Assembly: GCF_000178835.2 (NCBI RefSeq)
Contig: NC_015275.1
Span: forward strand, 3,997,001 to 4,061,000
Direction of reading: 5' to 3'
Length of the DNA stretch: 64,000 bases
Source: Cellulosilyticum lentocellum DSM 5427
GTDB lineage: Bacteria > Bacillota > Clostridia > Lachnospirales > Cellulosilyticaceae
In this document: positions 1 to 64,000 of the stretch, piece after piece
Numbering within the stretch: the first letter of the stretch is position 1
Layout: each line of letters opens with the position of its first letter
The notes under the pieces: generated by a model
Told to the model about the DNA's origin: nothing
Database searches by the model: none
Seen by the model: the letters and a program-made list of their open reading frames with translations, nothing else
Made by a program: the position numbers and the translations under genes

Positions 1-584
1 GCTATATCTTTCTCTGCTTTTTTTATTTTTTCTGTATAGCTTGCCTTATTCAAATTCACCTGTTTTAGGTCTATCTCCTCGTTTTGACTATCGATTATCT
101 GGCTCCTTTTTAGAGTCTCAAAATCTTGTTCATACTGGATGTACTTTTGTACATAAGCTTCATCATGCTCACTATTAAAGCTATTTACGCTACTTTCAAT
201 ACTTTTCTTCAAGGTTCTTAGATTGTCTAATATCTTCTCTTGTTCGCTTATCACTTCTTGTAACTGTAATTTCTTTACTTCCTGCTCTGCACAGTCAATT
301 GTTACTAAGACATCTCCAGCTTTTACTCGTTTTCCCTCTTGCAAACTGCTACTATTAACAACTCCACCTGATTTATTTCTTATAATACTTAATTGTTCAT
401 TGGGTCTAATCATGCCCCTACCCTTAGATACAATATCAATCTCCCCATAATACATCCATATAATAGCTGCCACAACTATTCCTATCAATAGTCCGATAAA
501 AATGGCAAAGAAGGGATTAGGTTTGGTCTCATAGAGTTCTTTACTATCTGATAACTCATTTATATTTTTAATAATGGCTTTCAT
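1..584 (-). CDS. HlyD-family export accessory protein (C-terminal part outside window)
   Basis: This is the first ~194 codons of a membrane-fusion (HlyD/LcnD-like) protein that would link the ABC exporter to the outside. One membrane segment is visible around residues 25-47, in a region beginning ETKPNPFFAIFIGLLIG. A lipoyl-like half motif follows (SGGVVNSSSLQEGKRVKAGD), then a Lys/Glu-rich coiled coil running off the window edge. Its ATG at 584 overlaps the exporter stop codon by one base, so the two are translationally coupled. Family knowledge: such proteins act with C39-peptidase ABC transporters in exporting double-glycine peptides. The 3' end lies outside the window, so completeness cannot be judged. 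Confidence 0.85.
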   Translation of the reverse strand, partial: MKAIIKNINELSDSKELYETKPNPFFAIFIGLLIGIVVAAIIWMYYGEIDIVSKGRGMIRPNEQLSIIRNKSGGVVNSSSLQEGKRVKAGDVLVTIDCAEQEVKKLQLQEVISEQEKILDNLRTLKKSIESSVNSFNSEHDEAYVQKYIQYEQDFETLKRSQIIDSQNEEIDLKQVNLNKASYTEKIKKAEKDI

Positions 585-2761
585 TAGTTTACCTCCCCCA
601 CTTCTAATCCTGATATTTGTTCTCTCCATAAGGATGCATATCTACCACCTATACTTACTAGTTCCTTATGTGTCCCTGTTTCTACGATTCTTCCTTTATC
701 TAATACGTAGATGCGATCACATAATTTAATAGTACTTAATCGATGTGCAATAATAATGGTGCTCATGGACCGACTTAGCTGTCTAATAGTAGATTCTATA
801 GCTGCTTCGGTAATTGAGTCTAAATTACTAGTAGCTTCATCTAAAATTAAAATATTAGGCTTCTTTAATATAGCCCTTGCTATAGCTAGCCTCTGCCTCT
901 GACCACCTGATAAGTTGGCACCATTCTCATCTAGAAGTGTTTCATATCTTAGTGGAAGTTCATTGATAAAATCATGTGCTTTAGCCATCTTGGATGCTTC
1001 TACTATTTCTTCCATACTGATACGCTCTAAACCTAGGGCTAGATTTTCCATAATTGTCCCACTGAATAAAAAGGTTTCTTGTGGGACATAAGCAATCTTG
1101 GTTCTAAGGACCTCTTTTTTAATATCTAGGATATTATTGTTGTCTATTAATATTTCACCTTCTTCTAACGGGTATAAATTAAGTAATAGTTTGGCTAAAG
1201 TCGTTTTACCCGAACCACTTTCTCCTACTAATGCAATTCTTTCTCCTGGCTTAATCTCTAAATTAATCTCTTCTAACACGTTCTGCCTTTGGCCATATTT
1301 AAAAGTGACATTTTTATAAGAAATTTCTCCCTCTAAATGCTTTGGCTCCATCTTTCTAGATTCTTCTTCTCCATTTTCTATCTCTAAATCTAAGATTTCA
1401 CCTAATCGCTCTGCTGCAACCATAGCTGTTTGAAGCTGAGGTTGTAAATTAATTAAATTTTTAATAGGATTTAAAAAATAAATGAGTAATGAATTATATG
1501 TAATTAAATTACCTACGGACATATCTCCTTGAAGGACTTGATTGGCACCAATCCATAATATGACAACGCCTCCAAGTAATTCTATTAAGCCTTTAAAAAA
1601 GCCTTGCAAGTTCGTCGTAAAACTTAGTTTGAAGATACTTCTTAGTAGCTTAATGAATTTTGTTTCTGTTTCTATCCCTACTTTTTTCTCTGCATTAAAG
1701 ACCTTAACGGTTTGAATACCATTTAGTGACTCCACCATGTACGAAGTAAGTTGTGCGTTATTTTCCATGGTAGCTTTATTGCCCTTCTTCAAGGTTTTAT
1801 TAAAACTCACTACTACCACGCCATAGAGCAGAGCGACCACTAAGGTGATTCCAAACAGTAGCGCATTTTGCATATATAAAATAATGCCTCCTACTATTAC
1901 CATAATCGTGTCGATCATTATGGTTAGCGTTGCTCCTGATATAGCATCTCTTACATGCCCTGCATCTTGAAACCTAGAAATAATCTCACCTACTCTTCTT
2001 GTCCCAAAAAAGTTCATAGGTAATTTTAGAATATGCTCATAATAACCTAATAATAGAGCTATATCTAATTTCTGGCTCAAAAAAAGTAATAAGTGGGACC
2101 TGAATAAACTAAGTAGCATCTGAAAAGTGTAAAGTATTAGAATGCCAATGGATAGGATATTTAAAGTTTTGGACATATTATAGGGCAAAATATCATCTAG
2201 TAAAAATTGCATATAAAATGCTCCTAATATGCCTAATGCTGTATAAAGAAGTGATGCCGCAAATACTTGTAGCACAATACCTTTTTGTGGCTTAAGTAAA
2301 TGAAGAAAACGCTCAAATAAGCCCTTTGTTTCCTTTCCTTTCTTAAATTCACTGGTTGGCACTAATAAAATAAGCACCCCAGACCATATACGAGTAAAAT
2401 CTTCAAAGCTATAAGTCACTATACCATCTGCTGGGTCTGCTATGATGATTTCATGCTTAGTGATCTTGTGCACAACGACATAATGCATTAAGCCTCCTTC
2501 CTTAATCACATGAGCTATTGCTGGCAAAGGAAACTCACCTAATAATGCTTCTGGTTCACCCTTAACCCCCTTAGCACTAAATCCCAACTTTTCAGCTGCC
2601 TCTAACATACCTGCTACATTAGTTCCTTCTGTGTCCGTCCCTGCTGCTTCCCTAATTTTAGTAATAGGTGTACTGAGTCCATATTGCTTACAAACTGTTG
2701 CTAAGCATGCTGCTCCACAGTCTGTCATATCGTATTGCATGATACAATAATATTTCGCCAT
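584..2761 (-). CDS. Peptidase-containing ABC transporter (C39 protease, PCAT) for double-glycine peptides
   Basis: This 725-residue protein has the standard three-part PCAT build. An N-terminal C39 cysteine protease has DCGAACL with catalytic Cys15, His93 (HYVVVHK) and Asp109 (ADPADG). A six-helix exporter domain spans about 160-450. A nucleotide-binding domain has Walker A GESGSGKTT near residue 513, signature LSGGQRQR and Walker B ILILDEAT. Such proteins cut a leader after Gly-Gly and export the mature peptide. A Gly-Gly peptide gene lies just upstream (2925-3062), which strongly suggests the substrate. A hairpin with a U-run lies between the two genes, so expression of the exporter may depend on read-through. 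The SD (AGAGGGG) is close to the ATG. Confidence 0.95.
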   Translation of the reverse strand: MAKYYCIMQYDMTDCGAACLATVCKQYGLSTPITKIREAAGTDTEGTNVAGMLEAAEKLGFSAKGVKGEPEALLGEFPLPAIAHVIKEGGLMHYVVVHKITKHEIIIADPADGIVTYSFEDFTRIWSGVLILLVPTSEFKKGKETKGLFERFLHLLKPQKGIVLQVFAASLLYTALGILGAFYMQFLLDDILPYNMSKTLNILSIGILILYTFQMLLSLFRSHLLLFLSQKLDIALLLGYYEHILKLPMNFFGTRRVGEIISRFQDAGHVRDAISGATLTIMIDTIMVIVGGIILYMQNALLFGITLVVALLYGVVVVSFNKTLKKGNKATMENNAQLTSYMVESLNGIQTVKVFNAEKKVGIETETKFIKLLRSIFKLSFTTNLQGFFKGLIELLGGVVILWIGANQVLQGDMSVGNLITYNSLLIYFLNPIKNLINLQPQLQTAMVAAERLGEILDLEIENGEEESRKMEPKHLEGEISYKNVTFKYGQRQNVLEEINLEIKPGERIALVGESGSGKTTLAKLLLNLYPLEEGEILIDNNNILDIKKEVLRTKIAYVPQETFLFSGTIMENLALGLERISMEEIVEASKMAKAHDFINELPLRYETLLDENGANLSGGQRQRLAIARAILKKPNILILDEATSNLDSITEAAIESTIRQLSRSMSTIIIAHRLSTIKLCDRIYVLDKGRIVETGTHKELVSIGGRYASLWREQISGLEVGEVN

Positions 2762-2799
2762 ACCGCCCCTCTTTTCTACCCCCGGCTATATTTGTACAC

Positions 2800-2848
2800 A
2801 AAAAAAAGAAATACTAATAAAATATTATAATATTTTTATTAGTATTTC
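2800..2848 (-). terminator. Terminator or attenuator between peptide gene and exporter
   Basis: A perfect 13-bp stem, GAAATACTAATAA (2808-2820) with TTATTAGTATTTC (2836-2848), has an AT-rich apex. On the minus strand it is followed by seven U (2801-2807). It would stop most transcripts from the peptide gene before the exporter, giving excess peptide mRNA. Confidence 0.7.
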
Positions 2849-2924
2849 CATTCTTATTTACAGTATTTCGATTAATCTACAATACCCTAACTTAACTATA
2901 TACTTATACGTATTAATCATTTAA

Positions 2925-3062
2925 TTATGGAATAAATATTGATATAAATTCTCTCATCACAGCGCTACAATACGCAAGTGCACCACCTGAAATTTTTTGC
3001 TTCTCTCTCTTAGATAATTCTTTAAAATGCTCTACCTTATTTACTTCTTTAATCTTTTTCAT
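2925..3062 (-). CDS. Double-glycine leader peptide (signal peptide pheromone or bacteriocin precursor)
   Basis: This 45-codon gene has an AGGAGG ribosome site 7 bases before its ATG. The product has a 27-residue charged leader ending LSKREKQKISGG, which fits the LS-x-E-x-I-x-GG consensus cut by C39 proteases. The predicted mature peptide is 18 residues, ALAYCSAVMREFISIFIP, with a single Cys and a hydrophobic tail. It sits between a C39-peptidase exporter and an AgrC/AgrA-like two-component system, the same neighbourhood as ComC/BlpC/PlnA induction peptides. The leader and context are seen directly. The role as a signal rather than a bacteriocin is inferred. The lone Cys could allow disulfide dimerisation or another modification. 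Confidence 0.82.
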   Translation of the reverse strand: MKKIKEVNKVEHFKELSKREKQKISGGALAYCSAVMREFISIFIP

Positions 3063-3107
3063 ATACTTACCTCCTCTTAGATTATTAATATTACCCCTAG
3101 TATCTTT

Positions 3108-3155
3108 AGTATAAGTTATTTGTATTTCACTTCTATTGTATTTGCTTAAAATGTA
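3108..3155 (-). promoter_or_regulatory. Promoter of the peptide gene with direct-repeat elements
   Basis: On the minus strand a TATACT -10 (3113-3108) lies about 46 bases before the peptide ATG and lacks a good -35. Upstream are three similar boxes at 15-16 base spacing: TACATTTTAAG (3155-3145), TACAATAGAAG (3140-3130) and TACAAATAAC (3124-3115). A weak -35 plus phased repeats is typical of promoters activated by LytTR regulators, whose known sites are about two turns apart. The match is only suggestive. Confidence 0.4.
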
Positions 3156-3167
3156 TGTTTTTAATAC

Positions 3168-4481
3168 CTAAGCTGTTACACTATAACTAATAGGTATATC
3201 TATCTCTAAGTAAAACTCCTCTTCTTTACTTATAATATTGATATTACCATTATTTTTTTGCACACTCTTTCTAATATTAGCCAAGCCAAAACCATGATTA
3301 ATACTATCTTTTTTGTTAGTAGGAATTTCTTTCTTATGATCTATCTCCACTCTACCATTAGCAGTATTTTTTATGTTGTAGAACAAATAACCTCGATCAC
3401 AGACTGCTTTCATTTGAATTCTTTTGACTCTACTAGCCTCCACTCTTTCACAAGCCTCTATAGCATTATCTAAACTATTAGCAAATATAACACATAAGTC
3501 CATGTCATCTAGGCCTAACTGCTTACTAAATTTTACTTCGTATTCCATTTGAATATTTTTCTCCTTAGCTATTTGCAACTTATCATTTAAAATAGCATCT
3601 ACAATAGAATGTCCAGTATGAACCATATAATCTAGTCGCTCTGTTGTATTCTCCATTTCTGCAATATATTGCTCTAGCTTATGTAATTCTCCTTGCTGTG
3701 CTAAACTCCTAATAATAATCATATGATTACGCATATCATGCTTGATAGCCCTTGTTTCTTTATTAATCTCTTCTAACTTATGATAATATTTAAATTGCCT
3801 CTCTAGCTGCTCACTCATACATTCATTACTCCATTTATAATAAAGCTTATTCATTTCTTCATTAATTCCTAAAATTAATATAATTATACAAATAAAGAAT
3901 ATTAGGATATAAGTCCCTACACTAATACTTTGCAAGAGCTCAATATCACCAAAGTAAGCTGCATCACATATAAAAAGTGTATACATTGCAGTAATAGTAA
4001 GTAATATAATGGCTAAAGCTTGCCTTCTAGTAACTGTTTTATACTGCCCACTTGCTTTATAAATGATATTACTTTGTTTACCTAAAAACCATAAAATAGT
4101 ACCTTCTAAAGCACATCTTATCTCTGTTACTATTTGATTCTCAAGCCAAGTATGTCCATAGTGTTCTACAATATAGTCAATCAACATCCAATCTAGGGTA
4201 CCTATACCATATATCACCGCAAGGCCTAAAAAATTGACCCAAACCTTATTTAAAAAGGTCCCCTCAAAAAGAAAATTAGCAAAGCAAACTCCAAAGAATA
4301 ATACTCCTGATATAACTTTTTGATGGGTAATGAACATAAATGCACATATTACGCCAACATAAAGTAAATACTTTATAATTCTTTTTCTAGTTAGTTGAGC
4401 TTTATCCAAAAAAGCATTTAAACACATAGATTGCATCACAAAACAGTTTATTAAACCTGCTAGTAAGTCTAATTTATCCAA
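3168..4481 (-). CDS. AgrC-like (HPK10/GHKL) sensor histidine kinase
   Basis: This 437-residue protein has six or so predicted membrane helices in the first ~210 residues, a short coiled coil, then a GHKL kinase core. The phospho-acceptor motif is KHDMRNH with His248. The N box is NSLDNAIEAC, and HGFGLANI is the ATP-lid glycine motif. This is the architecture of peptide-pheromone receptors of the AgrC/ComD/BlpH class. It overlaps the response regulator gene upstream by 8 bases, so they are co-translated. The adjacent Gly-Gly peptide is the natural candidate ligand (inference). Confidence 0.92.
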   Translation of the reverse strand: MDKLDLLAGLINCFVMQSMCLNAFLDKAQLTRKRIIKYLLYVGVICAFMFITHQKVISGVLFFGVCFANFLFEGTFLNKVWVNFLGLAVIYGIGTLDWMLIDYIVEHYGHTWLENQIVTEIRCALEGTILWFLGKQSNIIYKASGQYKTVTRRQALAIILLTITAMYTLFICDAAYFGDIELLQSISVGTYILIFFICIIILILGINEEMNKLYYKWSNECMSEQLERQFKYYHKLEEINKETRAIKHDMRNHMIIIRSLAQQGELHKLEQYIAEMENTTERLDYMVHTGHSIVDAILNDKLQIAKEKNIQMEYEVKFSKQLGLDDMDLCVIFANSLDNAIEACERVEASRVKRIQMKAVCDRGYLFYNIKNTANGRVEIDHKKEIPTNKKDSINHGFGLANIRKSVQKNNGNINIISKEEEFYLEIDIPISYSVTA

Positions 4482-5196
4482 GTCGGTGTGCCTCCTTTAA
4501 ATAGAGACGAAAGCTTTCTTTGAAAGCTTTAATCCTTAGACGACTCATATACACCACATCTCCATTTTGCATGGTTACAGTTGCTTGATCATATTCCTTC
4601 ACATACGCCAAATTAATCAGGTAAGATTTATGAATTCTAAAAAATCCCTTGTCAGCCACGAACTTGTCTACTTCATTAATTTTATTATCTATGATGTATT
4701 CCTTCTGACTTGTAACTGCACGTAATTTTCTATCTACTGTTTCAAAATAAATAATATCCGCAAATGGAATTTGAAAGAATCTCTGTCCTTGATTAAGAGT
4801 GATTAGTTTTGAAAGCTTTTCTTTCCTTTTCTTTAAAATTAAGTCAAAGGTTTTAAAGAGCTGTTCTTTTTGTATCGGTTTTAATAAATATCTAAGTGTG
4901 TTAACTTCAAAAGCACAATGAGCTTCTTCTGGATGGCTAGTTGTAAAGATGATGTCTGCTTTTAAATTTTTCTGACGTATTTTCTTTGCTAATGTTATGC
5001 CATTAATACTGTTTTCTATTTCAACGTCTAAGCAAAATACATCACACTGTTCATAGTTAGCTTTTAAGAGTTCTTCAGCTGAAGAGAAATATTGTATTTC
5101 ATATTGCTTTACACGACTTTTTAAGTACTCTTCTAAAAGCGCTTCTAAATGTTTACGGAAGACTTCTTCATCATCACACACAAAAATCCTGAACAT
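4474..5196 (-). CDS. LytTR-family response regulator (AgrA/ComE-like)
   Basis: This 240-residue protein has a receiver with acidic pocket Asp8/Asp9, phospho-acceptor Asp57 (CLDVE) and Lys106 (LLKPI). A LytTR DNA-binding domain spans about 135-235 (FFRIHKSYLINLAYV, SRLRIKAFKESF). An AGGGGGAGG-type ribosome site lies just before the ATG. It is first in the two-gene unit with the GHKL kinase. LytTR regulators bind paired direct repeats upstream of pheromone and bacteriocin genes, so the likely targets are the peptide promoter and the exporter genes in this locus. Confidence 0.93.
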   Translation of the reverse strand: MFRIFVCDDEEVFRKHLEALLEEYLKSRVKQYEIQYFSSAEELLKANYEQCDVFCLDVEIENSINGITLAKKIRQKNLKADIIFTTSHPEEAHCAFEVNTLRYLLKPIQKEQLFKTFDLILKKRKEKLSKLITLNQGQRFFQIPFADIIYFETVDRKLRAVTSQKEYIIDNKINEVDKFVADKGFFRIHKSYLINLAYVKEYDQATVTMQNGDVVYMSRLRIKAFKESFRLYLKEAHRLG

Positions 5197-5361
5197 TCTA
5201 TCCTCCCCCTAAATAATTGGTATACTTACCTAATTATTACTCTTTTTACTCTTAGATATTATCACATTAGTTTAAGTTTTTTAACTATTTTTATTATTTT
5301 TTAAAACTTTACAAAAATTTCACCTATTTTTAATCTGTTTGTAACATAAACTACTAACTCC

Positions 5362-5404
5362 AAAAAGCGATATATTATACCATGGAATAATATATCGCTT
5401 TTTT
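5362..5404. terminator. Bidirectional terminator
   Basis: A stem AAAAAGCGATATATTAT (5362-5378) pairs with its complement at 5387-5404, flanked by A and T runs on both sides. It lies between the GH9 gene (ending at 5463, minus strand) and the promoter region of the LytTR regulator. It most likely ends the cellulase transcript. Confidence 0.85.
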
Positions 5405-5462
5405 GCAACTACTTGCTCTATTCTATTTTACTTTTAATTACAACCTATTCGTATTTCTACAC

Positions 5463-8400
5463 CTATGGTTCTACACCAGCAACTAAATTACCATCATAGT
5501 AAACGCAAACCTTGCCAGCATTTCCGTAAGAATAGTCATTAGTTTGATCATAATTACTCCAGTTAGATTTTGCTGTTCTAGTAGCAATTTCTAAAGTAGT
5601 ACCTGCTGAAATCATTTCTGATGCATTGATCGTTATTTGAATATAACAGTCTGCTCCTGCTTTAGTAGCATCCATTTTGATAACTTTTCCACTTACTTTA
5701 CTTGTGTAAGGACTATACCATGGTGCTTTATTCATTTGTGCTGCTGCATTATCACACCATACCGTTTGTCCCTCACTACCATCAGCAGTATAGTAGTAAC
5801 GGATTTCTAATTTAGATAAATCAATATCATTACCACTCTTATGTACTAACTTAAAGTTATTTGTAAGTGTGTTAGTAGATGCTTGACCATTGCCTGTATT
5901 GCCAACCTCTAATACAAAGTCAACTACTGGTACTTCTACTACTTCAAGCTGTACATATACTTTAACAGCAGTTGATGTAGTTGTTTTTCCTTTTGTAGAT
6001 GTTGCTTTAGCTGTAAAGCTAATAGGTGTTAATTGACCCATTTCTGTAACTGTACCTTCTGCTACATAAGTAGCTGTGTATACGCCATCTACTGCGCTAG
6101 TGCTTTCAGCGAATTTTTTGCCATCTGCATAGAATTCAACTAACTTAATATCGTCTTCTAATACATCCGCAGCAACACTTACTTCTATTTGCTTTGTTAC
6201 CTCTGCAAAAGTTTCTTCATTAGCAGGTGAAACAATTTCTACCTCTGGTGCTGCTATGACAGGAAGTTGTACAGATACATTAACAGGTTTAGATATTGTT
6301 TTGGTACCATTCGCTGCAATTGCTTCAGCTGTTATAATATACTCGCTTAATTCACCTAACTTACTAGCTGAGCCAGTTGGTAAATAAGATGCTGCATATG
6401 GTGCCACTTTACTTTCACCTACTACCTTGCCATTTACATAAAATACTACTTTTTGAATAGTAGACTTCTCTATTTCAGCTGTAGCATTCATAGTAATGGC
6501 TGTAATGCCCTTACTCATATCTATGCTTGTTCCATCAATAGGAGCGGTAACAGCTACTATTGGTGCTGCTAGTACTGGTAAAACAACAGATACTTTAACA
6601 GCTTCAGAAGTAGTAGATTTGCCATTAGCTGCCGTTGCTTTAACAGTCAAGCTATAATCCTTTGTAGTACCTACAACTGTACTGTAGTCACTTGGTACAA
6701 AATTCATTTCATAAGGCGCCTTTGTGCTTTCTCCAATCTTAGTACCGTCTACAAAAAATTCTACTTTTGAAATAGTACTTTCTTGTACCTCTGCATTTGC
6801 TTTAATAACAACTGGATTTGCTTCTGTTACATCTTTAAAGATAGTTCCTGCTACTGGTGATGCAATACTTGTCGTTGGTGCATAAACCTTTGTAGCCCCT
6901 GAAGGTTCCTGACCAAATACTAATTTACCATTATCATATAATGCAAAATGATTTGCTTTTGCTAAGCTATTTGAACTTGAACTTGCTATATCCACAAATG
7001 ATGGGCTCTTTGTGTAATCCCATTTTCCTGGGGCTGCAATTCTAAATTGTAATTCGCTCTTATGTTCACTTTGACCACCTGGATAAATTTTAGCACCAGT
7101 TAGGTCAATTTCTACATAATAAATGCCGTTTTGTGCATCCCAAGGTTGTAAGCTAGATATTTTAGCACCACTTTGATTGTAATTAGCTGAAATCTTCATA
7201 TCACTTGCTTTATAACCTGCAGCTAATACATCACTAATATCCACGAAATATCTATAAGCAAGCTTATCCGTTACTCTTGCAGGCCAAGCACTTCTGTTAT
7301 AAACAACTGCTTTAATTTCTACGAAATTAATTGCATTTTGTTTGTCTTGTGCATTAATACCTGCTTCAAGGAATATTTCTTCCCCAACTTTCTCTATAGC
7401 ATTTAGATTTGGATTGATAGTTCCGCCGTAGTCTTCATACATTTTTGCCATTAAACCTACAAATCCAGCATTGTAATCACATGCCACTTCATTTGATACA
7501 TAGTCTGAAATTACATCTGTATATTTATCATTCTTATCTGGTCCTCCTACTAAAGCGCCAATAAGTACATGTCTTGGCTCATATGGTTGTCCTGATAAAT
7601 TATTTTCCCATGCACCATGAGCTGTTCTATGATGTGGTTTAGTAGGTGGATTTACTCCAAAACCAACTACAAAACTACGTCCTGTGCTACCAAGAGCATA
7701 ATCTGCTTGAGACTTAGCGAAGTTTTGATAGGTTTGTGCTCTGTTTGCATCAGCATCTTCCCAGTCTGCATATATACTAGCTAAAAATGCTGTTGTAGTA
7801 GCATATCTTAATGAGCCCCATGAGTCTCTCCAAGCAAGCCCTTTTGGTGTATAAGGTACACGTTCTCCATTAAGACCTGTTGTCCAGTAGTCTAAGTGAT
7901 TTTCAATAACTTTTTTAAATTTATCATCTTTACCATACTGAGCTAACAAAAGTGAAGTACCAATATGTACATCATCCCATGAGTGTGCCCATGAATAAGC
8001 AATCTGATCAGTTTGTGGTACTTTTTCCCAACCAGAAGAGTAATCTTTAGCTTTTTGTAAATAACTTGCATCATTAGTTGCTATATAAAGCCACATGCTT
8101 GCCCAAGATATCTCATCATTATAGCCACTAAATGAGGAGTAATAACCACTAGCTTGCTTCATATAACCTGCGTCACTTTTTGTAGCTTCTGCAAAGCTTA
8201 AAAGCTCTTTTGCATGTTTTAAACAAGTTGCTGCGTAAGCAGGATCAATATCTTTAAATACAATAGAAGCTGCTGCTAATGAAGCCGCTGTTCCTCCTGA
8301 TACTGCTGAACCTGGATTATTCATATCTAATTTATATGCTGGCCTTTCCATCTGCATAATTTCTGCAGATCCCCAGAAAGCATGGTCATATCCACCATTC

Positions 8401-8858
8401 CCCACTTGATAGTAGTATTCATTAGCAGATGGATGACACTTAATAAAGTAATCATTAGCCCATTTGATTTCATCAAGCATATATTTATCTTGTCCGCTAT
8501 CTTTATAAACATCTTTATCTTCTATATAAGACCACGCTAGCATAGTAGAAGTATATGACATTGGCAAGTTGAACTTAACATGATCACCAGCATCATACCA
8601 ACCACCTGTTAAATCCAATCCTACATCTGCACCATCTTTTAAGCCAGAATCTCCTCTCCAGTTATTTCTCTGATTATCAGGTAAATCTCCGGATTTTTGG
8701 AATTCATAAAACATTAATGCTTTTTGAAAGGCATCGCCATAATTAAAGTTTGTAGCTGCTTTTACTTCTACACCATTAAAAGCCATAGTACCTAATGTTA
8801 AACCTACAGCTAATGCGGAAGTAACTATTTGCTTTGACTTTTTCTTAAATCCTATCAT
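5463..8858 (-). CDS. GH9 endoglucanase, GH9-CBM3c-(Ig-like)x3-CBM3
   Basis: This 1131-residue secreted processive-type endoglucanase has a signal peptide ending near VEVKAA (about residue 35). The GH9 domain spans about 36-475 with nucleophile region DAGD (89-92), HHRTAHG (His409/His410) and catalytic acid Glu457 in NEVACDYNAGF. A fused CBM3c module follows (about 490-640, usual in processive GH9 enzymes). Three ~100-residue Ig-like repeats each carry a KVEFFVDGTKIGES-type core. A C-terminal CBM3 (about 980-1131) has the [14 protein letters not shown] cellulose-binding face. No dockerin or SLH domain is present, so it acts as a free enzyme. The gene follows the GH48 gene with a 94-base gap that carries a hairpin. 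SD is AGGAGG. Confidence 0.96.
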   Translation of the reverse strand: MIGFKKKSKQIVTSALAVGLTLGTMAFNGVEVKAATNFNYGDAFQKALMFYEFQKSGDLPDNQRNNWRGDSGLKDGADVGLDLTGGWYDAGDHVKFNLPMSYTSTMLAWSYIEDKDVYKDSGQDKYMLDEIKWANDYFIKCHPSANEYYYQVGNGGYDHAFWGSAEIMQMERPAYKLDMNNPGSAVSGGTAASLAAASIVFKDIDPAYAATCLKHAKELLSFAEATKSDAGYMKQASGYYSSFSGYNDEISWASMWLYIATNDASYLQKAKDYSSGWEKVPQTDQIAYSWAHSWDDVHIGTSLLLAQYGKDDKFKKVIENHLDYWTTGLNGERVPYTPKGLAWRDSWGSLRYATTTAFLASIYADWEDADANRAQTYQNFAKSQADYALGSTGRSFVVGFGVNPPTKPHHRTAHGAWENNLSGQPYEPRHVLIGALVGGPDKNDKYTDVISDYVSNEVACDYNAGFVGLMAKMYEDYGGTINPNLNAIEKVGEEIFLEAGINAQDKQNAINFVEIKAVVYNRSAWPARVTDKLAYRYFVDISDVLAAGYKASDMKISANYNQSGAKISSLQPWDAQNGIYYVEIDLTGAKIYPGGQSEHKSELQFRIAAPGKWDYTKSPSFVDIASSSSNSLAKANHFALYDNGKLVFGQEPSGATKVYAPTTSIASPVAGTIFKDVTEANPVVIKANAEVQESTISKVEFFVDGTKIGESTKAPYEMNFVPSDYSTVVGTTKDYSLTVKATAANGKSTTSEAVKVSVVLPVLAAPIVAVTAPIDGTSIDMSKGITAITMNATAEIEKSTIQKVVFYVNGKVVGESKVAPYAASYLPTGSASKLGELSEYIITAEAIAANGTKTISKPVNVSVQLPVIAAPEVEIVSPANEETFAEVTKQIEVSVAADVLEDDIKLVEFYADGKKFAESTSAVDGVYTATYVAEGTVTEMGQLTPISFTAKATSTKGKTTTSTAVKVYVQLEVVEVPVVDFVLEVGNTGNGQASTNTLTNNFKLVHKSGNDIDLSKLEIRYYYTADGSEGQTVWCDNAAAQMNKAPWYSPYTSKVSGKVIKMDATKAGADCYIQITINASEMISAGTTLEIATRTAKSNWSNYDQTNDYSYGNAGKVCVYYDGNLVAGVEP

Positions 8859-8878
8859 TATTCTTCCTCCTTTTAGAG

Positions 8879-8912
8879 TATAATCTCGGCAACCTAAGTT
8901 ACCGAGATTATA
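8879..8912 (-). other. Intercistronic hairpin between GH48 and GH9
   Basis: An 11-bp perfect stem TATAATCTCGG/CCGAGATTATA (8879-8889, 8902-8912) has a 12-base loop that can extend by three pairs. It sits just upstream of the GH9 ribosome site, with no U-run after it. It therefore looks like an mRNA processing or stability element rather than a terminator. Confidence 0.65.
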
Positions 8913-8952
8913 TTGAAATTAGTATATTAAACTTTAGGGGATTTGATTTTGA

Positions 8953-11900
8953 TTAGTTTGGCATTGTACCACTTACAACTTCACCATTGTATAATACTAC
9001 TGGTCCTGAAGTATATGAGTAGTCATTAGTTTGATCATAATTTGACCAATCACTCTTAGAAAGACGAATACCCATATCAATCTTTCCACCAGCATCTAAT
9101 ACTTCATTTGATGTAAATGTAATTTCCATATAGTATTGGTTTCCACTAACTGGAACAACATTTACTGAAACATCAGGAGTAAGGTTTACATACCAAGGTG
9201 CTTTATTAAGATTCATACCAGCATTATCTTTGTATGCTGTTTGTGCTCCATTCCCCTCTAAAGTATAGTAGTAACGAATAGCAAGTTTAGATAAATCTAC
9301 AGCGCCCTCTGATGTTACTACAAATTGTCCGCCAATTGTATTTGTAGTTGCACCACCTTTATTATTATGTGCTACATTAACCTTTACACTTGGTTCAACT
9401 ACTTGTTCAACTGGTAGTTTAACTTGTACTTTAACTGATTCAGATGTTGCACTCATATCATCTGTAGTTGTTGCTTTTGCTGTAAATACTACATTAACAA
9501 TACCATCTGGTCTTGGACCATATCCATCTGGTGTAGTATAAGTTGCTGTGCATGTAGCACCATTAGCTTTGCCGATTTCTTTACCATCAGCGTAGATAAT
9601 TACTTCTTTAATAGTACCATCTTTTACTGTTGCTTCAGCTGAAACAGCTACAGTTTGTTTGCCTGTTGTAGCATCAATTACTGTATTAGCAGTTGGAGCT
9701 GTAACAACAACAACTGGCTTATTAGCTATTTTAAATTGAACTTTAATCACAACATCTTCAGAAGTTGCTTTTGCACCTTCAGCTGATGTAGCTACTGCTG
9801 TAAGCGTAATTTCTTTTATACCTTCTGCATCCATACCATCTTTAGTTGGTACAAATGATACACTACCATTACCTGTTGTTTCACCAATCTTGGTTCCATC
9901 TGCAAAGAATTCAATCTTAGCAATTGTACTATCTTTAACAGATGCTTCTGCAGTTACAGTAATAGGAGTTTGAGTTGCTTTATAATCAATAACATCACCT
10001 GTTACTGGTTTTACAATGTTAACTACTGGTAACTCAATTCCTGGGAACTTAAGTGTTACTGTGATTGGTGCTGATTCTTTAGCAACATTCTTATCTGAAT
10101 ATGCAACTACTTTAAATGTTACTTGTTTTGTTCCTGCTGCTGTTAAATTATCTTTAGTTGGTACATAGTTTGCTTCATAATTAACATCTGTATCTTCTGC
10201 AAATTTAACACCATCAGCATAGAATTCTACTTTAGAAATAGAACCTTTATCAATAGAAGCATCAGCTTTTACTGCAATGCCTGTTGAATCTTTTGCTACT
10301 TCAATTACATCACCATTTTGTGGAGTTGTAACTGCTACGTTCATAACTACTTCATCACCTGGGAATAACATAGCCATTGTACCATTTGCAATAGCGATTT
10401 CTGCTTGTGCCCAGAATCTGTGATATGTAATTTCGAAGTCTTCACCGTTTTTGTAAGCTTGTTCAAGTCTTGCAAAGTCTGGATCATTCTTATATTTAGA
10501 ACGTAATTCAATAAATGTTACACCTGGTACGATTTCATCTCCATTTGCCATCTTTCCAGTGTAATTACTTGGTACATAAACTTCTTGTTCAAAGAAACGT
10601 TTGTAGTCAGCACGAACTTCAGGTGCAGCTACCCCTTTATCATCTCTATAAAGTGTCCACATACGATCTAATACTTCTTTTGTTATATCTACATAACTTT
10701 GATAATCTTGTTCTGGAGAGTATTTCTTAGTTGCTGCTGCATAGAAAGTAAGTGTATTAGCCATAGAAGCCACTGTACCAAGGTCTGTACCATAGTTAAT
10801 AACATCTACATGGAGGTTCTTGTTACCTGTGTAAGACCCTGTCCATGTATCTGGTTGTCCACTCCATTGAAGTGTAGAAGGAACAGCAAAAGTACCATCA
10901 TCATATAATTGAATTTCTGACTTAGCCCATGCAGCCCATCTGTCAAGAAGGCCTTTAACTCTTGAATCTCCTGATTCATAATAGTACTCAGCCATACGTT
11001 GCATTGACCAACCTTGCATACCAAACCATTGATTACTACCTGGATCTTCGTATACTGGATGAGCATCATAAGCCATACCATAGAAAGTACTTGTACCTGC
11101 TGGATACTTCTCATAAGATCCACCATATGAGTTAGTTGCACCACCTGCAATAGCTCCTTCAGCAGATTGTAACCATTGATAGAATTCAATTTGTCTATCT
11201 AAGCTCTTAGCCCAGTCACGTTTAGCATTTGGTGATTTTGGAATCATATCACTATCTGTTGAAAGAACCCAAGCTGCCATTGGACTTTGGTAACCAAAGT
11301 GATTGTGGCTACTACCAATTCTCCAGCTCCAGTTAGCATCAAGTCCACCACCCCAAGCATAATACCATGACATTAAGTAGTGTGCTGCTTCATAACCTTG
11401 TCCTGGTGTTTTACCTTGTGCACCAATCTTCATGAAATACTTATCAAACATAGCGTATCTTAGGTAGTCACCCATTTTACTTGCTTTAGCTACATAAGTA
11501 TCAATATTTTGGCCCTGCTCTTCTGCCCAGTCTTTCGCCCAGTACATAGCTTGTACTAAACGTGCATCAGCATCTGGTGCATTTGTGTATCTCCATTGTT
11601 TTGAATAGTTAGCATCACCTGTGAAGAAAGGTAAGAAACCACTTTTTCCACCCCATTTAAAATCTTCCCATGATGGTTGTGGAATAGTTTCCCATGTAGA
11701 TTCTTGTTCTCCACGTTGGAATGTATTAATATAAGAAGGCGCTGATACACCATCTCCTCTTCTACCATAACCGTAGAAGTTATCACCATCTATAAGCCAG
11801 TGCATACCATAGATTTTAGAAGTTCCATAGGTACTTTTAAGTTCATTAGCAATAGGGTCAGTACCTACTGGTAAACCAAATTGTAATTGGCTAGGATAAT

Positions 11901-12351
11901 AATCTGGCAAAGGATATTCTGATGCATATGTAGCAGGGCTATTTGGATTGTAATCTGTTTGACCTGGTTGATCTAAATCTGTTGGAATATAATATTTTTC
12001 AATAACATTCCAAGCTTCTTTAAGACCACTAAAGTCTCCTGTGAATTTACCATTCATAGCTTCTAACCAAACATAATAGCTAGCTGTTTCACTAGTTGAT
12101 TCATGTCCATGGTCAGGTGCTTCAACCATTAATGTTTCAATAGAGTGATAAGGTACGCCCTGTGGACTAAAATAGCCATTACTATTATCTTTAATATCCT
12201 CATACAGGTCTAAAAATCTCTGTTCATACACATTCGTCGATTCTGGTACAACCACAGGTGTATTTGCCGCTGCAAAAACACTAAGTGGAGTTAAACATTG
12301 TGCTCCAACTAATAAAGCACTCATAAGCCCCATCGTTTTTCTCTTATTCAT
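8953..12351 (-). CDS. GH48 exo-cellulase (reducing-end cellobiohydrolase), GH48-(Ig-like)x3-CBM3
   Basis: This 1132-residue secreted enzyme has a signal peptide ending near SVFAAA. The GH48 catalytic domain (about 37-690) has the [11 protein letters not shown] motif. Glu77 and Glu88 are spaced 11 apart, as in Cel48F Glu44/Glu55, so Glu88 is the expected proton donor. Three Ig-like repeats follow ([39 protein letters not shown]), then a CBM3 with [14 protein letters not shown]. No dockerin is present. GH48 enzymes are the main processive exoglucanases of anaerobic cellulose degraders and act synergistically with GH9. This gene is promoter-proximal to the GH9 gene. The SD AGGAGG is 6 bases from the ATG. 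Confidence 0.96.
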
Positions 12352-12534
12352 ACTATTCCTCCTAATTTTTTTATTTACTTTTTAATACGGGTATTTACAA
12401 CATTTTTCACCTATAGGCGACAACTCCCTTCTTTATTATCTATTACCATACTTATAATCAAACCAAATTCACTTTAGTCCTATATCTCTCTAGTATTAGA
12501 TAATATAAAACATATTCTTACTTTTCATGTCTTC

Positions 12535-12562
12535 ATTATAATTTCATAAATTTAATTATCAA
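12535..12562 (-). promoter_or_regulatory. Promoter of the GH48-GH9 unit
   Basis: The minus strand shows TTGATA (12562-12557), a 16-base spacer and TATAAT (12540-12535), a good sigma-A promoter. It leaves an untranslated leader of about 175 bases before the GH48 ATG. The intergenic region 12352-12683 contains this promoter, the leader and the neighbouring terminator, and no other gene that I can see. Confidence 0.55.
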
Positions 12563-12629
12563 TTCATATTGAATATAGTGTAGGTAATCCATACATAAGT
12601 TGCATAAGTATTTATTCCCATGCTAACAA

Positions 12630-12676
12630 AAAAAAATAAATTACCACAAAGATTTGTTCTTTGTGGTAATTTATTT
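12630..12676 (-). terminator. Terminator of the small basic protein gene
   Basis: An 18-bp stem (AAATAAATTACCACAAAG at 12634-12651 with its complement at 12659-12676) is followed on the minus strand by a run of about nine U. It directly follows the small gene at 12684-12839. Confidence 0.85.
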
Positions 12677-12683
12677 CTACATT

Positions 12684-12839
12684 TTAATAAATTCTTCCAG
12701 CTTTTTTATTACCAGTTTTTGCTTTGCCTTGAATCTCTGGAACAGGTTCCATAGCATTTTTGTTATAATGCCCTTTACTATTACTTTCTGTGCCATGAGG
12801 TTCATTAACTCCTGGTCTTCTCATACCAGCTTTAGCCAT
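12684..12839 (-). CDS. Small basic protein of unknown function (51 aa)
   Basis: A 51-codon gene has a strong AAGGAGG ribosome site 7 bases before the ATG and its own terminator. The protein starts MAKAGMRRPGVNEPHGTES and continues with a VPEIQGKAK segment and a Lys-rich end. It is hydrophilic, rich in Pro, Gly, Asn and Lys, with no Cys and no membrane segment. The PxEPHGTES...VPEIQGKAK pattern looks like a small conserved clostridial family, but I cannot name a function. A spore-associated or nucleic-acid-binding role is only a guess. An overlapping plus-strand reading frame is its antisense shadow. Confidence 0.7.
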   Translation of the reverse strand: MAKAGMRRPGVNEPHGTESNSKGHYNKNAMEPVPEIQGKAKTGNKKAGRIY

Positions 12840-12907
12840 GTGCTCGCCTCCTTTTTATGCATCTCTTCATTAGTATGAGATACTCAGTAGCAATTTATTC
12901 TTATAGC

Positions 12908-14167
12908 TTAAAGCTTACTTGTTGTTATGCTGCTTTTCTTTTCTTTTGAAATGCCACCTGCCATATGGTCTAACTTTGATCCGACAAAAGCCGCTCTCAT
13001 AACTGCATCTTCCCCATATTTATTTCTAATGGTATCTATTGCTTTATCTAGTTTCTCATTCTTCTTATTCTTAGGTGTTTCAAATAAATTAAATTGATGA
13101 TGGCTTTCTTTCTCCAATTTTGTTGTATGCACGCCTAATTGCCTAATAGGTGTTTTGTGATCCCATAGTTCTTCAAATACTTTACAAGAATACTTATATA
13201 ATTCTTTAGTCACTGCTGTTGAGCTTGGTAATACCATTTGATGTGATTTTCTTTCAAAAAAAGTATCTACAATACTTACTGCCAAACAACTAGCTTCTAC
13301 CTCTGCTGCTCTTAATCTAGTGCCTACTGTTTCGCACAAGGACAATAATACGAGATAAGCACTCTCTACCGAATTCACATCATACGGAATTGTCATAGAA
13401 TTTCCATAGCCTTTATGAGGTGCTTGTTCTTCCTCTACTGCTGAAGCATCTACACCATTAGCATATTGATGAATAATCTCACCCTGTTTTTTTAGATGAA
13501 GCTTCAATAATTTCACATCAGCTTTTGCTAATTCGCCAATAGTTCTAATTCCTAATAATTTTAAACTTTTCTCCGTTGCTTTCCCTACGAAGAAGAGTTC
13601 ACCTACAGGTAATGGCCACATTTTCTTTTCAATTTCACTTGGAAATAAAGTATGCACCAAATTGGGCTTTTCTAATTCTCCTGCCATTTTAGCTAGTAAC
13701 TTATTACAAGAAATCCCTATATTAACTGTAAAACCTAGTTCCTCATAAATTCTATCTTTAATCTTATAAGCTATATCCAAAGGCTTTCCATATAATCCTT
13801 CCGTCCCTGTCATATCTATATATGCCTCATCTATAGAATATTGCTGAACAACTGGAGAATACTCCCTTAAAAGTGTCATTAGCTTATTAGAATACTCTAC
13901 ATATACACTAAAATTAGGCTTTACAATAGTAAGTCCTGGACATTTTCTTAATGCTGCCACAATGGGTTCTCCGGTGACAATCCCATACTTCTTAGCAGAA
14001 GTAGATTTTGCTAAAATGACCCCTTTACGCTTTTCTATGTCCCCTCCAATAGCAGAGGGTATATCCCTTAAGTCTATTTCTTCTCCTAAAATTTGCTTTC
14101 TATAACTTGCTTCCCAACTTAAAAAAGCTGAATTAACATCTACATGAAAAATAACTTTCTCTGCCAT
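12908..14167 (-). CDS. dinB: Y-family DNA polymerase (DinB/UmuC-like, Pol IV type)
   Basis: This is a translesion polymerase of ~419 residues. The N terminus MAEKVIFHVDVNSAFLSWEA carries catalytic Asp10, and the SIDEAYIDM motif carries Asp113/Glu114. A helix-hairpin-helix thumb follows (ELFFVGKATEKSLKLLGIRTIGELA), then a little-finger domain. I chose the ATG at 14167 over one at 14191 because homologues begin at this point. The upstream ATG also lies inside a LexA box and has no ribosome site, while the chosen one has GGAAGAG before it. The box implies DNA-damage induction. No UmuD-like gene is adjacent. Confidence 0.92.
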   Translation of the reverse strand: MAEKVIFHVDVNSAFLSWEASYRKQILGEEIDLRDIPSAIGGDIEKRKGVILAKSTSAKKYGIVTGEPIVAALRKCPGLTIVKPNFSVYVEYSNKLMTLLREYSPVVQQYSIDEAYIDMTGTEGLYGKPLDIAYKIKDRIYEELGFTVNIGISCNKLLAKMAGELEKPNLVHTLFPSEIEKKMWPLPVGELFFVGKATEKSLKLLGIRTIGELAKADVKLLKLHLKKQGEIIHQYANGVDASAVEEEQAPHKGYGNSMTIPYDVNSVESAYLVLLSLCETVGTRLRAAEVEASCLAVSIVDTFFERKSHQMVLPSSTAVTKELYKYSCKVFEELWDHKTPIRQLGVHTTKLEKESHHQFNLFETPKNKKNEKLDKAIDTIRNKYGEDAVMRAAFVGSKLDHMAGGISKEKKSSITTSKL

Positions 14168-14184
14168 TTCACCACTCTTCCAAT

Positions 14185-14198
14185 CGAACATACGTTTG
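14185..14198. promoter_or_regulatory. LexA (DinR) SOS box
   Basis: CGAACATACGTTTG fits the Gram-positive LexA operator CGAAC-N4-GTTYG. It lies just downstream of the dinB -10 element, covering the expected transcription start, so LexA binding would block transcription. Confidence 0.85.
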
Positions 14199-14203
14199 AT
14201 GTT

Positions 14204-14232
14204 ATTGTATCAAAATCTACTCTCTATGTAAA
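14204..14232 (-). promoter_or_regulatory. dinB promoter
   Basis: The minus strand shows TTTACA (14232-14227), a 17-base spacer and TACAAT (14209-14204). The LexA box follows within 10 bases. Confidence 0.65.
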
Positions 14233-14391
14233 TACCTATCTCCCTAGTACGAAAGTATACTACTATCCATATTTATTCCTGCGTGGAAAGCTAATTCACC
14301 ATAATCTTTATCATTTTATATTAACCTTTTTTCTTCCTACTACATATAATGACTATAGACACTCCTTTCATAAGTCCGAAGGAGGGATACT

Positions 14392-15114
14392 ATGAAAAAA
14401 GAAGCTATTCACTGTATTTTATGGTTTTCCATTTTTTTATTAGGCATTACCTTTACTATCTCTGCTACTTTACTACAGACTCTTCCTAACTCCAGCAAAA
14501 GTGCATTACTCCTCTTTTCTATTTGCTTCATTATCATTGGTTTAATCGCCTCTGCTGTTCATTATAGAAAATATGTAAAAATCAAAACCCTTATTGATCA
14601 TCATGCTCCTGTGCTTGCACACTGGACTTATGATATTAGTAGTTCTTCCACACTTAAAGCAGCTTTATCTGAACAGAAAAATAATACTATTTCTACAGCT
14701 ATCTTAAGCTTAATACTTGGAATTATCTTTTCTCTTGTGTTTGCTTATAGCGGCGGTACTCATATCCTTTACACAGGATATACCCTTGCTATTTTAATTA
14801 TTCTTGCATTCATTATAGGTATTCGATGCATACTAACTTACTACGAAAAAGCTTTGAAAATTCCTACAGAAGTCGTTTTTGGAGAAGACTCTATTTACTT
14901 TATGAATCAACTTTATGGCTTACAAAAATCTATTTATTTTCTCGAAAACGTCATTATCACTCAAGGCCCAGAAGCTGTTCTTCAACTCGTTTATGGTCAA
15001 TATGATATAGATGATACACCAACTTATATCATTTCAATCCCCATTCCAGCAAATAAACTTCAAGTAGCCGAACATTTGCGCAAATACTATCTAGATCTAA
15101 TCGCTTATGAATAA
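14392..15114 (+). CDS. Membrane protein of unknown function (240 aa)
   Basis: A strong ribosome site (AAGGAGGG) precedes the ATG. Two pairs of hydrophobic helices are visible (about residues 8-28, 38-58, 104-124 and 129-148), followed by a soluble C-terminal domain of about 85 residues (PTEVVFGEDSIYFMNQLYGLQKSIYF). The layout resembles small YcxB-like membrane proteins, which have helices followed by a beta-rich tail, but the match is weak. It is a single gene ended by a perfect hairpin terminator. Confidence 0.75.
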   Translation: MKKEAIHCILWFSIFLLGITFTISATLLQTLPNSSKSALLLFSICFIIIGLIASAVHYRKYVKIKTLIDHHAPVLAHWTYDISSSSTLKAALSEQKNNTISTAILSLILGIIFSLVFAYSGGTHILYTGYTLAILIILAFIIGIRCILTYYEKALKIPTEVVFGEDSIYFMNQLYGLQKSIYFLENVIITQGPEAVLQLVYGQYDIDDTPTYIISIPIPANKLQVAEHLRKYYLDLIAYE

Positions 15115-15122
15115 TCATGGCT

Positions 15123-15167
15123 AAAAACAAGAAGGAATGTTACTAGGTAACATTCCTTCTTGTTTTT
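15123..15167. terminator. Terminator after the 14392 gene
   Basis: A near-perfect 21-bp stem is built on ACAAGAAGGAATGTTAC and its complement, flanked by A5 and T5. It can work in both directions. Confidence 0.9.
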
Positions 15168-15197
15168 AGAGGTGTTATTCTATTAAAAATAAAAATC

Positions 15198-15223
15198 CGT
15201 CTGGGAGAAAATGAGGGAGAGGG
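15198..15223 (+). repeat. Fragment of the palindromic element (CGTCTGGGAGAAAATGAGGG)
   Basis: CGTCTGGGAGAAAATGAGGG recurs at 23545-23563 (same strand) and at 24424-24442 (opposite strand, inside copy 2). Here it lies about 50 bases outside the hairpin of copy 1, so it may be the remnant of another copy. Confidence 0.6.
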
Positions 15224-15274
15224 CGTAACGATAACAATTCATCTTTTTTCTTGAAAACACTTCAGGAAAGTAGC

Positions 15275-15510
15275 TTTATGCGTTGTTGTTGCTAGAACTG
15301 AGAGAGAGTGACTGTCCTGACGGGGTGACTTCGGAGTATTTTCAGTAGGCACTTAGTGAACGTTTTGGATGGTACTTAGCCCACGTGTTTGAGGGAACCG
15401 AGTTTGTGGGCGTTCATCCAAAAAAGTGAGCTTAGTGCCTACTGAAAATGCGGAGCGGAACCACGTAGGATAGTCACCCTCTCTCAGTTCCGCCCAAACA
15501 ACCCGTAAAG
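15275..15510. repeat. Long palindromic element, copy 1
   Basis: This ~235-base imperfect palindrome folds into one long hairpin. The base is around GCGTTGTTG/CAAACAACCCG, the mid-stem is GAACTGAGAGAG/CTCTCTCAGTTC, the inner arm is TCAGTAGGCACTTAGTGAACG with its partner at 15420-15445, and the apical stem is GCCCAC/GTGGGC (15379-15384, 15406-15411). Copy 2 at 24204-24467 shares the core but differs in both arms in matching ways. No coding potential is convincing in the 409-base gap 15115-15523. It could be a MITE-like element or a structured RNA. Confidence 0.8.
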
Positions 15511-15523
15511 TCACCGACAAATT

Positions 15524-17779
15524 TTACTTGCCTCTTACCATTCTTAAAGCATAACCCACATTCTTTCCTAGAACGCGAATAGAATTAATAACTGCTAAAA
15601 GTGAAACGCCTACGTCTGCAAAAATAGCTAACCACATATTTGCAATTCCTAAAATCCCTAGTACAAGTACAATTACTTTAACCCCTAATGCAAATACAAT
15701 GTTCTGGGTTACAATTTTTCTAGTACGTTTAGCAATGCTCATCACATCAGCAATGGAAGATAATTCATCTGTCATTAATACAATATCAGAAGCTTCAATA
15801 GCTGCATCTGAACCTACACCACCCATAGCAATACCTACATCTGCTCTAGCAAGTACAGGCGCATCATTAATACCATCTCCCACAAAAGTAACTTTACCAC
15901 CTTTTAAAGCTTCTTCTAATTTCGTTACTTTATCTTGAGGTAAAAGCTCTGCATGAACTGTATCAATGCCTACTTCATTACCAATCTTATATGCATTTTC
16001 TTTTTTATCTCCAGTTAGCATAATCACTTTTTTAATGCCACCTGCTTTTAATTTGGCTATAGCAGCTTTACTGTCTGCTTTAATTTGGTCAGCTACTACT
16101 ATGCATCCAAGATACTGCCCATCTCTTGCTACATAAACATGAGAGCCAATCTCCTCTTCTTGTTTATAATCAATTTGATAATGTGCCATTAACTTTTCAT
16201 TTCCTGCTAATAATACTGAGTCACCTTGATTAACGACAATCCCTTCACCACTTATTTCTTTATACTCGCCTATGATCTCCTCAACTTTTAGATTACCATA
16301 AGCACTTACAATAGATTTGGCAATAGGATGATTAGATTTTGCTTCAATACGTGCTGCTAGTGCTAAAAGTTCTTCCTTTGCCATTCCTTGAGCAATGATT
16401 TGACTTACACCAAATTCACCCTTTGTAATGGTTCCTGTCTTGTCAAATACAACTGTATCAATTGTATTAAGCTCTTCTAAATAGTTACTTCCTTTAACCA
16501 AAACACCAACTTGTGCTGCTGCACCTATTCCAGCAAAGAAACCAAGAGGTACAGAAACAACTAATGCACATGGACAAGAAATAACTAGAAAAATAATACT
16601 TGAGTAAACCCAGTGTTGCCAGTTTCCTGTGATTAAAGAAGGTACAATTGCTGTTAAAACGGCTAAACCTACTACAATAGGTGTGTACCATCTAGCAAAT
16701 TTAGTAATAAAATTCTCAGACTTAGACTTTTTACTACTAGCATTCTCAATAAGTTCTAAAATCTTTGAAACTGTACTATTTTTAAAGCTAGTTGTAACTT
16801 CTACTTTAATAACACCTTCTTTATTAATAGAACCGCTTAAGACCTTGCTTCCTAATTGTGCCACAACAGGTAGCGCTTCACCTGTAAGCATTGATGTATC
16901 CAAAGTACTTGTTCCTTCTATTACAACACCATCTAGTGGTAATTTTTCTCCCGCTCTTACTTCAATAATCTCACCTTTTAAAACTGCTTCTGGTGATACC
17001 ACCTGTTCTTTTCCATTACGAATGACTCTAGCAAAACTTGGACGAATATCCATAGCCTTTTCGATTTCTTTTCTAGAGTAATTAACAGCTTTACCTTGAA
17101 GGTATTCACCTATTTTATAAAACACCATAACCGCTACTGCTTCTGGATATTCACCAATTGCAAAGGCAGCTATTGTTGCAATAGTCATAAGGAAGTTTTC
17201 ATCTAGCATTTTACCTTTTACAAAATTCTTAGCTGCATTAATGACAACATCATAGCCTACACAAATATATGCTATGATAAGAAGAATGGATTGGTCTAAA
17301 ACAGCTCCTATAGCAAGTAAAATAATACTTACTATTAATAAAGTAGGCTCTAATTTCTCAGATTCCAAAAAACTTTTGATAGCATTATCCCTTTTATCCT
17401 TAGGAACTGAAGTAAGCTTTTGCCCATTTCTACTCAGTCCTCCTTCATTATTATGTGTATGACATTCACAGCTTCCTTCATGGTCATGAACATCACAATG
17501 ACAATCCTCATGAGGTGGTGCTATATATACCTCTTCTTCATCTACAACACTAAGGATCTTAATACCTTTTTCTATCTCATCAGCTAGCTTCTCTACGTCT
17601 TTTCTAAGCTTTTCCTCTGGATAATGCTCCGCTTCCTCTTCTTTAACATGAATAGTGAGTTTCTTTAACATAAAGTTCAAAATAGCTTCTTTAATATAAG
17701 GCTCTTTATTAAGTCTTACTTCTATTTTATTACCACAGTTGGCACAATCCAAATTCTCAATTCTGAATATATACTTCAT
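15524..17779 (-). CDS. cadA: Heavy-metal P1B-type ATPase (Cd/Zn/Pb exporter, CadA/ZntA-like)
   Basis: This ~751-residue efflux pump has an N-terminal HMA metal-binding domain with CANC (Cys12/Cys15). A Cys/His-rich stretch of about 25 residues (HEDCHCDVHDHEGSCECHTH) follows. The rest is the ATPase core with CPC at 402-404 in the membrane, phosphorylation Asp446 (DKTGT), HP motif SNHPIAKS and GDGINDAPVLARADVG. The CPC motif plus the His-rich region favours divalent Zn/Cd rather than Cu. I start at the ATG at 17779, which has AGAGGTGG before it. An in-frame ATG 18 bases upstream lies inside the operator. No metalloregulator gene is adjacent. Confidence 0.94.
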   Translation of the reverse strand: MKYIFRIENLDCANCGNKIEVRLNKEPYIKEAILNFMLKKLTIHVKEEEAEHYPEEKLRKDVEKLADEIEKGIKILSVVDEEEVYIAPPHEDCHCDVHDHEGSCECHTHNNEGGLSRNGQKLTSVPKDKRDNAIKSFLESEKLEPTLLIVSIILLAIGAVLDQSILLIIAYICVGYDVVINAAKNFVKGKMLDENFLMTIATIAAFAIGEYPEAVAVMVFYKIGEYLQGKAVNYSRKEIEKAMDIRPSFARVIRNGKEQVVSPEAVLKGEIIEVRAGEKLPLDGVVIEGTSTLDTSMLTGEALPVVAQLGSKVLSGSINKEGVIKVEVTTSFKNSTVSKILELIENASSKKSKSENFITKFARWYTPIVVGLAVLTAIVPSLITGNWQHWVYSSIIFLVISCPCALVVSVPLGFFAGIGAAAQVGVLVKGSNYLEELNTIDTVVFDKTGTITKGEFGVSQIIAQGMAKEELLALAARIEAKSNHPIAKSIVSAYGNLKVEEIIGEYKEISGEGIVVNQGDSVLLAGNEKLMAHYQIDYKQEEEIGSHVYVARDGQYLGCIVVADQIKADSKAAIAKLKAGGIKKVIMLTGDKKENAYKIGNEVGIDTVHAELLPQDKVTKLEEALKGGKVTFVGDGINDAPVLARADVGIAMGGVGSDAAIEASDIVLMTDELSSIADVMSIAKRTRKIVTQNIVFALGVKVIVLVLGILGIANMWLAIFADVGVSLLAVINSIRVLGKNVGYALRMVRGK

Positions 17780-17795
17780 ACTTCCACCTCTTCTC

Positions 17796-17815
17796 ATATG
17801 AATGATTGCTCATAT
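17796..17815. promoter_or_regulatory. ArsR/SmtB-type operator of cadA
   Basis: ATATGAATGATTGCTCATAT is a 20-bp dyad (ATATGA...TCATAT) of the kind bound by CadC/CzrA/SmtB repressors. It lies at the transcription start of cadA. The repressor itself is not in this window. Confidence 0.6.
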
Positions 17816-17825
17816 ATTTACTTAT

Positions 17826-17854
17826 ATATTATGCCTACTTTATTCATTTGTCAA
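17826..17854 (-). promoter_or_regulatory. cadA promoter
   Basis: The minus strand has a consensus TTGACA (17854-17849), a 17-base spacer and TAATAT (17831-17826), directly upstream of the operator dyad. Confidence 0.75.
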
Positions 17855-17962
17855 CATTATCTCTTAAATACAAATATTTTTTATTTATCTTCTAAATAAA
17901 ATGAAACTTTTAGCTTTATATAAACGTCTAAATAATAAAATCAAATTTTAGGAGGTATTTAT

Positions 17963-18826
17963 ATGTTATCTAAAAAACTTACTATTACCCTTATAGGGAC
18001 ATCTATTTTACTTTGTACATCTCTTATTGCCGCTCCAGCTTTAAAGCATGTTAAAGCCATGCTTAATCCAACAGTTCAATATACCTTAGATGGCAATACT
18101 ATTTTAAAGGGTACACAAACACTTAACTACAATAATAAGAACTATGTTTCTGTAGCTGAGCTCGCAAATGCACTTGGGCTTGAAGTAAGCTACAAGGACA
18201 ATGTGGTAAGCTTTGTAACACCAACTACTCCTGTAACTCCAGAAACACCAGCTTCTGAAAGTATAACCATTGCCAAAGCTACTATTAAAGAAATTTCTCT
18301 TGAAACTAAACAAGTAACTATCTTACCTGAAGGTAAAACTGATGAAGTAAACAATTACATAGTTTTAAATATTGGTGATGATACCCACATCAAACATTAC
18401 CTTAACAAAGCAATCTACAAAATCAATGATTTAAAGACTGGAATGACTATTAGTGCTACTCATAGTCCTGCTATGACACGTTCTATTCCTCCTCAAACAG
18501 CTGCCTTTACCATTACCATCCTTGAAGAAGATTCATCTACTGAAATTACTTCTGAAGCTATTACTTTAGACAAAATGGTAGTTGCAGAAGTAAACCATAA
18601 AGAAAATTACTTTACAGTAACACCTCAAGGTGCTGATGCAAAAGATATTAATGTACAAACTATTATTAGGTATGATCAAAAAACTAAACTCAGCTTTGAT
18701 GACAGTTCAAAACAATCTAATATTAATTCACTTAAAGTAGGTTCACTTGTTACACTTCGTGTAAGTCCTGCTATGACACTCTCTATTCCTCCACAAACTT
18801 TTGTGTTAGAAATTCAAGTACATTAA
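17963..18826 (+). CDS. Secreted copper-amine-oxidase-N-domain-like protein with a duplicated SPAMTxSIPPQT motif
   Basis: This 287-residue exported protein has a signal peptide or anchor (about 1-30). A short copper-amine-oxidase N-terminal-like domain follows (YTLDGNTILKGTQTLNYNNKNYVSVAELANALGLEV, about 38-85) and a Thr/Pro linker. Two ~85-residue repeats then end in HSPAMTRSIPPQTAAFTITI and VSPAMTLSIPPQTFVLEIQV. Family knowledge: the N-terminal domain is common in clostridial surface proteins and is not enzymatic. The duplicated motif has two Met and three Pro residues at fixed positions and may bind a ligand or metal, but this is unproven. SD AGGAGG. Single gene. Confidence 0.72.
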   Translation: MLSKKLTITLIGTSILLCTSLIAAPALKHVKAMLNPTVQYTLDGNTILKGTQTLNYNNKNYVSVAELANALGLEVSYKDNVVSFVTPTTPVTPETPASESITIAKATIKEISLETKQVTILPEGKTDEVNNYIVLNIGDDTHIKHYLNKAIYKINDLKTGMTISATHSPAMTRSIPPQTAAFTITILEEDSSTEITSEAITLDKMVVAEVNHKENYFTVTPQGADAKDINVQTIIRYDQKTKLSFDDSSKQSNINSLKVGSLVTLRVSPAMTLSIPPQTFVLEIQVH

Positions 18827-18916
18827 TTACACTTAACCGTATGAAAAAGGTTAGCTTCCATGTATAATAACTACAGAACTTGCTTTTACGCAAGATTACA
18901 TTTAAGGAGGCTTACA

Positions 18917-20206
18917 ATGATTAATACTTTAACAACTAACCTAATGAATTTCATTGATGCAAGTCCAACTATGTTCCATACCATTGCATCTTGTAAAAAT
19001 ATTTTAGAAACAGAGTCCTTTTGCTATTTAGAACCTAATAAACCTTGGAACCTTCAAGTAGGTGGCAAATACTATACGACGCTTAATGATTCTGCTCTTA
19101 TTGCTTTTGTTATTAACTCTAACGATTTTATTAATGAAGGCTTTAAGATCATTGGTACTCATGGTGATGTACCTGGCTTTAGAATTAAACCAAATGCTGA
19201 AATGAATACAGATGGCTATGTTAAACTTAATACAGAAGGTTATGGTGGTGCTATCTTAAGTACTTGGTTTGATAGACCCCTCTCTATTGCTGGTCGTGTG
19301 GCTTTAAAATCTGATGATTTACTTCATCCAGAAACACACCTTGTAGACTTAAATAGACCTATTGTTATTATTCCAAACTTAGCTATTCATATGAATCGTG
19401 AGGTAAATACAGGCGTTAACTTTAATAAACAAAAGGATACACTTCCAATTCTTACCTATACTCACGAAGCAGTTAAAGAATCTTATATCCTTGAAGTATT
19501 AGCCGAAGCACTTAACGTTAAAGCTGAAGATATTCTTGATGCTGATCTTTTCCTTTATCCTTTTGAAAAAAGTATGTGTGTAGGTTTAAAGGAAGAATTT
19601 ATCTCAGCACCAAGACTTGATGACCTCTCTATGACTTATAGTGGTTTAAATGCCATCCTTCATAACAGCTCACAAAAAGGTATCTCTATGTTTGTTTGCT
19701 TTGACAATGAAGAAGTAGGAAGTCACACAAGACAGGGTGCAGATTCTCCTTACTTAATTCGCACCTTAGAACGTATTCTTTTAGCTTTTGGTAAAACGAG
19801 AGAAGAGCTTTTCATAGCTCTTGATAACTCTTTTATATTATCTGGAGATGTAGCTCACCTTTCTCATCCAAACTATATGGAAAAAAGCGATCCTACTAAT
19901 AAAGTACTTCCTGGTAAAGGGCCTGCTATTAAAGTAAATGCCAACTTTAGTTATAGTACAGATAGCGATTCTGCTGCTGTATTTGCTGGTATTTGTAAGA
20001 CTAATAATATTCCATACCAGACTTTTGTTAATCGTTCTGATGAAAGAGGCGGCTCTACTATTGGTCCTGTAGCAGCCTCTCACTTAGGAATCCGCTCAGT
20101 AGATATTGGAACACCAATGCTTGCTATGCACTCAGCTAGAGAACTTATGGCAGCTGAAGATTTTATTTATACATGTGAAGCTATGAAGGCTTTCTTTAGC
20201 CTATAA
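18917..20206 (+). CDS. M18 family aminopeptidase (aspartyl aminopeptidase type)
   Basis: This is a ~429-residue zinc aminopeptidase. GTHGDVPGFRIKP carries the first metal-ligand His. CFDNEEVGSHTRQGA provides the Glu pair. SGDVAHLSHPNY and the end region IGTPMLAMHSARE complete the metal site. I start at ATG 18917, which has AAGGAGG 8 bases before it. The longer frame (18860) has no ribosome site. The product is probably a cytosolic enzyme releasing N-terminal acidic or neutral residues. It is monocistronic, ending in a perfect hairpin terminator. Confidence 0.94.
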   Translation: MINTLTTNLMNFIDASPTMFHTIASCKNILETESFCYLEPNKPWNLQVGGKYYTTLNDSALIAFVINSNDFINEGFKIIGTHGDVPGFRIKPNAEMNTDGYVKLNTEGYGGAILSTWFDRPLSIAGRVALKSDDLLHPETHLVDLNRPIVIIPNLAIHMNREVNTGVNFNKQKDTLPILTYTHEAVKESYILEVLAEALNVKAEDILDADLFLYPFEKSMCVGLKEEFISAPRLDDLSMTYSGLNAILHNSSQKGISMFVCFDNEEVGSHTRQGADSPYLIRTLERILLAFGKTREELFIALDNSFILSGDVAHLSHPNYMEKSDPTNKVLPGKGPAIKVNANFSYSTDSDSAAVFAGICKTNNIPYQTFVNRSDERGGSTIGPVAASHLGIRSVDIGTPMLAMHSARELMAAEDFIYTCEAMKAFFSL

Positions 20207-20217
20207 AAGGTCAAAAT

Positions 20218-20262
20218 AAAAGTCCTGATAGGAAATTTCTAGATTTCCTATCAGGACTTTTT
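20218..20262. terminator. Terminator between convergent genes
   Basis: A stem GTCCTGATAGGAAAT with its complement, flanked by A4 and T6, ends the aminopeptidase gene and faces the BlaR1-like gene from the other side. Confidence 0.9.
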
Positions 20263-20289
20263 TATGCTTACAAACTTTTGTTTTGAAGT

Positions 20290-22410
20290 TTATTTAAGTA
20301 ATATATAAGTTGCTTTTTCTTCCTTTGTAGTCTCAAAAGAATCTTTTGTTGACTTTGTAGTTGATACTTGGAAAAATCTCATCGTATTTTCTTCATCGCC
20401 ATCTTCACCAACCAATCGATACGTAATAATACTTTCTTGTGGGTAATATTTTTTTAGAATTTTACTGAAAATAATCGGCATATTATCATAGGTATAATTC
20501 CCATCATCTAGCATGTAATATCCAAAACTTCTAGCTACTTGCCCATCAAATATAATATAATACCAATCTTTAATGACTAGACCATTTTCTGTTTCTATAT
20601 AAGTAAGTACATCTAATTGATCTGGAATACCTTTCTTCTGATTTTCTATAAAGTTGTCTAGCTTATCCCAATTAAAAGCCTCTTCAGTACCATCCTTTAT
20701 ACCTACTCTATAAGTAGCACTAGTTTTAGCCTCTTCTAATGTAAGTGGCTTTCTATTTTTTTGTGGAAGCTTGTCTAAATCCTCCCCTAAATCTGGTGTT
20801 TTAAAGCTGGATAAAATCTGATTAATTTCTTCCTTATTCACTTGTTCCAAATCAAAAAAGAGAGCATAGCCGTAAGGTGGCGGATTCGGTAAATCATAAA
20901 AAACATATTGTATATAAGAGGTTTTACCATCTTTTTTATACTGTGTTTCTATTAATGGCACGCTATAGCCCTGTATACTGGTTTGTTCAATCTCTCTCCC
21001 TTTTACTGGCAAGCCAAAGACATTAAACGCGTCCTCCATGGATATTTTATTGTTTATTAATCGCACTCCCCCCATTCTTTGATTATCTTTATATAGCCAA
21101 TTAATACTAGAATAAACATCTTGCCCCTCACTATCTCCTTGATTAAAATTTTGTATTGTCCACTGCTCAGGTACCCTTATTTCATATCCACTTATCATTA
21201 ATACCTGTTTATCTTCTGTTTCCTCTTTTATTACACCAGTAGGTTGTTGACTCTCTAATTTTAAATCTTTTTCGCCTATATCTTCTATGCTTGCCTTTTC
21301 TAAAGGCTTTGCTACTTCTCTTGTAATCCCTACACACCCACTTACTAAACCAATGCAAGTAACCATAATAAATGTTACCAAGCCTTTTTTCTTCTTATGC
21401 CCATTAACTATAACTTCAAAGCGTTGTTTTAAAGTTTGCTTATTGCCTCTAAACTGTGTAGAAAGGCTTATACTTTTTTGATGAGAGCTATCTGCCACCT
21501 TTAAAATAACTTCCATATAACTCTTCTTAGTCTCAGGTACTTCTCCCTTTAAAACCCGACTGTCACAAACAACTTCTAAATCTTCTTCTGCATATTTAGC
21601 CATAATATGTACTAATGGGTTAAACCAATGTATTCCCCTTACACTTATTAACAATAATTTATACCATAGGTCCCCATATTTATAATGTAGTAGTTCATGC
21701 TTCAATATAAAATATAATTCTTGTTCCTCATACTTCTTACTAGGTATTAAAATGTTAGGGCGCCAATAGCCCATTACCATAGGTGAATCTATCTTTTTAC
21801 ACACTTGAATTTCAATAGGTTTTGTAATATGGAGTTCTCTGCAGATTTCTTTAAATACCTGGTTAATAACCTGGTCTCTACTTGTCTGGTTCCATCGTTT
21901 ACATGATTTACGAAAACTTAGGTATAGCACCAAGTGATAACTTAGAAACAGTGTACTGCCTATTAGCCAAAAATAACTTAGGAGCAACTTTAGAGTACTT
22001 TCTACATACTTGCTATTATCCCCCATCTTTAAATCTTCTATTTGATGTTCTAATTTACCTTTATTTATTGAATCATTACTTGTTAAGCTACTACTTAATT
22101 TTTCATTTGTTGAATCCTTTTCTGTGGTTAATCCCACTAAAGCCTCAGCTTGAGAGGCATCTATACTTTGTGCCAGTATTTCTTCTTGCTGATAATTTTT
22201 AAATAAACTTTCACCTATCTGTATTAAATTCATTTGTGCTCCCCAATTAAAAGGAATCAATAATCTTATGGCTAAAACAAGCCATATACCGTACCACCAT
22301 TTAAGTGCAATTTTCTTATACAAAAAGGACCTTAACATCAATAAAACAATAATCATACCGCCTATCACAATCGATAAATCTATTGTACTAAGCCAAACCT
22401 CCCCTAACAT
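20290..22410 (-). CDS. BlaR1/MecR1-like M56 metallopeptidase sensor with an extra extracellular domain
   Basis: In this 706-residue protein the N-terminal half has four predicted helices and a zinc protease motif HELLH (His238, Glu239, His242), then VCDSRVL, as in BlaR1. After a last helix (KKKGLVTFIMVTCIGLVSG, about residue 350) there is no penicillin-binding domain. Instead about 340 residues of outside domain follow. One part is lipoprotein-like (YEIRVPEQWTIQNF). A C-terminal DUF4362-like module has GTEEAFNWDKLDNFIENQKKG. It pairs with the BlaI-type repressor two bases upstream. Signal sensing by the outside domain, followed by intramembrane cleavage of the repressor, is inferred from the family. 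Confidence 0.88.
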   Translation of the reverse strand: MLGEVWLSTIDLSIVIGGMIIVLLMLRSFLYKKIALKWWYGIWLVLAIRLLIPFNWGAQMNLIQIGESLFKNYQQEEILAQSIDASQAEALVGLTTEKDSTNEKLSSSLTSNDSINKGKLEHQIEDLKMGDNSKYVESTLKLLLSYFWLIGSTLFLSYHLVLYLSFRKSCKRWNQTSRDQVINQVFKEICRELHITKPIEIQVCKKIDSPMVMGYWRPNILIPSKKYEEQELYFILKHELLHYKYGDLWYKLLLISVRGIHWFNPLVHIMAKYAEEDLEVVCDSRVLKGEVPETKKSYMEVILKVADSSHQKSISLSTQFRGNKQTLKQRFEVIVNGHKKKKGLVTFIMVTCIGLVSGCVGITREVAKPLEKASIEDIGEKDLKLESQQPTGVIKEETEDKQVLMISGYEIRVPEQWTIQNFNQGDSEGQDVYSSINWLYKDNQRMGGVRLINNKISMEDAFNVFGLPVKGREIEQTSIQGYSVPLIETQYKKDGKTSYIQYVFYDLPNPPPYGYALFFDLEQVNKEEINQILSSFKTPDLGEDLDKLPQKNRKPLTLEEAKTSATYRVGIKDGTEEAFNWDKLDNFIENQKKGIPDQLDVLTYIETENGLVIKDWYYIIFDGQVARSFGYYMLDDGNYTYDNMPIIFSKILKKYYPQESIITYRLVGEDGDEENTMRFFQVSTTKSTKDSFETTKEEKATYILLK

Positions 22411-22412
22411 GC

Positions 22413-22796
22413 TTAGCCCTCCCTTGTATTTTCATCAATAAAATCTTTCAGTTCCTTTAAATCTTGCTCTGTAATAGTATGTCCATTGTATAAAGCTGCT
22501 ATAAGACTTTTTACAGAATTACCATGTAGTCTTTCAAGAAAAGATTTGCTTTCATTTTGTAAATAACACTTTTCATCCATAATGGCTGTATAAACATTAG
22601 ATTTACCTACACGCTCACTTTGTATAAATCCCCTCTCTACTAAACGTGCCAAGAAATTGAGTACTGTCGTATTTCCCCAAGTCTTCACACCTTTTAATTG
22701 CTTCATAATATAAGCTGAGGTTACTTCCTCATTAGCTTCCCATATAATTTTCATAATCTCTAATTCTGCATCTGGTAATCTCTTTATCTGCTCCAT
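22413..22796 (-). CDS. BlaI/MecI-family transcriptional repressor
   Basis: This ~127-residue winged-helix repressor has LPDAELEIMKIIWEANEEVTSAYIMKQL, then the recognition region TVLNFLARLVERGFIQSER and a C-terminal dimerisation helix. I start at ATG 22796 (GGAG before it). The longer frame to 22835 would run through the operator. It forms an operon with the M56 sensor and probably represses itself through the inverted sites at its promoter. Confidence 0.92.
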   Translation of the reverse strand: MEQIKRLPDAELEIMKIIWEANEEVTSAYIMKQLKGVKTWGNTTVLNFLARLVERGFIQSERVGKSNVYTAIMDEKCYLQNESKSFLERLHGNSVKSLIAALYNGHTITEQDLKELKDFIDENTREG

Positions 22797-22808
22797 TTTT
22801 TCTTCTCC

Positions 22809-22857
22809 TTCGACAAACGTAGAACATTCTCTCATCTCTCACTCTACACTTGTCGAA
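22809..22857. promoter_or_regulatory. Inverted operator pair at the blaI promoter
   Basis: TTCGACAAACGTAGA (22809-22823) and its inverted partner TCTACACTTGTCGAA (22843-22857) flank the start region. Each contains a near match to the BlaI core TACAnnTGTA. Each also contains TTGTCGAA, the Spo0A box core, so either factor is possible. Confidence 0.55.
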
Positions 22858-22869
22858 CATATCTGTCAA
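22841..22869 (-). promoter_or_regulatory. Promoter of the blaI-blaR1 unit
   Basis: The minus strand has TTGACA (22869-22864), a 17-base spacer and TAGAGT (22846-22841). The distal operator lies between the two boxes. Confidence 0.6.
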
Positions 22870-22896
22870 TAGCCAAATACCTATGTATATTTTCAT

Positions 22897-23439
22897 TTAT
22901 TGCACTCTTTTAAATTCCGTATATTTATAAGCTTTTGTTTTAAAGTCTATTTCTTCATGTATGCCAGTTTCTTTGCCTTCTATAAATAGCTGAACATCAT
23001 AAGGTCCATTAACTTTACCTGATATTAATCTGTCAGTCCAAAAATAAATATTTATATCATGCATACCTTGCTCTAATTCTACTAATGGATCTACATGTAT
23101 CCTAGCCATTGGTATATTCGGAGGGTTCATGTAACCTTCTTGAAAAAAAGACCATTTCTTTCCAGAATCATCTTTTTTTATCAAATCTCCACCAATTCGG
23201 TACTCATCCTCTTGAGTAATATTTACCTTCAGCATTACTTTTATATAAGTACCCAATTCATTATTCTCTAATTCTACTACTTGGCAAGTTACATATTTGT
23301 CAAAAATATTAGGAATTGCTGTCACTTCATATTGCTGTATATCGATATATTTTATCTTTTGATTTTTGAGATTTACAAATAAGCTTATAACTACAACTGA
23401 AATAATTGTAGACGAACATAGTAAATAGTTTTTTTTCAT
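22897..23439 (-). CDS. Membrane-anchored extracellular protein of unknown function (180 aa)
   Basis: One N-terminal hydrophobic helix (NYLLCSSTIISVVVISLFV, about 4-22) has no clear lipobox. A beta-rich outside domain follows (EVTAIPNIFDKYVTCQVVELENNELGTYIKVML ... DINIYFWTDRLISGKVNGPYDVQLF). The sequence pattern suggests an Ig-like or C2-like fold, but I recognise no family. It is a single gene upstream of, and in the same direction as, the BlaI/BlaR1 pair. It could be a small sensor or a resistance-associated factor of that pair. This is context only. Confidence 0.7.
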   Translation of the reverse strand: MKKNYLLCSSTIISVVVISLFVNLKNQKIKYIDIQQYEVTAIPNIFDKYVTCQVVELENNELGTYIKVMLKVNITQEDEYRIGGDLIKKDDSGKKWSFFQEGYMNPPNIPMARIHVDPLVELEQGMHDINIYFWTDRLISGKVNGPYDVQLFIEGKETGIHEEIDFKTKAYKYTEFKRVQ

Positions 23440-23699
23440 CTATTTTCTCCACTATTAAATTTTATTACCCAAATTAATTATACAAATATTCAATCAATAA
23501 TAAAAGACTAAATTAAAATTTGTCTTAGGGTTTATCAGAAAGGACGTCTGGGAGAAAATGAGGTTAGTCTATAGTATACATTTTATATATGCACAAAATT
23601 ATATATTTAAGTTCTTACTTATATTTCTAGGTATTTATTTCATTTTTTATTAGGGATTCGGATTTCTGACCACATATATAGAAGTGTAAAAACAAATTA

Positions 23700-24134
23700 A
23701 ATAACTTCCCACGGCAAATTACCACAGCTTCAACCTGAGGAACTGACCGGGTCAGCCAAGTCTCAATCTATTGTTATAGGTACCTCTGGACTTAAGGAAA
23801 ATGTTCACTGGTGCGCTGCAAGGAAGGCGCCACTTATAAGTTGTTTTAAATGTTTTTATATCTTGCATTACCAAATAAAGTTTTAAACCAGAGTCTTAAA
23901 GCCTTAGTTTCCTATCATAAGGGTGCACCGGCTAAGACAATAAGAGCTCCTCACTCATTGGTTTGACTTTCATCACTAGTCTTAGTAGGCACTAGGTTAT
24001 AACGCATACGTGCTGAGGAGCCATTTTGCGCCTTGATTAGGGTCTATTTAGCTAGTTATGAAAGTTAATTTCCAGAGTCTGGACCAAGGAAACACATCTT
24101 CGAGTATATATAGTACTTGGAGATGTGTTTTTTT
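23700..24134 (+). ncRNA. Structured non-coding RNA candidate (unclassified, ~430 nt)
   Basis: There is no reading frame of note, yet the base composition is more balanced than the flanks and local pairing is strong. CTGAC/GTCAG lies at about 23744-23756, and GTGCGC pairs with GCGCCAC at about 23811-23832. Two interleaved helices could form a pseudoknot: CTAAGAC (23932-23938) with GTCTTAG (23979-23985), and GCTCCTCA (23946-23953) with TGAGGAGC (24014-24021). A possible closing stem pairs CTCTGG (23784-23789) with CCAGAG (24072-24077). It ends in a rho-independent terminator. It does not show the signatures of RNase P RNA, tmRNA, SRP RNA or the riboswitches that I know. The 5' end is a guess. 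Confidence 0.5.
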
Positions 24135-24138
24135 GTGT
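24091..24138 (+). terminator. Terminator of the ncRNA candidate
   Basis: AACACATCT (24091-24099) pairs with AGATGTGTT (24121-24129), and the stem continues inward through AGTA/TACT. A run of T7 follows on the plus strand. There is no upstream plus-strand protein gene, so the transcript it ends must be non-coding. Confidence 0.85.
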
Positions 24139-24203
24139 TTTTTTGCGTTCTTTAATTGCTATTAACATGATTTGTCGTTACGCCTTCTTCCCAGGCTGCC
24201 TCA

Positions 24204-24467
24204 ATGTCGTGGATGTTTATGAGTTCAATAACGTTTGTGAAAATGAGGGAGAAGGCTGCCTGGAAGAGTGACTTGGGAGAATTTTTTAGAGGCACTTGGC
24301 GAACGTTTTGGATGGGTTTTAGCATGAGTGTCTGACCAGCGGGAGTTTTCATGCGTTCATCCAAATAAGTGAGCCTAGTGCCTCTAAAAAATTTGAACCG
24401 GAACTCTGGAAGGTAGTCCTCTCCCTCATTTTCCTCCAGACGTAATTCTCCATAAACACCGAGACAA
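24204..24467. repeat. Long palindromic element, copy 2
   Basis: This ~260-base imperfect palindrome has a basal stem TGTCGTGGATGTTTATGAG with its partner at 24448-24466. The mid-stem is AAAATGAGGGAG/CTCCCTCATTTT, the inner arm is TTTAGAGGCACTTGGCGAACG with its partner at 24362-24389, and the apical stem is GCATGA/TCATGC-type. Compared on the same strand with copy 1, the core GGCACTA-GCTCACTT-TTTGGATGAACGC is shared while the arms differ with pairing kept. A 130-codon minus frame over it (24152-24544) is not conserved in copy 1. Confidence 0.8.
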
Positions 24468-24676
24468 GTTTCTGTTTGTTTAACATTAACACATAATCTT
24501 TTACTTTTAGATACTTTCCATAAATTTCTCAATATTTTAAGCAAAAAAATCTATCTCCACTTTTCTCCCTATAGTTAGTGTTTTATTGTATAATATGTAT
24601 TAACTATTCTAACATCTACATGTTTCTTTAGGATGGATTCTAAGATTTTATCTTATATATCATTGGAGGTACACCT

Positions 24677-27136
24677 ATGTCATATGGATTTAGTAAAGAA
24701 AAATTTAAAGGCGAAATATTAGACCACATTAGAAACTTCTCACGTAAAACTCTAGAAGATGCTTCTCCCCAAGAACTTTATCAAGCTGTTGCTTTTGCTG
24801 TGCGTGATGTCATAACAGATGAATGGATTGAAACACAGCATGCTTATAATACCAAAACTCCTAAAACACTTTACTATTTATCCATGGAATTCTTAGTGGG
24901 TCGTGCTCTAGGTAATAATCTTGTAAACATGGGCATTATGTCAAGTGTACAGGAAGCTCTAGAAGAACTTAACATTAAAATTGATATTAATAAAATAGAG
25001 GATCAGGAACCTGATGCTGGTCTTGGAAATGGTGGACTTGGTAGACTTGCAGCTTGCTTTTTAGACTCTCTTTCCACACTTTCTTATCCTGCTTATGGTT
25101 GTGGTATTCGTTACAACTATGGTATTTTCAAACAACAAATTGAAGATGGTTACCAAGTAGAATACCCAGATGATTGGTTAGCTAACGGTAATCCTTGGGA
25201 AGTTAAACGTAATGATAACGCACAAGAAATCAAATTCGGTGGCACCGTACGTAATTATATGGACGAGAATGGCAGACTACACTTTGTTCAAGAAAATTAC
25301 GACTCTGTTTTAGCAATTCCTTATGATATGCCAATTGTTGGTTACAAAAATGGCTTTGTCAATGCCCTTAGACTATGGGATGCTGAAGCTCCTCAAAAGT
25401 TTGTACTTCGCTTCTTTGATCAAGGTGCCTATGAAAAAGCCGTAGAACAACAAACCCTTGCTAAAACTTTAGTGGAAGTCCTCTATCCTAATGATAATCA
25501 CTACAAAGGTAAAGAGCTTCGTTTAAAACAACAATACTTCTTTGTATCAGCCACTGTTCAACAAGCTGTAGCTAAATTTAAACGCACTAATCCTAATATA
25601 TATATGCTTCCTGAAAAAGTAATTTTTCAAATGAACGATACTCATCCAGCTATTGCAGTAGCTGAACTTATGCGTATTCTCTTAGACCAAGAAGGACTCA
25701 CTTGGGAAGATGCTTTTGACATTACAAGCCGCACTTGTGCTTATACAAATCATACAATTATGATTGAAGCTCTAGAAACTTGGCCTATTGACTTGTTCCA
25801 AAAATTACTTCCTCGTATTTATCAAATTATTGAAGAACTTAATAGACGTTTCTGCATGGAGCTTAGAGATGTTTATCATCAACCAGAACATATCATCCAC
25901 AATATGAGTATTATTTGTGATGGCCAAATCAAAATGGCCTATCTTGCTATTGTTGGAAGCTTCTCTGTTAATGGTGTAGCTGCTATTCATACAGAAATCC
26001 TAAAAAATAATGTACTTAAAAACTTCTATAATATTTATCCAAATAAATTTAACAATAAAACAAATGGTATCACTCAAAGACGTTGGTTAGGTCATGCTAA
26101 TCCTGAATTAGCTACCCTCATTACAGATACAATCGGTGATAAGTGGTATAAAGACCTTACCCATTTAAAGAAACTGGTACCATATAGTAAAGATAAAGCT
26201 TTTATAGAAAAATTTAGAGATATTAAATATAACAACAAGGTTCGTCTTGCTGATTATATTAAAGAACATAATGGTATTGTTGTTAATCCTGATTCTATCT
26301 TTGACGTTCAGGTTAAACGTCTTCACGAATATAAACGTCAGCTTATGAATGTTCTTCATATTCTTATGCTTTATAATGAAATTAAAGCTAAACCTAATGG
26401 CAATTATGTACCTCGTACCTTTATTTTTGGTGCCAAGGCTGCTCCTGGTTATACTAGAGCTAAGCTTATCATCAAGCTCATCAATTCTGTAGCTGACTTA
26501 GTTAATAATGACCCTATGACAAAAGATTACTTAACAGTTGTTTTCATCGAAAATTACTGTGTATCTAATGCAGAAATTATTATTCCAGCTGCTAATGTTA
26601 GTGAACAAATTTCTACCGCTAGTAAAGAAGCTTCTGGTACAAGTAATATGAAATTTATGCTTAATGGCGCTTTAACTATCGGTACCCTAGATGGTGCCAA
26701 TATAGAAATTTTCGAAGAAGTTGGTAAAGATAATATCTTTATCTTTGGGTTAACCTGTGAAGAAGTTCTTAATCTCTATCAATCAGGTCAATATAATCCA
26801 TGGGATATTTACCATAACGATTCTGAAATTCATAGTATATTGAACCTACTTATTAATGGTGCACTTTCACCAAAGAATCCTGGCCTCTTTGTAGAATTGT
26901 ATGAGTCTCTATTAAATAGAGCTGGAGATAATTTAGCTGATCCTTATTTTATTTTAAAAGATCTTCGTGCTTACCATACAGCTCAAAAAGCTTTAGAGTA
27001 TGCTTATTTAGATGAAGTCACTTGGAATCAAAAAGCTATCATTAATACGGCTTGCTCTGGTAAATTCAGTTCTGACCGTACGATTAAACAATATGCTGAT
27101 GAAATTTGGGGGCTAAAACCACTAAAAATAAAATAA
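24677..27136 (+). CDS. glgP: Glycogen/starch/alpha-glucan phosphorylase
   Basis: This 819-residue GT35 enzyme releases glucose-1-phosphate from alpha-1,4-glucans. Visible features include the N-terminal KTLYYLSMEFLVGRAL and EPDAGLGNGGLGRLAACFLDS. NDTHPAIAVAELMRILLD follows, and then the PLP-binding segment EASGTSNMKFMLNGALTIGTLDGAN with Lys659. Full length for the family. GGAGG lies 8 bases before the ATG. A TATAAT at 24589-24594 may belong to its promoter. It is probably part of storage-polysaccharide or maltodextrin use, although no other glg gene lies nearby. Confidence 0.97.
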   Translation: MSYGFSKEKFKGEILDHIRNFSRKTLEDASPQELYQAVAFAVRDVITDEWIETQHAYNTKTPKTLYYLSMEFLVGRALGNNLVNMGIMSSVQEALEELNIKIDINKIEDQEPDAGLGNGGLGRLAACFLDSLSTLSYPAYGCGIRYNYGIFKQQIEDGYQVEYPDDWLANGNPWEVKRNDNAQEIKFGGTVRNYMDENGRLHFVQENYDSVLAIPYDMPIVGYKNGFVNALRLWDAEAPQKFVLRFFDQGAYEKAVEQQTLAKTLVEVLYPNDNHYKGKELRLKQQYFFVSATVQQAVAKFKRTNPNIYMLPEKVIFQMNDTHPAIAVAELMRILLDQEGLTWEDAFDITSRTCAYTNHTIMIEALETWPIDLFQKLLPRIYQIIEELNRRFCMELRDVYHQPEHIIHNMSIICDGQIKMAYLAIVGSFSVNGVAAIHTEILKNNVLKNFYNIYPNKFNNKTNGITQRRWLGHANPELATLITDTIGDKWYKDLTHLKKLVPYSKDKAFIEKFRDIKYNNKVRLADYIKEHNGIVVNPDSIFDVQVKRLHEYKRQLMNVLHILMLYNEIKAKPNGNYVPRTFIFGAKAAPGYTRAKLIIKLINSVADLVNNDPMTKDYLTVVFIENYCVSNAEIIIPAANVSEQISTASKEASGTSNMKFMLNGALTIGTLDGANIEIFEEVGKDNIFIFGLTCEEVLNLYQSGQYNPWDIYHNDSEIHSILNLLINGALSPKNPGLFVELYESLLNRAGDNLADPYFILKDLRAYHTAQKALEYAYLDEVTWNQKAIINTACSGKFSSDRTIKQYADEIWGLKPLKIK

Positions 27137-27212
27137 AAATATATTCACATTAACTCCTTATAGTCATGCTATAATTGAAATATGAATTTTTTAATGAAGA
27201 GGAGTGATGAAC

Positions 27213-27620
27213 ATGAATTACAAAGTCCTAGTTGGTATCACTATCCAAGAAAACAGCCGTCGTTTAATCGCAGAAGGTTTTAACCTCTCTCAATCTATAG
27301 ATGCACCACTTCATATTTTGCACATTAGGAAAGGAGAAACCATCTTCGACAGGCCAGAAAGCAGTGAGCTCCTCTCCGACCTCTTTGCGTATGGTGGTGA
27401 ATTAGGTGGTGAAGTTCACTTCCTATGTAGTAATAACATTCCTGAAACGATTACGAGTTTTATTAAAGAAAATGATATTACCCACCTAGTCATTGGTGAA
27501 ACACCTAATGGTAATACTATTTCTCCAGGCTCTAGTGTATATGAACAACTGAAATCACAGATTGGAGATATTGAAATCGTTGTACTTCCCAGGGAAATAA
27601 TTGAAGATAAAATGGCTTAA
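27213..27620 (+). CDS. Universal-stress-protein-family protein
   Basis: This ~135-residue Usp-fold protein begins MNYKVLVGITIQENSRRLI with the first beta strand and helix. It has LHILHIRKGETIF and ends IGDIEIVVLPREI. The ATP-loop is GETPNGNTISPGSSVYEQL, which is not the canonical G-2x-G-9x-G(S/T) form. It resembles the Usp domain found in KdpD-type proteins. Of the GTG, ATG and ATG starts in a row, the last (27213) has the best spacing from GAGGAG. It lies directly downstream of glgP with a 76-base gap and may be a separate unit. Confidence 0.8.
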   Translation: MNYKVLVGITIQENSRRLIAEGFNLSQSIDAPLHILHIRKGETIFDRPESSELLSDLFAYGGELGGEVHFLCSNNIPETITSFIKENDITHLVIGETPNGNTISPGSSVYEQLKSQIGDIEIVVLPREIIEDKMA

Positions 27621-27623
27621 GTA

Positions 27624-27670
27624 TAAAAGAGTGGCTATTATACATGAATAATGTATAGTAGCCACTTTTC
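27624..27670. terminator. Bidirectional terminator between convergent genes
   Basis: A stem AAAAGAGTGGCTATTATACAT with a near-complement at 27651-27669 has A and T runs at both ends. It separates the Usp gene and the PL11 lyase gene. Confidence 0.85.
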
Positions 27671-27681
27671 ATATGTTTATC

Positions 27682-30438
27682 TTACTTCCTGCTACTAGAT
27701 GCAATCACAGTTCCACTAGCATCTAACAACTCTAATGTATATTCAAAATTAGCATTAGGCTTACCATTACAAATCATTCCAAACGTTGCTGCACTATTTG
27801 GTGCAAGCTTAGCCTGCCATGAAGCTGGTGTAATAACGATTTCTTCTCCTTGTGATATCATATCTACGTTCCAAGAGCTTGTCACATTAAAATCTACTTG
27901 TAATAGTTTTAGCCTCCAACTTTCACATGTAACTGTTCCCTGATTAATAACTTTTATATCTACCCCAAAAGCCCCTCCCCAGTCATTTATGCTAGCCTCC
28001 AATTTTGCCATTTCGCTTGATGGCTCTGGAGTTGGTGTTGGTGTAGGTGTTGGAATTGGTGTAGATGTTGGTGTAGGTGTAGGTGTGGGCGTTGTAACTA
28101 CCTCTTCTAAAATCCACCTTTGATTAGCTCCCCCTGCATATGTCCACTCACATACATTAGCTCCATTACTAGTACTATTAGCATAAACATCTAAGCTAGA
28201 TAAATCCTGACTTACCTTCGTAACAATACCGTAGCTACCATCATTGTTTGCGACAAACTTAAATAATTGCGCATCAGAAGCTGTATCTTGATAAATCTGT
28301 ATATTAGTTCCATCAGCAGTCTTTCCATAATCTACATCTAATAAATAGCTTCCATCCCCTACTCCTGAATACAACTTATAATAGCCATTACCTACAGATT
28401 TTATAGTCCATGTGTTATAAGCAGCAGCACCATTAGCTCCCCATTGTTGCACATTTGTTCCATTAGCTGCTACTCCTCCTGCAACATCTAAATACAATCC
28501 GCTTTTTACATTCTTAATCATGTATTGCCCTTCTTTGATTTGTGCACCTATTACTGGCTCCTTACTCTTCACTTCTTTTTCTACATAATCACCTACTGCA
28601 TAAATAGCTGGCTGACTTGGTGATTTCATATCTGTCCCAATATAGTAACTTGGGTGTGGTGGTTGGTTATAGGCTACGTTTTGCCATGCAATAGCTGTTC
28701 TATACTGTGTATCATGCATGAGTGTATAAAGCTTAGTGTCTGTTAATGCCGTTGTTGTATAGATTCTAAGTGCAGTATCATCTGAAGTTGGCCATATAAC
28801 TTCCTCTCGCCAGTCTCCTAAAATATCACCGGATAAGCTCGGTGTTGCTTTTGTACTATTATTAGAGTGTACATTACTTCCGGTTAATAAACGATCAGTT
28901 GACTTTGTATTCCAGTTCCATTTATTAATATATGTACGGTCTAATCCTTCTCTATAAAGGTCCCCATCCCACCATATAGCAAAGTTGATTCCGAAGCTAC
29001 CTGTATTAATGCTGATTTTATTACCATTTTTATCAAAGTTACCTACTGAAGATAATGCCACATATGGATAATAGTCAGGCCCTATATTGGCAATCAATCC
29101 TCGGCCCACATCCGTTCCTGTTTTGACTGACCAAAGAGCTTTTCCTGTTTTAGCATGTCTTAATTGTACACTTTCTATGTTACTTCCCTTCTCTTCATGT
29201 ACTTGATAAATTTCTAGCCCACTATGCGTAGGATCAAAATCTCCTACATGTAAGGCATCCCCGTGTCCCATACCTGTTGTATATAAACCTTTTCCATTAT
29301 GATCAATTATAGCTGAACCATAAACTATTTCATCATACCCATCATCATCCACATCTGCTACAGAAAGATTATGATTACCTTGTCCTGCATAACTACTGTT
29401 ACCTGAGGTACTACTATCAAAAGTCCACTTTTTATTAAGCTTGCCACTACTTATTTCATATGCTGAAATAACCGCTCTTGTATAATACCCTCTAGCCATA
29501 ATTAAATAGGGCTTTTGTCCATCCAAGTAAGCAACCCCTGCAAGAAATCGATCTACACGATTGCCATAATTATCTCCCCAACTACTCACTGTTCCACGTG
29601 GGGGTGTAAAATCTACAGTATTAATAATCTCACCTGTATCTCCTTCAAATAATGTTAAATATTCAGGTCCGCTTAATATATAGCCACTACTATTACGATA
29701 GTCTTTTGAAGCATCTCCTATAGTAGTTCCACCCCCATCCTTAGTCCCATCAGCCGTTTTCATTGCAATTTCAGCTTTACCATCTCCATCAAAATCATAA
29801 GCAATAAACTGTGTATAGTGTGCCCCTGCTCTAATATTTTTCCCTAAATCAATACGCCATTTGTGTGTACCATTTAATTCATAGCAATCGATATAAACAT
29901 TAGAGGTATAACCTGATTTTGAATTATCCTGTGAATCACTAGGATCCCACTTTAAAATAATTTCGTATGCTCCATCTCCATCTACATCTGCTACAGTAGC
30001 ATCATTAGCAGAATAAATACTACCAGGCTTATTAATAGGCACATCTAAATAATTATTGTTCCACACGCCAACACTATCAGATTCTGTTTGTTCAATGCTA
30101 TTAACTACAGTTCGAACATAATATGAGTCTGTAACCTTTCCGTTACTATCTACATAGTTAGTACTACTTACAATGGGCCCTGCAATTTTTACGCCATTTC
30201 TATAAAGATTAAAGCTAGTAGCATACCCTTCTGTGCCTAATAATCTCCAAGATAAAAATACGCCTTCATTTACCTTTACTGCCACTAATCCTCTATCTAG
30301 TGCCTCAACTTGCCTTACTGTAGCAGCACTCGTAGGAATAGTTATACTCGTTAAACTTCCTATTCCTATCATTGATAACGCTAGTGTCTTAGCTAATATT
30401 CTCCGCAGTTTAAAATCTTTTCTTAATCCTAAGCTCAT
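27682..30438 (-). CDS. Secreted rhamnogalacturonan lyase (PL11) with ricin-type and CBM2-like modules
   Basis: This 918-residue pectinase has a signal peptide to about residue 38. An FnIII-like start (VEALDRGLVAVKVNEGVFLSWRLLG) leads into the PL11 beta-propeller to about 620, with repeated Asp-rich DVDGDGAYEI, DFDGDGKAEI and DVDDDGYDEI calcium-type blades. A ricin-B/CBM13-like module (about 640-778) has repeated W/Q patterns. A Pro-Thr linker of about 27 residues follows, then a C-terminal ~110-residue CBM2-like domain (WGGAFGVDIKVINQGTVTCESWRLKL). It cleaves the rhamnogalacturonan I backbone, opening plant cell walls for the cellulases. SD GGAGGG. The linker is encoded by a GGTGTTGGTGTAGG-like tandem stretch at 28023-28095. 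Confidence 0.94.
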   Translation of the reverse strand: MSLGLRKDFKLRRILAKTLALSMIGIGSLTSITIPTSAATVRQVEALDRGLVAVKVNEGVFLSWRLLGTEGYATSFNLYRNGVKIAGPIVSSTNYVDSNGKVTDSYYVRTVVNSIEQTESDSVGVWNNNYLDVPINKPGSIYSANDATVADVDGDGAYEIILKWDPSDSQDNSKSGYTSNVYIDCYELNGTHKWRIDLGKNIRAGAHYTQFIAYDFDGDGKAEIAMKTADGTKDGGGTTIGDASKDYRNSSGYILSGPEYLTLFEGDTGEIINTVDFTPPRGTVSSWGDNYGNRVDRFLAGVAYLDGQKPYLIMARGYYTRAVISAYEISSGKLNKKWTFDSSTSGNSSYAGQGNHNLSVADVDDDGYDEIVYGSAIIDHNGKGLYTTGMGHGDALHVGDFDPTHSGLEIYQVHEEKGSNIESVQLRHAKTGKALWSVKTGTDVGRGLIANIGPDYYPYVALSSVGNFDKNGNKISINTGSFGINFAIWWDGDLYREGLDRTYINKWNWNTKSTDRLLTGSNVHSNNSTKATPSLSGDILGDWREEVIWPTSDDTALRIYTTTALTDTKLYTLMHDTQYRTAIAWQNVAYNQPPHPSYYIGTDMKSPSQPAIYAVGDYVEKEVKSKEPVIGAQIKEGQYMIKNVKSGLYLDVAGGVAANGTNVQQWGANGAAAYNTWTIKSVGNGYYKLYSGVGDGSYLLDVDYGKTADGTNIQIYQDTASDAQLFKFVANNDGSYGIVTKVSQDLSSLDVYANSTSNGANVCEWTYAGGANQRWILEEVVTTPTPTPTPTSTPIPTPTPTPTPEPSSEMAKLEASINDWGGAFGVDIKVINQGTVTCESWRLKLLQVDFNVTSSWNVDMISQGEEIVITPASWQAKLAPNSAATFGMICNGKPNANFEYTLELLDASGTVIASSSRK

Positions 30439-30762
30439 ATTGATCCCTCCATAATTATTTTCTTAATTATCTTATTTTTATTCAAACTTATCTATTAACT
30501 AAGCTTAAGATGTTCTGTTTTATTACCTCATTTGTTTAACTATAATTTTTTAATTGATAAAACTTGTTTTTTTCTTATTTTTATTTATCTCAAATTATTT
30601 TATTTATCATAAATTGAATTAACTAAGGTATCCTTCATATGATTATCCTTAATACTTGATTAAGTAGTGGGGAAATTTTAGTCTTCTTGTTATCTTTTGT
30701 CCTCATTTGTGATATACTATATGACAGATTAATATCTTTAATGAGTAATGGGAGTCCTTTAC
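30439..30762. other. Intergenic region between divergent genes
   Basis: A 324-base, very AT-rich gap holds the divergent promoters of the PL11 lyase (minus) and the Sua5 gene (plus). I see T-tracts and several TATA-like boxes. I found no convincing -35/-10 pair, operator or small gene in it. Confidence 0.5.
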
Positions 30763-31797
30763 ATGAAAACAAGTATTATTACAGATACAACAGCACTTTT
30801 AGAGGCAGCCAATATTCTTCAACAAGGCGGTCTTGTGGCATCGCCTACTGAAACTGTTTATGGACTTTGCGCTAATGCTTTAAATGAAAATGCTGTTAAA
30901 AATATTTATAAGGCTAAGGGGCGACCTAGCGATAATCCGCTAATTGTACATATAGCTGATTTAGAAATGCTAAGTCCTCTTGTAGAAGAAGTACCTCCTA
31001 TGGCTAGAACCTTAATGGAGCACTTTTGGCCTGGTCCATTAACACTTATCTTTAAAGCAAGTTCGTTAGTTCCTAAAGTCGTAACTGGTGGACTAGATAC
31101 AGTAGCTATTCGCTTTCCTTCTCATCCTATTATTCAGCAGCTGATTAAAGCCTCAGGATTGCCTCTAGCAGCACCTAGTGCTAATACTTCTGGCAAACCT
31201 AGCCCAACTAATGCCTCTCGTGTTATAGAAGATTTAGAGGGTAAAATAGATGCTATTATTGTAGGTGATTCTTCTAAGTATGGTGTAGAATCTACTGTTG
31301 TAGATACAACAGGTGAAGTAGCTACCATCTTAAGACCTGGTGGTATTACTGCCGAAATGATAGAAGCAGTCCTAGGCAGTGTTACTATAGATCCTGCCAT
31401 TAGCCATGCACTCAAAGAAGGTGAGCTTCCTAAGGCGCCTGGAATGAAATATATACACTATTCGCCTAATGCAGAGGTTATTATTGTTGATGGCGAAGAA
31501 TCCCTTGTAATAAGCAAAATGAATGAGCTTATTGTATCTGCTCATAGTCAAGGCAAAAAAGTAGGCGTTCTAGCTACTGATGAAACCAAAGAGCATTTTA
31601 AGGCTGACTTAGTTATCAGCGCTGGTACTACTAAAAACCTTACAACTATCGCTGCCCATCTTTTTGAAGCATTACGTACATTTGATGATGCGGATATTGA
31701 TATTGTATACTCCCTAGCTTTCCCTAAAAAGGGAATTGGCAATGCCATTATGAATAGACTTGAAAAATCTGCCGGGTATCATATTATAAAGCTTTAA
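30763..31797 (+). CDS. Threonylcarbamoyl-AMP synthase (Sua5/YciO/YrdC family)
   Basis: This is a ~344-residue Sua5-type enzyme for the t6A37 modification of tRNA. The YrdC domain has GGLVASPTETVYGLCANA, KAKGRPSDNPLIVHI and PLAAPSANTSGKPSPT. A C-terminal Sua5 domain follows (about 210-340), so it is the long Sua5 form. I start at ATG 30763, with GGGAG 8 bases upstream. The ATG at 30748 lacks a ribosome site. It is first in a housekeeping run with rpiB, upp and a WecA-like gene, the order common in clostridia. Confidence 0.95.
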   Translation: MKTSIITDTTALLEAANILQQGGLVASPTETVYGLCANALNENAVKNIYKAKGRPSDNPLIVHIADLEMLSPLVEEVPPMARTLMEHFWPGPLTLIFKASSLVPKVVTGGLDTVAIRFPSHPIIQQLIKASGLPLAAPSANTSGKPSPTNASRVIEDLEGKIDAIIVGDSSKYGVESTVVDTTGEVATILRPGGITAEMIEAVLGSVTIDPAISHALKEGELPKAPGMKYIHYSPNAEVIIVDGEESLVISKMNELIVSAHSQGKKVGVLATDETKEHFKADLVISAGTTKNLTTIAAHLFEALRTFDDADIDIVYSLAFPKKGIGNAIMNRLEKSAGYHIIKL

Positions 31798-31852
31798 TTT
31801 TTGTTTACAAATTTCAAAAATAGCTTATAGTATATAGAAGTGATTTATTTAG

Positions 31853-31880
31853 TTACAACACATAGGATTTATACTATAAT
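31853..31880 (+). promoter_or_regulatory. Promoter upstream of rpiB
   Basis: TTACAA (31853-31858), a 16-base spacer and TATAAT (31875-31880) lie 18 bases before the rpiB ATG. It would give rpiB-upp a promoter separate from Sua5. Confidence 0.55.
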
Positions 31881-31898
31881 AAAACTGGAGGAAATATT

Positions 31899-32330
31899 AT
31901 GATAGCAATTGGATGCGACCATGGTGGCTTTGCTCTTAAGCAAGAAATCATCGCATATTTTAAAGCAAACGGTACAGAGTTCAAAGACTTTGGTTGTATG
32001 AGTGAGGAAGCTGTTGATTATCCTGACTATGCAAAATCTGTTTCAAAAGCTGTGCTTAGCGGCGAATGTGAGAAAGGTGTTCTAATTTGTGGAACAGGAA
32101 TTGGTATCTCTATTGCAGCAAATAAAATTCCTGGTATTCGTTGTGCACTTTGCCACGATGTTTTCTCAGCTGAAGCTACTCGTCTTCATAATGATACCAA
32201 TATTGTCGCTTTAGGAGGCCGCGTTATAGGGCCAGGCCTAGCTATAAAAGTTGTTGATACTTTCTTAAAAACGCCATTTTCTAATGAAGAAAGACACATC
32301 AAGAGAATCTCTAAAATAGAAGAAAAATAA
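31899..32330 (+). CDS. rpiB: Ribose 5-phosphate isomerase B
   Basis: This 143-residue RpiB/LacAB-family isomerase interconverts ribose 5-phosphate and ribulose 5-phosphate in the pentose phosphate pathway. It has the N-terminal IAIGCDHGGFALKQEI, the active-site Cys loop ICGTGIGISIAANKIPGIR and the HNDTNIVALGGRVIG segment. Full length. GGAGG precedes the ATG. It lies 30 bases upstream of upp, so co-transcription for PRPP and nucleotide salvage is likely. Confidence 0.96.
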   Translation: MIAIGCDHGGFALKQEIIAYFKANGTEFKDFGCMSEEAVDYPDYAKSVSKAVLSGECEKGVLICGTGIGISIAANKIPGIRCALCHDVFSAEATRLHNDTNIVALGGRVIGPGLAIKVVDTFLKTPFSNEERHIKRISKIEEK

Positions 32331-32990
<660 letters not shown>

Positions 32991-33003
32991 ATCTTAAAAA
33001 TAC

Positions 33004-33046
33004 AAAAAGCTCCACGAGTCCTAGTTGACAAGTGCGAGCTTTTATT
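33004..33046 (+). terminator. Terminator after upp
   Basis: AAAAAGCTC (33004-33012) pairs with GAGCTTTT (33036-33043). The stem continues inward as CAC/GTG with one bulge, and U-rich sequence follows. Confidence 0.7.
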
Positions 33047-33115
33047 ATAAAACATTAGTAGGATATGGTCAGGTTTGTTATTTTTAACGTGTGGTAAGCT
33101 TTTTTTGCCTAATAT

Positions 33116-33144
33116 TTGACATATCACTTTTAGAAATTTATGAA
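33116..33144 (+). promoter_or_regulatory. Possible promoter of the WecA/TagO-like gene
   Basis: A consensus TTGACA (33116-33121) is followed after 17 bases by TATGAA (33139-33144), about 70 bases before the ATG. The -10 is weak. Confidence 0.4.
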
Positions 33145-33213
33145 TATATACTAATAGATAGGTATAAACTATTAGTACTCATATATGTTCTACATATTTA
33201 AGGAGATGAACCT

Positions 33214-34272
33214 ATGGGAAACATAGATTATGCAATTTTATATGCCATTGCATTTGTCTTAGCATTTTTAATTGCATTTTTTGCAACGCCTTTAGCTAAA
33301 AAGATTGCATTTAAAGTTGGAGCTATCGCAAAACCCAGAAAACGTGATATGCATAAAGTACCTATCCCTCGTATGGGCGGAATTGCTATCTTTGCTGGTT
33401 TTATGATTACATTTTTAACTCTTATTTGGAAATTACCTCTGGTTAATATAAAGCAAACCCTTGGAGTATTTATTGGATGCACCATGATTTTCTTACTTGG
33501 ATTTTTTGATGATATTTTTGAGCTTCCTGCGAAACCAAAATTTCTCATTCAAATCCTCGCTGCAGCAGTAGTTGCTTTATGTGGTGTACGTATTGATTTC
33601 TTTACTATTCCATTTATTGGAGACAAGGAATTTTATACGACTTTCTTAGCTATCCCAGCTACAGTCATTTGGATTGTAGCCATTACCAATGCCGTTAACT
33701 TAATTGACGGCTTAGATGGTTTAGCAGCAGGCGTTTCTTCTATTGCTTCACTTTGCTTAATGGTATTATCTATTTACTTCGATAACCCCCCAGGAGCATT
33801 TCTCACAGCCATCTTAGCTGGTTCATGCATGGGCTTCTTGCCTTATAACTTTAATCCTGCTTCTATTTTTATGGGGGATACTGGTTCTACCTTCTTAGGT
33901 TTCACCTTAGGTATTACTTCTGTTATGGGACTTTTAAAGGGCTATACAGTAACAACTATTTTCATTGCTGTGCTTGTACTTGGCCTTCCAATATTTGATA
34001 CAGCTTTTGCTATTCTTAGAAGATTTTTAGCTGGAAAACCTATTATGTCGCCAGACCGTGGGCATTTACATCATCGTCTTGTAGATAGAGGCTATACACA
34101 AAAACAAGCTGTTGTTACCCTCTATGGTATTAGTGGCATTCTTGGTGTATCTGCTATTGCATTCTTCAACAGAGACCTAAAGTTTGCCTTGCTTGTCTTT
34201 ATTATGATGGGCTGCCTCCTTTATTTCACAGTAAAAACCATGGCAACTCATGATAAAGATAACGAATCATAA
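33214..34272 (+). CDS. Undecaprenyl-phosphate N-acetylglucosaminyl-1-phosphate transferase (WecA/TagO/MraY family)
   Basis: This 352-residue polytopic membrane enzyme (about 10-11 helices) transfers a sugar-1-phosphate from a UDP-sugar to undecaprenyl phosphate, starting wall polymer synthesis. It has FFDDIFELPAKPKF, the NAVNLIDGLDGLAAG motif, FMGDTGSTFLGF and the His-rich RGHLHHRLVDRGYTQ that marks the WecA/TagO branch rather than MraY. SD AAGGAG. It has its own terminator. The clostridial context (downstream of upp) is the usual one. Confidence 0.94.
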   Translation: MGNIDYAILYAIAFVLAFLIAFFATPLAKKIAFKVGAIAKPRKRDMHKVPIPRMGGIAIFAGFMITFLTLIWKLPLVNIKQTLGVFIGCTMIFLLGFFDDIFELPAKPKFLIQILAAAVVALCGVRIDFFTIPFIGDKEFYTTFLAIPATVIWIVAITNAVNLIDGLDGLAAGVSSIASLCLMVLSIYFDNPPGAFLTAILAGSCMGFLPYNFNPASIFMGDTGSTFLGFTLGITSVMGLLKGYTVTTIFIAVLVLGLPIFDTAFAILRRFLAGKPIMSPDRGHLHHRLVDRGYTQKQAVVTLYGISGILGVSAIAFFNRDLKFALLVFIMMGCLLYFTVKTMATHDKDNES

Positions 34273-34280
34273 TAGTAACA

Positions 34281-34309
34281 AAAACTCCTTCTAGTAGGAG
34301 TTTTTTTTT
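34281..34309 (+). terminator. Terminator after the WecA/TagO-like gene
   Basis: AAAACTCCT and AGGAGTTTT form a stem around a six-base loop, followed by T8. Confidence 0.85.
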
Positions 34310-34389
34310 ATTCAAAACTCACTCTATCGCCTGTAAAATTTAGGTGATATACTTAATTTATATGAAAGGAAGAAAAAGGAGTATTTGTA

Positions 34390-35385
34390 ATGCCAGATAT
34401 TATTACCCATTATATTTTTGGACTTGATACTGCCCATAATATTAAACAATCCCCTCTTTACAAAGTATTAAAAGAGAATAAAGATTTATTTTTAGTAGGA
34501 CTTCAAGGGCCTGATCCTATCTATTATCATCGATTAAAGCAAAAAGACTCAAAAGCCTATATTGCTACTAAGATGCATGCAGAAAAAACAGGTGATTTTT
34601 TAGTTTCCGCCTTATGTTATATGAAAAAATTCGAAGTGGATTCGAAAGAGTTCAATGAATGTCTCAGTTATTTAAGTGGGTTTATTTGCCATTATATTCT
34701 TGATTCCATGGCACATCCTTATATTTTTCATCTAGGAGGTCGCTATATCGAGGATATGCCCGAAACTAGCAAGTATAAAGGTGTTCATAAAAAACTGGAA
34801 GTTGCCATTGACACTATTTTATGTGAAGAAAAATTCAACATGAAAAGCTCTAAATTTAAGGTGCATAAACATATTTTAAAAGACTTACACATACCTGACA
34901 GCATTACAGGTTTATTCGATGATACTTTGTTTTTATTATATGGCATTAATAATGGGGGGCAAACTTTCAAAGAAGCTTATAAAGATACTCGTACCTATTA
35001 TAAACTAACCTATGATCGCATTGGAGCGAAGAAAGCTCTTGTTAATATGGCTTCCCCTGTAACTCCAAAAGGACTATCGCCATTCCTTGCAACTTTTTCA
35101 TATTACAACTGTGTTAATCCTTTATATGATTATATGAATCGTAGTAAAAAAGTATGGCTTCATCCTGTGACAGGTAATGTTTATACCTTTAGCTTTTATG
35201 ATATTTTAAGAAATGCTAATAAGAAAAGCACCTTACTTTTATTAGCTGCTTATGACTTTGCTACTTCTAAAATATCTGCTGATGACTTTAGACTCTATCT
35301 TCCTAATATTTCTTATTTAACAGGTCTTAGTACAGAAGATACCAGACCTATGAAGTATATTAGTCCGGACTACAGTAGAATTTGA
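34390..35385 (+). CDS. Zinc-dependent phospholipase C-family protein
   Basis: This 331-residue protein starts MPDIITHYIFG, with His and Asp ligands near the N terminus. GLQGPDPIYYH and FICHYILDSMAHPYIFH follow, a His/Asp pattern of the Zn_dep_PLPC (zinc-dependent phospholipase C/nuclease-like) family. No signal peptide is visible, so it may act inside the cell. SD AAGGAG. Single gene with a terminator. The substrate is unknown. Confidence 0.85.
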   Translation: MPDIITHYIFGLDTAHNIKQSPLYKVLKENKDLFLVGLQGPDPIYYHRLKQKDSKAYIATKMHAEKTGDFLVSALCYMKKFEVDSKEFNECLSYLSGFICHYILDSMAHPYIFHLGGRYIEDMPETSKYKGVHKKLEVAIDTILCEEKFNMKSSKFKVHKHILKDLHIPDSITGLFDDTLFLLYGINNGGQTFKEAYKDTRTYYKLTYDRIGAKKALVNMASPVTPKGLSPFLATFSYYNCVNPLYDYMNRSKKVWLHPVTGNVYTFSFYDILRNANKKSTLLLLAAYDFATSKISADDFRLYLPNISYLTGLSTEDTRPMKYISPDYSRI

Positions 35386-35401
35386 TTAAAAGAATAAATA
35401 T

Positions 35402-35455
35402 AAAAAGTAATGCAGAATGAATAATTACGGACGGTTCCTTCTGTATTACTTTTTT
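35402..35455 (+). terminator. Terminator after the phospholipase-like gene
   Basis: AAAAAGTAATGCAGAA pairs with TTCTGTATTACTTTTT around a 21-base loop, ending in six T. Confidence 0.75.
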
Positions 35456-35459
35456 ACTC

Positions 35460-35511
35460 TTAGTTACCAAAAAGAGGATGCTATATATAGCATCCTCTTT
35501 TTGGTAACTAA
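35460..35511. terminator. 52-bp perfect palindromic terminator
   Basis: A perfect palindrome centred at 35485/35486 runs from 35460 to 35511, with half-site core ACCAAAAAGAGGATGCTATA. It abuts the stop codon of the PilZ gene (35512). A5 and T5 runs within the stem let it work in both directions. Confidence 0.85.
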
Positions 35512-36150
35512 CTAACTTCCTTGCAATCTTCTTTTAGCTTGTAAAATAATCTCTCTTACTGTTAATACTAGCAGTTTCCTTGTTTTTTCATCTACATTTT
35601 CAAAATGGCACCTAATGGTAAAAAGGTCTAAGGCTTCATTATAAGTCTGCTCTACGATTCTTGCTTCCAGTATAATAGGTCTCTTATTAAGGATAATAGA
35701 AAACTTAAAGCCACTTCCTTCTATCGCCTTTTTACTATGTATAAGCGCACCAGAAGCCGAAAAGTTAATCAGTGTAGCTTCTACAGATATCGGCTCCATA
35801 ATATTGATTAAACGACGATAAGGTACACGCTTATAGAAACGTTGATTATACTTATATAACCTAATATTCTTCATGATGTAGTAACCTGGTTCATCGGGTA
35901 GTGGTTTAAGCTCTACTTCACCCCTGTACTTTAAGTACTCAATATCAATTCTTCCTTTAAGTTCAATCTCTGTTTTGTGGAATTGACGTATATCCCTATC
36001 ACCTAGTTCTATAGCTACAACATAGCCATCTACGCCCCTCTTATTTCTAATAATCATAGGAAAAGCTTTAGTACCATCACATATAAGTCTAAAAGGTAAG
36101 TTCAGCTTTAAAATCTTTGGCACAAGCGCACTATCTATTAGTTCCTCCAT
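35512..36150 (-). CDS. PilZ-domain c-di-GMP-binding protein (YcgR-like)
   Basis: In this 212-residue protein an N-terminal beta-rich YcgR-type domain (about 1-100) is followed by a PilZ domain with both ligand motifs: RVPYR (RxxxR) near residue 109 and NFSASG (N/DxSxxG) near 133. It therefore should bind c-di-GMP. YcgR-type proteins act on flagella or on exopolysaccharide systems. The partner here cannot be seen. An HD-GYP phosphodiesterase, which would degrade the same signal, is encoded at 49011-50048. Confidence 0.9.
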   Translation of the reverse strand: MEELIDSALVPKILKLNLPFRLICDGTKAFPMIIRNKRGVDGYVVAIELGDRDIRQFHKTEIELKGRIDIEYLKYRGEVELKPLPDEPGYYIMKNIRLYKYNQRFYKRVPYRRLINIMEPISVEATLINFSASGALIHSKKAIEGSGFKFSIILNKRPIILEARIVEQTYNEALDLFTIRCHFENVDEKTRKLLVLTVREIILQAKRRLQGS

Positions 36151-36220
36151 GAATAAGCCCCCCTTGTATCACAAATGGCTTTCTACTTTATCTACTTCTT
36201 TTAGTCCTTATATCCCTTGT

Positions 36221-38515
36221 CTATGCTTTATAGTAGTTGATTAAGCAACCTGCTAAAATAATTGCTCTCTCATCATCTGTTAAATCTTTAAGTGTTAAAG
36301 TGAACTCTTTCATATGATCGCCTAATACGTACGCTTTAATTTCACTTACTTTATCTTTTACGGCAGCTCTAATTCCTGGAATAAAGATATAATCTCCATT
36401 GGTAAATGGTAAATCTCCATCTAAAGTAAATGGTACCATACCCCAGTTAATAAGGTTAGAGCGGTATCTCTTGGTCGCATATTCTCTAGCAATATTTGCC
36501 CAGCCACCAAGTACTTTTTGACAAGATGCTGCTTGCTCACGAGCAGAACCGTCCCCTGGTTTATTAGCATAAATGGTGCTACCAATACCTGTTGCTTTTG
36601 GATCAATGTTTGCATAGCCTGGTAAAGCTTTAATTTGCTCAAATGCTACTTTAACTTCATCTAATACCTTAGTTGGATCTTCACCTTGAAGTCTGGCTAC
36701 TTCAGCTTGTTGGACTTCTTTAGCATGTCCCACATAATCTGGTACACGTCGTGAAAGTGTAAATTCAGCAAGACGAAGTGGATTTGAGCGATAACTTGAA
36801 GTTTCTCCTGATGGAATAAGCTCATCTGTCGTTGTTACTTCATCATGAATCTCAGCTACTACTTTAATCAGTAAGTCATCTGTTAAATGTGACATTTTTG
36901 GCCAATCTGTAATGTTAGGTCCAAATTTAAGTTCAACATCTTTGTCTGCCTTGCCAACACCGTCATAGCAACGTGTATCATAAATGGCTTTGTCAAAGAA
37001 GTATTTTGGCTTAGTAAAGTTTAAATCAATCTCTGTTGCTGCTGTAAGTATCCCACCATTAAGAGCAGTAGCTGCAATACTACGTGCATCCATTAATGCT
37101 ACTCCTGATATTTGACCATCACTAGGTTTTGAACCTTCACGGTTAGGGAAGTTACGTGTTGCATGACGAATGCTAAGGCCATTGTTAGAAGGTACATCTC
37201 CTGCGCCAAAGCAAGGGCCACAGAAAGCAGTTCTCATAGTAGCACCAGCTGCCATAAGGTCTGCTACTGCACCATTTTTAACTAAACTCATAAAAGTAGG
37301 TTGGCTAGATGGATAAATGCTTAAAGCAAATTCACCAGAACCAATACTATGTCCTCTTAAAATGTCCGCTGCGTCACAGATGTTATCATAGGTACCACCT
37401 GCGCAACCACCGATAAAGGCTTGTTGTACTAGAAGTTTACCATTTTCAATTTTATCCCTTAAAGTGAATGTTACTTTATTACTAGCAAAGCTTGCTGCTG
37501 CTTCTTTTTCTACTTTAGCAAGGATATCCTCAAGGTTTGCATTAAGTTCTTCAATAGTATAAGTGTTACTTGGATGGAATGGCATGGCTATCATAGGTTT
37601 TACTTTAGATAAATCAACTATAATAGCTCCATCATAATAGGTCACTTGACCTGGCTCTAATTTCTTATAAGCTTCTTTTCTACCATGCATCTCTAAGTAC
37701 TCTTCAACCTTTTCATCTGTAGCCCAGATAGAAGATAAGCAGGTTGTTTCTGTAGTCATAACATCAATACCATTTCTGTATTCTACATTAAGGTTCTTAA
37801 TGCCATCTCCTACGAATTCCATTACTTTATTTTTAACATAACCATTTTTAAACACTTCACCAATAATAGAAAGTGCCACGTCTTGTGGTCCTATTCCTAT
37901 CTGTGGTTTTCCTGTTAAATAAACAGCTACTACACCTGGTCTATTAATATCGTAAGTTTTATTAAGAAGCTGCTTTGCAAGCTCTCCACCACCTTCACCA
38001 ATAGCCATGGTTCCAAGGGCACCATATCTTGTATGGCTATCTGAGCCAAGTAGCATTCTACCACAGCCACTCATCATTTCTCTCATATATTGATGAATAA
38101 CAGCTTGATGAGCTGGTACATAAATACCACCGTATTTCTTAGCTGCTGAAAGACCAAACATATGGTCATCTTCATTAATAGTACCACCTACAGCGCAAAG
38201 GCTGTTATGGCAGTTGGTTAATACATAAGGCAGTGGAAACTCTGTGAGGCCACTAGCTCTTGCTGTTTGAATAATTCCTACATATGTAATATCATGAGAA
38301 GCCATAGCATCAAACTTGATTTTAAGCTGATCCATATTCCCACTTGTATTATGTGCTTCTAAAATACTATATGCTATCGTATTTTTAGCTGCTTCTTCTT
38401 TAGAAATAGCTTCTATACCATATTTTTGTTTAATTTCTTTTTCTACGTCTGTATGGCTTTCAATTAACTCTTTGCCGTTAATTAAGTACGCTCCATTATC
38501 AAATAACTTAATCAC
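36221..38515 (-). CDS. Aconitase-superfamily hydratase (YbhJ-like)
   Basis: This is a ~764-residue 4Fe-4S hydratase. [22 protein letters not shown] and the Fe-S Cys motifs [10 protein letters not shown] and [10 protein letters not shown] are present, with [14 protein letters not shown] in the substrate loop. A C-terminal swivel domain has [12 protein letters not shown]. The length and the motifs resemble E. coli YbhJ-type hydratases more than AcnA or AcnB, so the substrate may not be citrate. I start at GTG 38515, which has AGGAGG six bases upstream. A longer frame opening with TTG at 38551 has no ribosome site. Confidence 0.9.
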
Positions 38516-38613
38516 TTTTCTCCTCCTATTTCTATATGTTTTTATTTCCAATAAAGTCTTTTATTTTATAAATTATAACACAATTTTTAGAAATATAATA
38601 CATTCTTTATTGC

Positions 38614-39924
38614 TTACCTTTTAGTAATCTCATTGCTAAAGGTCTCTTCATCTATTTTACCTGTTAAAAAATCAAGAATAGCCACGTTATATTTTTCTGC
38701 TGCTTCACTAGACAAAAGCTTATCATAAGCACCATGGTAATAGTTTTTAGGGAAAAGATTATCACAGGCTTTAAGAGTCTTAAAACTTGTATTTTTTAAA
38801 TCTTGAGTTTTATAAACTGGAATGCCCATTCCCTTTTCTAGTACTGCTTTATCAGAAATAGCTTTCATGACTTTCACATAAAAACTCTCCACATCAGCTT
38901 CACCTAAAGAGCTATTTCGGCTTAGTACAAAACCATCAGAGTAGCCTGCAACGCCTTCATCTATTAACTTTATTTTCGTAATTGGAAATGGCATCACTTT
39001 AACTTTTCCACTCACAATAGATCGACTAGCATCATCTATTGTAGTTGAAGCCCAACTACCATTAATCATCATAGCAGCTTCACCTCTAGTAAAATTATAA
39101 ACGCATTCAGCGGAACTCATATTTTCATATCCTTCTTGCCAAGGTTCTAGGTCTATCAGCTCTTTAAATAACTCTGCGGCCCTTATAAAAGGTCTTCTCT
39201 TAAAAAATATATTATTCTTTGCAATTTCTGTACTTACACCCACACTTCCTTCACTCAAAGTAAGTGCCATGTAATATAAAGAACTCATCCACGCTTCATT
39301 ACCACTTATAGCTAGAGGGGTAATTCCTTTACTTTTAAAGATCTCAACAGTCTTTAAAAAGTCCCCATAATTAGTAGGATAATTCAAATGACTTTTTTCG
39401 AATAATTCTTGGTTACAATAGAGTACTGTATCCCATCCAAAGACCGGTAACCCATAATTTTTCTCTTCAAAGGTATAACTTCTAAGGGCATTGTCTACCA
39501 TTCTACTTTCCAGATCATTTGCTTTAATCGTAAGTGTTAGGTCTTTAACTAAGTCTAATTTTACTAGTTCTTCCAGCCCTCTGTCTCCCCATGTATAAAA
39601 CATATCTGGTAAAGCATTCGTAGCCGCTGCATTTAAGAGTGCTTCATTATATACTTCTGTCTTGAAAGATTTAAGAACGAATTTTATATCTGGATATTCT
39701 TTCTTACAATCTTCTAAGACTTCCTTTAATATATTTTCTAGACCTCCATTGATTGTCCATATTTCAAAGGTTTGTTCTTTACTTTCTATCTCAACTTTTT
39801 TATTAACAGCTTCAACCTCACGGTAAATATATTGATTTTTTCCTACAAGGAGCACAATAAAAACAAGGCATAAGCTGCACAATGTCAAAATAATTATTTT
39901 ATTTGACCATTTATTATTTTCCAA
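38614..39924 (-). CDS. Extracellular solute-binding protein, family 1 (sugar type)
   Basis: This is a ~436-residue membrane-anchored binding protein. A hydrophobic anchor (IIILTLCSLCLVFIVLLVG) is followed by a family-1 fold: FEIWTINGGLENILKEVLEDCKKEYPDIKFVLKSF, ALPDMFYTWGDRGLEELV and GEAAMMINGSWASTTI. I start at TTG 39924, with AAGGAG 8 bases before it. The longer frame (GTG 39966) lacks a ribosome site. There are no ABC permease or ATPase genes nearby. Instead it lies directly after a YesM-type kinase gene, which suggests that it may present a sugar to that sensor (inference). Confidence 0.88.
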   Translation of the reverse strand: MENNKWSNKIIILTLCSLCLVFIVLLVGKNQYIYREVEAVNKKVEIESKEQTFEIWTINGGLENILKEVLEDCKKEYPDIKFVLKSFKTEVYNEALLNAAATNALPDMFYTWGDRGLEELVKLDLVKDLTLTIKANDLESRMVDNALRSYTFEEKNYGLPVFGWDTVLYCNQELFEKSHLNYPTNYGDFLKTVEIFKSKGITPLAISGNEAWMSSLYYMALTLSEGSVGVSTEIAKNNIFFKRRPFIRAAELFKELIDLEPWQEGYENMSSAECVYNFTRGEAAMMINGSWASTTIDDASRSIVSGKVKVMPFPITKIKLIDEGVAGYSDGFVLSRNSSLGEADVESFYVKVMKAISDKAVLEKGMGIPVYKTQDLKNTSFKTLKACDNLFPKNYYHGAYDKLLSSEAAEKYNVAILDFLTGKIDEETFSNEITKR

Positions 39925-39983
39925 GGGCCTTACTCCTTTTAAGTGCTTTATATTTTTATTTATCACACGAGTATATCACATCC

Positions 39984-41759
39984 CTAGGACTCCTTAAATA
40001 GCTTGCATTGTTGTACTTTCTTGTTGCTTAATGTACTGGTAAAGGGTATATAAATGACTATCTCAGTGTATTCATTAAGACTTGTATGAATTTCTAAAAT
40101 ATCCTTTACATCAGTTAGTTGATACATTAAGCTGAGACGTTTAATAATAGAACGAAGCCCAAAACCTGATTTATTATGTAACTTTTCTTCTTTAAAAATA
40201 CTTGTTCTAATCTTTTCTTCCATTCCTTTCCCATTGTCTCTGACTATGACAATCATTCTTGGCTGACTTTGGTCTTTCTCTATTTTTACACTTATTTCTA
40301 GTGGTTCATCCATAGTTTTAATACCATACTTAATAGAATTCTCTATCAAGGTTTGTAATATCATACGTGGTAATTTTTCTTCTTTTAGATCCTCATCTAT
40401 ACTGTAGGTAACCTCTAGTAGTGCGGGATTCTTAATAAGCATAATATTAATATATTCCTTGAGAATAGTAAGTTCTTGCTCTACTGTGTTTAGGTCCTCT
40501 TGGTTTAAACAAGCACGATAATATTTAGACAAGCTTTTGATGAGTTTTTGGGCATTATCCTTATCTTCCACAGCAACTAATACTGCCACACTATTTAAGG
40601 TGTTATACAAAAAGTGCGGATTAACTTGATGGTTAATAACTGATAGCTCTAATATACGCTGCATCCTTTCTTTCTCTTTCACTTCTGATATAAGTGCTGC
40701 CACTTTACTGAGCATTTCGTTTAACGCTTTTCCAATAAGCCCTGCTTCCATATAAGCTTCATCTGTTTCGAAACGTATACTAAGATCACCTTCTTCAGTA
40801 ACCCTTTTTGCTTTTAGTGCAATATTTTCTAATGGATATACAACTTTTTTCCCTAAGATAACAATCATAATACATAAGAAAATAAAGTTAATGAGTGTAA
40901 CGCCAAGCATGATATTTAGCCAATTATCATCTTTGGAAGCTGTTTGTAACGTACCAATTAATTTCATCTCTACCCTACTATAATCTAGCTCTGCATGATC
41001 ATAACGATCCGTCCATTTATCTTGCTGTACCTGGTTTAAACTTCCTTCTAAATAGGCCTTGTATCTTTCTTCTAATACCCCCGTAGGTAAAAAGCAAAAA
41101 CTCTCCTTAGATTCCTGGTCAACTAATATTGCTTCAAAGTTCGTACGTTCTATATAATCCTTGGTTGCTTCTCTTATACTGCTCGGATCTAAAAAAATGA
41201 TAAGATACCCTAATTGCTCTAAGGTTTCTTTCGAACGGATACTTCTTCCTATATAAAGTGTATTTTCTACTTCTCCACTTATATAGTTCCTACCAATTCC
41301 AATATATTCTCCGCCGTGCCTTTCATTAATCTTAGGAATATTAAACTGAGATAAGAAATGTACAGTATGTTTTTTATAAGGCAGTACAGAATACTCTGAA
41401 ACAACAGTTCCATAAGTATCTACAATATGAATAGATTGAATAGCCTCACTACTTGTTAGACAATCATTAAGTACTTTTGAGATAGCTACCTCATCTATTT
41501 TTTGTTTATTTGCTAATGCATTTTGTATTTCTTTATCAACAGCCACTTTTTGAGAAATATATACATTCTTATCTAAAAACAAATCTAATAAACTCATGAA
41601 GGTTCTAGTATCTTCTACCTTGTTAACGTAATCTTTTTTCCCCTGTATTTGTTCGTTAATTTTATTAAAAATACTAAAACCTATAACTAAAGCTATTCCC
41701 ATTGTCAATAAATAAGTTGTAATCAGAACTCCCCTTATTCCTTTTCCTCTCCTATTCAA
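39984..41759 (-). CDS. YesM/LytS-type sensor histidine kinase
   Basis: This 591-residue kinase has an N-terminal helix (about 10-27) and an extracellular sensor of about 250 residues. A second helix (WLNIMLGVTLINFIFLCIMI, about 282-303) and a HAMP domain follow. The His_kinase motif is INHQVNPHFLYNTLNS, and the ATPase domain has LIENSIKYGI and GFGLRSI. It starts with TTG, with AGGAGA before it. It belongs in a set with the receiver gene upstream and the binding protein downstream. Such kinases usually respond to carbohydrates and partner an AraC-type YesN regulator, which is missing here. Confidence 0.93.
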   Translation of the reverse strand: MNRRGKGIRGVLITTYLLTMGIALVIGFSIFNKINEQIQGKKDYVNKVEDTRTFMSLLDLFLDKNVYISQKVAVDKEIQNALANKQKIDEVAISKVLNDCLTSSEAIQSIHIVDTYGTVVSEYSVLPYKKHTVHFLSQFNIPKINERHGGEYIGIGRNYISGEVENTLYIGRSIRSKETLEQLGYLIIFLDPSSIREATKDYIERTNFEAILVDQESKESFCFLPTGVLEERYKAYLEGSLNQVQQDKWTDRYDHAELDYSRVEMKLIGTLQTASKDDNWLNIMLGVTLINFIFLCIMIVILGKKVVYPLENIALKAKRVTEEGDLSIRFETDEAYMEAGLIGKALNEMLSKVAALISEVKEKERMQRILELSVINHQVNPHFLYNTLNSVAVLVAVEDKDNAQKLIKSLSKYYRACLNQEDLNTVEQELTILKEYINIMLIKNPALLEVTYSIDEDLKEEKLPRMILQTLIENSIKYGIKTMDEPLEISVKIEKDQSQPRMIVIVRDNGKGMEEKIRTSIFKEEKLHNKSGFGLRSIIKRLSLMYQLTDVKDILEIHTSLNEYTEIVIYIPFTSTLSNKKVQQCKLFKES

Positions 41760-41794
41760 GGCCCTTCTCCTAACTTATATGTGTATTTTCCTCA

Positions 41795-42199
41795 TTATAT
41801 AGATTTTCTTTCTTCTAGGCGTTCTTTAAGGCGACTTAATATTTGAGTCATTTCTTCTATATCTACAGGCTTTAATACATATTCAGCAATACCATACTTA
41901 ATAGCTGTTCTTGCATACTCAAAGTCTTCATATGCAGTCAGTACAACTACTTCTCTGCTTGCTACTCCTGTACTTGCTTCTTGCTGTCTTACTTCTTTAA
42001 TAAAATCCAATCCATTCATGATAGGCATCTCAATATCAGTAATAATAACATCTATCTTCTCTACCTCTAATTGCTCTAAAGCTTGTTTGCCGTTCTGGGC
42101 CATACAGACAATTTCAAATCCTAACGCATTCCAATTTAACATTTTTTCAATACCCATACGTATAATAGGTTCATCATCTACTATTTGTACATTAAACAT
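41795..42199 (-). CDS. Receiver-only response regulator (YesN-type receiver without HTH)
   Basis: This is a ~134-residue CheY-like receiver: MFNVQIVDDEPIIRMGIEKMLNW with acidic pocket, TDIEMPIMNG with the phospho-Asp, and LTAYEDFEYARTAIKYG and VLKPVD. The GIEKMLNW and YEDFEYARTAIKYG features are typical of YesN regulators, but the gene stops after the receiver, before any AraC HTH. I start at ATG 42199, with AGGGAGG before it. It is 35 bases from the kinase gene. The output must be by protein contact or through another regulator (inference). Confidence 0.9.
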   Translation of the reverse strand: MFNVQIVDDEPIIRMGIEKMLNWNALGFEIVCMAQNGKQALEQLEVEKIDVIITDIEMPIMNGLDFIKEVRQQEASTGVASREVVVLTAYEDFEYARTAIKYGIAEYVLKPVDIEEMTQILSRLKERLEERKSI

Positions 42200-42212
42200 T
42201 CCTTTTTCCTCC

Positions 42213-43697
42213 CTATAACCTATATACATACTTGACCATACCCTTTGGTATTTCTATATTGGATTTTGTTGCACGAATGCGATCAAGTAAAGATAAGGCT
42301 TTATTATAGTCTATATCTATATTAAACATCATCAATAATTTTACTTCTAACAAATCAGTATATATGTCTTTTTCTTTTTCCCATTGTTCATAAGTCCATA
42401 CATTTTTATAAAGAGCATCTATTACACTATCAATATACTTAACTGCTTGATCTGCCATATTATCATACAGTAATTCTACAGAATTAATTTTAATAAAGCA
42501 GTTAGAAAACTGCGCCAATAGAGTTTCTATAATTTCCTTTGTTTCCTCTATTGTAAAATTAGTACTAAGTTTGTTGCTAGCAAGCTTATCATATATTTTT
42601 TTAGTATAATAATGCATGAAGTTTTCAAAGTCACCCCTGTTATTTTCAGGTTCGATTGCAAATAAAATGCGGAAGAATAAATTCCATTGAAATTCCTCAT
42701 TTATGTGTTCTTTAATATGCTCTCCTATAAGCTTTGTATGCTGGTCTTCATATCTAATATTACCTTCAAAGAAGATTTTCTGTGTAAAGTCAATGTGCTG
42801 TTCTTCAATTCCCCTCACCTTTTCAAAACCACTTATTAAATGTTGCGCATAGTCATGCATAGAACTCTCTAGTGCATCTCTAAAAACATAACGTACAATG
42901 GCTTCACATGAACTCTTGAAATCTACTAATACCCCTAGAGTTTCCTTCATGTGTTTTGCAAAAATATCATAAATCAGCTTAGATAAAATAGCTTCTAACT
43001 GTTGCTCTTGTTTTTCATAACTTTTCTCATCACCTTGATCAAATTGATTAGATATTAATAAAAGCTGCTGGTCAATAGTCGTTAAACTATTCTTAATCGA
43101 TTTCATAATATCCTTATAGAACTTATCTGCAATAACATAACTATAATTTTTATATATAACTTTATGTTCAATCTCTCCCCAGAAAATATTAACTAGAGAT
43201 TTGATTTGTAGTTCAAAATTCACACTCTGTCCATTATCTACATATTTACCATCTATTCGATAAATCTTCATTCCATTTTTTTGTTCTTGTGGTTGTTTGC
43301 AACTTAAGCTCAGTAAAATTTTCTCATTCGTATTACTATAAAAAAAATCTTCATAGGCTTCACTTTTTTCACTAAAGGAACGCTTGATAAATTTATATAA
43401 ATCTGCTTCATCTTGAATGAACCTACATTCTAATCGAATACCAATAATATCAGGTACATGTTCAAAAAGTGCTTCTTTTGTATCATACTTTTGATAATAT
43501 TGATTACGAATGATTTTCTCTTTTAAGCTTTTTTGTGATTTTACTCTTGTATTTATATTGAGATAACCCTTATTGGTAGTGAGCAATAAATTCTCGAAAA
43601 ATCCTTCTATTTCATTGCCTACCTCCTCTAACATAGGTCTCATTTCTTCTAGCTGGTCTAATACACTCTCAATAAATCCAAATAGTTTTAATTCCAT
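42213..43697 (-). CDS. RelA/SpoT-domain protein (possible alarmone synthetase) with large C-terminal domain
   Basis: In this 494-residue protein residues ~15-215 match the (p)ppGpp synthetase fold. NTRVKSQKSLKEKI is the ATP-binding Arg/Lys region. DIIGIRLECRF has the metal Asp. ELQIKSLVNIFWGEIEHKVIYK corresponds to the ExQIRT...WxxxEH motif. There is no HD hydrolase domain. The C-terminal ~280 residues are helical and unlike the TGS/ACT part of long RSH proteins. It is the first gene before the receiver, the YesM kinase and the binding protein. The ribosome site AGGAGG has a long 12-base spacer. It could act in nutrient stress or as a toxin-type synthetase. Confidence 0.8.
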   Translation of the reverse strand: MELKLFGFIESVLDQLEEMRPMLEEVGNEIEGFFENLLLTTNKGYLNINTRVKSQKSLKEKIIRNQYYQKYDTKEALFEHVPDIIGIRLECRFIQDEADLYKFIKRSFSEKSEAYEDFFYSNTNEKILLSLSCKQPQEQKNGMKIYRIDGKYVDNGQSVNFELQIKSLVNIFWGEIEHKVIYKNYSYVIADKFYKDIMKSIKNSLTTIDQQLLLISNQFDQGDEKSYEKQEQQLEAILSKLIYDIFAKHMKETLGVLVDFKSSCEAIVRYVFRDALESSMHDYAQHLISGFEKVRGIEEQHIDFTQKIFFEGNIRYEDQHTKLIGEHIKEHINEEFQWNLFFRILFAIEPENNRGDFENFMHYYTKKIYDKLASNKLSTNFTIEETKEIIETLLAQFSNCFIKINSVELLYDNMADQAVKYIDSVIDALYKNVWTYEQWEKEKDIYTDLLEVKLLMMFNIDIDYNKALSLLDRIRATKSNIEIPKGMVKYVYRL

Positions 43698-43830
43698 CTA
43701 CTTTTCTTGCCTCCTTACCCTTGTGCTATTCTAGCCAATCTATTTCTTTCATTATACTATACTCACGTTAAAGTAATATAAAATTTATTAATTTTACATC
43801 GAATTGTAAAAAAGGCATAAAAAGCGCATA

Positions 43831-43870
43831 AAAAAAGCCAGAAAATATTCTTTTATCTTCTGGCTTTTTT
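43831..43870 (-). terminator. Terminator of abrB
   Basis: AAAAAAGCCAGAA pairs with TTCTGGCTTTTTT. On the minus strand it gives a GC-containing stem followed by seven U, just after the abrB stop codon. Confidence 0.85.
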
Positions 43871-43877
43871 TATACTC

Positions 43878-44141
43878 TTATTCTGTAATTGTTAATCCTG
43901 CTAATCTTGCTAATTCTAAGATTGTCTTTTTAGCAACTTTTTTACCTTTGTAATCAATAAGGTCATCCATGCTACCATTAAAGATATCAGCTGGTTCATA
44001 TTTCTTAAGAATAATTCTGTCTTCATCAACAAAAATCTCTAAAGCATCTTTTTCATTAATGTCTAAATTTCTTCTTAATTCGATAGGTAATACTACTCTT
44101 CCTAATTCATCGACTTTTCTTACTACACCTGTTGATTTCAC
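43878..44141 (-). CDS. abrB: AbrB/SpoVT-family transition-state regulator
   Basis: This 87-residue DNA-binding protein has the N-terminal AbrB fold MKSTGVVRKVDELGRVVLPIELRRNLDI and a short C-terminal dimer domain (GKKVAKKTILELARLAGLTI). In Firmicutes such proteins repress post-exponential genes and are themselves controlled by Spo0A. A Spo0A box sits at the -35 region here. Single gene with its own terminator. Confidence 0.93.
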   Translation of the reverse strand: MKSTGVVRKVDELGRVVLPIELRRNLDINEKDALEIFVDEDRIILKKYEPADIFNGSMDDLIDYKGKKVAKKTILELARLAGLTITE

Positions 44142-44568
44142 TAATATCCTCTCCCTTTACACTTTTTTCTCATATTTTTCCATGTCCTGATTATAAAGTA
44201 CCATAATTAACAATTAAAGTCAATTAACTTTTGTATTTTTTTAGACTTTTTAAAATAAAAAATCTATATTATACAATATAATATTTGTCGAAACTTAATA
44301 GTGTGCATATTTTATTGATATTTGCTGTAGAATCATCACTAAAATGCCCTTCAAAAATACAACAAATATTTTACATTTACATATATATTATTATTTTTTA
44401 CAGTTTTCTCCTTTTCCAATTTTACCAGTAACTACTATACTAAAAAACGACAGCAAATGTTTTGTAATTATCATTATAAAAATATGTACATGTTCTTTTT
44501 ATTAACGCATATATATAGAAAGACAAGCCACTTCAGTGCTTCAGGATTTATATTTAAGGAGGAAGCTT
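44142..44568. other. Intergenic region between abrB and spmA
   Basis: A 427-base, AT-rich gap. It holds the abrB -10 TATAAT (44273-44268, minus) and a Spo0A box. The remaining ~270 bases upstream of spmA should hold a sporulation promoter, but I could not match a sigma-E or sigma-G pair with confidence. No small gene is seen. Confidence 0.5.
44284..44292 (+). promoter_or_regulatory. Spo0A box at the abrB promoter
   Basis: TTTGTCGAA matches the 0A box core TGTCGAA. It overlaps the expected -35 position of the abrB promoter, whose TATAAT lies 17 bases further on. That is the arrangement for repression by Spo0A~P known from Bacillus abrB. Confidence 0.6.
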
Positions 44569-45147
44569 ATGCTTAATTATATTTGGAGCTTTATGATTAT
44601 ATTTGCTGTACTTATCTCTGGCTTTACAGGTGGTATGAAAGCTATTACCAACTCAGCCCTCTTAGCCTCTGGAGAAGCCGTTACTATTTGTATAGAAACC
44701 TTAGGCATTGTAGCTATGTGGATGGGCATTATGCGTATTGCTGAAAAATCAGGCCTAATCGATTCACTTGCTAGGAAGATGTCTCCTATACTTAATTTTT
44801 TATTTCCTTCAGTTCCTAAAAATCACCCTGCCAGGAAGTATATTGCTACTAATCTTATTGCAAACTTTCTAGGCCTAGGTTGGGCTGCTACTCCTCCCGG
44901 ATTAAAAGCCATGATAGAACTTCAAAAGCTTAATAAAGAAGAAGGCCAAGCTACTCATGCTATGTGTATGTTTTTAATTATCAATATTTCTTCAATCCAG
45001 CTTATTCCTATTAGTATGATTTCTTATCGCACTGCTTATGGTTCTCATAATCCTACAGAAATTTTAGTTCCTTGTATAATTGCTACAGCTGTTTCTACCT
45101 TAGTTGCAATCATTTTTGGTAAACTCATGTATAAAAAGGAGGATTAA
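44569..45147 (+). CDS. spmA: Spore maturation protein A
   Basis: This ~192-residue membrane protein of the nucleoside-recognition (Gate) family has ISGFTGGMKAITNSALLASGEAVTIC, MWMGIMRIAEKSGLIDSLARKMSPIL and NLIANFLGLGWAATPPGLKAM. It works with SpmB in spore core dehydration. I start at ATG 44569 (AAGGAGGAAGCTT before it), not the longer frame at 44536. SpmB follows with a 3-base gap. Confidence 0.95.
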   Translation: MLNYIWSFMIIFAVLISGFTGGMKAITNSALLASGEAVTICIETLGIVAMWMGIMRIAEKSGLIDSLARKMSPILNFLFPSVPKNHPARKYIATNLIANFLGLGWAATPPGLKAMIELQKLNKEEGQATHAMCMFLIINISSIQLIPISMISYRTAYGSHNPTEILVPCIIATAVSTLVAIIFGKLMYKKED

Positions 45148-45150
45148 TCT

Positions 45151-45684
45151 ATGGTAATCTTATTAGGTATATCCGACTGGATGATTCCTTGTATAATGGT
45201 CGGTATTATCATTTATGGTCTTTTAAAAGAGGTTAATGCATATGAGGCTTTTATTGAAGGTGCTACCGATGGTTTAAAAGTTGTTATAGATATTCTCCCT
45301 ACCTTAGTAGGACTTATGATAGCCGTTGGCATGTTACGTGCTTCTGGTGCTTTAACTGGCTTAGCTAAGCTCTTTACTCCTCTTATTGGCTGGTCGAACT
45401 TTCCTCCTGAGCTTATTCCTATAGCTTTAATGCGTACCTTTTCTTCTTCTGCTGCTACAGGGCTTATTATTGACATCTTTAAAACCTACGGGCCGGACTC
45501 CTTTATTGGTAGATTAGTTTCTATTATGTTTGGCTGTACAGAAACTATTTTTTATACCATGTCTGTTTACTTTATGACCATTAAAGTGAAGAAAAGTCGT
45601 TATACTTTGGCTGGCGCACTTATTGCTTCTTTAGTAGGTATCATAGCTGCCTATCTTCTTACACTTAGATTTTTCGGCTGTTAA
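45151..45684 (+). CDS. spmB: Spore maturation protein B
   Basis: This 177-residue partner of SpmA is also of the Gate family: IPCIMVGIIIYGLLKEVNAYEAFIEGATDGLKV, LPTLVGLMIAVGMLRASGAL and FGCTETIFYTMSVYF. SD AGGAGG lies inside the end of spmA, so the two are coupled. Confidence 0.95.
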   Translation: MVILLGISDWMIPCIMVGIIIYGLLKEVNAYEAFIEGATDGLKVVIDILPTLVGLMIAVGMLRASGALTGLAKLFTPLIGWSNFPPELIPIALMRTFSSSAATGLIIDIFKTYGPDSFIGRLVSIMFGCTETIFYTMSVYFMTIKVKKSRYTLAGALIASLVGIIAAYLLTLRFFGC

Positions 45685-45831
45685 GTTTTAAGTTTTACAT
45701 TTTATGCACTCTTATATAATTTTTCTGTTACTTTTTACCTTTCTATTATATTGTTTTTGCTATAATAATGTTATAATAATGATAACTATAGGGTTTGTTT
45801 CGTACAAATGAGATTTTAAGGAGAAATGCAG

Positions 45832-46605
45832 ATGTTAAATAAAATTAAATCTCTATTGAAGAGTTCTTCAGATGTTTATGAAAATGAAATAATGTATCAT
45901 AAAAATGGTAAGGTCATGTATGAGGGTAGTGTTAAAGGCTCTAACTTTCACGGTTTGGGTAAATATTATGACGAAACTGGTAGACTTTGCTATGAAGGGC
46001 ATTTTGCTAATGGCTTACCTCATGGTCAAGGCAAATGCTATTTAGAGGATGGCAGTATTTACGAAGGTGAGTTACATAAAGGTGAGCGTACAGGTATAGG
46101 TACTAAACAGTTTTCTGATGGCTCAGTTTATGAGGGGCGCTTTGTAGATGGTGCCATGGAAGGAAAAGGTAAGCTTACTAAGCCAGATGGTACTATTTAT
46201 GAGGGTAACTTTCTTAAAAATCACTTACAGGGTGCAGGTGCTCCAGCTTCTCCTAATCGTGTTACTTATCCAAACGGGGATCAATACATAGGTGAATTCA
46301 TAGATACTATTGAAAATGGACATGGTAAGCTTGTTATCTCTACAGGTGTTTATGAAGGTGAAATTGTGAATGGACTTCCTCACGGAAAAGGCCATTTCAT
46401 TTGGAACAATGATTCTTCTTATTATGGTGATTTCCTAGAAGGTCAAATGACAGGTAAAGGGACAATCACCTATGCAAATGGTGAAAAATATATAGGTGAC
46501 TTTAAAAATGGTTATAAGCACGGTAATGGTATTTATCAAGAAGCTTCTGGCACACAATACGAATGTTATTTTGAAGAAGACCAGCTTATAAGTGCCAATC
46601 GTTAA
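45832..46605 (+). CDS. MORN-repeat protein
   Basis: This ~257-residue protein after a short Lys-rich start consists almost entirely of about nine MORN repeats of ~23 residues. Examples are YEGHFANGLPHGQGKCYLEDG, YEGRFVDGAMEGKGKLTKPDG and YIGDFKNGYKHGNGIYQEASG. No signal peptide, catalytic domain or membrane segment is seen. MORN repeats form beta-hairpin rods that bind proteins or lipids. The role here is unknown. I start at ATG 45832 with AAGGAG 8 bases upstream. The ATG at 45826 is too close to it. Single gene with terminator. Confidence 0.88.
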   Translation: MLNKIKSLLKSSSDVYENEIMYHKNGKVMYEGSVKGSNFHGLGKYYDETGRLCYEGHFANGLPHGQGKCYLEDGSIYEGELHKGERTGIGTKQFSDGSVYEGRFVDGAMEGKGKLTKPDGTIYEGNFLKNHLQGAGAPASPNRVTYPNGDQYIGEFIDTIENGHGKLVISTGVYEGEIVNGLPHGKGHFIWNNDSSYYGDFLEGQMTGKGTITYANGEKYIGDFKNGYKHGNGIYQEASGTQYECYFEEDQLISANR

Positions 46606-46608
46606 AAT

Positions 46609-46651
46609 AAAAATAGGGAAAAGGTAATGGAGTTACCTTTTCCCTATTTTT
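46609..46651. terminator. Bidirectional terminator
   Basis: AAAAATAGGGAAAAGGTAA pairs perfectly with its complement around a five-base loop. It separates the convergent MORN and YkvI-like genes. Confidence 0.9.
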
Positions 46652-46677
46652 ATTTCTTCAAAGCTCCCCAACCTAAG

Positions 46678-47721
46678 TTATTTGTTTTTTATAAAAAATA
46701 AGGTACAGTAAAATAAAAATACGAGACTTAACACCCCATACATAGGATAGAGAAATTCCACTAATTTAGCAAATCCTATCATTGAAAAAGGAGTTGCTAT
46801 TAATACTACTAAGAAAATGCCTTTATTGTAGGGTACTTTGTATTTATTCTTTAAAAAATACGACAAGCTGTATACATTGGACACTTGTGAAGAAAACATT
46901 TCTAACCACATAATACCTAACATACCTAGTTGCAGTATTTTATTCATTTCCATTGCTAGTCCAAGCAGAGGCACTTCATATAACTGAGGATGAAACGGGT
47001 TAACTAGCATTAAAAAGGTAATATAAATGCCAATAACCGTAAGTACTATACTTCCTAATATGATGCCTTTTATAATTTGTTTGGGTTTCTTTAGTTCATT
47101 TGTTAACGGTACAATAACACCTATAATCGTTAGGATGTTAAAACTTACATAAACTAAGGTTGATACAAGAAGATTTGTTTTTTGTCTAGGCATTAATTGC
47201 AAATAGGAATAGGTAGAAGTCATAGGGTTGTCTTTTATGTATGCAAAAAAAATGGCAGTCATCACTACAATTAAAGTGGGTACCACAAGACTGTTCACTT
47301 CAAATAAACCTTCTGTATTTCTAAGCAGAAAAATACTACTACACCCAATCATAATAATGACCCCTAGCCATTTAGGAACGTGGAAATATTGATGCATAAT
47401 AGAACCACTACCTGCCAAGATAATAGAGGTACTACTTAACAAAAATAAAGTTAGCACTATATTAGTAAATTTAGCTACAGGCTTTGGACACACTAAATCC
47501 ACGAATTCATTATATGAATTCACCTTAAACTTATCCGTAATTAAAATAATTAACTTACCAAAAACAATATATAAGAGACCGCATAAAATAAGGCCTGCAA
47601 ACCCTCCTATACCATAAGTAGCAAAAAATTGATTTAATTCTCTCCCTGAGCATACCCCCGCCCCCACTATACTTCCAATAAAGATCATAGCAATTTGCAT
47701 GATCAAAACAATATTTTTCAT
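46678..47721 (-). CDS. YkvI-family polytopic membrane protein (LeuT-fold transporter-like)
   Basis: This 347-residue protein has about ten hydrophobic helices. The first has IAMIFIGSIVGAGVCSGRELNQFFATYG, a broken-helix Gly-rich start typical of the YkvI and APC/LeuT-type transporter superfamily. No soluble domain is present. The substrate is unknown. Single gene. Confidence 0.85.
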   Translation of the reverse strand: MKNIVLIMQIAMIFIGSIVGAGVCSGRELNQFFATYGIGGFAGLILCGLLYIVFGKLIILITDKFKVNSYNEFVDLVCPKPVAKFTNIVLTLFLLSSTSIILAGSGSIMHQYFHVPKWLGVIIMIGCSSIFLLRNTEGLFEVNSLVVPTLIVVMTAIFFAYIKDNPMTSTYSYLQLMPRQKTNLLVSTLVYVSFNILTIIGVIVPLTNELKKPKQIIKGIILGSIVLTVIGIYITFLMLVNPFHPQLYEVPLLGLAMEMNKILQLGMLGIMWLEMFSSQVSNVYSLSYFLKNKYKVPYNKGIFLVVLIATPFSMIGFAKLVEFLYPMYGVLSLVFLFYCTLFFIKNK

Positions 47722-47885
47722 TGCCCTCCCCCTTGCTTGTCTTATCCTTTTAATATATATATTCCATTTTTTTCATTTATGTCATAAGTATGTACAAGAA
47801 AAATAATGTCAATTTCTGTTTTGCTGCATATTATGACATTGAGGGCGCTACTCAAATATAACGAATTAAGTGGAGGGATTTTAAT

Positions 47886-48452
47886 ATGTCATGTGGATGT
47901 AATAATGAAAGCTCAAACTGTGAACACAGCTGTCATAAATCTAGCTGTCAAAAGCAACTCTCTGATGCAAATAAAGCTATTTTAGATGCTGCATGTATTC
48001 TTTTTAACTATATCGATAAATACGATTGTGATGACGATGAAAAAGACGATTGTGATGATAGTCATTGCTTTGATGATGATAAACATGACTGTGGCTGTGA
48101 CCATTGTTCCGATGATGATAACTGCGACTGTAGCTGTTGCTTAGATGATGATGACTGTGGCTGCAAGCATCGTCGTCACCGTTGCTCAGATGATGATGAC
48201 TGTAACTGCCGTTGTCGTCGTCACCGTTGCTCAGATAATGATGACTGCGGCTGCGGCTGTGGTTGTCGTCGTGATTGTCGTCGTTGTTCTAGTGATGATG
48301 ATTGTGGCCGCCGTCATCGTCGTCATCGTCGTCACCGTTGCTCAAATAATGATGATTGTAACTGTGGTTGCAACAACTTCTTTGATAGTAGAGAAAAGCT
48401 TGAAATCATTGCTAGAAAAAATCGTCATAGCTGTAGTTGTTGGGGCAGATAA
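47886..48452 (+). CDS. Cys/Asp/His/Arg-rich low-complexity protein
   Basis: In this 188-residue protein about 36 residues are Cys. A short start (MSCGCNNESSNCEHSCHKSS) and a helix (SDANKAILDAACILFNYIDKY) lead to an Asp/Cys/His-rich middle (CDDDEKDDCDDSHCFDDDKH). Tandem units of the form RHRCSDDDDCNCRCR follow, then a basic end. The helix plus Cys-rich repeats recalls spore coat/crust or metallothionein-like proteins, but I cannot assign a family. GGAGGG before the ATG and a terminator after it support expression. A Val/Met-rich frame over the repeat is a shadow. Confidence 0.8.
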   Translation: MSCGCNNESSNCEHSCHKSSCQKQLSDANKAILDAACILFNYIDKYDCDDDEKDDCDDSHCFDDDKHDCGCDHCSDDDNCDCSCCLDDDDCGCKHRRHRCSDDDDCNCRCRRHRCSDNDDCGCGCGCRRDCRRCSSDDDCGRRHRRHRRHRCSNNDDCNCGCNNFFDSREKLEIIARKNRHSCSCWGR

Positions 48453-48475
48453 TTACCCACTCTAACTTAATTGCT

Positions 48476-48503
48476 TGCAGAGACATCACGTCTCTGCTTT
48501 TTT
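48476..48503 (+). terminator. Terminator after the Cys-rich gene
   Basis: GCAGAGAC (48477-48484) pairs with GTCTCTGC (48490-48497), followed by T6. Confidence 0.9.
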
Positions 48504-48573
48504 ATTGCTTTGTTGTCATCTTAATAACTTAATAGTTACCTTCCTGCATAGTATGAAGTAGGAGGTGATCATT

Positions 48574-48978
48574 ATGTTAAATCCAATTAAGGTCTCAGAA
48601 ATCAATAAAACTATAGAAGTATCTACTGAAACACTTATTAATAATGAGCTTGAAATTACTAACACTTCATCTGGATATATTAATAATCTTAAGATACTGA
48701 TCCAAGGCAATGATTTTTCTATTCTAGAACAAGCTATTATTAGACAACGTGGCTCTTTAAACTTTTCTCCTACTGAAAACTGCTTAGAATTAGGCAACCT
48801 TGCTCCAGAAGAATCTGCTTTTTTCGAGTACAAGTTTATATCTTCTAGAAGCTTATCTTCTCTTTCTTCTCATTTAACAATATCTTATAGTCTAGATAGC
48901 GCTTCTGAAGAAAGAAAGCAGATAGTTGCTGAACTTCTTATTCCTTCTGAAAATGAAGTGTTCTTAAAACAAAAATAA
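48574..48978 (+). CDS. DUF11-like beta-sandwich protein of unknown function
   Basis: This ~134-residue protein has the pattern of a single DUF11/CARDB-like Ig fold: LEITNTSSGYINNLKILIQGNDFSIL ... LGNLAPEESAFFEYKFIS. No signal peptide is seen. I start at ATG 48574 with GGAGG 8 bases upstream. It follows the Cys-rich gene in the same direction with its own start signals. It may be a spore-coat or surface-associated protein like its neighbour (inference). Confidence 0.72.
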   Translation: MLNPIKVSEINKTIEVSTETLINNELEITNTSSGYINNLKILIQGNDFSILEQAIIRQRGSLNFSPTENCLELGNLAPEESAFFEYKFISSRSLSSLSSHLTISYSLDSASEERKQIVAELLIPSENEVFLKQK

Positions 48979-49003
48979 AAAGGATGCCTAAGCATCCTTT
49001 TTA
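48976..49003. terminator. Bidirectional terminator
   Basis: AAAAAGGATGC (48977-48987) pairs with GCATCCTTTTT (48992-49002) around a four-base loop, between convergent genes. Confidence 0.9.
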
Positions 49004-49010
49004 TCTATCT

Positions 49011-50048
49011 TTAAAAAACCTTTACTATATCTATTTGGCTTTGTACATAAAGGTCAATTAATTTGTCATTAACCTTTACAATAGGTCTATATACCGATTG
49101 CGGTTGAATAGCGTATATCTCTGCTATTTCTCCGCTACTTAATAAAACATGATTACCTATATAGTAATTCATGATATTATTACAAAACTCAAGCAGTAAA
49201 TCCACCTCAAAAGCTCTAAGCTGTGTGCTTCTTAATTCTTTAATCACATTAAAAATATGTTCTTTTTGTCTTAATTCATCATAAGTATCTGCTAGACCTA
49301 TAATCTTAGCTATATCGCTAATCTTATCTTCCCTTAAACTTAGTGGAAATCCAGAGCCATCACATCGTTCATGATGTGTTAGTACTGCTTTGAGTACTTC
49401 ATTATCTAACTCGTTAAACTGTGCTAATTTTTCATATCCAAAGATTGGATGTCTCTTATAAGCTAATCGTTCCCTTAGGCTTCCATCCATATCTCTTTCT
49501 TTTAGTGCGATGGTTAAATCTATCTTCCCTACATCATGTAATAAGCCAGCTAAAACAAGTTGCTCTAATCTTTGTTCACTATACGCTCTCCATCTCCCCA
49601 TCATAAGAGAAAGAAGTGCCACATTAATACTATGAGTGTAGCAATCTTCTTGTAGCTGCGTAACAAGATTAACACATGCTAACAGGTTGAAGTCATCTTT
49701 AAAATTTTTAATCATATACTGTGCTAAATTCTTTAGATCTTCAATATTAAGTGCTTCGCCTACCTTATTCTCTCCTTCAATAATACGTTTTAAGGTAGTA
49801 GCATAATCTTTATAATATTCTACAATAGTTTCATCCGTTTGCCAGATTTTTTCCTCAGTATTGATATCTACCCATACTTGCGTATGTTGAAAATGATGAA
49901 CCTTCTTAATACTTTTTTCGGTTAGTTTCCCACCTCTAGGTAAAAGTATCGCCCCTGTCTTTTCATCTACAATAGGTTGAAGCAAAACCATTCCGGGAAG
50001 ACATTTTGACAATGGAATAATAATTTTTTTTCTAGCTAACTCTCCCAT
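49011..50048 (-). CDS. HD-GYP domain c-di-GMP phosphodiesterase
   Basis: This 345-residue protein has a variable N-terminal part (about 1-120) and then an HD-GYP core. HSINVALLSLMMGRWR, GLLHDVGKIDLT (HD pair), KRHPIFGYEKLA and HHERCDGSGFP (the usual GYP is GFP here) are visible, with IIGLADTYDEL. All metal ligands seem to be present. It degrades c-di-GMP in the cytosol, opposing the signal read by the PilZ protein at 35512. No receiver or membrane domain is present. Confidence 0.92.
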   Translation of the reverse strand: MGELARKKIIIPLSKCLPGMVLLQPIVDEKTGAILLPRGGKLTEKSIKKVHHFQHTQVWVDINTEEKIWQTDETIVEYYKDYATTLKRIIEGENKVGEALNIEDLKNLAQYMIKNFKDDFNLLACVNLVTQLQEDCYTHSINVALLSLMMGRWRAYSEQRLEQLVLAGLLHDVGKIDLTIALKERDMDGSLRERLAYKRHPIFGYEKLAQFNELDNEVLKAVLTHHERCDGSGFPLSLREDKISDIAKIIGLADTYDELRQKEHIFNVIKELRSTQLRAFEVDLLLEFCNNIMNYYIGNHVLLSSGEIAEIYAIQPQSVYRPIVKVNDKLIDLYVQSQIDIVKVF

Positions 50049-50236
50049 GCTCTATTCCTCCAACTCTAGAATCTACCACTTAGTTTTATAAATCAACTTA
50101 TATTATTCTACTAATTATTTTATCATTTCAAAGAAATTATGTCACTATATAAGTCATTATTTAATTAATATTTAATACAAGGCTTCTATTTTTTCAATTT
50201 TAAATCAGATTAAAAAAATATATTTTTCAAAATATC

Positions 50237-50265
50237 TTGACAAAATCTAAACACATGGTTATTAT
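50237..50265 (+). promoter_or_regulatory. Promoter of the amt-glnK unit
   Basis: TTGACA (50237-50242), a 17-base spacer and TATTAT (50260-50265). The start of transcription would be near 50272, giving a leader of about 105 bases. The 328-base gap 50049-50376 otherwise holds only AT-rich sequence and this leader. Confidence 0.65.
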
Positions 50266-50289
50266 ATGAATCATATTAAATATCGTGAC

Positions 50290-50340
50290 ATAGACAAAGG
50301 GGTCTATATATATGCTTTTGCATATATATAGACCCTTTTT
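50290..50340 (+). promoter_or_regulatory. Leader attenuator upstream of amt (terminator with competing hairpin)
   Basis: A 16-bp perfect stem GGGTCTATATATATGC/GCATATATATAGACCC (50300-50315, 50320-50335) plus T5 is an intrinsic terminator just after transcription start and 37 bases before the amt ATG. Its 5' arm can instead pair upstream as ATAGAC-AAAGGG-GTCTAT (50290-50307). That hairpin has a six-base loop with A1 and G4, as in ANTAR-protein targets. The two forms exclude each other. Confidence 0.65.
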
Positions 50341-50376
50341 GTTTGTTTCACAACTTTTATTAGGGAGGGTTTTATT

Positions 50377-51603
50377 ATGGAAGATGTTACTTCTTGGGTA
50401 AATGCCATTTGGCTTTTACTTGGCACATGTTTAGTATTTTTTATGCAAGCAGGTTTTGCAATGGTAGAAACAGGTTTTACTAGAGCAAAAAATGCTGGAA
50501 ACATTATTATGAAAAACTTAATGGACTTCGCTGTTGGTTCTATTATCTACTGGATTCTTGGGTTTTCCTTAATGTTTGGTGACAGCATCGGTGGTTTCAT
50601 TGGAGCACCTTATCTCCTTGATGGTTGGAGTGGCAATTCTAATTTTGTTTGGATTATATTCCAAACTGTATTTTGTGCCACTGCAGCTACTATCGTTTCA
50701 GGGGCTATGGCAGAAAGAACTAAATTCTCTGCTTACCTTATCTATAGCTTCTGCATCTCAGCTTTCATCTATCCAGTCGTTGGTCACTGGGTTTGGGGTG
50801 GAGGATGGCTTGCTAATCTTTCTACACCTTTCCATGATTATGCTGGTTCTACAGTAGTTCACTCTGTTGGTGGTTGGTGTGCTTTAGTTGGTGCTAAAGT
50901 ACTTGGACCTCGTATTGGTAAATACGGTAAAGATGGTAAAAGTAATCCTATTCCTGGACACAGTTTAACACTTGGCGCCCTTGGAGTATTCATCCTTTGG
51001 TTTGGTTGGTTTGGCTTTAACCCTGCTTCTTCTGCAGATGGTACTAATGTACTACTTAATGGCCGCGTATTTGTAACTACTAATATTGCCGCTGCTGTTG
51101 CTGCTACAACAACAATGATTGTTACTTGGGTAAAATACAAAAAACCAGATGTTTCTATGACACTTAATGGTGCTCTTGCTGGACTTGTAGGTATTACAGC
51201 TGGTTGTGATATGGTGTCTGCATGGGGTGCCATGGCTATTGGTTTAATTTGTGGTATTGTAGTCGTTATAGTCATTGAACTTCTTGATCACAAATTAAAA
51301 ATCGATGATCCTGTAGGTGCTGTTGGTGTTCACTGTGGCTGCGGTGTTGTTGGTACACTCTGTGTTGGTTTATTTGCTGTAGAAGGTGGTTTATTCTACG
51401 GTGGTGGTGCCAGCCTTCTTCTTTCACAAATTATTGGTGTGGTTTCCGTAGCAGCTTGGACTATTATTTGCATCTCTATTTTATTTGCTATCATTAAGAA
51501 AACAATCGGTCTTCGTGTTTCACCAGAAGAAGAAATTGAAGGTCTTGATATCTGCGAACATGGCCTTTCTAGCTCTTATGCAGATTTTGAGGTTAAAGCT
51601 TAA
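50377..51603 (+). CDS. amt: Ammonium transporter (Amt/MEP/Rh family)
   Basis: This 408-residue protein with eleven helices starts WVNAIWLLLGTCLVFFMQAGFAMVETGFTRAKN. The recruitment-site Asp lies in FHDYAGSTVVHSVGG, with pore His residues there and in VGVHCGCGVVGTL. SD GGGAGG. It is coupled with the PII gene 64 bases downstream, the universal Amt-GlnK pairing. Transcription is likely to be gated by the leader attenuator, presumably in response to nitrogen. Confidence 0.97.
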   Translation: MEDVTSWVNAIWLLLGTCLVFFMQAGFAMVETGFTRAKNAGNIIMKNLMDFAVGSIIYWILGFSLMFGDSIGGFIGAPYLLDGWSGNSNFVWIIFQTVFCATAATIVSGAMAERTKFSAYLIYSFCISAFIYPVVGHWVWGGGWLANLSTPFHDYAGSTVVHSVGGWCALVGAKVLGPRIGKYGKDGKSNPIPGHSLTLGALGVFILWFGWFGFNPASSADGTNVLLNGRVFVTTNIAAAVAATTTMIVTWVKYKKPDVSMTLNGALAGLVGITAGCDMVSAWGAMAIGLICGIVVVIVIELLDHKLKIDDPVGAVGVHCGCGVVGTLCVGLFAVEGGLFYGGGASLLLSQIIGVVSVAAWTIICISILFAIIKKTIGLRVSPEEEIEGLDICEHGLSSSYADFEVKA

Positions 51604-51667
51604 GTTTTTATGACGATAAACTATAGAAAAGAGCAATGTAGAAATCAAATAATTTAAAGGAGGAACT

Positions 51668-52018
51668 ATGATGGATGCAATTACAAAAATTGATATTATC
51701 ACAAGACAAAGTAAATTCGAGGAGCTTAAAGATGCCCTTAATGAAATTGGTATTACTGGTATGACAGTTTATCAAGTACTTGGTTGTGGTAATCAGAAAG
51801 GTAAAACAGAACTTTACAGAGGGAGCTCTCGCACCATGGATTTACTTCCAAAGGTAAAAGTTGAGATTTGTGTCTCTGAAGTACCTGTTGATTTAGTTGT
51901 TGAAACAGCTACTAAGATTCTTAGAACAGGCAAAATTGGTGATGGTAAAATTTTCGTTTACCCTGTTCAAAACGTTGTTAAAATTCGTACAGGCGAAACA
52001 GGCGTTAAAGCCCTTTAA
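51668..52018 (+). CDS. glnK: Nitrogen regulatory protein PII
   Basis: This 116-residue protein begins MMDAITKIDIITRQSKFEELKDALNEIGITGMTVYQVLG. Its T-loop has GKTELYRGSSRTMDLLPKVKVEI, with the Tyr that some PII proteins use for uridylylation. DGKIFVYPVQNVVKIRTGETG is the nucleotide-binding B/C-loop region. It plugs and regulates Amt according to 2-oxoglutarate and ADP/ATP. SD AAAGGAGG. Confidence 0.96.
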   Translation: MMDAITKIDIITRQSKFEELKDALNEIGITGMTVYQVLGCGNQKGKTELYRGSSRTMDLLPKVKVEICVSEVPVDLVVETATKILRTGKIGDGKIFVYPVQNVVKIRTGETGVKAL

Positions 52019-52061
52019 GCCGCTAGATGGTTTCATAAAGCTAAGAAATCCTAAATATACT

Positions 52062-52093
52062 AAAGAGGAAGCATTTATTCGCTTCCTCTTTTC
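52062..52093 (+). terminator. Terminator after the PII gene
   Basis: AAAGAGGAAGC (52062-52072) pairs with GCTTCCTCTTT (52081-52091) around an eight-base loop, followed by T-rich sequence. Confidence 0.8.
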
Positions 52094-52159
52094 TGCGTTT
52101 ATGAGATAACTTAATTTCAAAAAGCTCTGTTTATATTACTCAAAAAGGAGTGAGCCCTT

Positions 52160-53998
52160 ATGTGTGGTTTTGCTGGTATTGTAGATTTCAAAAAAATTCT
52201 TACTAATGAACAGGTTCATCTAGAAAGCATGACTGATACCTTAAAAATGCGCGGCCCTGATCAACATGGCTATAAATCTTATCCTCATGTTCTCTTTGGG
52301 CACAGAAGACTCATTGTTGTAGATCCCAAAGGTGGTCTTCAACCTATGACTAAAGAACAAGGTGGCTTTCAGTACACCCTTATTTACAATGGCGAACTTT
52401 ACAATACAGAAGATATTAGAAAAGAACTCCTTAATAATGGGTACCAATTTGATTCTTACTCAGATACTGAAGTGCTTTTAACAGCTTACATGTGTTGGGG
52501 CGTTAATTGCGTCGAAAAGCTTAATGGTATATTTGCTTTTGCAGTTTATGATGAAAAACTTGAGCAGGTTTTATTAGTACGTGATCAACTAGGCGTTAAA
52601 CCTTTCTTTTATAGCATTCAAGGCACCACTCTTATTTTTGGTTCAGAAATTAAAACAGTTTTAGCGCATCCCGCTGTTTCTCCTACCGTGGACAGAGAAG
52701 GACTTACAGAAATATTCGGTTTAGGGCCTGCTGTCAGACCAGGTAGTGCTGTGTTTAAAGAAATAAGTGAACTTTCCCCTGCTCACCTAGCTATTATTAA
52801 TAAGAAAGATATCGTCATTAAAGAATACTGGCAGCTAAGGGCTACTGAAAATCACGAAACGTTGTCGGAAGCTACCGAACATTTACAACATTTACTTATT
52901 GATGCCATTGAACGCCAATTAGTCGGTGATGTACCTTTATGTACTTTTCTGTCAGGTGGCTTAGATTCCTCTGCTATTTCTGCTATTGCTGCTCGTTCTT
53001 ATCAAAAGCGCAATAAAGTACTTACCACCTATTCTCTTGACTACGAAGATAATGATAAATACTTTAAAGCCTCTATCTATCAGCCTACTTCCGATCAATA
53101 TTGGGCACTGCAAATGGCTGAGTTTATCCAAAGTAATCATCGTACTTATACGATCAAACACGATGAGCTAGCTTATGCTTTAAAGTCTGCTGTTCTAGCT
53201 CGTGATTTGCCTGGTATGGCAGATATCGACTCTTCTCTCTTCTTATTCTGCAAAGAAATTCGAGAAGATTTTATAGTTGCTTTATCTGGTGAATGTGCCG
53301 ACGAAGTTTTCGGTGGCTATCCTTGGTATACTAGGCCTGAACTTAGGAACCTAGAAACCTTTCCTTGGTCCAATTTTGTTCGAAGCCGCAAACAGCTCCT
53401 TTCTCCTGAATACGCCTCTCTTCCTCTTGAAGAAATAGTCCAGGAGAATTATTTAGATAGTTTAAAACTTGTCCCTCAATTAGGTTATGAATCTCTTGAA
53501 AGACAACGTACAAGAGAAATTTTCTATTTAAATATGAAATGGTTCATGGTTAATCTCTTAAACCGTAAAGACCGTATGAGTATGGCTAATAGCTTAGAAG
53601 TACGTGTACCTTTTGCCGATTACCGTTTAGTCGAATACGCTTTTAATTTGCCAGATGACTACTTATTCTATCAAGGGCGAGAAAAGGGCCTCCTTCGCAA
53701 GGCACTTAAAGGCATTTTACCTGAAGATATTATTTATCGCAAAAAGAGTCCTTATCCTAAAACACACAATCCTATTTATACCCAGCTTGTAAGTAATATG
53801 CTTAGCGAAGTTTTGCAAAATAAAAATGCGCCACTCTTTACTATTATTAATAAAGAGTTTGCGCAGAAATTAGTAGATACCAAAGGTGAAGCTTATACAA
53901 GGCCTTGGTTTGGTCAGCTTATGACAGGGCCACAACTTATTGCTTATCTTGTTCAACTTAATATATGGCTTGAGAGCTACAAAGTAAAGTTGGTATAA
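52160..53998 (+). CDS. asnB: Asparagine synthetase B (glutamine-hydrolysing)
   Basis: This 612-residue enzyme makes Asn from Asp, ATP and Gln. The class II glutaminase starts MCGFAGIVDF (Cys2 nucleophile) and has RGPDQHGYK and NGELYN. The synthetase domain has the PPi loop FLSGGLDSSAIS and SGECADEVFGGYPWY. Full length. SD GGAG. It follows the Amt-PII genes as a nitrogen-related neighbour but with its own start region after a terminator. Confidence 0.96.
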   Translation: MCGFAGIVDFKKILTNEQVHLESMTDTLKMRGPDQHGYKSYPHVLFGHRRLIVVDPKGGLQPMTKEQGGFQYTLIYNGELYNTEDIRKELLNNGYQFDSYSDTEVLLTAYMCWGVNCVEKLNGIFAFAVYDEKLEQVLLVRDQLGVKPFFYSIQGTTLIFGSEIKTVLAHPAVSPTVDREGLTEIFGLGPAVRPGSAVFKEISELSPAHLAIINKKDIVIKEYWQLRATENHETLSEATEHLQHLLIDAIERQLVGDVPLCTFLSGGLDSSAISAIAARSYQKRNKVLTTYSLDYEDNDKYFKASIYQPTSDQYWALQMAEFIQSNHRTYTIKHDELAYALKSAVLARDLPGMADIDSSLFLFCKEIREDFIVALSGECADEVFGGYPWYTRPELRNLETFPWSNFVRSRKQLLSPEYASLPLEEIVQENYLDSLKLVPQLGYESLERQRTREIFYLNMKWFMVNLLNRKDRMSMANSLEVRVPFADYRLVEYAFNLPDDYLFYQGREKGLLRKALKGILPEDIIYRKKSPYPKTHNPIYTQLVSNMLSEVLQNKNAPLFTIINKEFAQKLVDTKGEAYTRPWFGQLMTGPQLIAYLVQLNIWLESYKVKLV

Positions 53999-54011
53999 AA
54001 GAAAACCGATA

Positions 54012-56438
54012 TCATTCTATTTGCTGCCAGAAGCGTTTGACATAGGATGCTATTTCTGGTGTTTTTACTTTTTTAGCCTGGTAAAACTCTGGTGTTAGAA
54101 GGCTTTCGTAAAGAGGGGTATTGAAACGGTCATCTATTAGCAAGATACTTCCTTTATCTTCTTCTGTTCGAATAAGACGTCCTACTGCTTGTAGTACTTT
54201 GTTAATGCCTGGGTAAGTATAGGCATAGTGGTAGCCGTCTTTTTCCTCTTCATCAAAGTGATTCTTAATAAGGTCTCTTTCTAGGCCAAGCTGTGGTAAG
54301 CCTACACCTACTACCACTACCCCAATAAGCCTATCTCCTGTTAAGTCTATCCCCTCAGAAAAGATGCCTCCTAATACGCAGAAGTTGATGGTAGTGGTAT
54401 CTGGATTGGGGACAAACCTTTCTAAGAAGCCTTCTCTTTGTTCTTCACTCATTTCACTGGTTTGCTTATAAACTTCGTATTTTAACCTTCCTAAATCATC
54501 ATATACTGAAAAGTAACTTTCATTTTGTAAGTCAGATTGTAAGTCAGAATCCTCTTTTCTTTGACTTGTCATGACCCTTAGATACTCAAATACCTCTAAC
54601 ATATATTTATAAGATGGAAAGAACACCATGTAATGTCCTATTTTTTGTTCTACTAACTGACAAATGGCATTGCAAATCTTTGTGTAACTTCCTTCTCTAT
54701 GTCTATATCTAGTGGATACATCCGTAGTAATTAGCCTTAAAGCATTTTCTTCTATAAAAGGGGAATCAAAAGCTATGGCCTTATCCTCCTTACCTCCTAG
54801 CATGTATTTATAATAATCAATAGGTAAGAGGGTAGCCGAGAAGAAGATAGCACTTTTGCAAGTACTTGTAATGCTACTAATAGCAGTACTTGGATCTATA
54901 CAAAAAAGCTTTAATCTCACTTCTTGTCCACTACTTTCTCCATAAACGACATAATGTTCATCAAAAAGTTCATAAATACGATTAAAACTATAAGCCTCAA
55001 AATACAAATCTATTAAATCAGCTGGTAAATTATTTTCTCCCCCCTGCTGCAGCTTTTTATCACATGCAGCTATGAGCCTTCTATTAATCTGATAAAGTGT
55101 TTTAGGGGCCTCCTTACTAATATAAACACCTAATTCATCTATATATTCCCTTCTTAAATCTAAAAACCACTCATTAAGCTTTGTAAGTTCTTTAGAAATA
55201 GTAAGGTAGCCTTTCCCTAAGTTTTTCTTCACACTTAAGACTTGTCTTTTCGAAAGACTAGCAGAATACATTTCTCTCGCACGATCAACTAGGTTATGTG
55301 CCTCGTCTACTAAAAGCACAAAATCTCTGTTATCTGCAAATCGCTTTAGTCCTACACTAGGGTCAAATACATAGTTATAATCACAAATCACAATATCTGC
55401 CCATATAGATAAATCAAGGGCTAATTCAAAGGGACATACCCGATGTTTTCTAGCGTAATCCTCTACCATGCTTCTAGAAATTAAATCTTCCTCATTAATA
55501 ATCTCATAAACCGCGTCATCTACCCTGTCATAATGGCCATTGGCCCATTCACAATAATCAGGATGGCACTGCCTTTTGTCACAAAAACAAATCTTGTCTT
55601 TAGCAGTTAAAGTAATCGTTTTAATCTTAGCCCCTTTTTCGTATAAGCGCACAGCTGCTTCTTCTGCAATGGTCCTAGTAATGGTTTTTGCAGTAAGATA
55701 AAAAATCTTACTGCCATGTCCTTCTCCCATAGCCTTTAAAGCCGGAAAAAGTGTAGACATGGTCTTGCCTATGCCTGTTGGTGCACTGACATAAAGGTTA
55801 TTGGTTTGCTGAATACTTTTATAAACACTAACAGCTAACTCTCTTTGCCCCCTGCGGTAGCTTTCAAAAGGAAAGGCTAGTTCCTTTAAAGAACCGTCCC
55901 TCTTTTTAGTCCACTCCATGTAAAAGCGAATCCATTTTGAGTATTTCGTAATAACCTGATTAAAGAAAGCCTCTAATTCTTCAAAGTAGAAGCCTCTTTG
56001 CAAATGTTTGATTTCTTTTGTTTCTATATGATAATAGGTAAGGCGTACCTGCATTTCCTTCTGAGCATTTTCTTTAGCATAAAAATAAGCATAACATTTG
56101 GCCTGAGCCCAGTGAAGAGAATTGTAATTCTCATCAATTAAGCTTAGGTCTTTAGTTGTAGTTTTGATTTCATCAATAGTAACCCCTACAAGGTCTCTAA
56201 TAATCCCATCTGCTCTACCTTCTACCACAAAGATAATGCCATCCTTTTCGCACTCATGAACCATTTTGACCTCTGCCTCATAATTAGCCTCCATACTTTC
56301 TTGAATCTTCTTATGAGCTAAGGTTCCTAAAACAGCCCTATTGCTACTAGTTACCCCTGAGGTGATACTTCCTTCTCTGAGTACAAATTCTACTAGCTCT
56401 CTAACGGAGATTTTCACTAGTCCTTCACTAATACGCAT
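54012..56438 (-). CDS. Cas4-like nuclease fused to a Rad3/XPD-type helicase (DinG-like)
   Basis: In this 808-residue protein residues ~1-190 look like a PD-(D/E)XK nuclease: GTLAHKKIQESM, VVEGRADGIIRD and TIDEIKTTTKDL supply the Asp, Glu-x-Lys pattern. The helicase part has Walker A SAPTGIGKTMS and an Fe-S cluster Cys set in ICFCDKRQCHPDYCEWANGHY and CPFEL. The DEAH box is VDEAHN, and motif VI is QAVGRLIRTEEDKG. This fusion is common in Firmicutes outside CRISPR loci. The likely role is DNA repair or removal of unusual DNA structures. Confidence 0.92.
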   Translation of the reverse strand: MRISEGLVKISVRELVEFVLREGSITSGVTSSNRAVLGTLAHKKIQESMEANYEAEVKMVHECEKDGIIFVVEGRADGIIRDLVGVTIDEIKTTTKDLSLIDENYNSLHWAQAKCYAYFYAKENAQKEMQVRLTYYHIETKEIKHLQRGFYFEELEAFFNQVITKYSKWIRFYMEWTKKRDGSLKELAFPFESYRRGQRELAVSVYKSIQQTNNLYVSAPTGIGKTMSTLFPALKAMGEGHGSKIFYLTAKTITRTIAEEAAVRLYEKGAKIKTITLTAKDKICFCDKRQCHPDYCEWANGHYDRVDDAVYEIINEEDLISRSMVEDYARKHRVCPFELALDLSIWADIVICDYNYVFDPSVGLKRFADNRDFVLLVDEAHNLVDRAREMYSASLSKRQVLSVKKNLGKGYLTISKELTKLNEWFLDLRREYIDELGVYISKEAPKTLYQINRRLIAACDKKLQQGGENNLPADLIDLYFEAYSFNRIYELFDEHYVVYGESSGQEVRLKLFCIDPSTAISSITSTCKSAIFFSATLLPIDYYKYMLGGKEDKAIAFDSPFIEENALRLITTDVSTRYRHREGSYTKICNAICQLVEQKIGHYMVFFPSYKYMLEVFEYLRVMTSQRKEDSDLQSDLQNESYFSVYDDLGRLKYEVYKQTSEMSEEQREGFLERFVPNPDTTTINFCVLGGIFSEGIDLTGDRLIGVVVVGVGLPQLGLERDLIKNHFDEEEKDGYHYAYTYPGINKVLQAVGRLIRTEEDKGSILLIDDRFNTPLYESLLTPEFYQAKKVKTPEIASYVKRFWQQIE

Positions 56439-56589
56439 TTTTTAGGCCCTTTCCCTTTTCATTCTTCTTCCATTATACAACACATTTCCTTCTAAAATGC
56501 TTTCTTTATTTAAAAGCTTTTACAATTATAATTGTGTATTTTATTCTAAATTTATATAATAGTTATAAATCAATATATAAGGAGGGCTT

Positions 56590-58083
56590 ATGAAACTATC
56601 CGATTTAATAACTACTGCTCCCATTACTATCCAATGCCATGATAATCCCGATGCAGATGCTTTAGGTGCAGGCTATGCTTTATATACCTATCTTAGGCTT
56701 AAGGGGTGTGACACTAGACTCATCTACAGTGGTCATTTTCAAATTCAAAAAACAAATCTTGTGGCTATGATAGACCTTTTAAATATTCCCATAGAATATA
56801 CCAAAATGACCAAAGTAAATGGGCTTCTCATCACTATAGATTGTCAATATGGCGCTGGCAATGTAACCCTCATAGAAGCTGATGATGTTGCTATTATTGA
56901 CCATCATCAAATCGAGATAACCAATGTTGAAAAAAGTGAAATCTGCAGTTTTTTAGGCAGCTGCTCTACTTTAGTATGGCAAATGTTTTTGGATACCGGC
57001 TTTGAGGTTAATGAATTTCCTCTTATTGCTACTGCTCTATACTATGGTTTATTTACAGACACTAGCCAATTCGCCGAACTTTATCATCCACTAGATAAAG
57101 ATATGAGAGATCATTTACATATTGATGAGAGCATTATTAAACGCCTCAAAAATTCCAACCTTTCTTTAGCCGAAATTGAGATTGCAGGCCTAGCACTCAT
57201 TCGTTATACCTATAATGAAGTCTATCGTTTCTCTCTTATCAAAGCACGTCCTTGTGACCCTAATATTTTAGGACTTATTAGTGATATGATGCTCCAAGTA
57301 GATACAGTTAATACCTGTGTGGTCTATAGTGAACTTACTAATGGCATTAAGCTTTCTGTTAGAAGCTGCGTGAAAGAAATTAAAGCTAGTGAACTGGCAA
57401 CTTATTTAACTGAAGAAATTGGTTCTGGCGGAGGACACCTTGAAAAAGCTGGTGGCTTTATTAATCAAAAGCTTTTTGAGAAAAGTTATCCTGGTCTATC
57501 CTCAGAAGCTTATTTCTTAAACCGACTAGACAGCTATCATAAGAGCTATGATATTGTCGATGCTGGTACTTATGTAATGGATACCTTTGATATGCCACTT
57601 TATCAAAAGCTTCCTATTCCTATTGGCTATGTAGAAACGATGAAGCTTTTACCTCCTCATACACCAGCTATTGTGAGAACTTTAGAAGGTGATATCGACA
57701 TTACTGCCTCTGAAAATGTATATATTATGATTGGTATTGATGGTGAAGTATACCCTATTCAAAAAGACAAATTTGAACGTAGCTATGAGAGGTTATCTAG
57801 TGGCTTTGTTTTAGATGACGCTCAGTATTTCCCTTCTATCAAAAATAAATTAACTGGAGAAACCTTACTCCTTAAAGACCACGTACAATCCTGCCTAGCT
57901 AGAGGAAAGGTACAAATCTATGCTAAGCCTCTTACAAGAGTCACTAAAGTCTTTACCGCTTGGGATAAAAGCAAATATATGTATGGTGCCATAGGCGATT
58001 ATATTGCCGTACGTAGTGATGATCCTCATGATATTTATATTATTAAAGGCGATATTTTCTTAAAAACCTATGGAGTTGTTTAG
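56590..58083 (+). CDS. DHH-family phosphoesterase with a C-terminal PGDYG-like domain
   Basis: In this 497-residue protein the N-terminal DHH domain has HDNPDADALGAGYALY, TIDCQYGAG, IDHHQIE and GLFTDTSQF, with Mn-binding Asp/His. The DHHA1 substrate part includes GSGGGHLEKAGGFI. Residues ~330-497 form an additional domain ending AIGDYIAVRSDDPHDIYIIKGDIFLKTY, which resembles the PGDYG fold seen with sugar or nucleotide-linked proteins. The DHH part resembles oligoribonuclease/pAp or cyclic-dinucleotide phosphodiesterases. The fusion is unusual. SD AAGGAGG. Confidence 0.88.
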   Translation: MKLSDLITTAPITIQCHDNPDADALGAGYALYTYLRLKGCDTRLIYSGHFQIQKTNLVAMIDLLNIPIEYTKMTKVNGLLITIDCQYGAGNVTLIEADDVAIIDHHQIEITNVEKSEICSFLGSCSTLVWQMFLDTGFEVNEFPLIATALYYGLFTDTSQFAELYHPLDKDMRDHLHIDESIIKRLKNSNLSLAEIEIAGLALIRYTYNEVYRFSLIKARPCDPNILGLISDMMLQVDTVNTCVVYSELTNGIKLSVRSCVKEIKASELATYLTEEIGSGGGHLEKAGGFINQKLFEKSYPGLSSEAYFLNRLDSYHKSYDIVDAGTYVMDTFDMPLYQKLPIPIGYVETMKLLPPHTPAIVRTLEGDIDITASENVYIMIGIDGEVYPIQKDKFERSYERLSSGFVLDDAQYFPSIKNKLTGETLLLKDHVQSCLARGKVQIYAKPLTRVTKVFTAWDKSKYMYGAIGDYIAVRSDDPHDIYIIKGDIFLKTYGVV

Positions 58084-58092
58084 TAAAGAAAT

Positions 58093-58118
58093 AAAGGTGG
58101 ACTCCTATCCACCTTTAT
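58093..58118. terminator. Hairpin between convergent genes
   Basis: AAAGGTGGA (58093-58101) pairs with TCCACCTTT (58108-58116) around a six-base loop. The U-tract is short, so the terminator is modest. Confidence 0.6.
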
Positions 58119-58147
58119 CTAGCCTCTCTTGGCATCTACTCTTTATA

Positions 58148-60169
58148 TCAATCATTTGCTTTTAATAATAAAACATCTTTTGCACTTAAGTTTAAAACTT
58201 CTCCTTTTTTGTAGGTAATATCCCTTAGTAAATCTACATACTCTTGATCAAATGTAATTTCCTTAGCTTCCTTATTATGATTAAGAATGAAGGTATATTC
58301 TATCTCCGCTTTATAGCGTCTTGTAATTTCCAAACCTTCAGATAAAGTCATAATAGGTTTAATTTCTACTTCTTCTAGACATTCTTTAAGGAAATCGATG
58401 AAGAATTCTTCGCTAGAGCTACTGCCAACATACCAAGCTTTACCTTTCCCAAAATGATTGACTGTAACAGCAGGTGTTCCTGCATAGAAATCTTCACCAT
58501 AGACTGCTACTACTTCCGCCGTTTCTAAGTGGATCAAGTCACATAGTAGCTCAGCACTATATATACGTCCATCTGTCATAACAAGTTTATTTGCTTCCCC
58601 TGGTGGTAAGGCATCAATCTCCTCTACCCATATACCTAGAAGTTCTCTTAATTTTCCTGGGTAACCACCTATAGTTACTAAATCATGTTCATCTACAATA
58701 CCACTAAAGAAGGTTGTTATAAACTGACCACCTGCTCTTACGAACTCTTCTAGTTTCTTATGATAATCACCTTTTATCATATAAAGTACTGGAGCTATAA
58801 CTAATTGGTATGGGGACAGGTCTGCATCTACACCGATAATATCTATATTAATATTTTGTTTAGCTAAGGCTGTATAATATTTAAATACTTCTTTGATATA
58901 ACGAAGTTCTTTACTTGGACCTGCTGAATATTCTAGTGCCCACCAGTTATCCCAGTCAAATAAAATAGCTACCTTAGACTTCACCACAGAGCCAATAATT
59001 TCATCTCCTAGCTTTTCAAGCTCTGCTCCTAGAACTTCACATTCTTTAAATACCCTGGTTTCTCCTGTTCCCACATGATCAATCAGTGCCCCGTGATATT
59101 TCTCACAAGCACCAATAGACCTTCTCATTTGGAAGTACATAATCGTATCAGAACCATGTGCTACAGCTTGATAACTCCAAAGGCGCATTACTCCAGGCCT
59201 TTTTAAGTTATTATAAGGCTGCCAATTCGTTACACTAGGTGTTTGCTCCATTAAAGCAAAAGGCAAGCCATCCTTAAGTCCTCTCATTAAATCATGGTCC
59301 ATCCCCATCTTATAATAAGGATCATCAGTAGAAGGATAGTTATCCCAAGAAACAAAATCCATATATTTAGCCCATTTATGATAATCTAATTCTTTATAAA
59401 AGCCCATAAGATTAGTCGTTATTTGAATCTCTGGTGTTATACGTTTGATAGCTTCATACTCTTCTTTGTAGCACTCTAACATACTGTCTGAACTAAAACG
59501 TGCATAATCCAGAGAAATACCCTGGAACATACTTCTTTCCCATTCAAAGTGCTCACTTTGAAGATTAGGAACAACGATTTCATCCCAAGCATAAAAGGTA
59601 TGTCCCCAAAAGCTTGTATTCCATGCTTTATTTAAAGCTTCTAAAGTCTTATATCTATTTTGCAACCATACTCTAAAGGCTTTTTCACACGTATCACAAT
59701 AGCATTTACCACCAAACTCATTTGAAATATGCCACGCTACGATATTGTCATAGTGTTTATAACGTTCTGCTAGCTTGGTTGCTAAACGTACTGCATATTT
59801 TTTATAAACTAAACTATTAGGACAAGAATTATGGCGTCCACCAAACTTCCTCCTCATGCCACTAAACTCTGTGCGAAGAATCTCCGGATACTTTTTAGCC
59901 ATCCAAGCTGGGTGAGCTGCTGTAGAAGTAGCTAGACAAACTTTCATATTGTTTGCTTTTAAGTAGTCCATTTCCTTATCTAACCTTGAAAAGTCATATT
60001 CTTCTTCACTTGGCTGAAGCATAGCCCAGTTAAATACATTGAGAGTTACAACATCTACCCCAGCTTTTTTAAAAAGTTTCATATCTTCTTCTAAGATTTC
60101 CTCTGGCCATTGCTCTGGATTATAGTCGCCACCAAATAAAATTTTCTTTACCTTCTCATCATTAATCAT
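58148..60169 (-). CDS. GH42 beta-galactosidase
   Basis: This ~673-residue intracellular (no signal peptide) GH42 enzyme starts KILFGGDYNPEQWPEEILEEDMKLFKKAGVDVVTL. Its acid/base is Glu151 (WHISNEFGGKCYCDTCEKAF, with the Cys cluster of zinc-binding GH42 members). The nucleophile is Glu308 (ALMEQTPSVTNW). A trimerisation domain and a C-terminal small beta domain follow. I start at ATG 60169, with GGGAGGG before it. Two earlier ATGs overlap that ribosome site. It is divergent from the esterase-like gene. A palindrome lies upstream. Confidence 0.95.
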   Translation of the reverse strand: MINDEKVKKILFGGDYNPEQWPEEILEEDMKLFKKAGVDVVTLNVFNWAMLQPSEEEYDFSRLDKEMDYLKANNMKVCLATSTAAHPAWMAKKYPEILRTEFSGMRRKFGGRHNSCPNSLVYKKYAVRLATKLAERYKHYDNIVAWHISNEFGGKCYCDTCEKAFRVWLQNRYKTLEALNKAWNTSFWGHTFYAWDEIVVPNLQSEHFEWERSMFQGISLDYARFSSDSMLECYKEEYEAIKRITPEIQITTNLMGFYKELDYHKWAKYMDFVSWDNYPSTDDPYYKMGMDHDLMRGLKDGLPFALMEQTPSVTNWQPYNNLKRPGVMRLWSYQAVAHGSDTIMYFQMRRSIGACEKYHGALIDHVGTGETRVFKECEVLGAELEKLGDEIIGSVVKSKVAILFDWDNWWALEYSAGPSKELRYIKEVFKYYTALAKQNINIDIIGVDADLSPYQLVIAPVLYMIKGDYHKKLEEFVRAGGQFITTFFSGIVDEHDLVTIGGYPGKLRELLGIWVEEIDALPPGEANKLVMTDGRIYSAELLCDLIHLETAEVVAVYGEDFYAGTPAVTVNHFGKGKAWYVGSSSSEEFFIDFLKECLEEVEIKPIMTLSEGLEITRRYKAEIEYTFILNHNKEAKEITFDQEYVDLLRDITYKKGEVLNLSAKDVLLLKAND

Positions 60170-60231
60170 AACTTTCCCTCCCATTGTCATCTATCTTTTC
60201 TTTTATACCTTCGCTATCAAACTTATCCTAA

Positions 60232-60249
60232 CATAAGGCTTGCCTTATG
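60232..60249. promoter_or_regulatory. Palindromic operator candidate
   Basis: CATAAGGCTTGCCTTATG is an 18-bp dyad of two perfect 8-base arms, about 65 bases upstream of the GH42 start. It lies in the 284-base gap between the divergent GH42 and esterase genes. It could bind a LacI- or AraC-type regulator controlling the pair. No regulator gene is nearby. Confidence 0.45.
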
Positions 60250-60453
60250 CCTATCAGATAAATTGGTGAACATTTATCCCCATTTTTTGAACTTTTTTAG
60301 ATTACAATCCACAATTTTATGTAGTTATCCTTAGCATTTTTGTCAATAACAATTGGAAGGGATTATGATATAAAATAGGGCTTAGTAAAAGAAAATACAC
60401 ATTAATATTAAAAATATATTTCTAAAGACTACGTATCACAAGGAGGATAAGCC

Positions 60454-61935
60454 GTGAGTGAGGTTTTTCAGTTAGCAGAGATTTTTAATAGTCATATGGT
60501 TTTACAAAGGGATGCTGCCGTTAAGGTATGGGGAAGTGGGCCTAATAAGAGTAGAGTTACTCTCACCATTAGCCAGCAGGTACATTCTACAACGATTAGC
60601 CATAATAAATGGTGTATTACTTTAGAGCCTTTGTGTTTAGGTCCCAGTTTAGAGATGAAGGTGACTTGTGGCGATGAAGCTATTATTATAACTGATATTT
60701 TAGTAGGTGATGTCTACCTCTGTAGTGGACAGTCTAATATGGCTATGCCACTTAGAGAAACAAATAATGGGGATTTAGATTTGTATTCTATTAACTTACC
60801 CGTGGTACGCCTTTGTGATATGGTCGTTAAGCCTTATGAAGGTAGCACTGCCTACATAAGTCCTGATGATACTATAGGCTGGGAAATTAAAACTTCTGAT
60901 CTTAAATGGCAGCCTTGCTCTTGGCCACATATTCATAACTTTTCTTCTATAGGCTACCATTTTGCGAGTCACTTATATAACGCTTACAAGATTCCTATTG
61001 GTATAGTAAATTGTTCTTTTGGTGGACGCCCTATTTGCACTTGGATTAGAGAGGACTATTTTAAGGAAGACGATGAGCTACTTGCTTACTATAAAGACTT
61101 CGAACAAAGACTCAAGGAAGTAGACCCTCTTGCCTACATGAAAGCCTTCGGTGAGTATCTCGTTAATATCTGTCACTATATTAGTAAACAAACTACCATT
61201 TGGCCTACAGAACCTTTTGGTCCCTTTGATACCAATACGCCTTCTGTTCTTTATCATTCTATGCTAGAACGTATTGTTCCTTTTCATTTTAAGGCAATAC
61301 TATGGTACCAAGGAGAAAGCGATGAACTCATTTCTCATCTTTATACCAACCTTTTTAAAATCCTTATTAAAAATTGGAGAGAGGTCTTTGAGAATCCTGA
61401 TTTACCATTCTTCTATGTACAACTTCCTAACTTTAACACCCATGCAGCCCCTAACGATCCTTATTTATGGGGTAAACAACGTTTAGCTCAGGAACAAGTT
61501 ACAAGAACCGTCCCTCATACTTATATGGTAGTATCTACGGATATTGGTGAAATGGATGATATTCATCCTAAAGATAAAAGACCTGTAGCTGTTCGTTTAG
61601 CAGCCTTAGTACAAAAGTATCTCTACAATGAGAATATAGCCGCGGAAAGTCCTAGGTTGTATGAAGCAAAGCTTATAGACTCTCATATTCACCTTCTCTT
61701 CGAGGGCGATGGCTTACCTCTTGTTCGGCCTAATGAACCTATTTATATCAACGTAGTAGATTATTTAGGACAAAATCATCCAATCTTAGCAGAAATTTGT
61801 GATAACCAAATCCTATTAGATTGTACAGCTATTCCTAAGCCTCTAAAGATTCACTATTGTCTTGAAAGCTCTTGTGAGGCTAAAATTTTTGATAGTAATA
61901 CTCTTCCTGTAGCACCATTTTGTAAGATATTGTAA
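60454..61935 (+). CDS. Sialate O-acetylesterase-like (SGNH/SASA family) esterase
   Basis: This 493-residue protein starts with GTG (AGGAGG six bases upstream). N-terminal AEIFNSHMVLQRDAAVKVWGSG is the usual beginning of this family. The SGNH nucleophile is Ser94 in CSGQSNMAMPL. The Gly and Asn oxyanion blocks are around VNCSFGGRPICTWI, with ILWYQGESD and the catalytic DIHPKDK His/Asp. No signal peptide is seen, so it is likely to be cytosolic and to remove acetyl groups from sugars before GH attack. The neighbouring GH42 gene fits hemicellulose or glycan use. Confidence 0.9.
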   Translation: MSEVFQLAEIFNSHMVLQRDAAVKVWGSGPNKSRVTLTISQQVHSTTISHNKWCITLEPLCLGPSLEMKVTCGDEAIIITDILVGDVYLCSGQSNMAMPLRETNNGDLDLYSINLPVVRLCDMVVKPYEGSTAYISPDDTIGWEIKTSDLKWQPCSWPHIHNFSSIGYHFASHLYNAYKIPIGIVNCSFGGRPICTWIREDYFKEDDELLAYYKDFEQRLKEVDPLAYMKAFGEYLVNICHYISKQTTIWPTEPFGPFDTNTPSVLYHSMLERIVPFHFKAILWYQGESDELISHLYTNLFKILIKNWREVFENPDLPFFYVQLPNFNTHAAPNDPYLWGKQRLAQEQVTRTVPHTYMVVSTDIGEMDDIHPKDKRPVAVRLAALVQKYLYNENIAAESPRLYEAKLIDSHIHLLFEGDGLPLVRPNEPIYINVVDYLGQNHPILAEICDNQILLDCTAIPKPLKIHYCLESSCEAKIFDSNTLPVAPFCKIL

Positions 61936-61976
61936 TCTAAACTTATAGTTAAATATAGATACCTATTTTTAGAGAA

Positions 61977-62017
61977 ACAAAATAGGCGCAAGTACTGAAC
62001 TTACGCCTATTTTGTAT
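61977..62017. terminator. Terminator after the esterase gene
   Basis: ACAAAATAGGCG..AAGT pairs with ACTT.CGCCTATTTTGT around a five-base loop. The stem is strong but the U-tract is short. Confidence 0.7.
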
Positions 62018-62183
62018 GTAAAGATTATGTAACAACCCCTCCTATAATCATCTCTCTTAATTCTACCTTCTACATATCTTGAATATCCATGATATTCTTT
62101 TACTGAGTTGCAGGCCTAAAGTTTAACTCTAATTAAATTACATGTTAGAAATAAGAGAAATCTTACCTTAATAAGCAACTACA

Positions 62184-62438
62184 TTACTTATGAAATAATC
62201 TGTTATGCTCCCTTAATCTATAGATGAGACTTTCTAAAGCTTCCGGCTCAGTCATACACTCTTCTAAAGTCGATTCCATGGGCTCACATCGTTCAGAAAT
62301 AACAAAAACAATATATGCATGCTTTAATTTTCTTACGCATATTTCATTTGGTCTAAACTCATGCTCATCATATATATTATAATCAAATAACTGCTCTTGC
62401 TTTATAAGCTTATTACATTCTCCTAACATCATATTCAT
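62184..62438 (-). CDS. Small acidic protein, possible immunity protein
   Basis: This 84-residue protein starts MNMMLGECNKLIKQEQLFDY. The middle KHAYIVFVISERCEP is a two-strand pattern, and the end EPEALESLIYRLREHNRLFHK is a helix. This strand-then-FNxxxEALxxxxxRLR layout resembles small immunity proteins of polymorphic toxin systems (Imm59-like), but I am not certain. It lies just downstream of the disrupted toxin tail. GGGGAATG lies before the ATG, so the ribosome site is poor. Confidence 0.5.
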   Translation of the reverse strand: MNMMLGECNKLIKQEQLFDYNIYDEHEFRPNEICVRKLKHAYIVFVISERCEPMESTLEECMTEPEALESLIYRLREHNRLFHK

Positions 62439-62629
62439 TCCCCTTATACCATCTAATATCTAGCATGCCACTTTTATAACAGTCCATGATTCGAGATAAC
62501 TATAGGTCTTTTTTTAATGTAGTGAATACGAAATTCATTAATCCGTTTATTTATTCTTAAATAATATTAAAGTTATACTTTTTTCATACCATCTTCAAAA
62601 ATTACTTTTGAGATAACTTGTACTTATTT

Positions 62630-62698
62630 TTATCTACTTAACAGATTTTGAATTTCATCATTTTCAATCGCTTTAGTTATTAACTCATAATAATTCAT
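62630..62698 (-). pseudogene. 22-codon remnant open frame with a good ribosome site
   Basis: MNYYELITKAIENDEIQNLL, followed by two codons, is preceded by TTAGGAGAGAG and lies directly after the toxin tail, the normal place for an immunity gene. It stops after 22 codons, so it is probably a truncated immunity gene. A short frame at about 62461-62550 (RINEFRIHYIKKRPIV) also looks coding-like but has no start. The region to 62184 seems to be decayed. Confidence 0.35.
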
Positions 62699-62712
62699 AT
62701 TTTCTCTCTCTC

Positions 62713-63021
62713 CTAATCTACCTTAATTTTACTTATTACTGTTTGCTCCAATGGTATTATGTCAGAAATCGCCTCAGGCACATTGCCAGGTATATACCCA
62801 CTTGGAATCCATAATGAATTATCACCAGTTTCATTCCCACTTGGAAGTCTTAAATTAAGCCCAATAACATCATCAACATCAATTCTTACCAATCCACTGC
62901 CATCACTAAAATACCCGTTCGGAAAACCAAGTTCCTTTTCAATAATTGATATATCATCATTTGCGCTAAGCACTACCTCATCACAGTATTCTTTAGGTAA
63001 TACGTTAATTCTTCTGCTTTC
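62713..63021 (-). pseudogene. C-terminal domain of a polymorphic toxin, out of frame with the upstream part
   Basis: In the frame one base off from the upstream gene, the sequence reads RRINVLPKEYCDEVVLSAND, then ELGFPNGYFSDGSGLVRIDV and a run ending PLEQTVISKIKVD. These are features of terminal domains of secreted clostridial toxins (recognised from general pattern, function unknown). The frame has a stop (63024-63022) just before 63021 and no ribosome site, so it cannot be expressed alone. A one-base loss around 63010-63025 would explain it. Confidence 0.55.
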
Positions 63022-64000
63022 TTAGAAATAAGTTTGATAATCTCATGTACCTTATTATAAAGCTTACTATTACTAATAAGGTTCCATAGCTCATCACCTT
63101 TCTTGGTAAGAAAGTCAATAACATTATCTCCTTTTTTCGTAACAAACCTAACGGTATCGTCTCCGTATTTAAGAAGAATCTTTCCTACATCTTTGACCTT
63201 ATCTACTATTTTACTAACATCTCCAATTTTATCAGTTAATTTAGCTATCTTTCCTACTATTTTTTCTCCTGTTGCTGCCCAACCTGCAAAAGGAATACAT
63301 GCTGCAAAAGATAAACCCGCATTTAAATAGTCACCTCTCGCCAAGTAAATCAATCCATTAGCCGCATCTGCTATTTCTCCTGCTACTGGTATAAATCCTA
63401 GGATATCTAACACAAATTGTGCACCATCTAGTAGAATAACACCTGCCTTTTTTAAACCATTTATAATGTCATCCCTATGTTCAATAATATAATCAATGGT
63501 ATCTCCTACTACTTGGCTAAATCGGTCTACTATGTTATTTATCCCATCTAGTAACTTCTCTCCAAAATCAGCTAGTGTATCTTTCGCTTTTTTAAAGAAG
63601 TTGCTTACTCCACTAGTAAAATCATCCCACTTATCCTTTACGCCACTGGCAAAGTTTATGACATTTCCTTTTACTTTTTCGGCAAAATCACTTACTTGGG
63701 TTCGGATATGTGTCACTGCATCTGACACATTTTCTTTAATATTTGACACCGTATCTTGAAACTTTTTGTTTATACCTGATATGGTAGCTGATAGGTCGAA
63801 ATGGGTGACAAAGTCTGTAGCATCCTCTACTACATCCTTAATTTTATCTACTGCATCCTCCCATAGATTACCGATTTTATCTCCTATGCTTTCTTCTTGC
63901 TGACTAACAACCTTTGTACCAATATTCACACGTGTAATTACAGGCCTTCCCCCTAGACCATCTATACGTAATTTATTTTTATTAAGAAGCTCTTTAGCAT
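62973..64000 (-). CDS. Polymorphic-toxin-like secreted protein, C-terminal part (5' end outside window)
   Basis: The open frame continues to the window edge (AKELLNKNKLRIDGLGGRPVITR upstream of the first GTG at 63929), so the gene is longer. It has amphipathic coiled-coil repeats (about 170 residues of SxxxxNIKENVSDAVTHIRTQ type). A pretoxin-like hydrophobic block follows (LGFIPVAGEIADAANGLIYLARGDYLNAGLSFAACIPFAG), then a Lys/Asp-rich linker (KKGDNVIDFLTKKGDELW). It ends at 62973 with a short off-frame tail TYYLKNTVMR. This is the pre-toxin region of RHS/WapA-like or related toxins. Its toxic domain is in another frame downstream. Confidence 0.7.
   Translation of the reverse strand, partial: AKELLNKNKLRIDGLGGRPVITRVNIGTKVVSQQEESIGDKIGNLWEDAVDKIKDVVEDATDFVTHFDLSATISGINKKFQDTVSNIKENVSDAVTHIRTQVSDFAEKVKGNVINFASGVKDKWDDFTSGVSNFFKKAKDTLADFGEKLLDGINNIVDRFSQVVGDTIDYIIEHRDDIINGLKKAGVILLDGAQFVLDILGFIPVAGEIADAANGLIYLARGDYLNAGLSFAACIPFAGWAATGEKIVGKIAKLTDKIGDVSKIVDKVKDVGKILLKYGDDTVRFVTKKGDNVIDFLTKKGDELWNLISNSKLYNKVHEIIKLISKKAEELTYYLKNTVMR

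Follow-up and report, generated by a model that had tools for sequence, protein, structure and literature searches.

A double-glycine peptide signalling locus in Cellulosilyticum lentocellum: predicted regulator sites before the peptide and plant-fibre enzyme genes suggest that cells may signal before investing in cellulose digestion

Introduction

The ComABCDE system of pneumococcus unites a peptide, a C39 peptidase-ABC exporter (PCAT), a kinase and a LytTR regulator in one circuit, the output of which is competence. Another exporter, PCAT1 of Clostridium thermocellum, is known from structural work. Extracellular cellulases are a public good, and hence their control by cell density is an old expectation.

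According to the sections of PMC8545106 used here, the streptococcal gallocin system GSP-BlpHR resembles the locus described below in its secreted peptide, BlpH kinase and BlpR LytTR regulator, and in having one conserved motif directly upstream of the -35 region at several operons. Its output is a bacteriocin, whereas the sites predicted in the genome of Cellulosilyticum lentocellum precede plant-wall enzymes. In the excerpted account of plantaricin PlnABCD from Lactobacillus plantarum (PMC2714321), tandem repeats lie directly upstream of -35/-10 in an autoregulated operon, as predicted for our locus; the repeat is TACGTTAAT and the output a bacteriocin, while the repeat found here is ACAnnTTnnG. 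A signal peptide of one cellulolytic member of the Clostridia has also been described in the AgrD peptide of C. thermocellum (PMC5322536). This is a cyclic lactone that was linked by the authors to xylose inhibition, and the portion of that paper used here names no cognate receptor and claims no enzyme control.

For Cellulosilyticum ruminicola H1, the sections of PMC5733062 drawn on here link the LytTR gene Crum_2623 to the cellulase genes Crum_2624/2625, report its up-regulation on filter paper (1.5-fold) and on xylan (11.5-fold), and suggest a role in cellulase induction. Crum_2623 adjoins an endoglucanase and a cellobiohydrolase gene, and this gene order matches that of our locus and of a relative, G005. 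As inducers, that study used substrates rather than density, and its main text contains none of the terms quorum, two-component and response regulator. A review of hemicellulase control (PMC10766802), in the part used here, gives hybrid two-component systems, ECF sigma/anti-sigma pairs and catabolite repression as the three common systems and does not name peptide quorum sensing. Among the literature matches listed (titles and abstract beginnings) there was no double-glycine pheromone controlling cellulases, and the excerpt of a rumen bacteriocin paper (PMC13289728) contains no Cellulosilyticum.

Results and Discussion

The window is a stretch of 64,000 nucleotides from C. lentocellum DSM 5427, and all of its features given below lie on the minus strand. 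The original prediction placed a peptide gene between an AgrC-like kinase with a LytTR regulator and a C39 exporter with HlyD, in a ComCDE/Blp/Pln-like arrangement, and domain matches confirm these partners of the peptide gene. The response regulator (4474-5196) combines a receiver (PF00072, 5.2e-15) with a LytTR DNA-binding domain (PF04397, 8.8e-23). The sensor kinase (3168-4481), presumably the pheromone receptor, joins a hydrophobic N-terminal half to a GHKL ATPase domain (PF14501, 5.4e-23); the sensor half has several predicted membrane segments, a simple hydropathy profile peaking near residues 44-68, 163 and 197. Judged from alignment with the three relatives of the kinase, this half appears to be fast-evolving (14-21% identity, versus 38-41% in the C-terminal half). 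The exporter (584-2761) is a PCAT with Peptidase_C39 and ABC domains (TIGR01193, 705.8 bits, cut-off 523.85) that matches the ComA structure 8hf7. Its closest solved relative is 4ry2 (E 4.1e-247), which we take to be PCAT1 of C. thermocellum, and in this alignment the peptidase retains three presumably catalytic segments (TDCGAAC, histidine and ADP). Its accessory protein, as expected for the ComC/BlpC type, is the HlyD partner, the 5' part of which (1-584) runs past the window edge (PF13437, 61.5 bits, cut-off 22.2; L017, 16055-17629). Together with the promoter repeat described below, the PCAT, the LytTR regulator and the divergent sensor half of the GHKL kinase support the proposed arrangement.

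The peptide gene itself was claimed to encode 45 residues at 2925-3062 with a double-glycine leader and an 18-residue mature part containing one Cys. The ORF, its ribosome-binding site and its leader bear this out: the leader (2982-3062) ends in HFKELSKREKQKISGG, the remainder is ALAYCSAVMREFISIFIP (2928-2981; 18 residues, one Cys), and a GGAGG lies 7 nt 5' of the ATG. It is the only ORF of at least 30 aa wholly inside the kinase-exporter gap on this strand. A short double-glycine precursor stands beside kinase and regulator, as in ComC/BlpC-type systems. Unlike the Blp type, the peptide falls under the ComC family cut-offs; NF033214 gave an E-value of 8.4e-4 but 18.9 bits (cut-off 50), and PF03047 gave 13.5 bits (cut-off 20.4). 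Moreover, taken by itself the leader motif is no more frequent than expected by chance. Hydrophobic residues at -15/-12/-4 plus GG were counted among ORFs of 30-80 aa, and 9 of 5947 carried them in 1.33 Mb of own-genome DNA, compared with 14 of 8164 in Markov-resampled DNA. It is conservation that makes the 45-aa gene real, and the case for the peptide is carried by its position, the ribosome-binding site, the promoter repeat and corresponding positions at three other loci. A search with the peptide alone gave a match at E<=1 in 14 of 59 genomes, the E-value rising from 6e-25 for the own copy to 0.05 for the second-best match. As the peptide is too short and too variable for sequence search, the comparison was based on kinase neighbourhoods instead.

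A double-glycine ORF adjoins all four kinases identified in the clade, two of them in the own genome and two in relatives; the contrary case named in the original prediction, relatives with kinase and exporter and no Gly-Gly frame, was not encountered among them. At E<=1e-65, with up to four candidates scored in each genome, members of the clade were seen in three out of 344 genomes from the order. In G005 the exporter lies away from the kinase-peptide locus. A kinase scan of genome contigs returned five loci, of which L102 alone had a double-glycine ORF beside its kinase; Lachnotalea and the three other loci showed no convincing one, the match at L105 being overlapping and out of frame.

The predicted regulator site for autoinduction is a direct repeat, ACAGCTTAGG-12-ACATTTTAAG (3145-3176), which overlaps the kinase stop codon and is followed after exactly 31 bp by the -10 box TATACT (3108-3113). 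All 12 fixed positions agree in the repeat, none of 300 shuffles equalled it together with its -10 box, and the same repeat-31-(-10) layout is exact at three L102 promoters. A matrix trained on 17 sites of the relative G017 only, thus without the genome of the window, was applied to 1.6 Mb (34%) of the own genome plus chosen loci; the pheromone promoter scored 24.3 bits, the best of the own DNA scanned. The exact repeat has three matches in the whole genome, and the two besides this one lack the layout. Hence a LytTR regulator is accompanied by a predicted direct-repeat site 5' of the pheromone gene. The promoters of the window's regulator and exporter genes showed no site (225 and 297 of 300 shuffles as good). 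Between the pheromone and exporter genes, a hairpin followed by a T run (2808-2849) may act as a partial terminator; the fold of 2795-2880 reaches -18.3 kcal/mol (z -4.30, 0/200 shuffles equally stable). The consensus terminator scan, which asks for G-C pairs, did not report this hairpin. The G005 counterpart of the promoter has the repeat without a -10 box at 31.

Predicted sites of this architecture also lie before enzyme genes. GH48 is present in 2 of 24 family genomes and adjoins this signalling system in both; in the window, the system has GH48, GH9 and a GH74-like gene as neighbours, in G005 GH48-GH9. The GH48 cellulase with CBM3 (8953-12351, by domain match) is a candidate output gene, with a predicted site GCAACTTATG-12-ACACTATATT-31-TATAAT at 12535-12603, the second half of which is weak. 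This site (9/12 + 6/6) was equalled by 6 of 300 shuffles as one of 22 regions tested; it reaches 17.75 bits in the matrix and 16.0 bits in motif model R2 (E 0.07 per genome), and is absent from the matches listed for model R1. The GH9 cellulase with CBM3 behind it (5463-8858) has no site of its own, its upstream gap being at chance. The GH74-like promoter scores 23.4 bits in the matrix and 21.9 bits in R2, versus up to 21.0 bits for R2 in eight control genomes, where none of the 113 matches listed spans both half-sites and the -10 box.

Across the 1.6 Mb, 5 of 749 promoters reached at least 12 bits. By Pfam they precede a GH26-CBM35 mannanase, a GDSL esterase-CBM2, a CBM2-ricin lectin protein (GH30 match sub-threshold, 20.1 of 23 bits), a CBM3-X2-cohesin protein that is the only cohesin scaffoldin, and a PPIC foldase. 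By comparison, 200 column-permuted matrices gave 117 promoter matches, two of them enzyme-labelled, and no run with two or more; the queries for this label included the matched proteins themselves. The repeats are thus enriched before plant-wall genes. Among 621 genes, seven CBM-module genes gave a Mann-Whitney p of 0.012 and a Fisher value of 3e-5 at >=12 bits, but we set this comparison aside, as it included the GH74-like and GH48 genes, neither of which was blind. All matrix matches of at least 12 bits in the 1.6 Mb number 15, versus 3-26 for 20 permuted matrices, with eight inside ORFs and two without a gene behind. A prediction set beforehand (>=14 bits) gave five matches in the next 800 kb, one before an enzyme, three inside ORFs and one without a gene, and the final 400 kb scanned held no promoter match of at least 12 bits. 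In the blind set, four of eight enzyme-labelled genes, GH10-CBM3 among them, had no site, and neither had the GH9 gene in L160. Control loci from other genomes (156 kb) yielded four matches of at least 9 bits, all inside ORFs and the best at 11.3.

Model R2, with the best 150 candidates per genome, missed L205, L216 and L246. Besides the window's, R1 had 11 weak matches in the own genome, and of nine loci inspected most lay inside genes. For R1, whose training set contained no G005 sites, the top match in G005 is a GH10-CBM4_9 promoter. The scaffoldin promoter of G005 has the repeat at 11/12 and TATAAT at 32 (8.8 bits in the matrix), the GH48 site is weak (13.7-14 bits, under several partial matches), and 400 kb of G005 gave no match of at least 12 bits with the G017 matrix.

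In lactic acid bacteria such pheromones control bacteriocins, and the output in the own genome might likewise be a bacteriocin, either the 18-residue peptide or the double-glycine peptides of a paralogous locus, L066, with the enzyme sites coincidental. The homologous system of G017 speaks for this: of its 19 promoters of the repeat-(-10) type, nine have a double-glycine ORF behind them, most of the 19 belong to double-glycine peptide genes or probable immunity genes, and four Rce1-type membrane proteins were confirmed at these loci, so that from its sequence G017 appears to carry a Blp/Pln-like bacteriocin regulon. L066 itself, with a LytTR regulator and its own 49-aa double-glycine peptide, includes a cerein-like double-glycine gene (TIGR03949, 28.2 bits, cut-off 21.5), and the region before its radical-SAM-linked double-glycine genes was equalled by 6 of 300 shuffles, like GH48, but scores 2.6 bits in the matrix and is borderline in one of the two tests. 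Three other bacteriocin-like promoter regions of L066 are at chance level (280-295 of 300 shuffles), no further double-glycine gene was seen among the ORFs around the window peptide, and the promoter matches in 1.6 Mb lie mostly before enzymes. We therefore regard a bacteriocin output as unlikely here. As for the two outputs originally proposed, the bacteriocin fits G017, while in the window genome the predicted sites point to plant-wall enzymes and thus to the community trait.

Similarly unlikely, in our estimate, is that the enzyme sites are targets of the L066 regulator, which would still be peptide control of enzymes, through another system. The window regulator shares 57% identity with that of G005, 42% with that of G017, 35% with L066 and 26% with the own Agr regulator. 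The matrix derives from G017, and to the G017 regulator those of L066 (40%; last 110 residues 43%) and of the window (42%; 43%) are equally close, so that the L066 regulator could bind the enzyme sites. The L066 pheromone promoter also carries a related repeat; this promoter aligned with large gaps, and its site was left out of the motif model. The gap within the repeat, however, is 11 bp, whereas the enzyme sites have 12 bp as in the window, and it is the window system and its G005 counterpart that the cellulase genes adjoin.

The regulator might also control plant-wall enzymes while the kinase senses a sugar or wall fragment, the peptide being a by-product or modulating only its own export. 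In favour of this, the sections of PMC5733062 used here connect induction in C. ruminicola with cellulose, with xylan and with cellobiose dose. However, the Pfam matches of the kinase include no sugar-binding domain, the peptide ORF accompanies every kinase of the clade, and the highest matrix score of the own DNA scanned belongs to the pheromone promoter, which makes this reading rather improbable. An Agr-type thiolactone system with the single Cys cyclised is very improbable: the kinase resembles AgrC (NF046015, 41.9 bits, cut-off 500), but no AgrB-like protein was seen among the ORFs around the locus (main genes by Pfam), the C39 exporter stands in its place, the G005 peptide lacks Cys, and a true AgrB locus sits elsewhere in the genome (PF04647, 120.7 bits). 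AgrB was present at 10 of 10 distant kinase loci, which had been chosen because an AgrB-sized ORF adjoined the kinase.

We thus consider it probable that a ComC/Blp-type quorum circuit has been re-used for plant-wall enzymes. The PCAT would cleave the 45-aa precursor behind Gly-Gly and, with HlyD, export it, and the 18-residue peptide would accumulate outside until sensed by the membrane half of the kinase. Phosphorylated by the kinase, the LytTR regulator would bind the direct repeat (10-12-10, ending 31 bp 5' of the -10 box) and activate the pheromone gene in positive feedback, with read-through past the hairpin into the exporter gene. It would also turn on a secreted plant-wall set, namely GH48(-GH9), the GH74-like protein, the GH26 mannanase, the esterase-CBM2, the GH30-like CBM2 protein and the only scaffoldin, in dependence on cell density.

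Conclusions

For the density control expected of cellulases, a candidate signal, receptor and switch and predicted sites can now be named, and they are testable with an 18-residue synthetic peptide. If true, a single regulator site would have passed, among related genera, from bacteriocin operons to enzyme genes, and the circuit could prove useful in biomass conversion. On balance, we lean towards a double-glycine circuit, whose sister system within this family appears to control a dispersed bacteriocin regulon, having been rewired in cellulolytic Cellulosilyticum-type bacteria, where the same promoter architecture would drive scaffoldin and plant-wall enzymes and cell density would license cellulose digestion. 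As described in the sections of PMC5733062 used here, C. ruminicola cannot be transferred serially on filter paper unless passaged on cellobiose, which such density-licensed digestion could explain. The predicted sites before the peptide and the plant-fibre enzyme genes suggest that these cells may signal before they invest in digesting cellulose.

Gene order at the presumed pheromone locus

The genome of C. lentocellum (G000) is a single contig of 4,714,237 bases, of which the window covers C1:3997001-4061000. Read along the minus strand, the locus opens with GH48 (12351-8953) and GH9-CBM3 (8858-5463), followed by the LytTR regulator (5196-4474), the GHKL kinase (4481-3168), a 45-aa double-glycine ORF (3062-2925), the C39-ABC exporter PCAT (2761-584) and an HlyD protein that starts at 584 and extends past the window edge, all on the minus strand. 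Next in this order are a CorA-type transporter and, last, a 1339-aa BNR/CBM_X2/CBM3 protein. We call the latter GH74-like, a tentative reading from its BNR repeats and CBM3 module; no GH74 model matched it. The nearest solved structure to the exporter is 4ry2. Between GH48 and GH9 (8859-8952) lies the inverted repeat ATCTCGGTAACTTAGGTTGCCGAGAT, which may serve in processing or attenuation.

The double-glycine peptide and its kinase

The leader of the 45-aa ORF had been described as a textbook double-glycine leader. ComC family models do match it, with scores under their cut-offs, and the pattern alone is not rare, being present in 9 of 5947 small ORFs of own-genome DNA vs 14 of 8164 after Markov resampling. 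The case for the peptide therefore rests on the comparison with relatives. A kinase profile run against the family's 24 genomes matched 39 times, in 30 cases with a locus. The best four kinases (at least 309.7 bits; three of them had been used to build the profile) are those of the window, of the paralogous system L066 in the same genome and of the relatives G005 and G017, while the fifth match reached 191.6 bits. A double-glycine ORF comes after each of these four kinases, so that the refuting case first named, relatives without any Gly-Gly frame, does not apply. Cut as we read them, the ORFs are KISGG/ALAYCSAVMREFISIFIP (window), KAGG/VTRKFFSVINECIREIFG (L066), KVIGG/ARAKFYRKERAAVKKIAGW (G005) and NISGG/EEKRRVGGVVCSVVYAVYNLVTGSNA (G017). 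Of the combination of leader, kinase and PCAT, the first two are together in the relatives, but the G005 system has no exporter at its locus; its exporter lies at L068 among bacteriocin-like genes.

AgrB was found in all ten tested neighbours of other kinase loci, which had been picked for an AgrB-sized ORF at the locus. Between the four kinases (six pairs) identity is 14-24% in the N-terminal half and 35-43% in the C-terminal half, a pattern as would be expected of pheromone receptors. At E<=1e-65, with up to four candidates considered per genome, three out of 344 genomes from the order contain the clade, which is thus narrow.

The own genome holds further loci of these kinds. L066 (7426-18764; C1:119426-130764) encodes a LytTR regulator, a kinase, a 49-aa double-glycine ORF and a DUF5085-like gene, together with cerein-like double-glycine genes, PCAT, HlyD, TraB, radical-SAM/SPASM genes and three further double-glycine ORFs, and is an apparent bacteriocin/RiPP cluster. 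At L067 (9632-12789) there is a third C39 exporter, accompanied by a 68-aa double-glycine peptide with a weak match to TIGR04149, and L071 (7395-10185) is a separate Agr locus with LytTR regulator, kinase and AgrB (PF04647, 120.7 bits). DUF5085-like proteins recur at double-glycine clusters (L066 10008-10484, L068 8472-8963, L102 of G017 3718-4233); two of the three were tested, both below the Pfam cut-off, and the L102 gene has its own predicted regulator site.

A shared promoter repeat and the apparent regulon of G017

Three L102 promoters (record CALJNR010000072.1) share a layout in which ACAT.TT..G or a near form recurs after 12 bp and is followed, 31 bp on, by TATAMT. The window pheromone promoter has this layout with 12/12 fixed positions, its repeat and -10 box being equalled by 0 of 300 shuffles. 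The L066 pheromone promoter shows the layout with an 11-bp gap, and that of G005 matches the repeat at 11/12 positions, lacking a -10 box at 31. Allowing a gap of 11-12 bp, the exact repeat is present at three places in the own genome, compared with one for a control pattern, and only the window copy has a -10 box at 31. The placement resembles that of the PlnC and PlnD sites, described in an excerpt of PMC2714321 as tandem repeats immediately 5' of the -35 and -10.

R1, a 72-position model based on the window site plus those of the three L102 promoters, led to 19 sites in G017, a count that includes the three from L102. Nine have a double-glycine ORF within about 400 nt downstream, the pheromone ORF counted; L155 would be a tenth case but is doubtful. 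Three sites precede Rce1-type membrane proteins, one precedes a DUF5085-like gene and then a double-glycine ORF, and the rest lie upstream of other ORFs, which are unclear or look like small membrane proteins, or at the end of a contig. A small-peptide ORF 5' of the regulator gene is also preceded by a site. Given these double-glycine ORFs and Rce1-type proteins, G017 seems to have a bacteriocin regulon of the Blp/Pln kind; GH48 had no match in this genome. Kinase and regulator are adjacent in the window, L066 and G005. In G017, by contrast, some 13 kb separate the two, and the LytTR regulator is preceded by a site and a double-glycine ORF (L148 2353-3102 and 15944-17437). Also in L148 (4282-9303) are radical-SAM genes whose double-glycine precursors carry many LYGI or TGI(I/V) repeats; these are possible repeat-type RiPPs, and a promoter of the type described here precedes at least one copy.

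Predicted sites before plant-wall enzymes

A second model, R2, was built from 17 G017 sites, the window pheromone promoter and the G005 GH10 promoter. Among the best 150 of 9633 first-look candidates scored in the own genome, the only full-layout matches at E<=1 were the promoters of the pheromone (itself a training member), GH74-like (21.9 bits, E 1e-3) and GH48 (16.0 bits, E 0.07). Eight control genomes gave scores up to 21.0 bits, so R2 bit scores alone are not decisive; among the 113 control matches listed, none spans position <=2 to >=69. For this reason a 26-column matrix, trained on the 17 G017 sites only and on no own-genome site, was run on own DNA.

In the first 554 kb its top five matches were window pheromone (24.3 bits), GH74-like (23.4), L205 (20.6), GH48 (17.75) and L216 (15.75). 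Unexpectedly, two of these, L205 and L216, came from evenly spaced background stretches. The first precedes a GH26-CBM35 enzyme, the second a secreted CBM2-ricin-lectin protein (GH30 match slightly below cut-off, 20.1 of 23 bits). A further 800 kb was scanned after a prediction at >=14 bits had been set down. Five matches reached that score, three inside ORFs, one with no gene downstream and one before an enzyme, a GDSL esterase-CBM2 (20.67 bits); slightly below it were a PPIC foldase (12.8) and a CBM3-X2-cohesin scaffoldin (12.74), which contains the genome's single cohesin match. The last 400 kb gave no promoter-placed match >=12 bits.

Besides chosen loci, the background scan covered 34% of the genome (80 stretches, 1.6 Mb) and gave 15 matches >=12 bits: eight inside ORFs, two without a gene and five promoter-placed, before four enzymes or scaffoldin and one secreted foldase. 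Of the 749 genes that have a promoter region of their own, eight were enzyme-labelled and four of these had a site. The label queries included the matched proteins, so that enzymes with unrelated modules stay unlabelled; if such enzymes made up 3% of genes (our figure), P(>=4 of 5) would still be ~4e-6. The labelled genes without a site were a CBM3-X2 protein directly behind the esterase, GH9, GH10-CBM3 and an esterase-CBM2. When the half-site columns were permuted, 200 such matrices yielded 117 promoter matches, two of them enzyme-labelled. Of the two roles first proposed, a community trait or an inducible bacteriocin, the promoter-placed sites in the own DNA scanned, mostly before plant-wall enzymes or scaffoldin, point to the former, and the latter fits G017. 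At L285 9811, a match of 11.7 bits lies 25 nt 5' of a 262-aa ORF that, in our reading, looks like a KduI-type pectin-catabolism isomerase.

GH48 occurs in two of the 24 genomes, the window's and G005, and the G005 order GH48-GH9-regulator-kinase-peptide is that of the window. R1, which has no G005 training, placed its top G005 site 28 nt 5' of a GH10-CBM4_9 xylanase ORF and scored the GH48 promoter more weakly (14 bits). The G005 scaffoldin promoter, a target chosen before its sequence was seen, reads ACATTTTATG-12-ACATTATAAG, with 11/12 positions and TATAAT at 32; this shifted -10 box keeps its matrix score down to 8.8 bits. The top three matrix matches in G005, chosen loci included, were pheromone (13.2), GH10 (13.1) and GH48 (11.9); a further 400 kb from this genome contained nothing >=12 bits. 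Downstream of the G005 peptide gene, kinase-like ORFs (L069 8843-10609), one with a GHKL match below cut-off, look like decaying duplicates.

Proposed mechanism and relation to growth on cellulose

Going beyond sequence comparison, we infer that the system most likely works as a loop. Basal peptide would be processed and exported by PCAT and accumulate until sensed by the kinase, whereupon the LytTR regulator would bind the repeat and activate transcription. A hairpin 3' of the peptide gene would make the short pheromone transcript plentiful and the exporter transcript less so, and the plant-wall enzymes would be outputs added to this loop. Since the L066 and window regulators are equally close to that of G017, either could bind the predicted enzyme sites. 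In L066 itself, the region 5' of the radical-SAM-linked double-glycine genes was borderline in the shuffle test and not found by the matrix.

In Cellulosilyticum ruminicola H1, according to excerpts of PMC5733062, the LytTR gene Crum_2623 is linked to endoglucanase and cellobiohydrolase genes, in an order compatible with G005 and the window, and is up 1.5-fold on filter paper and 11.5-fold on xylan vs 0.5% cellobiose. On cellulose, 33 cellulases, a scaffoldin and two mannanases are induced, which the authors attribute to cellobiose dose. The same excerpts report that H1 does not grow serially on filter paper unless passaged via cellobiose, a failure that a density threshold would explain.
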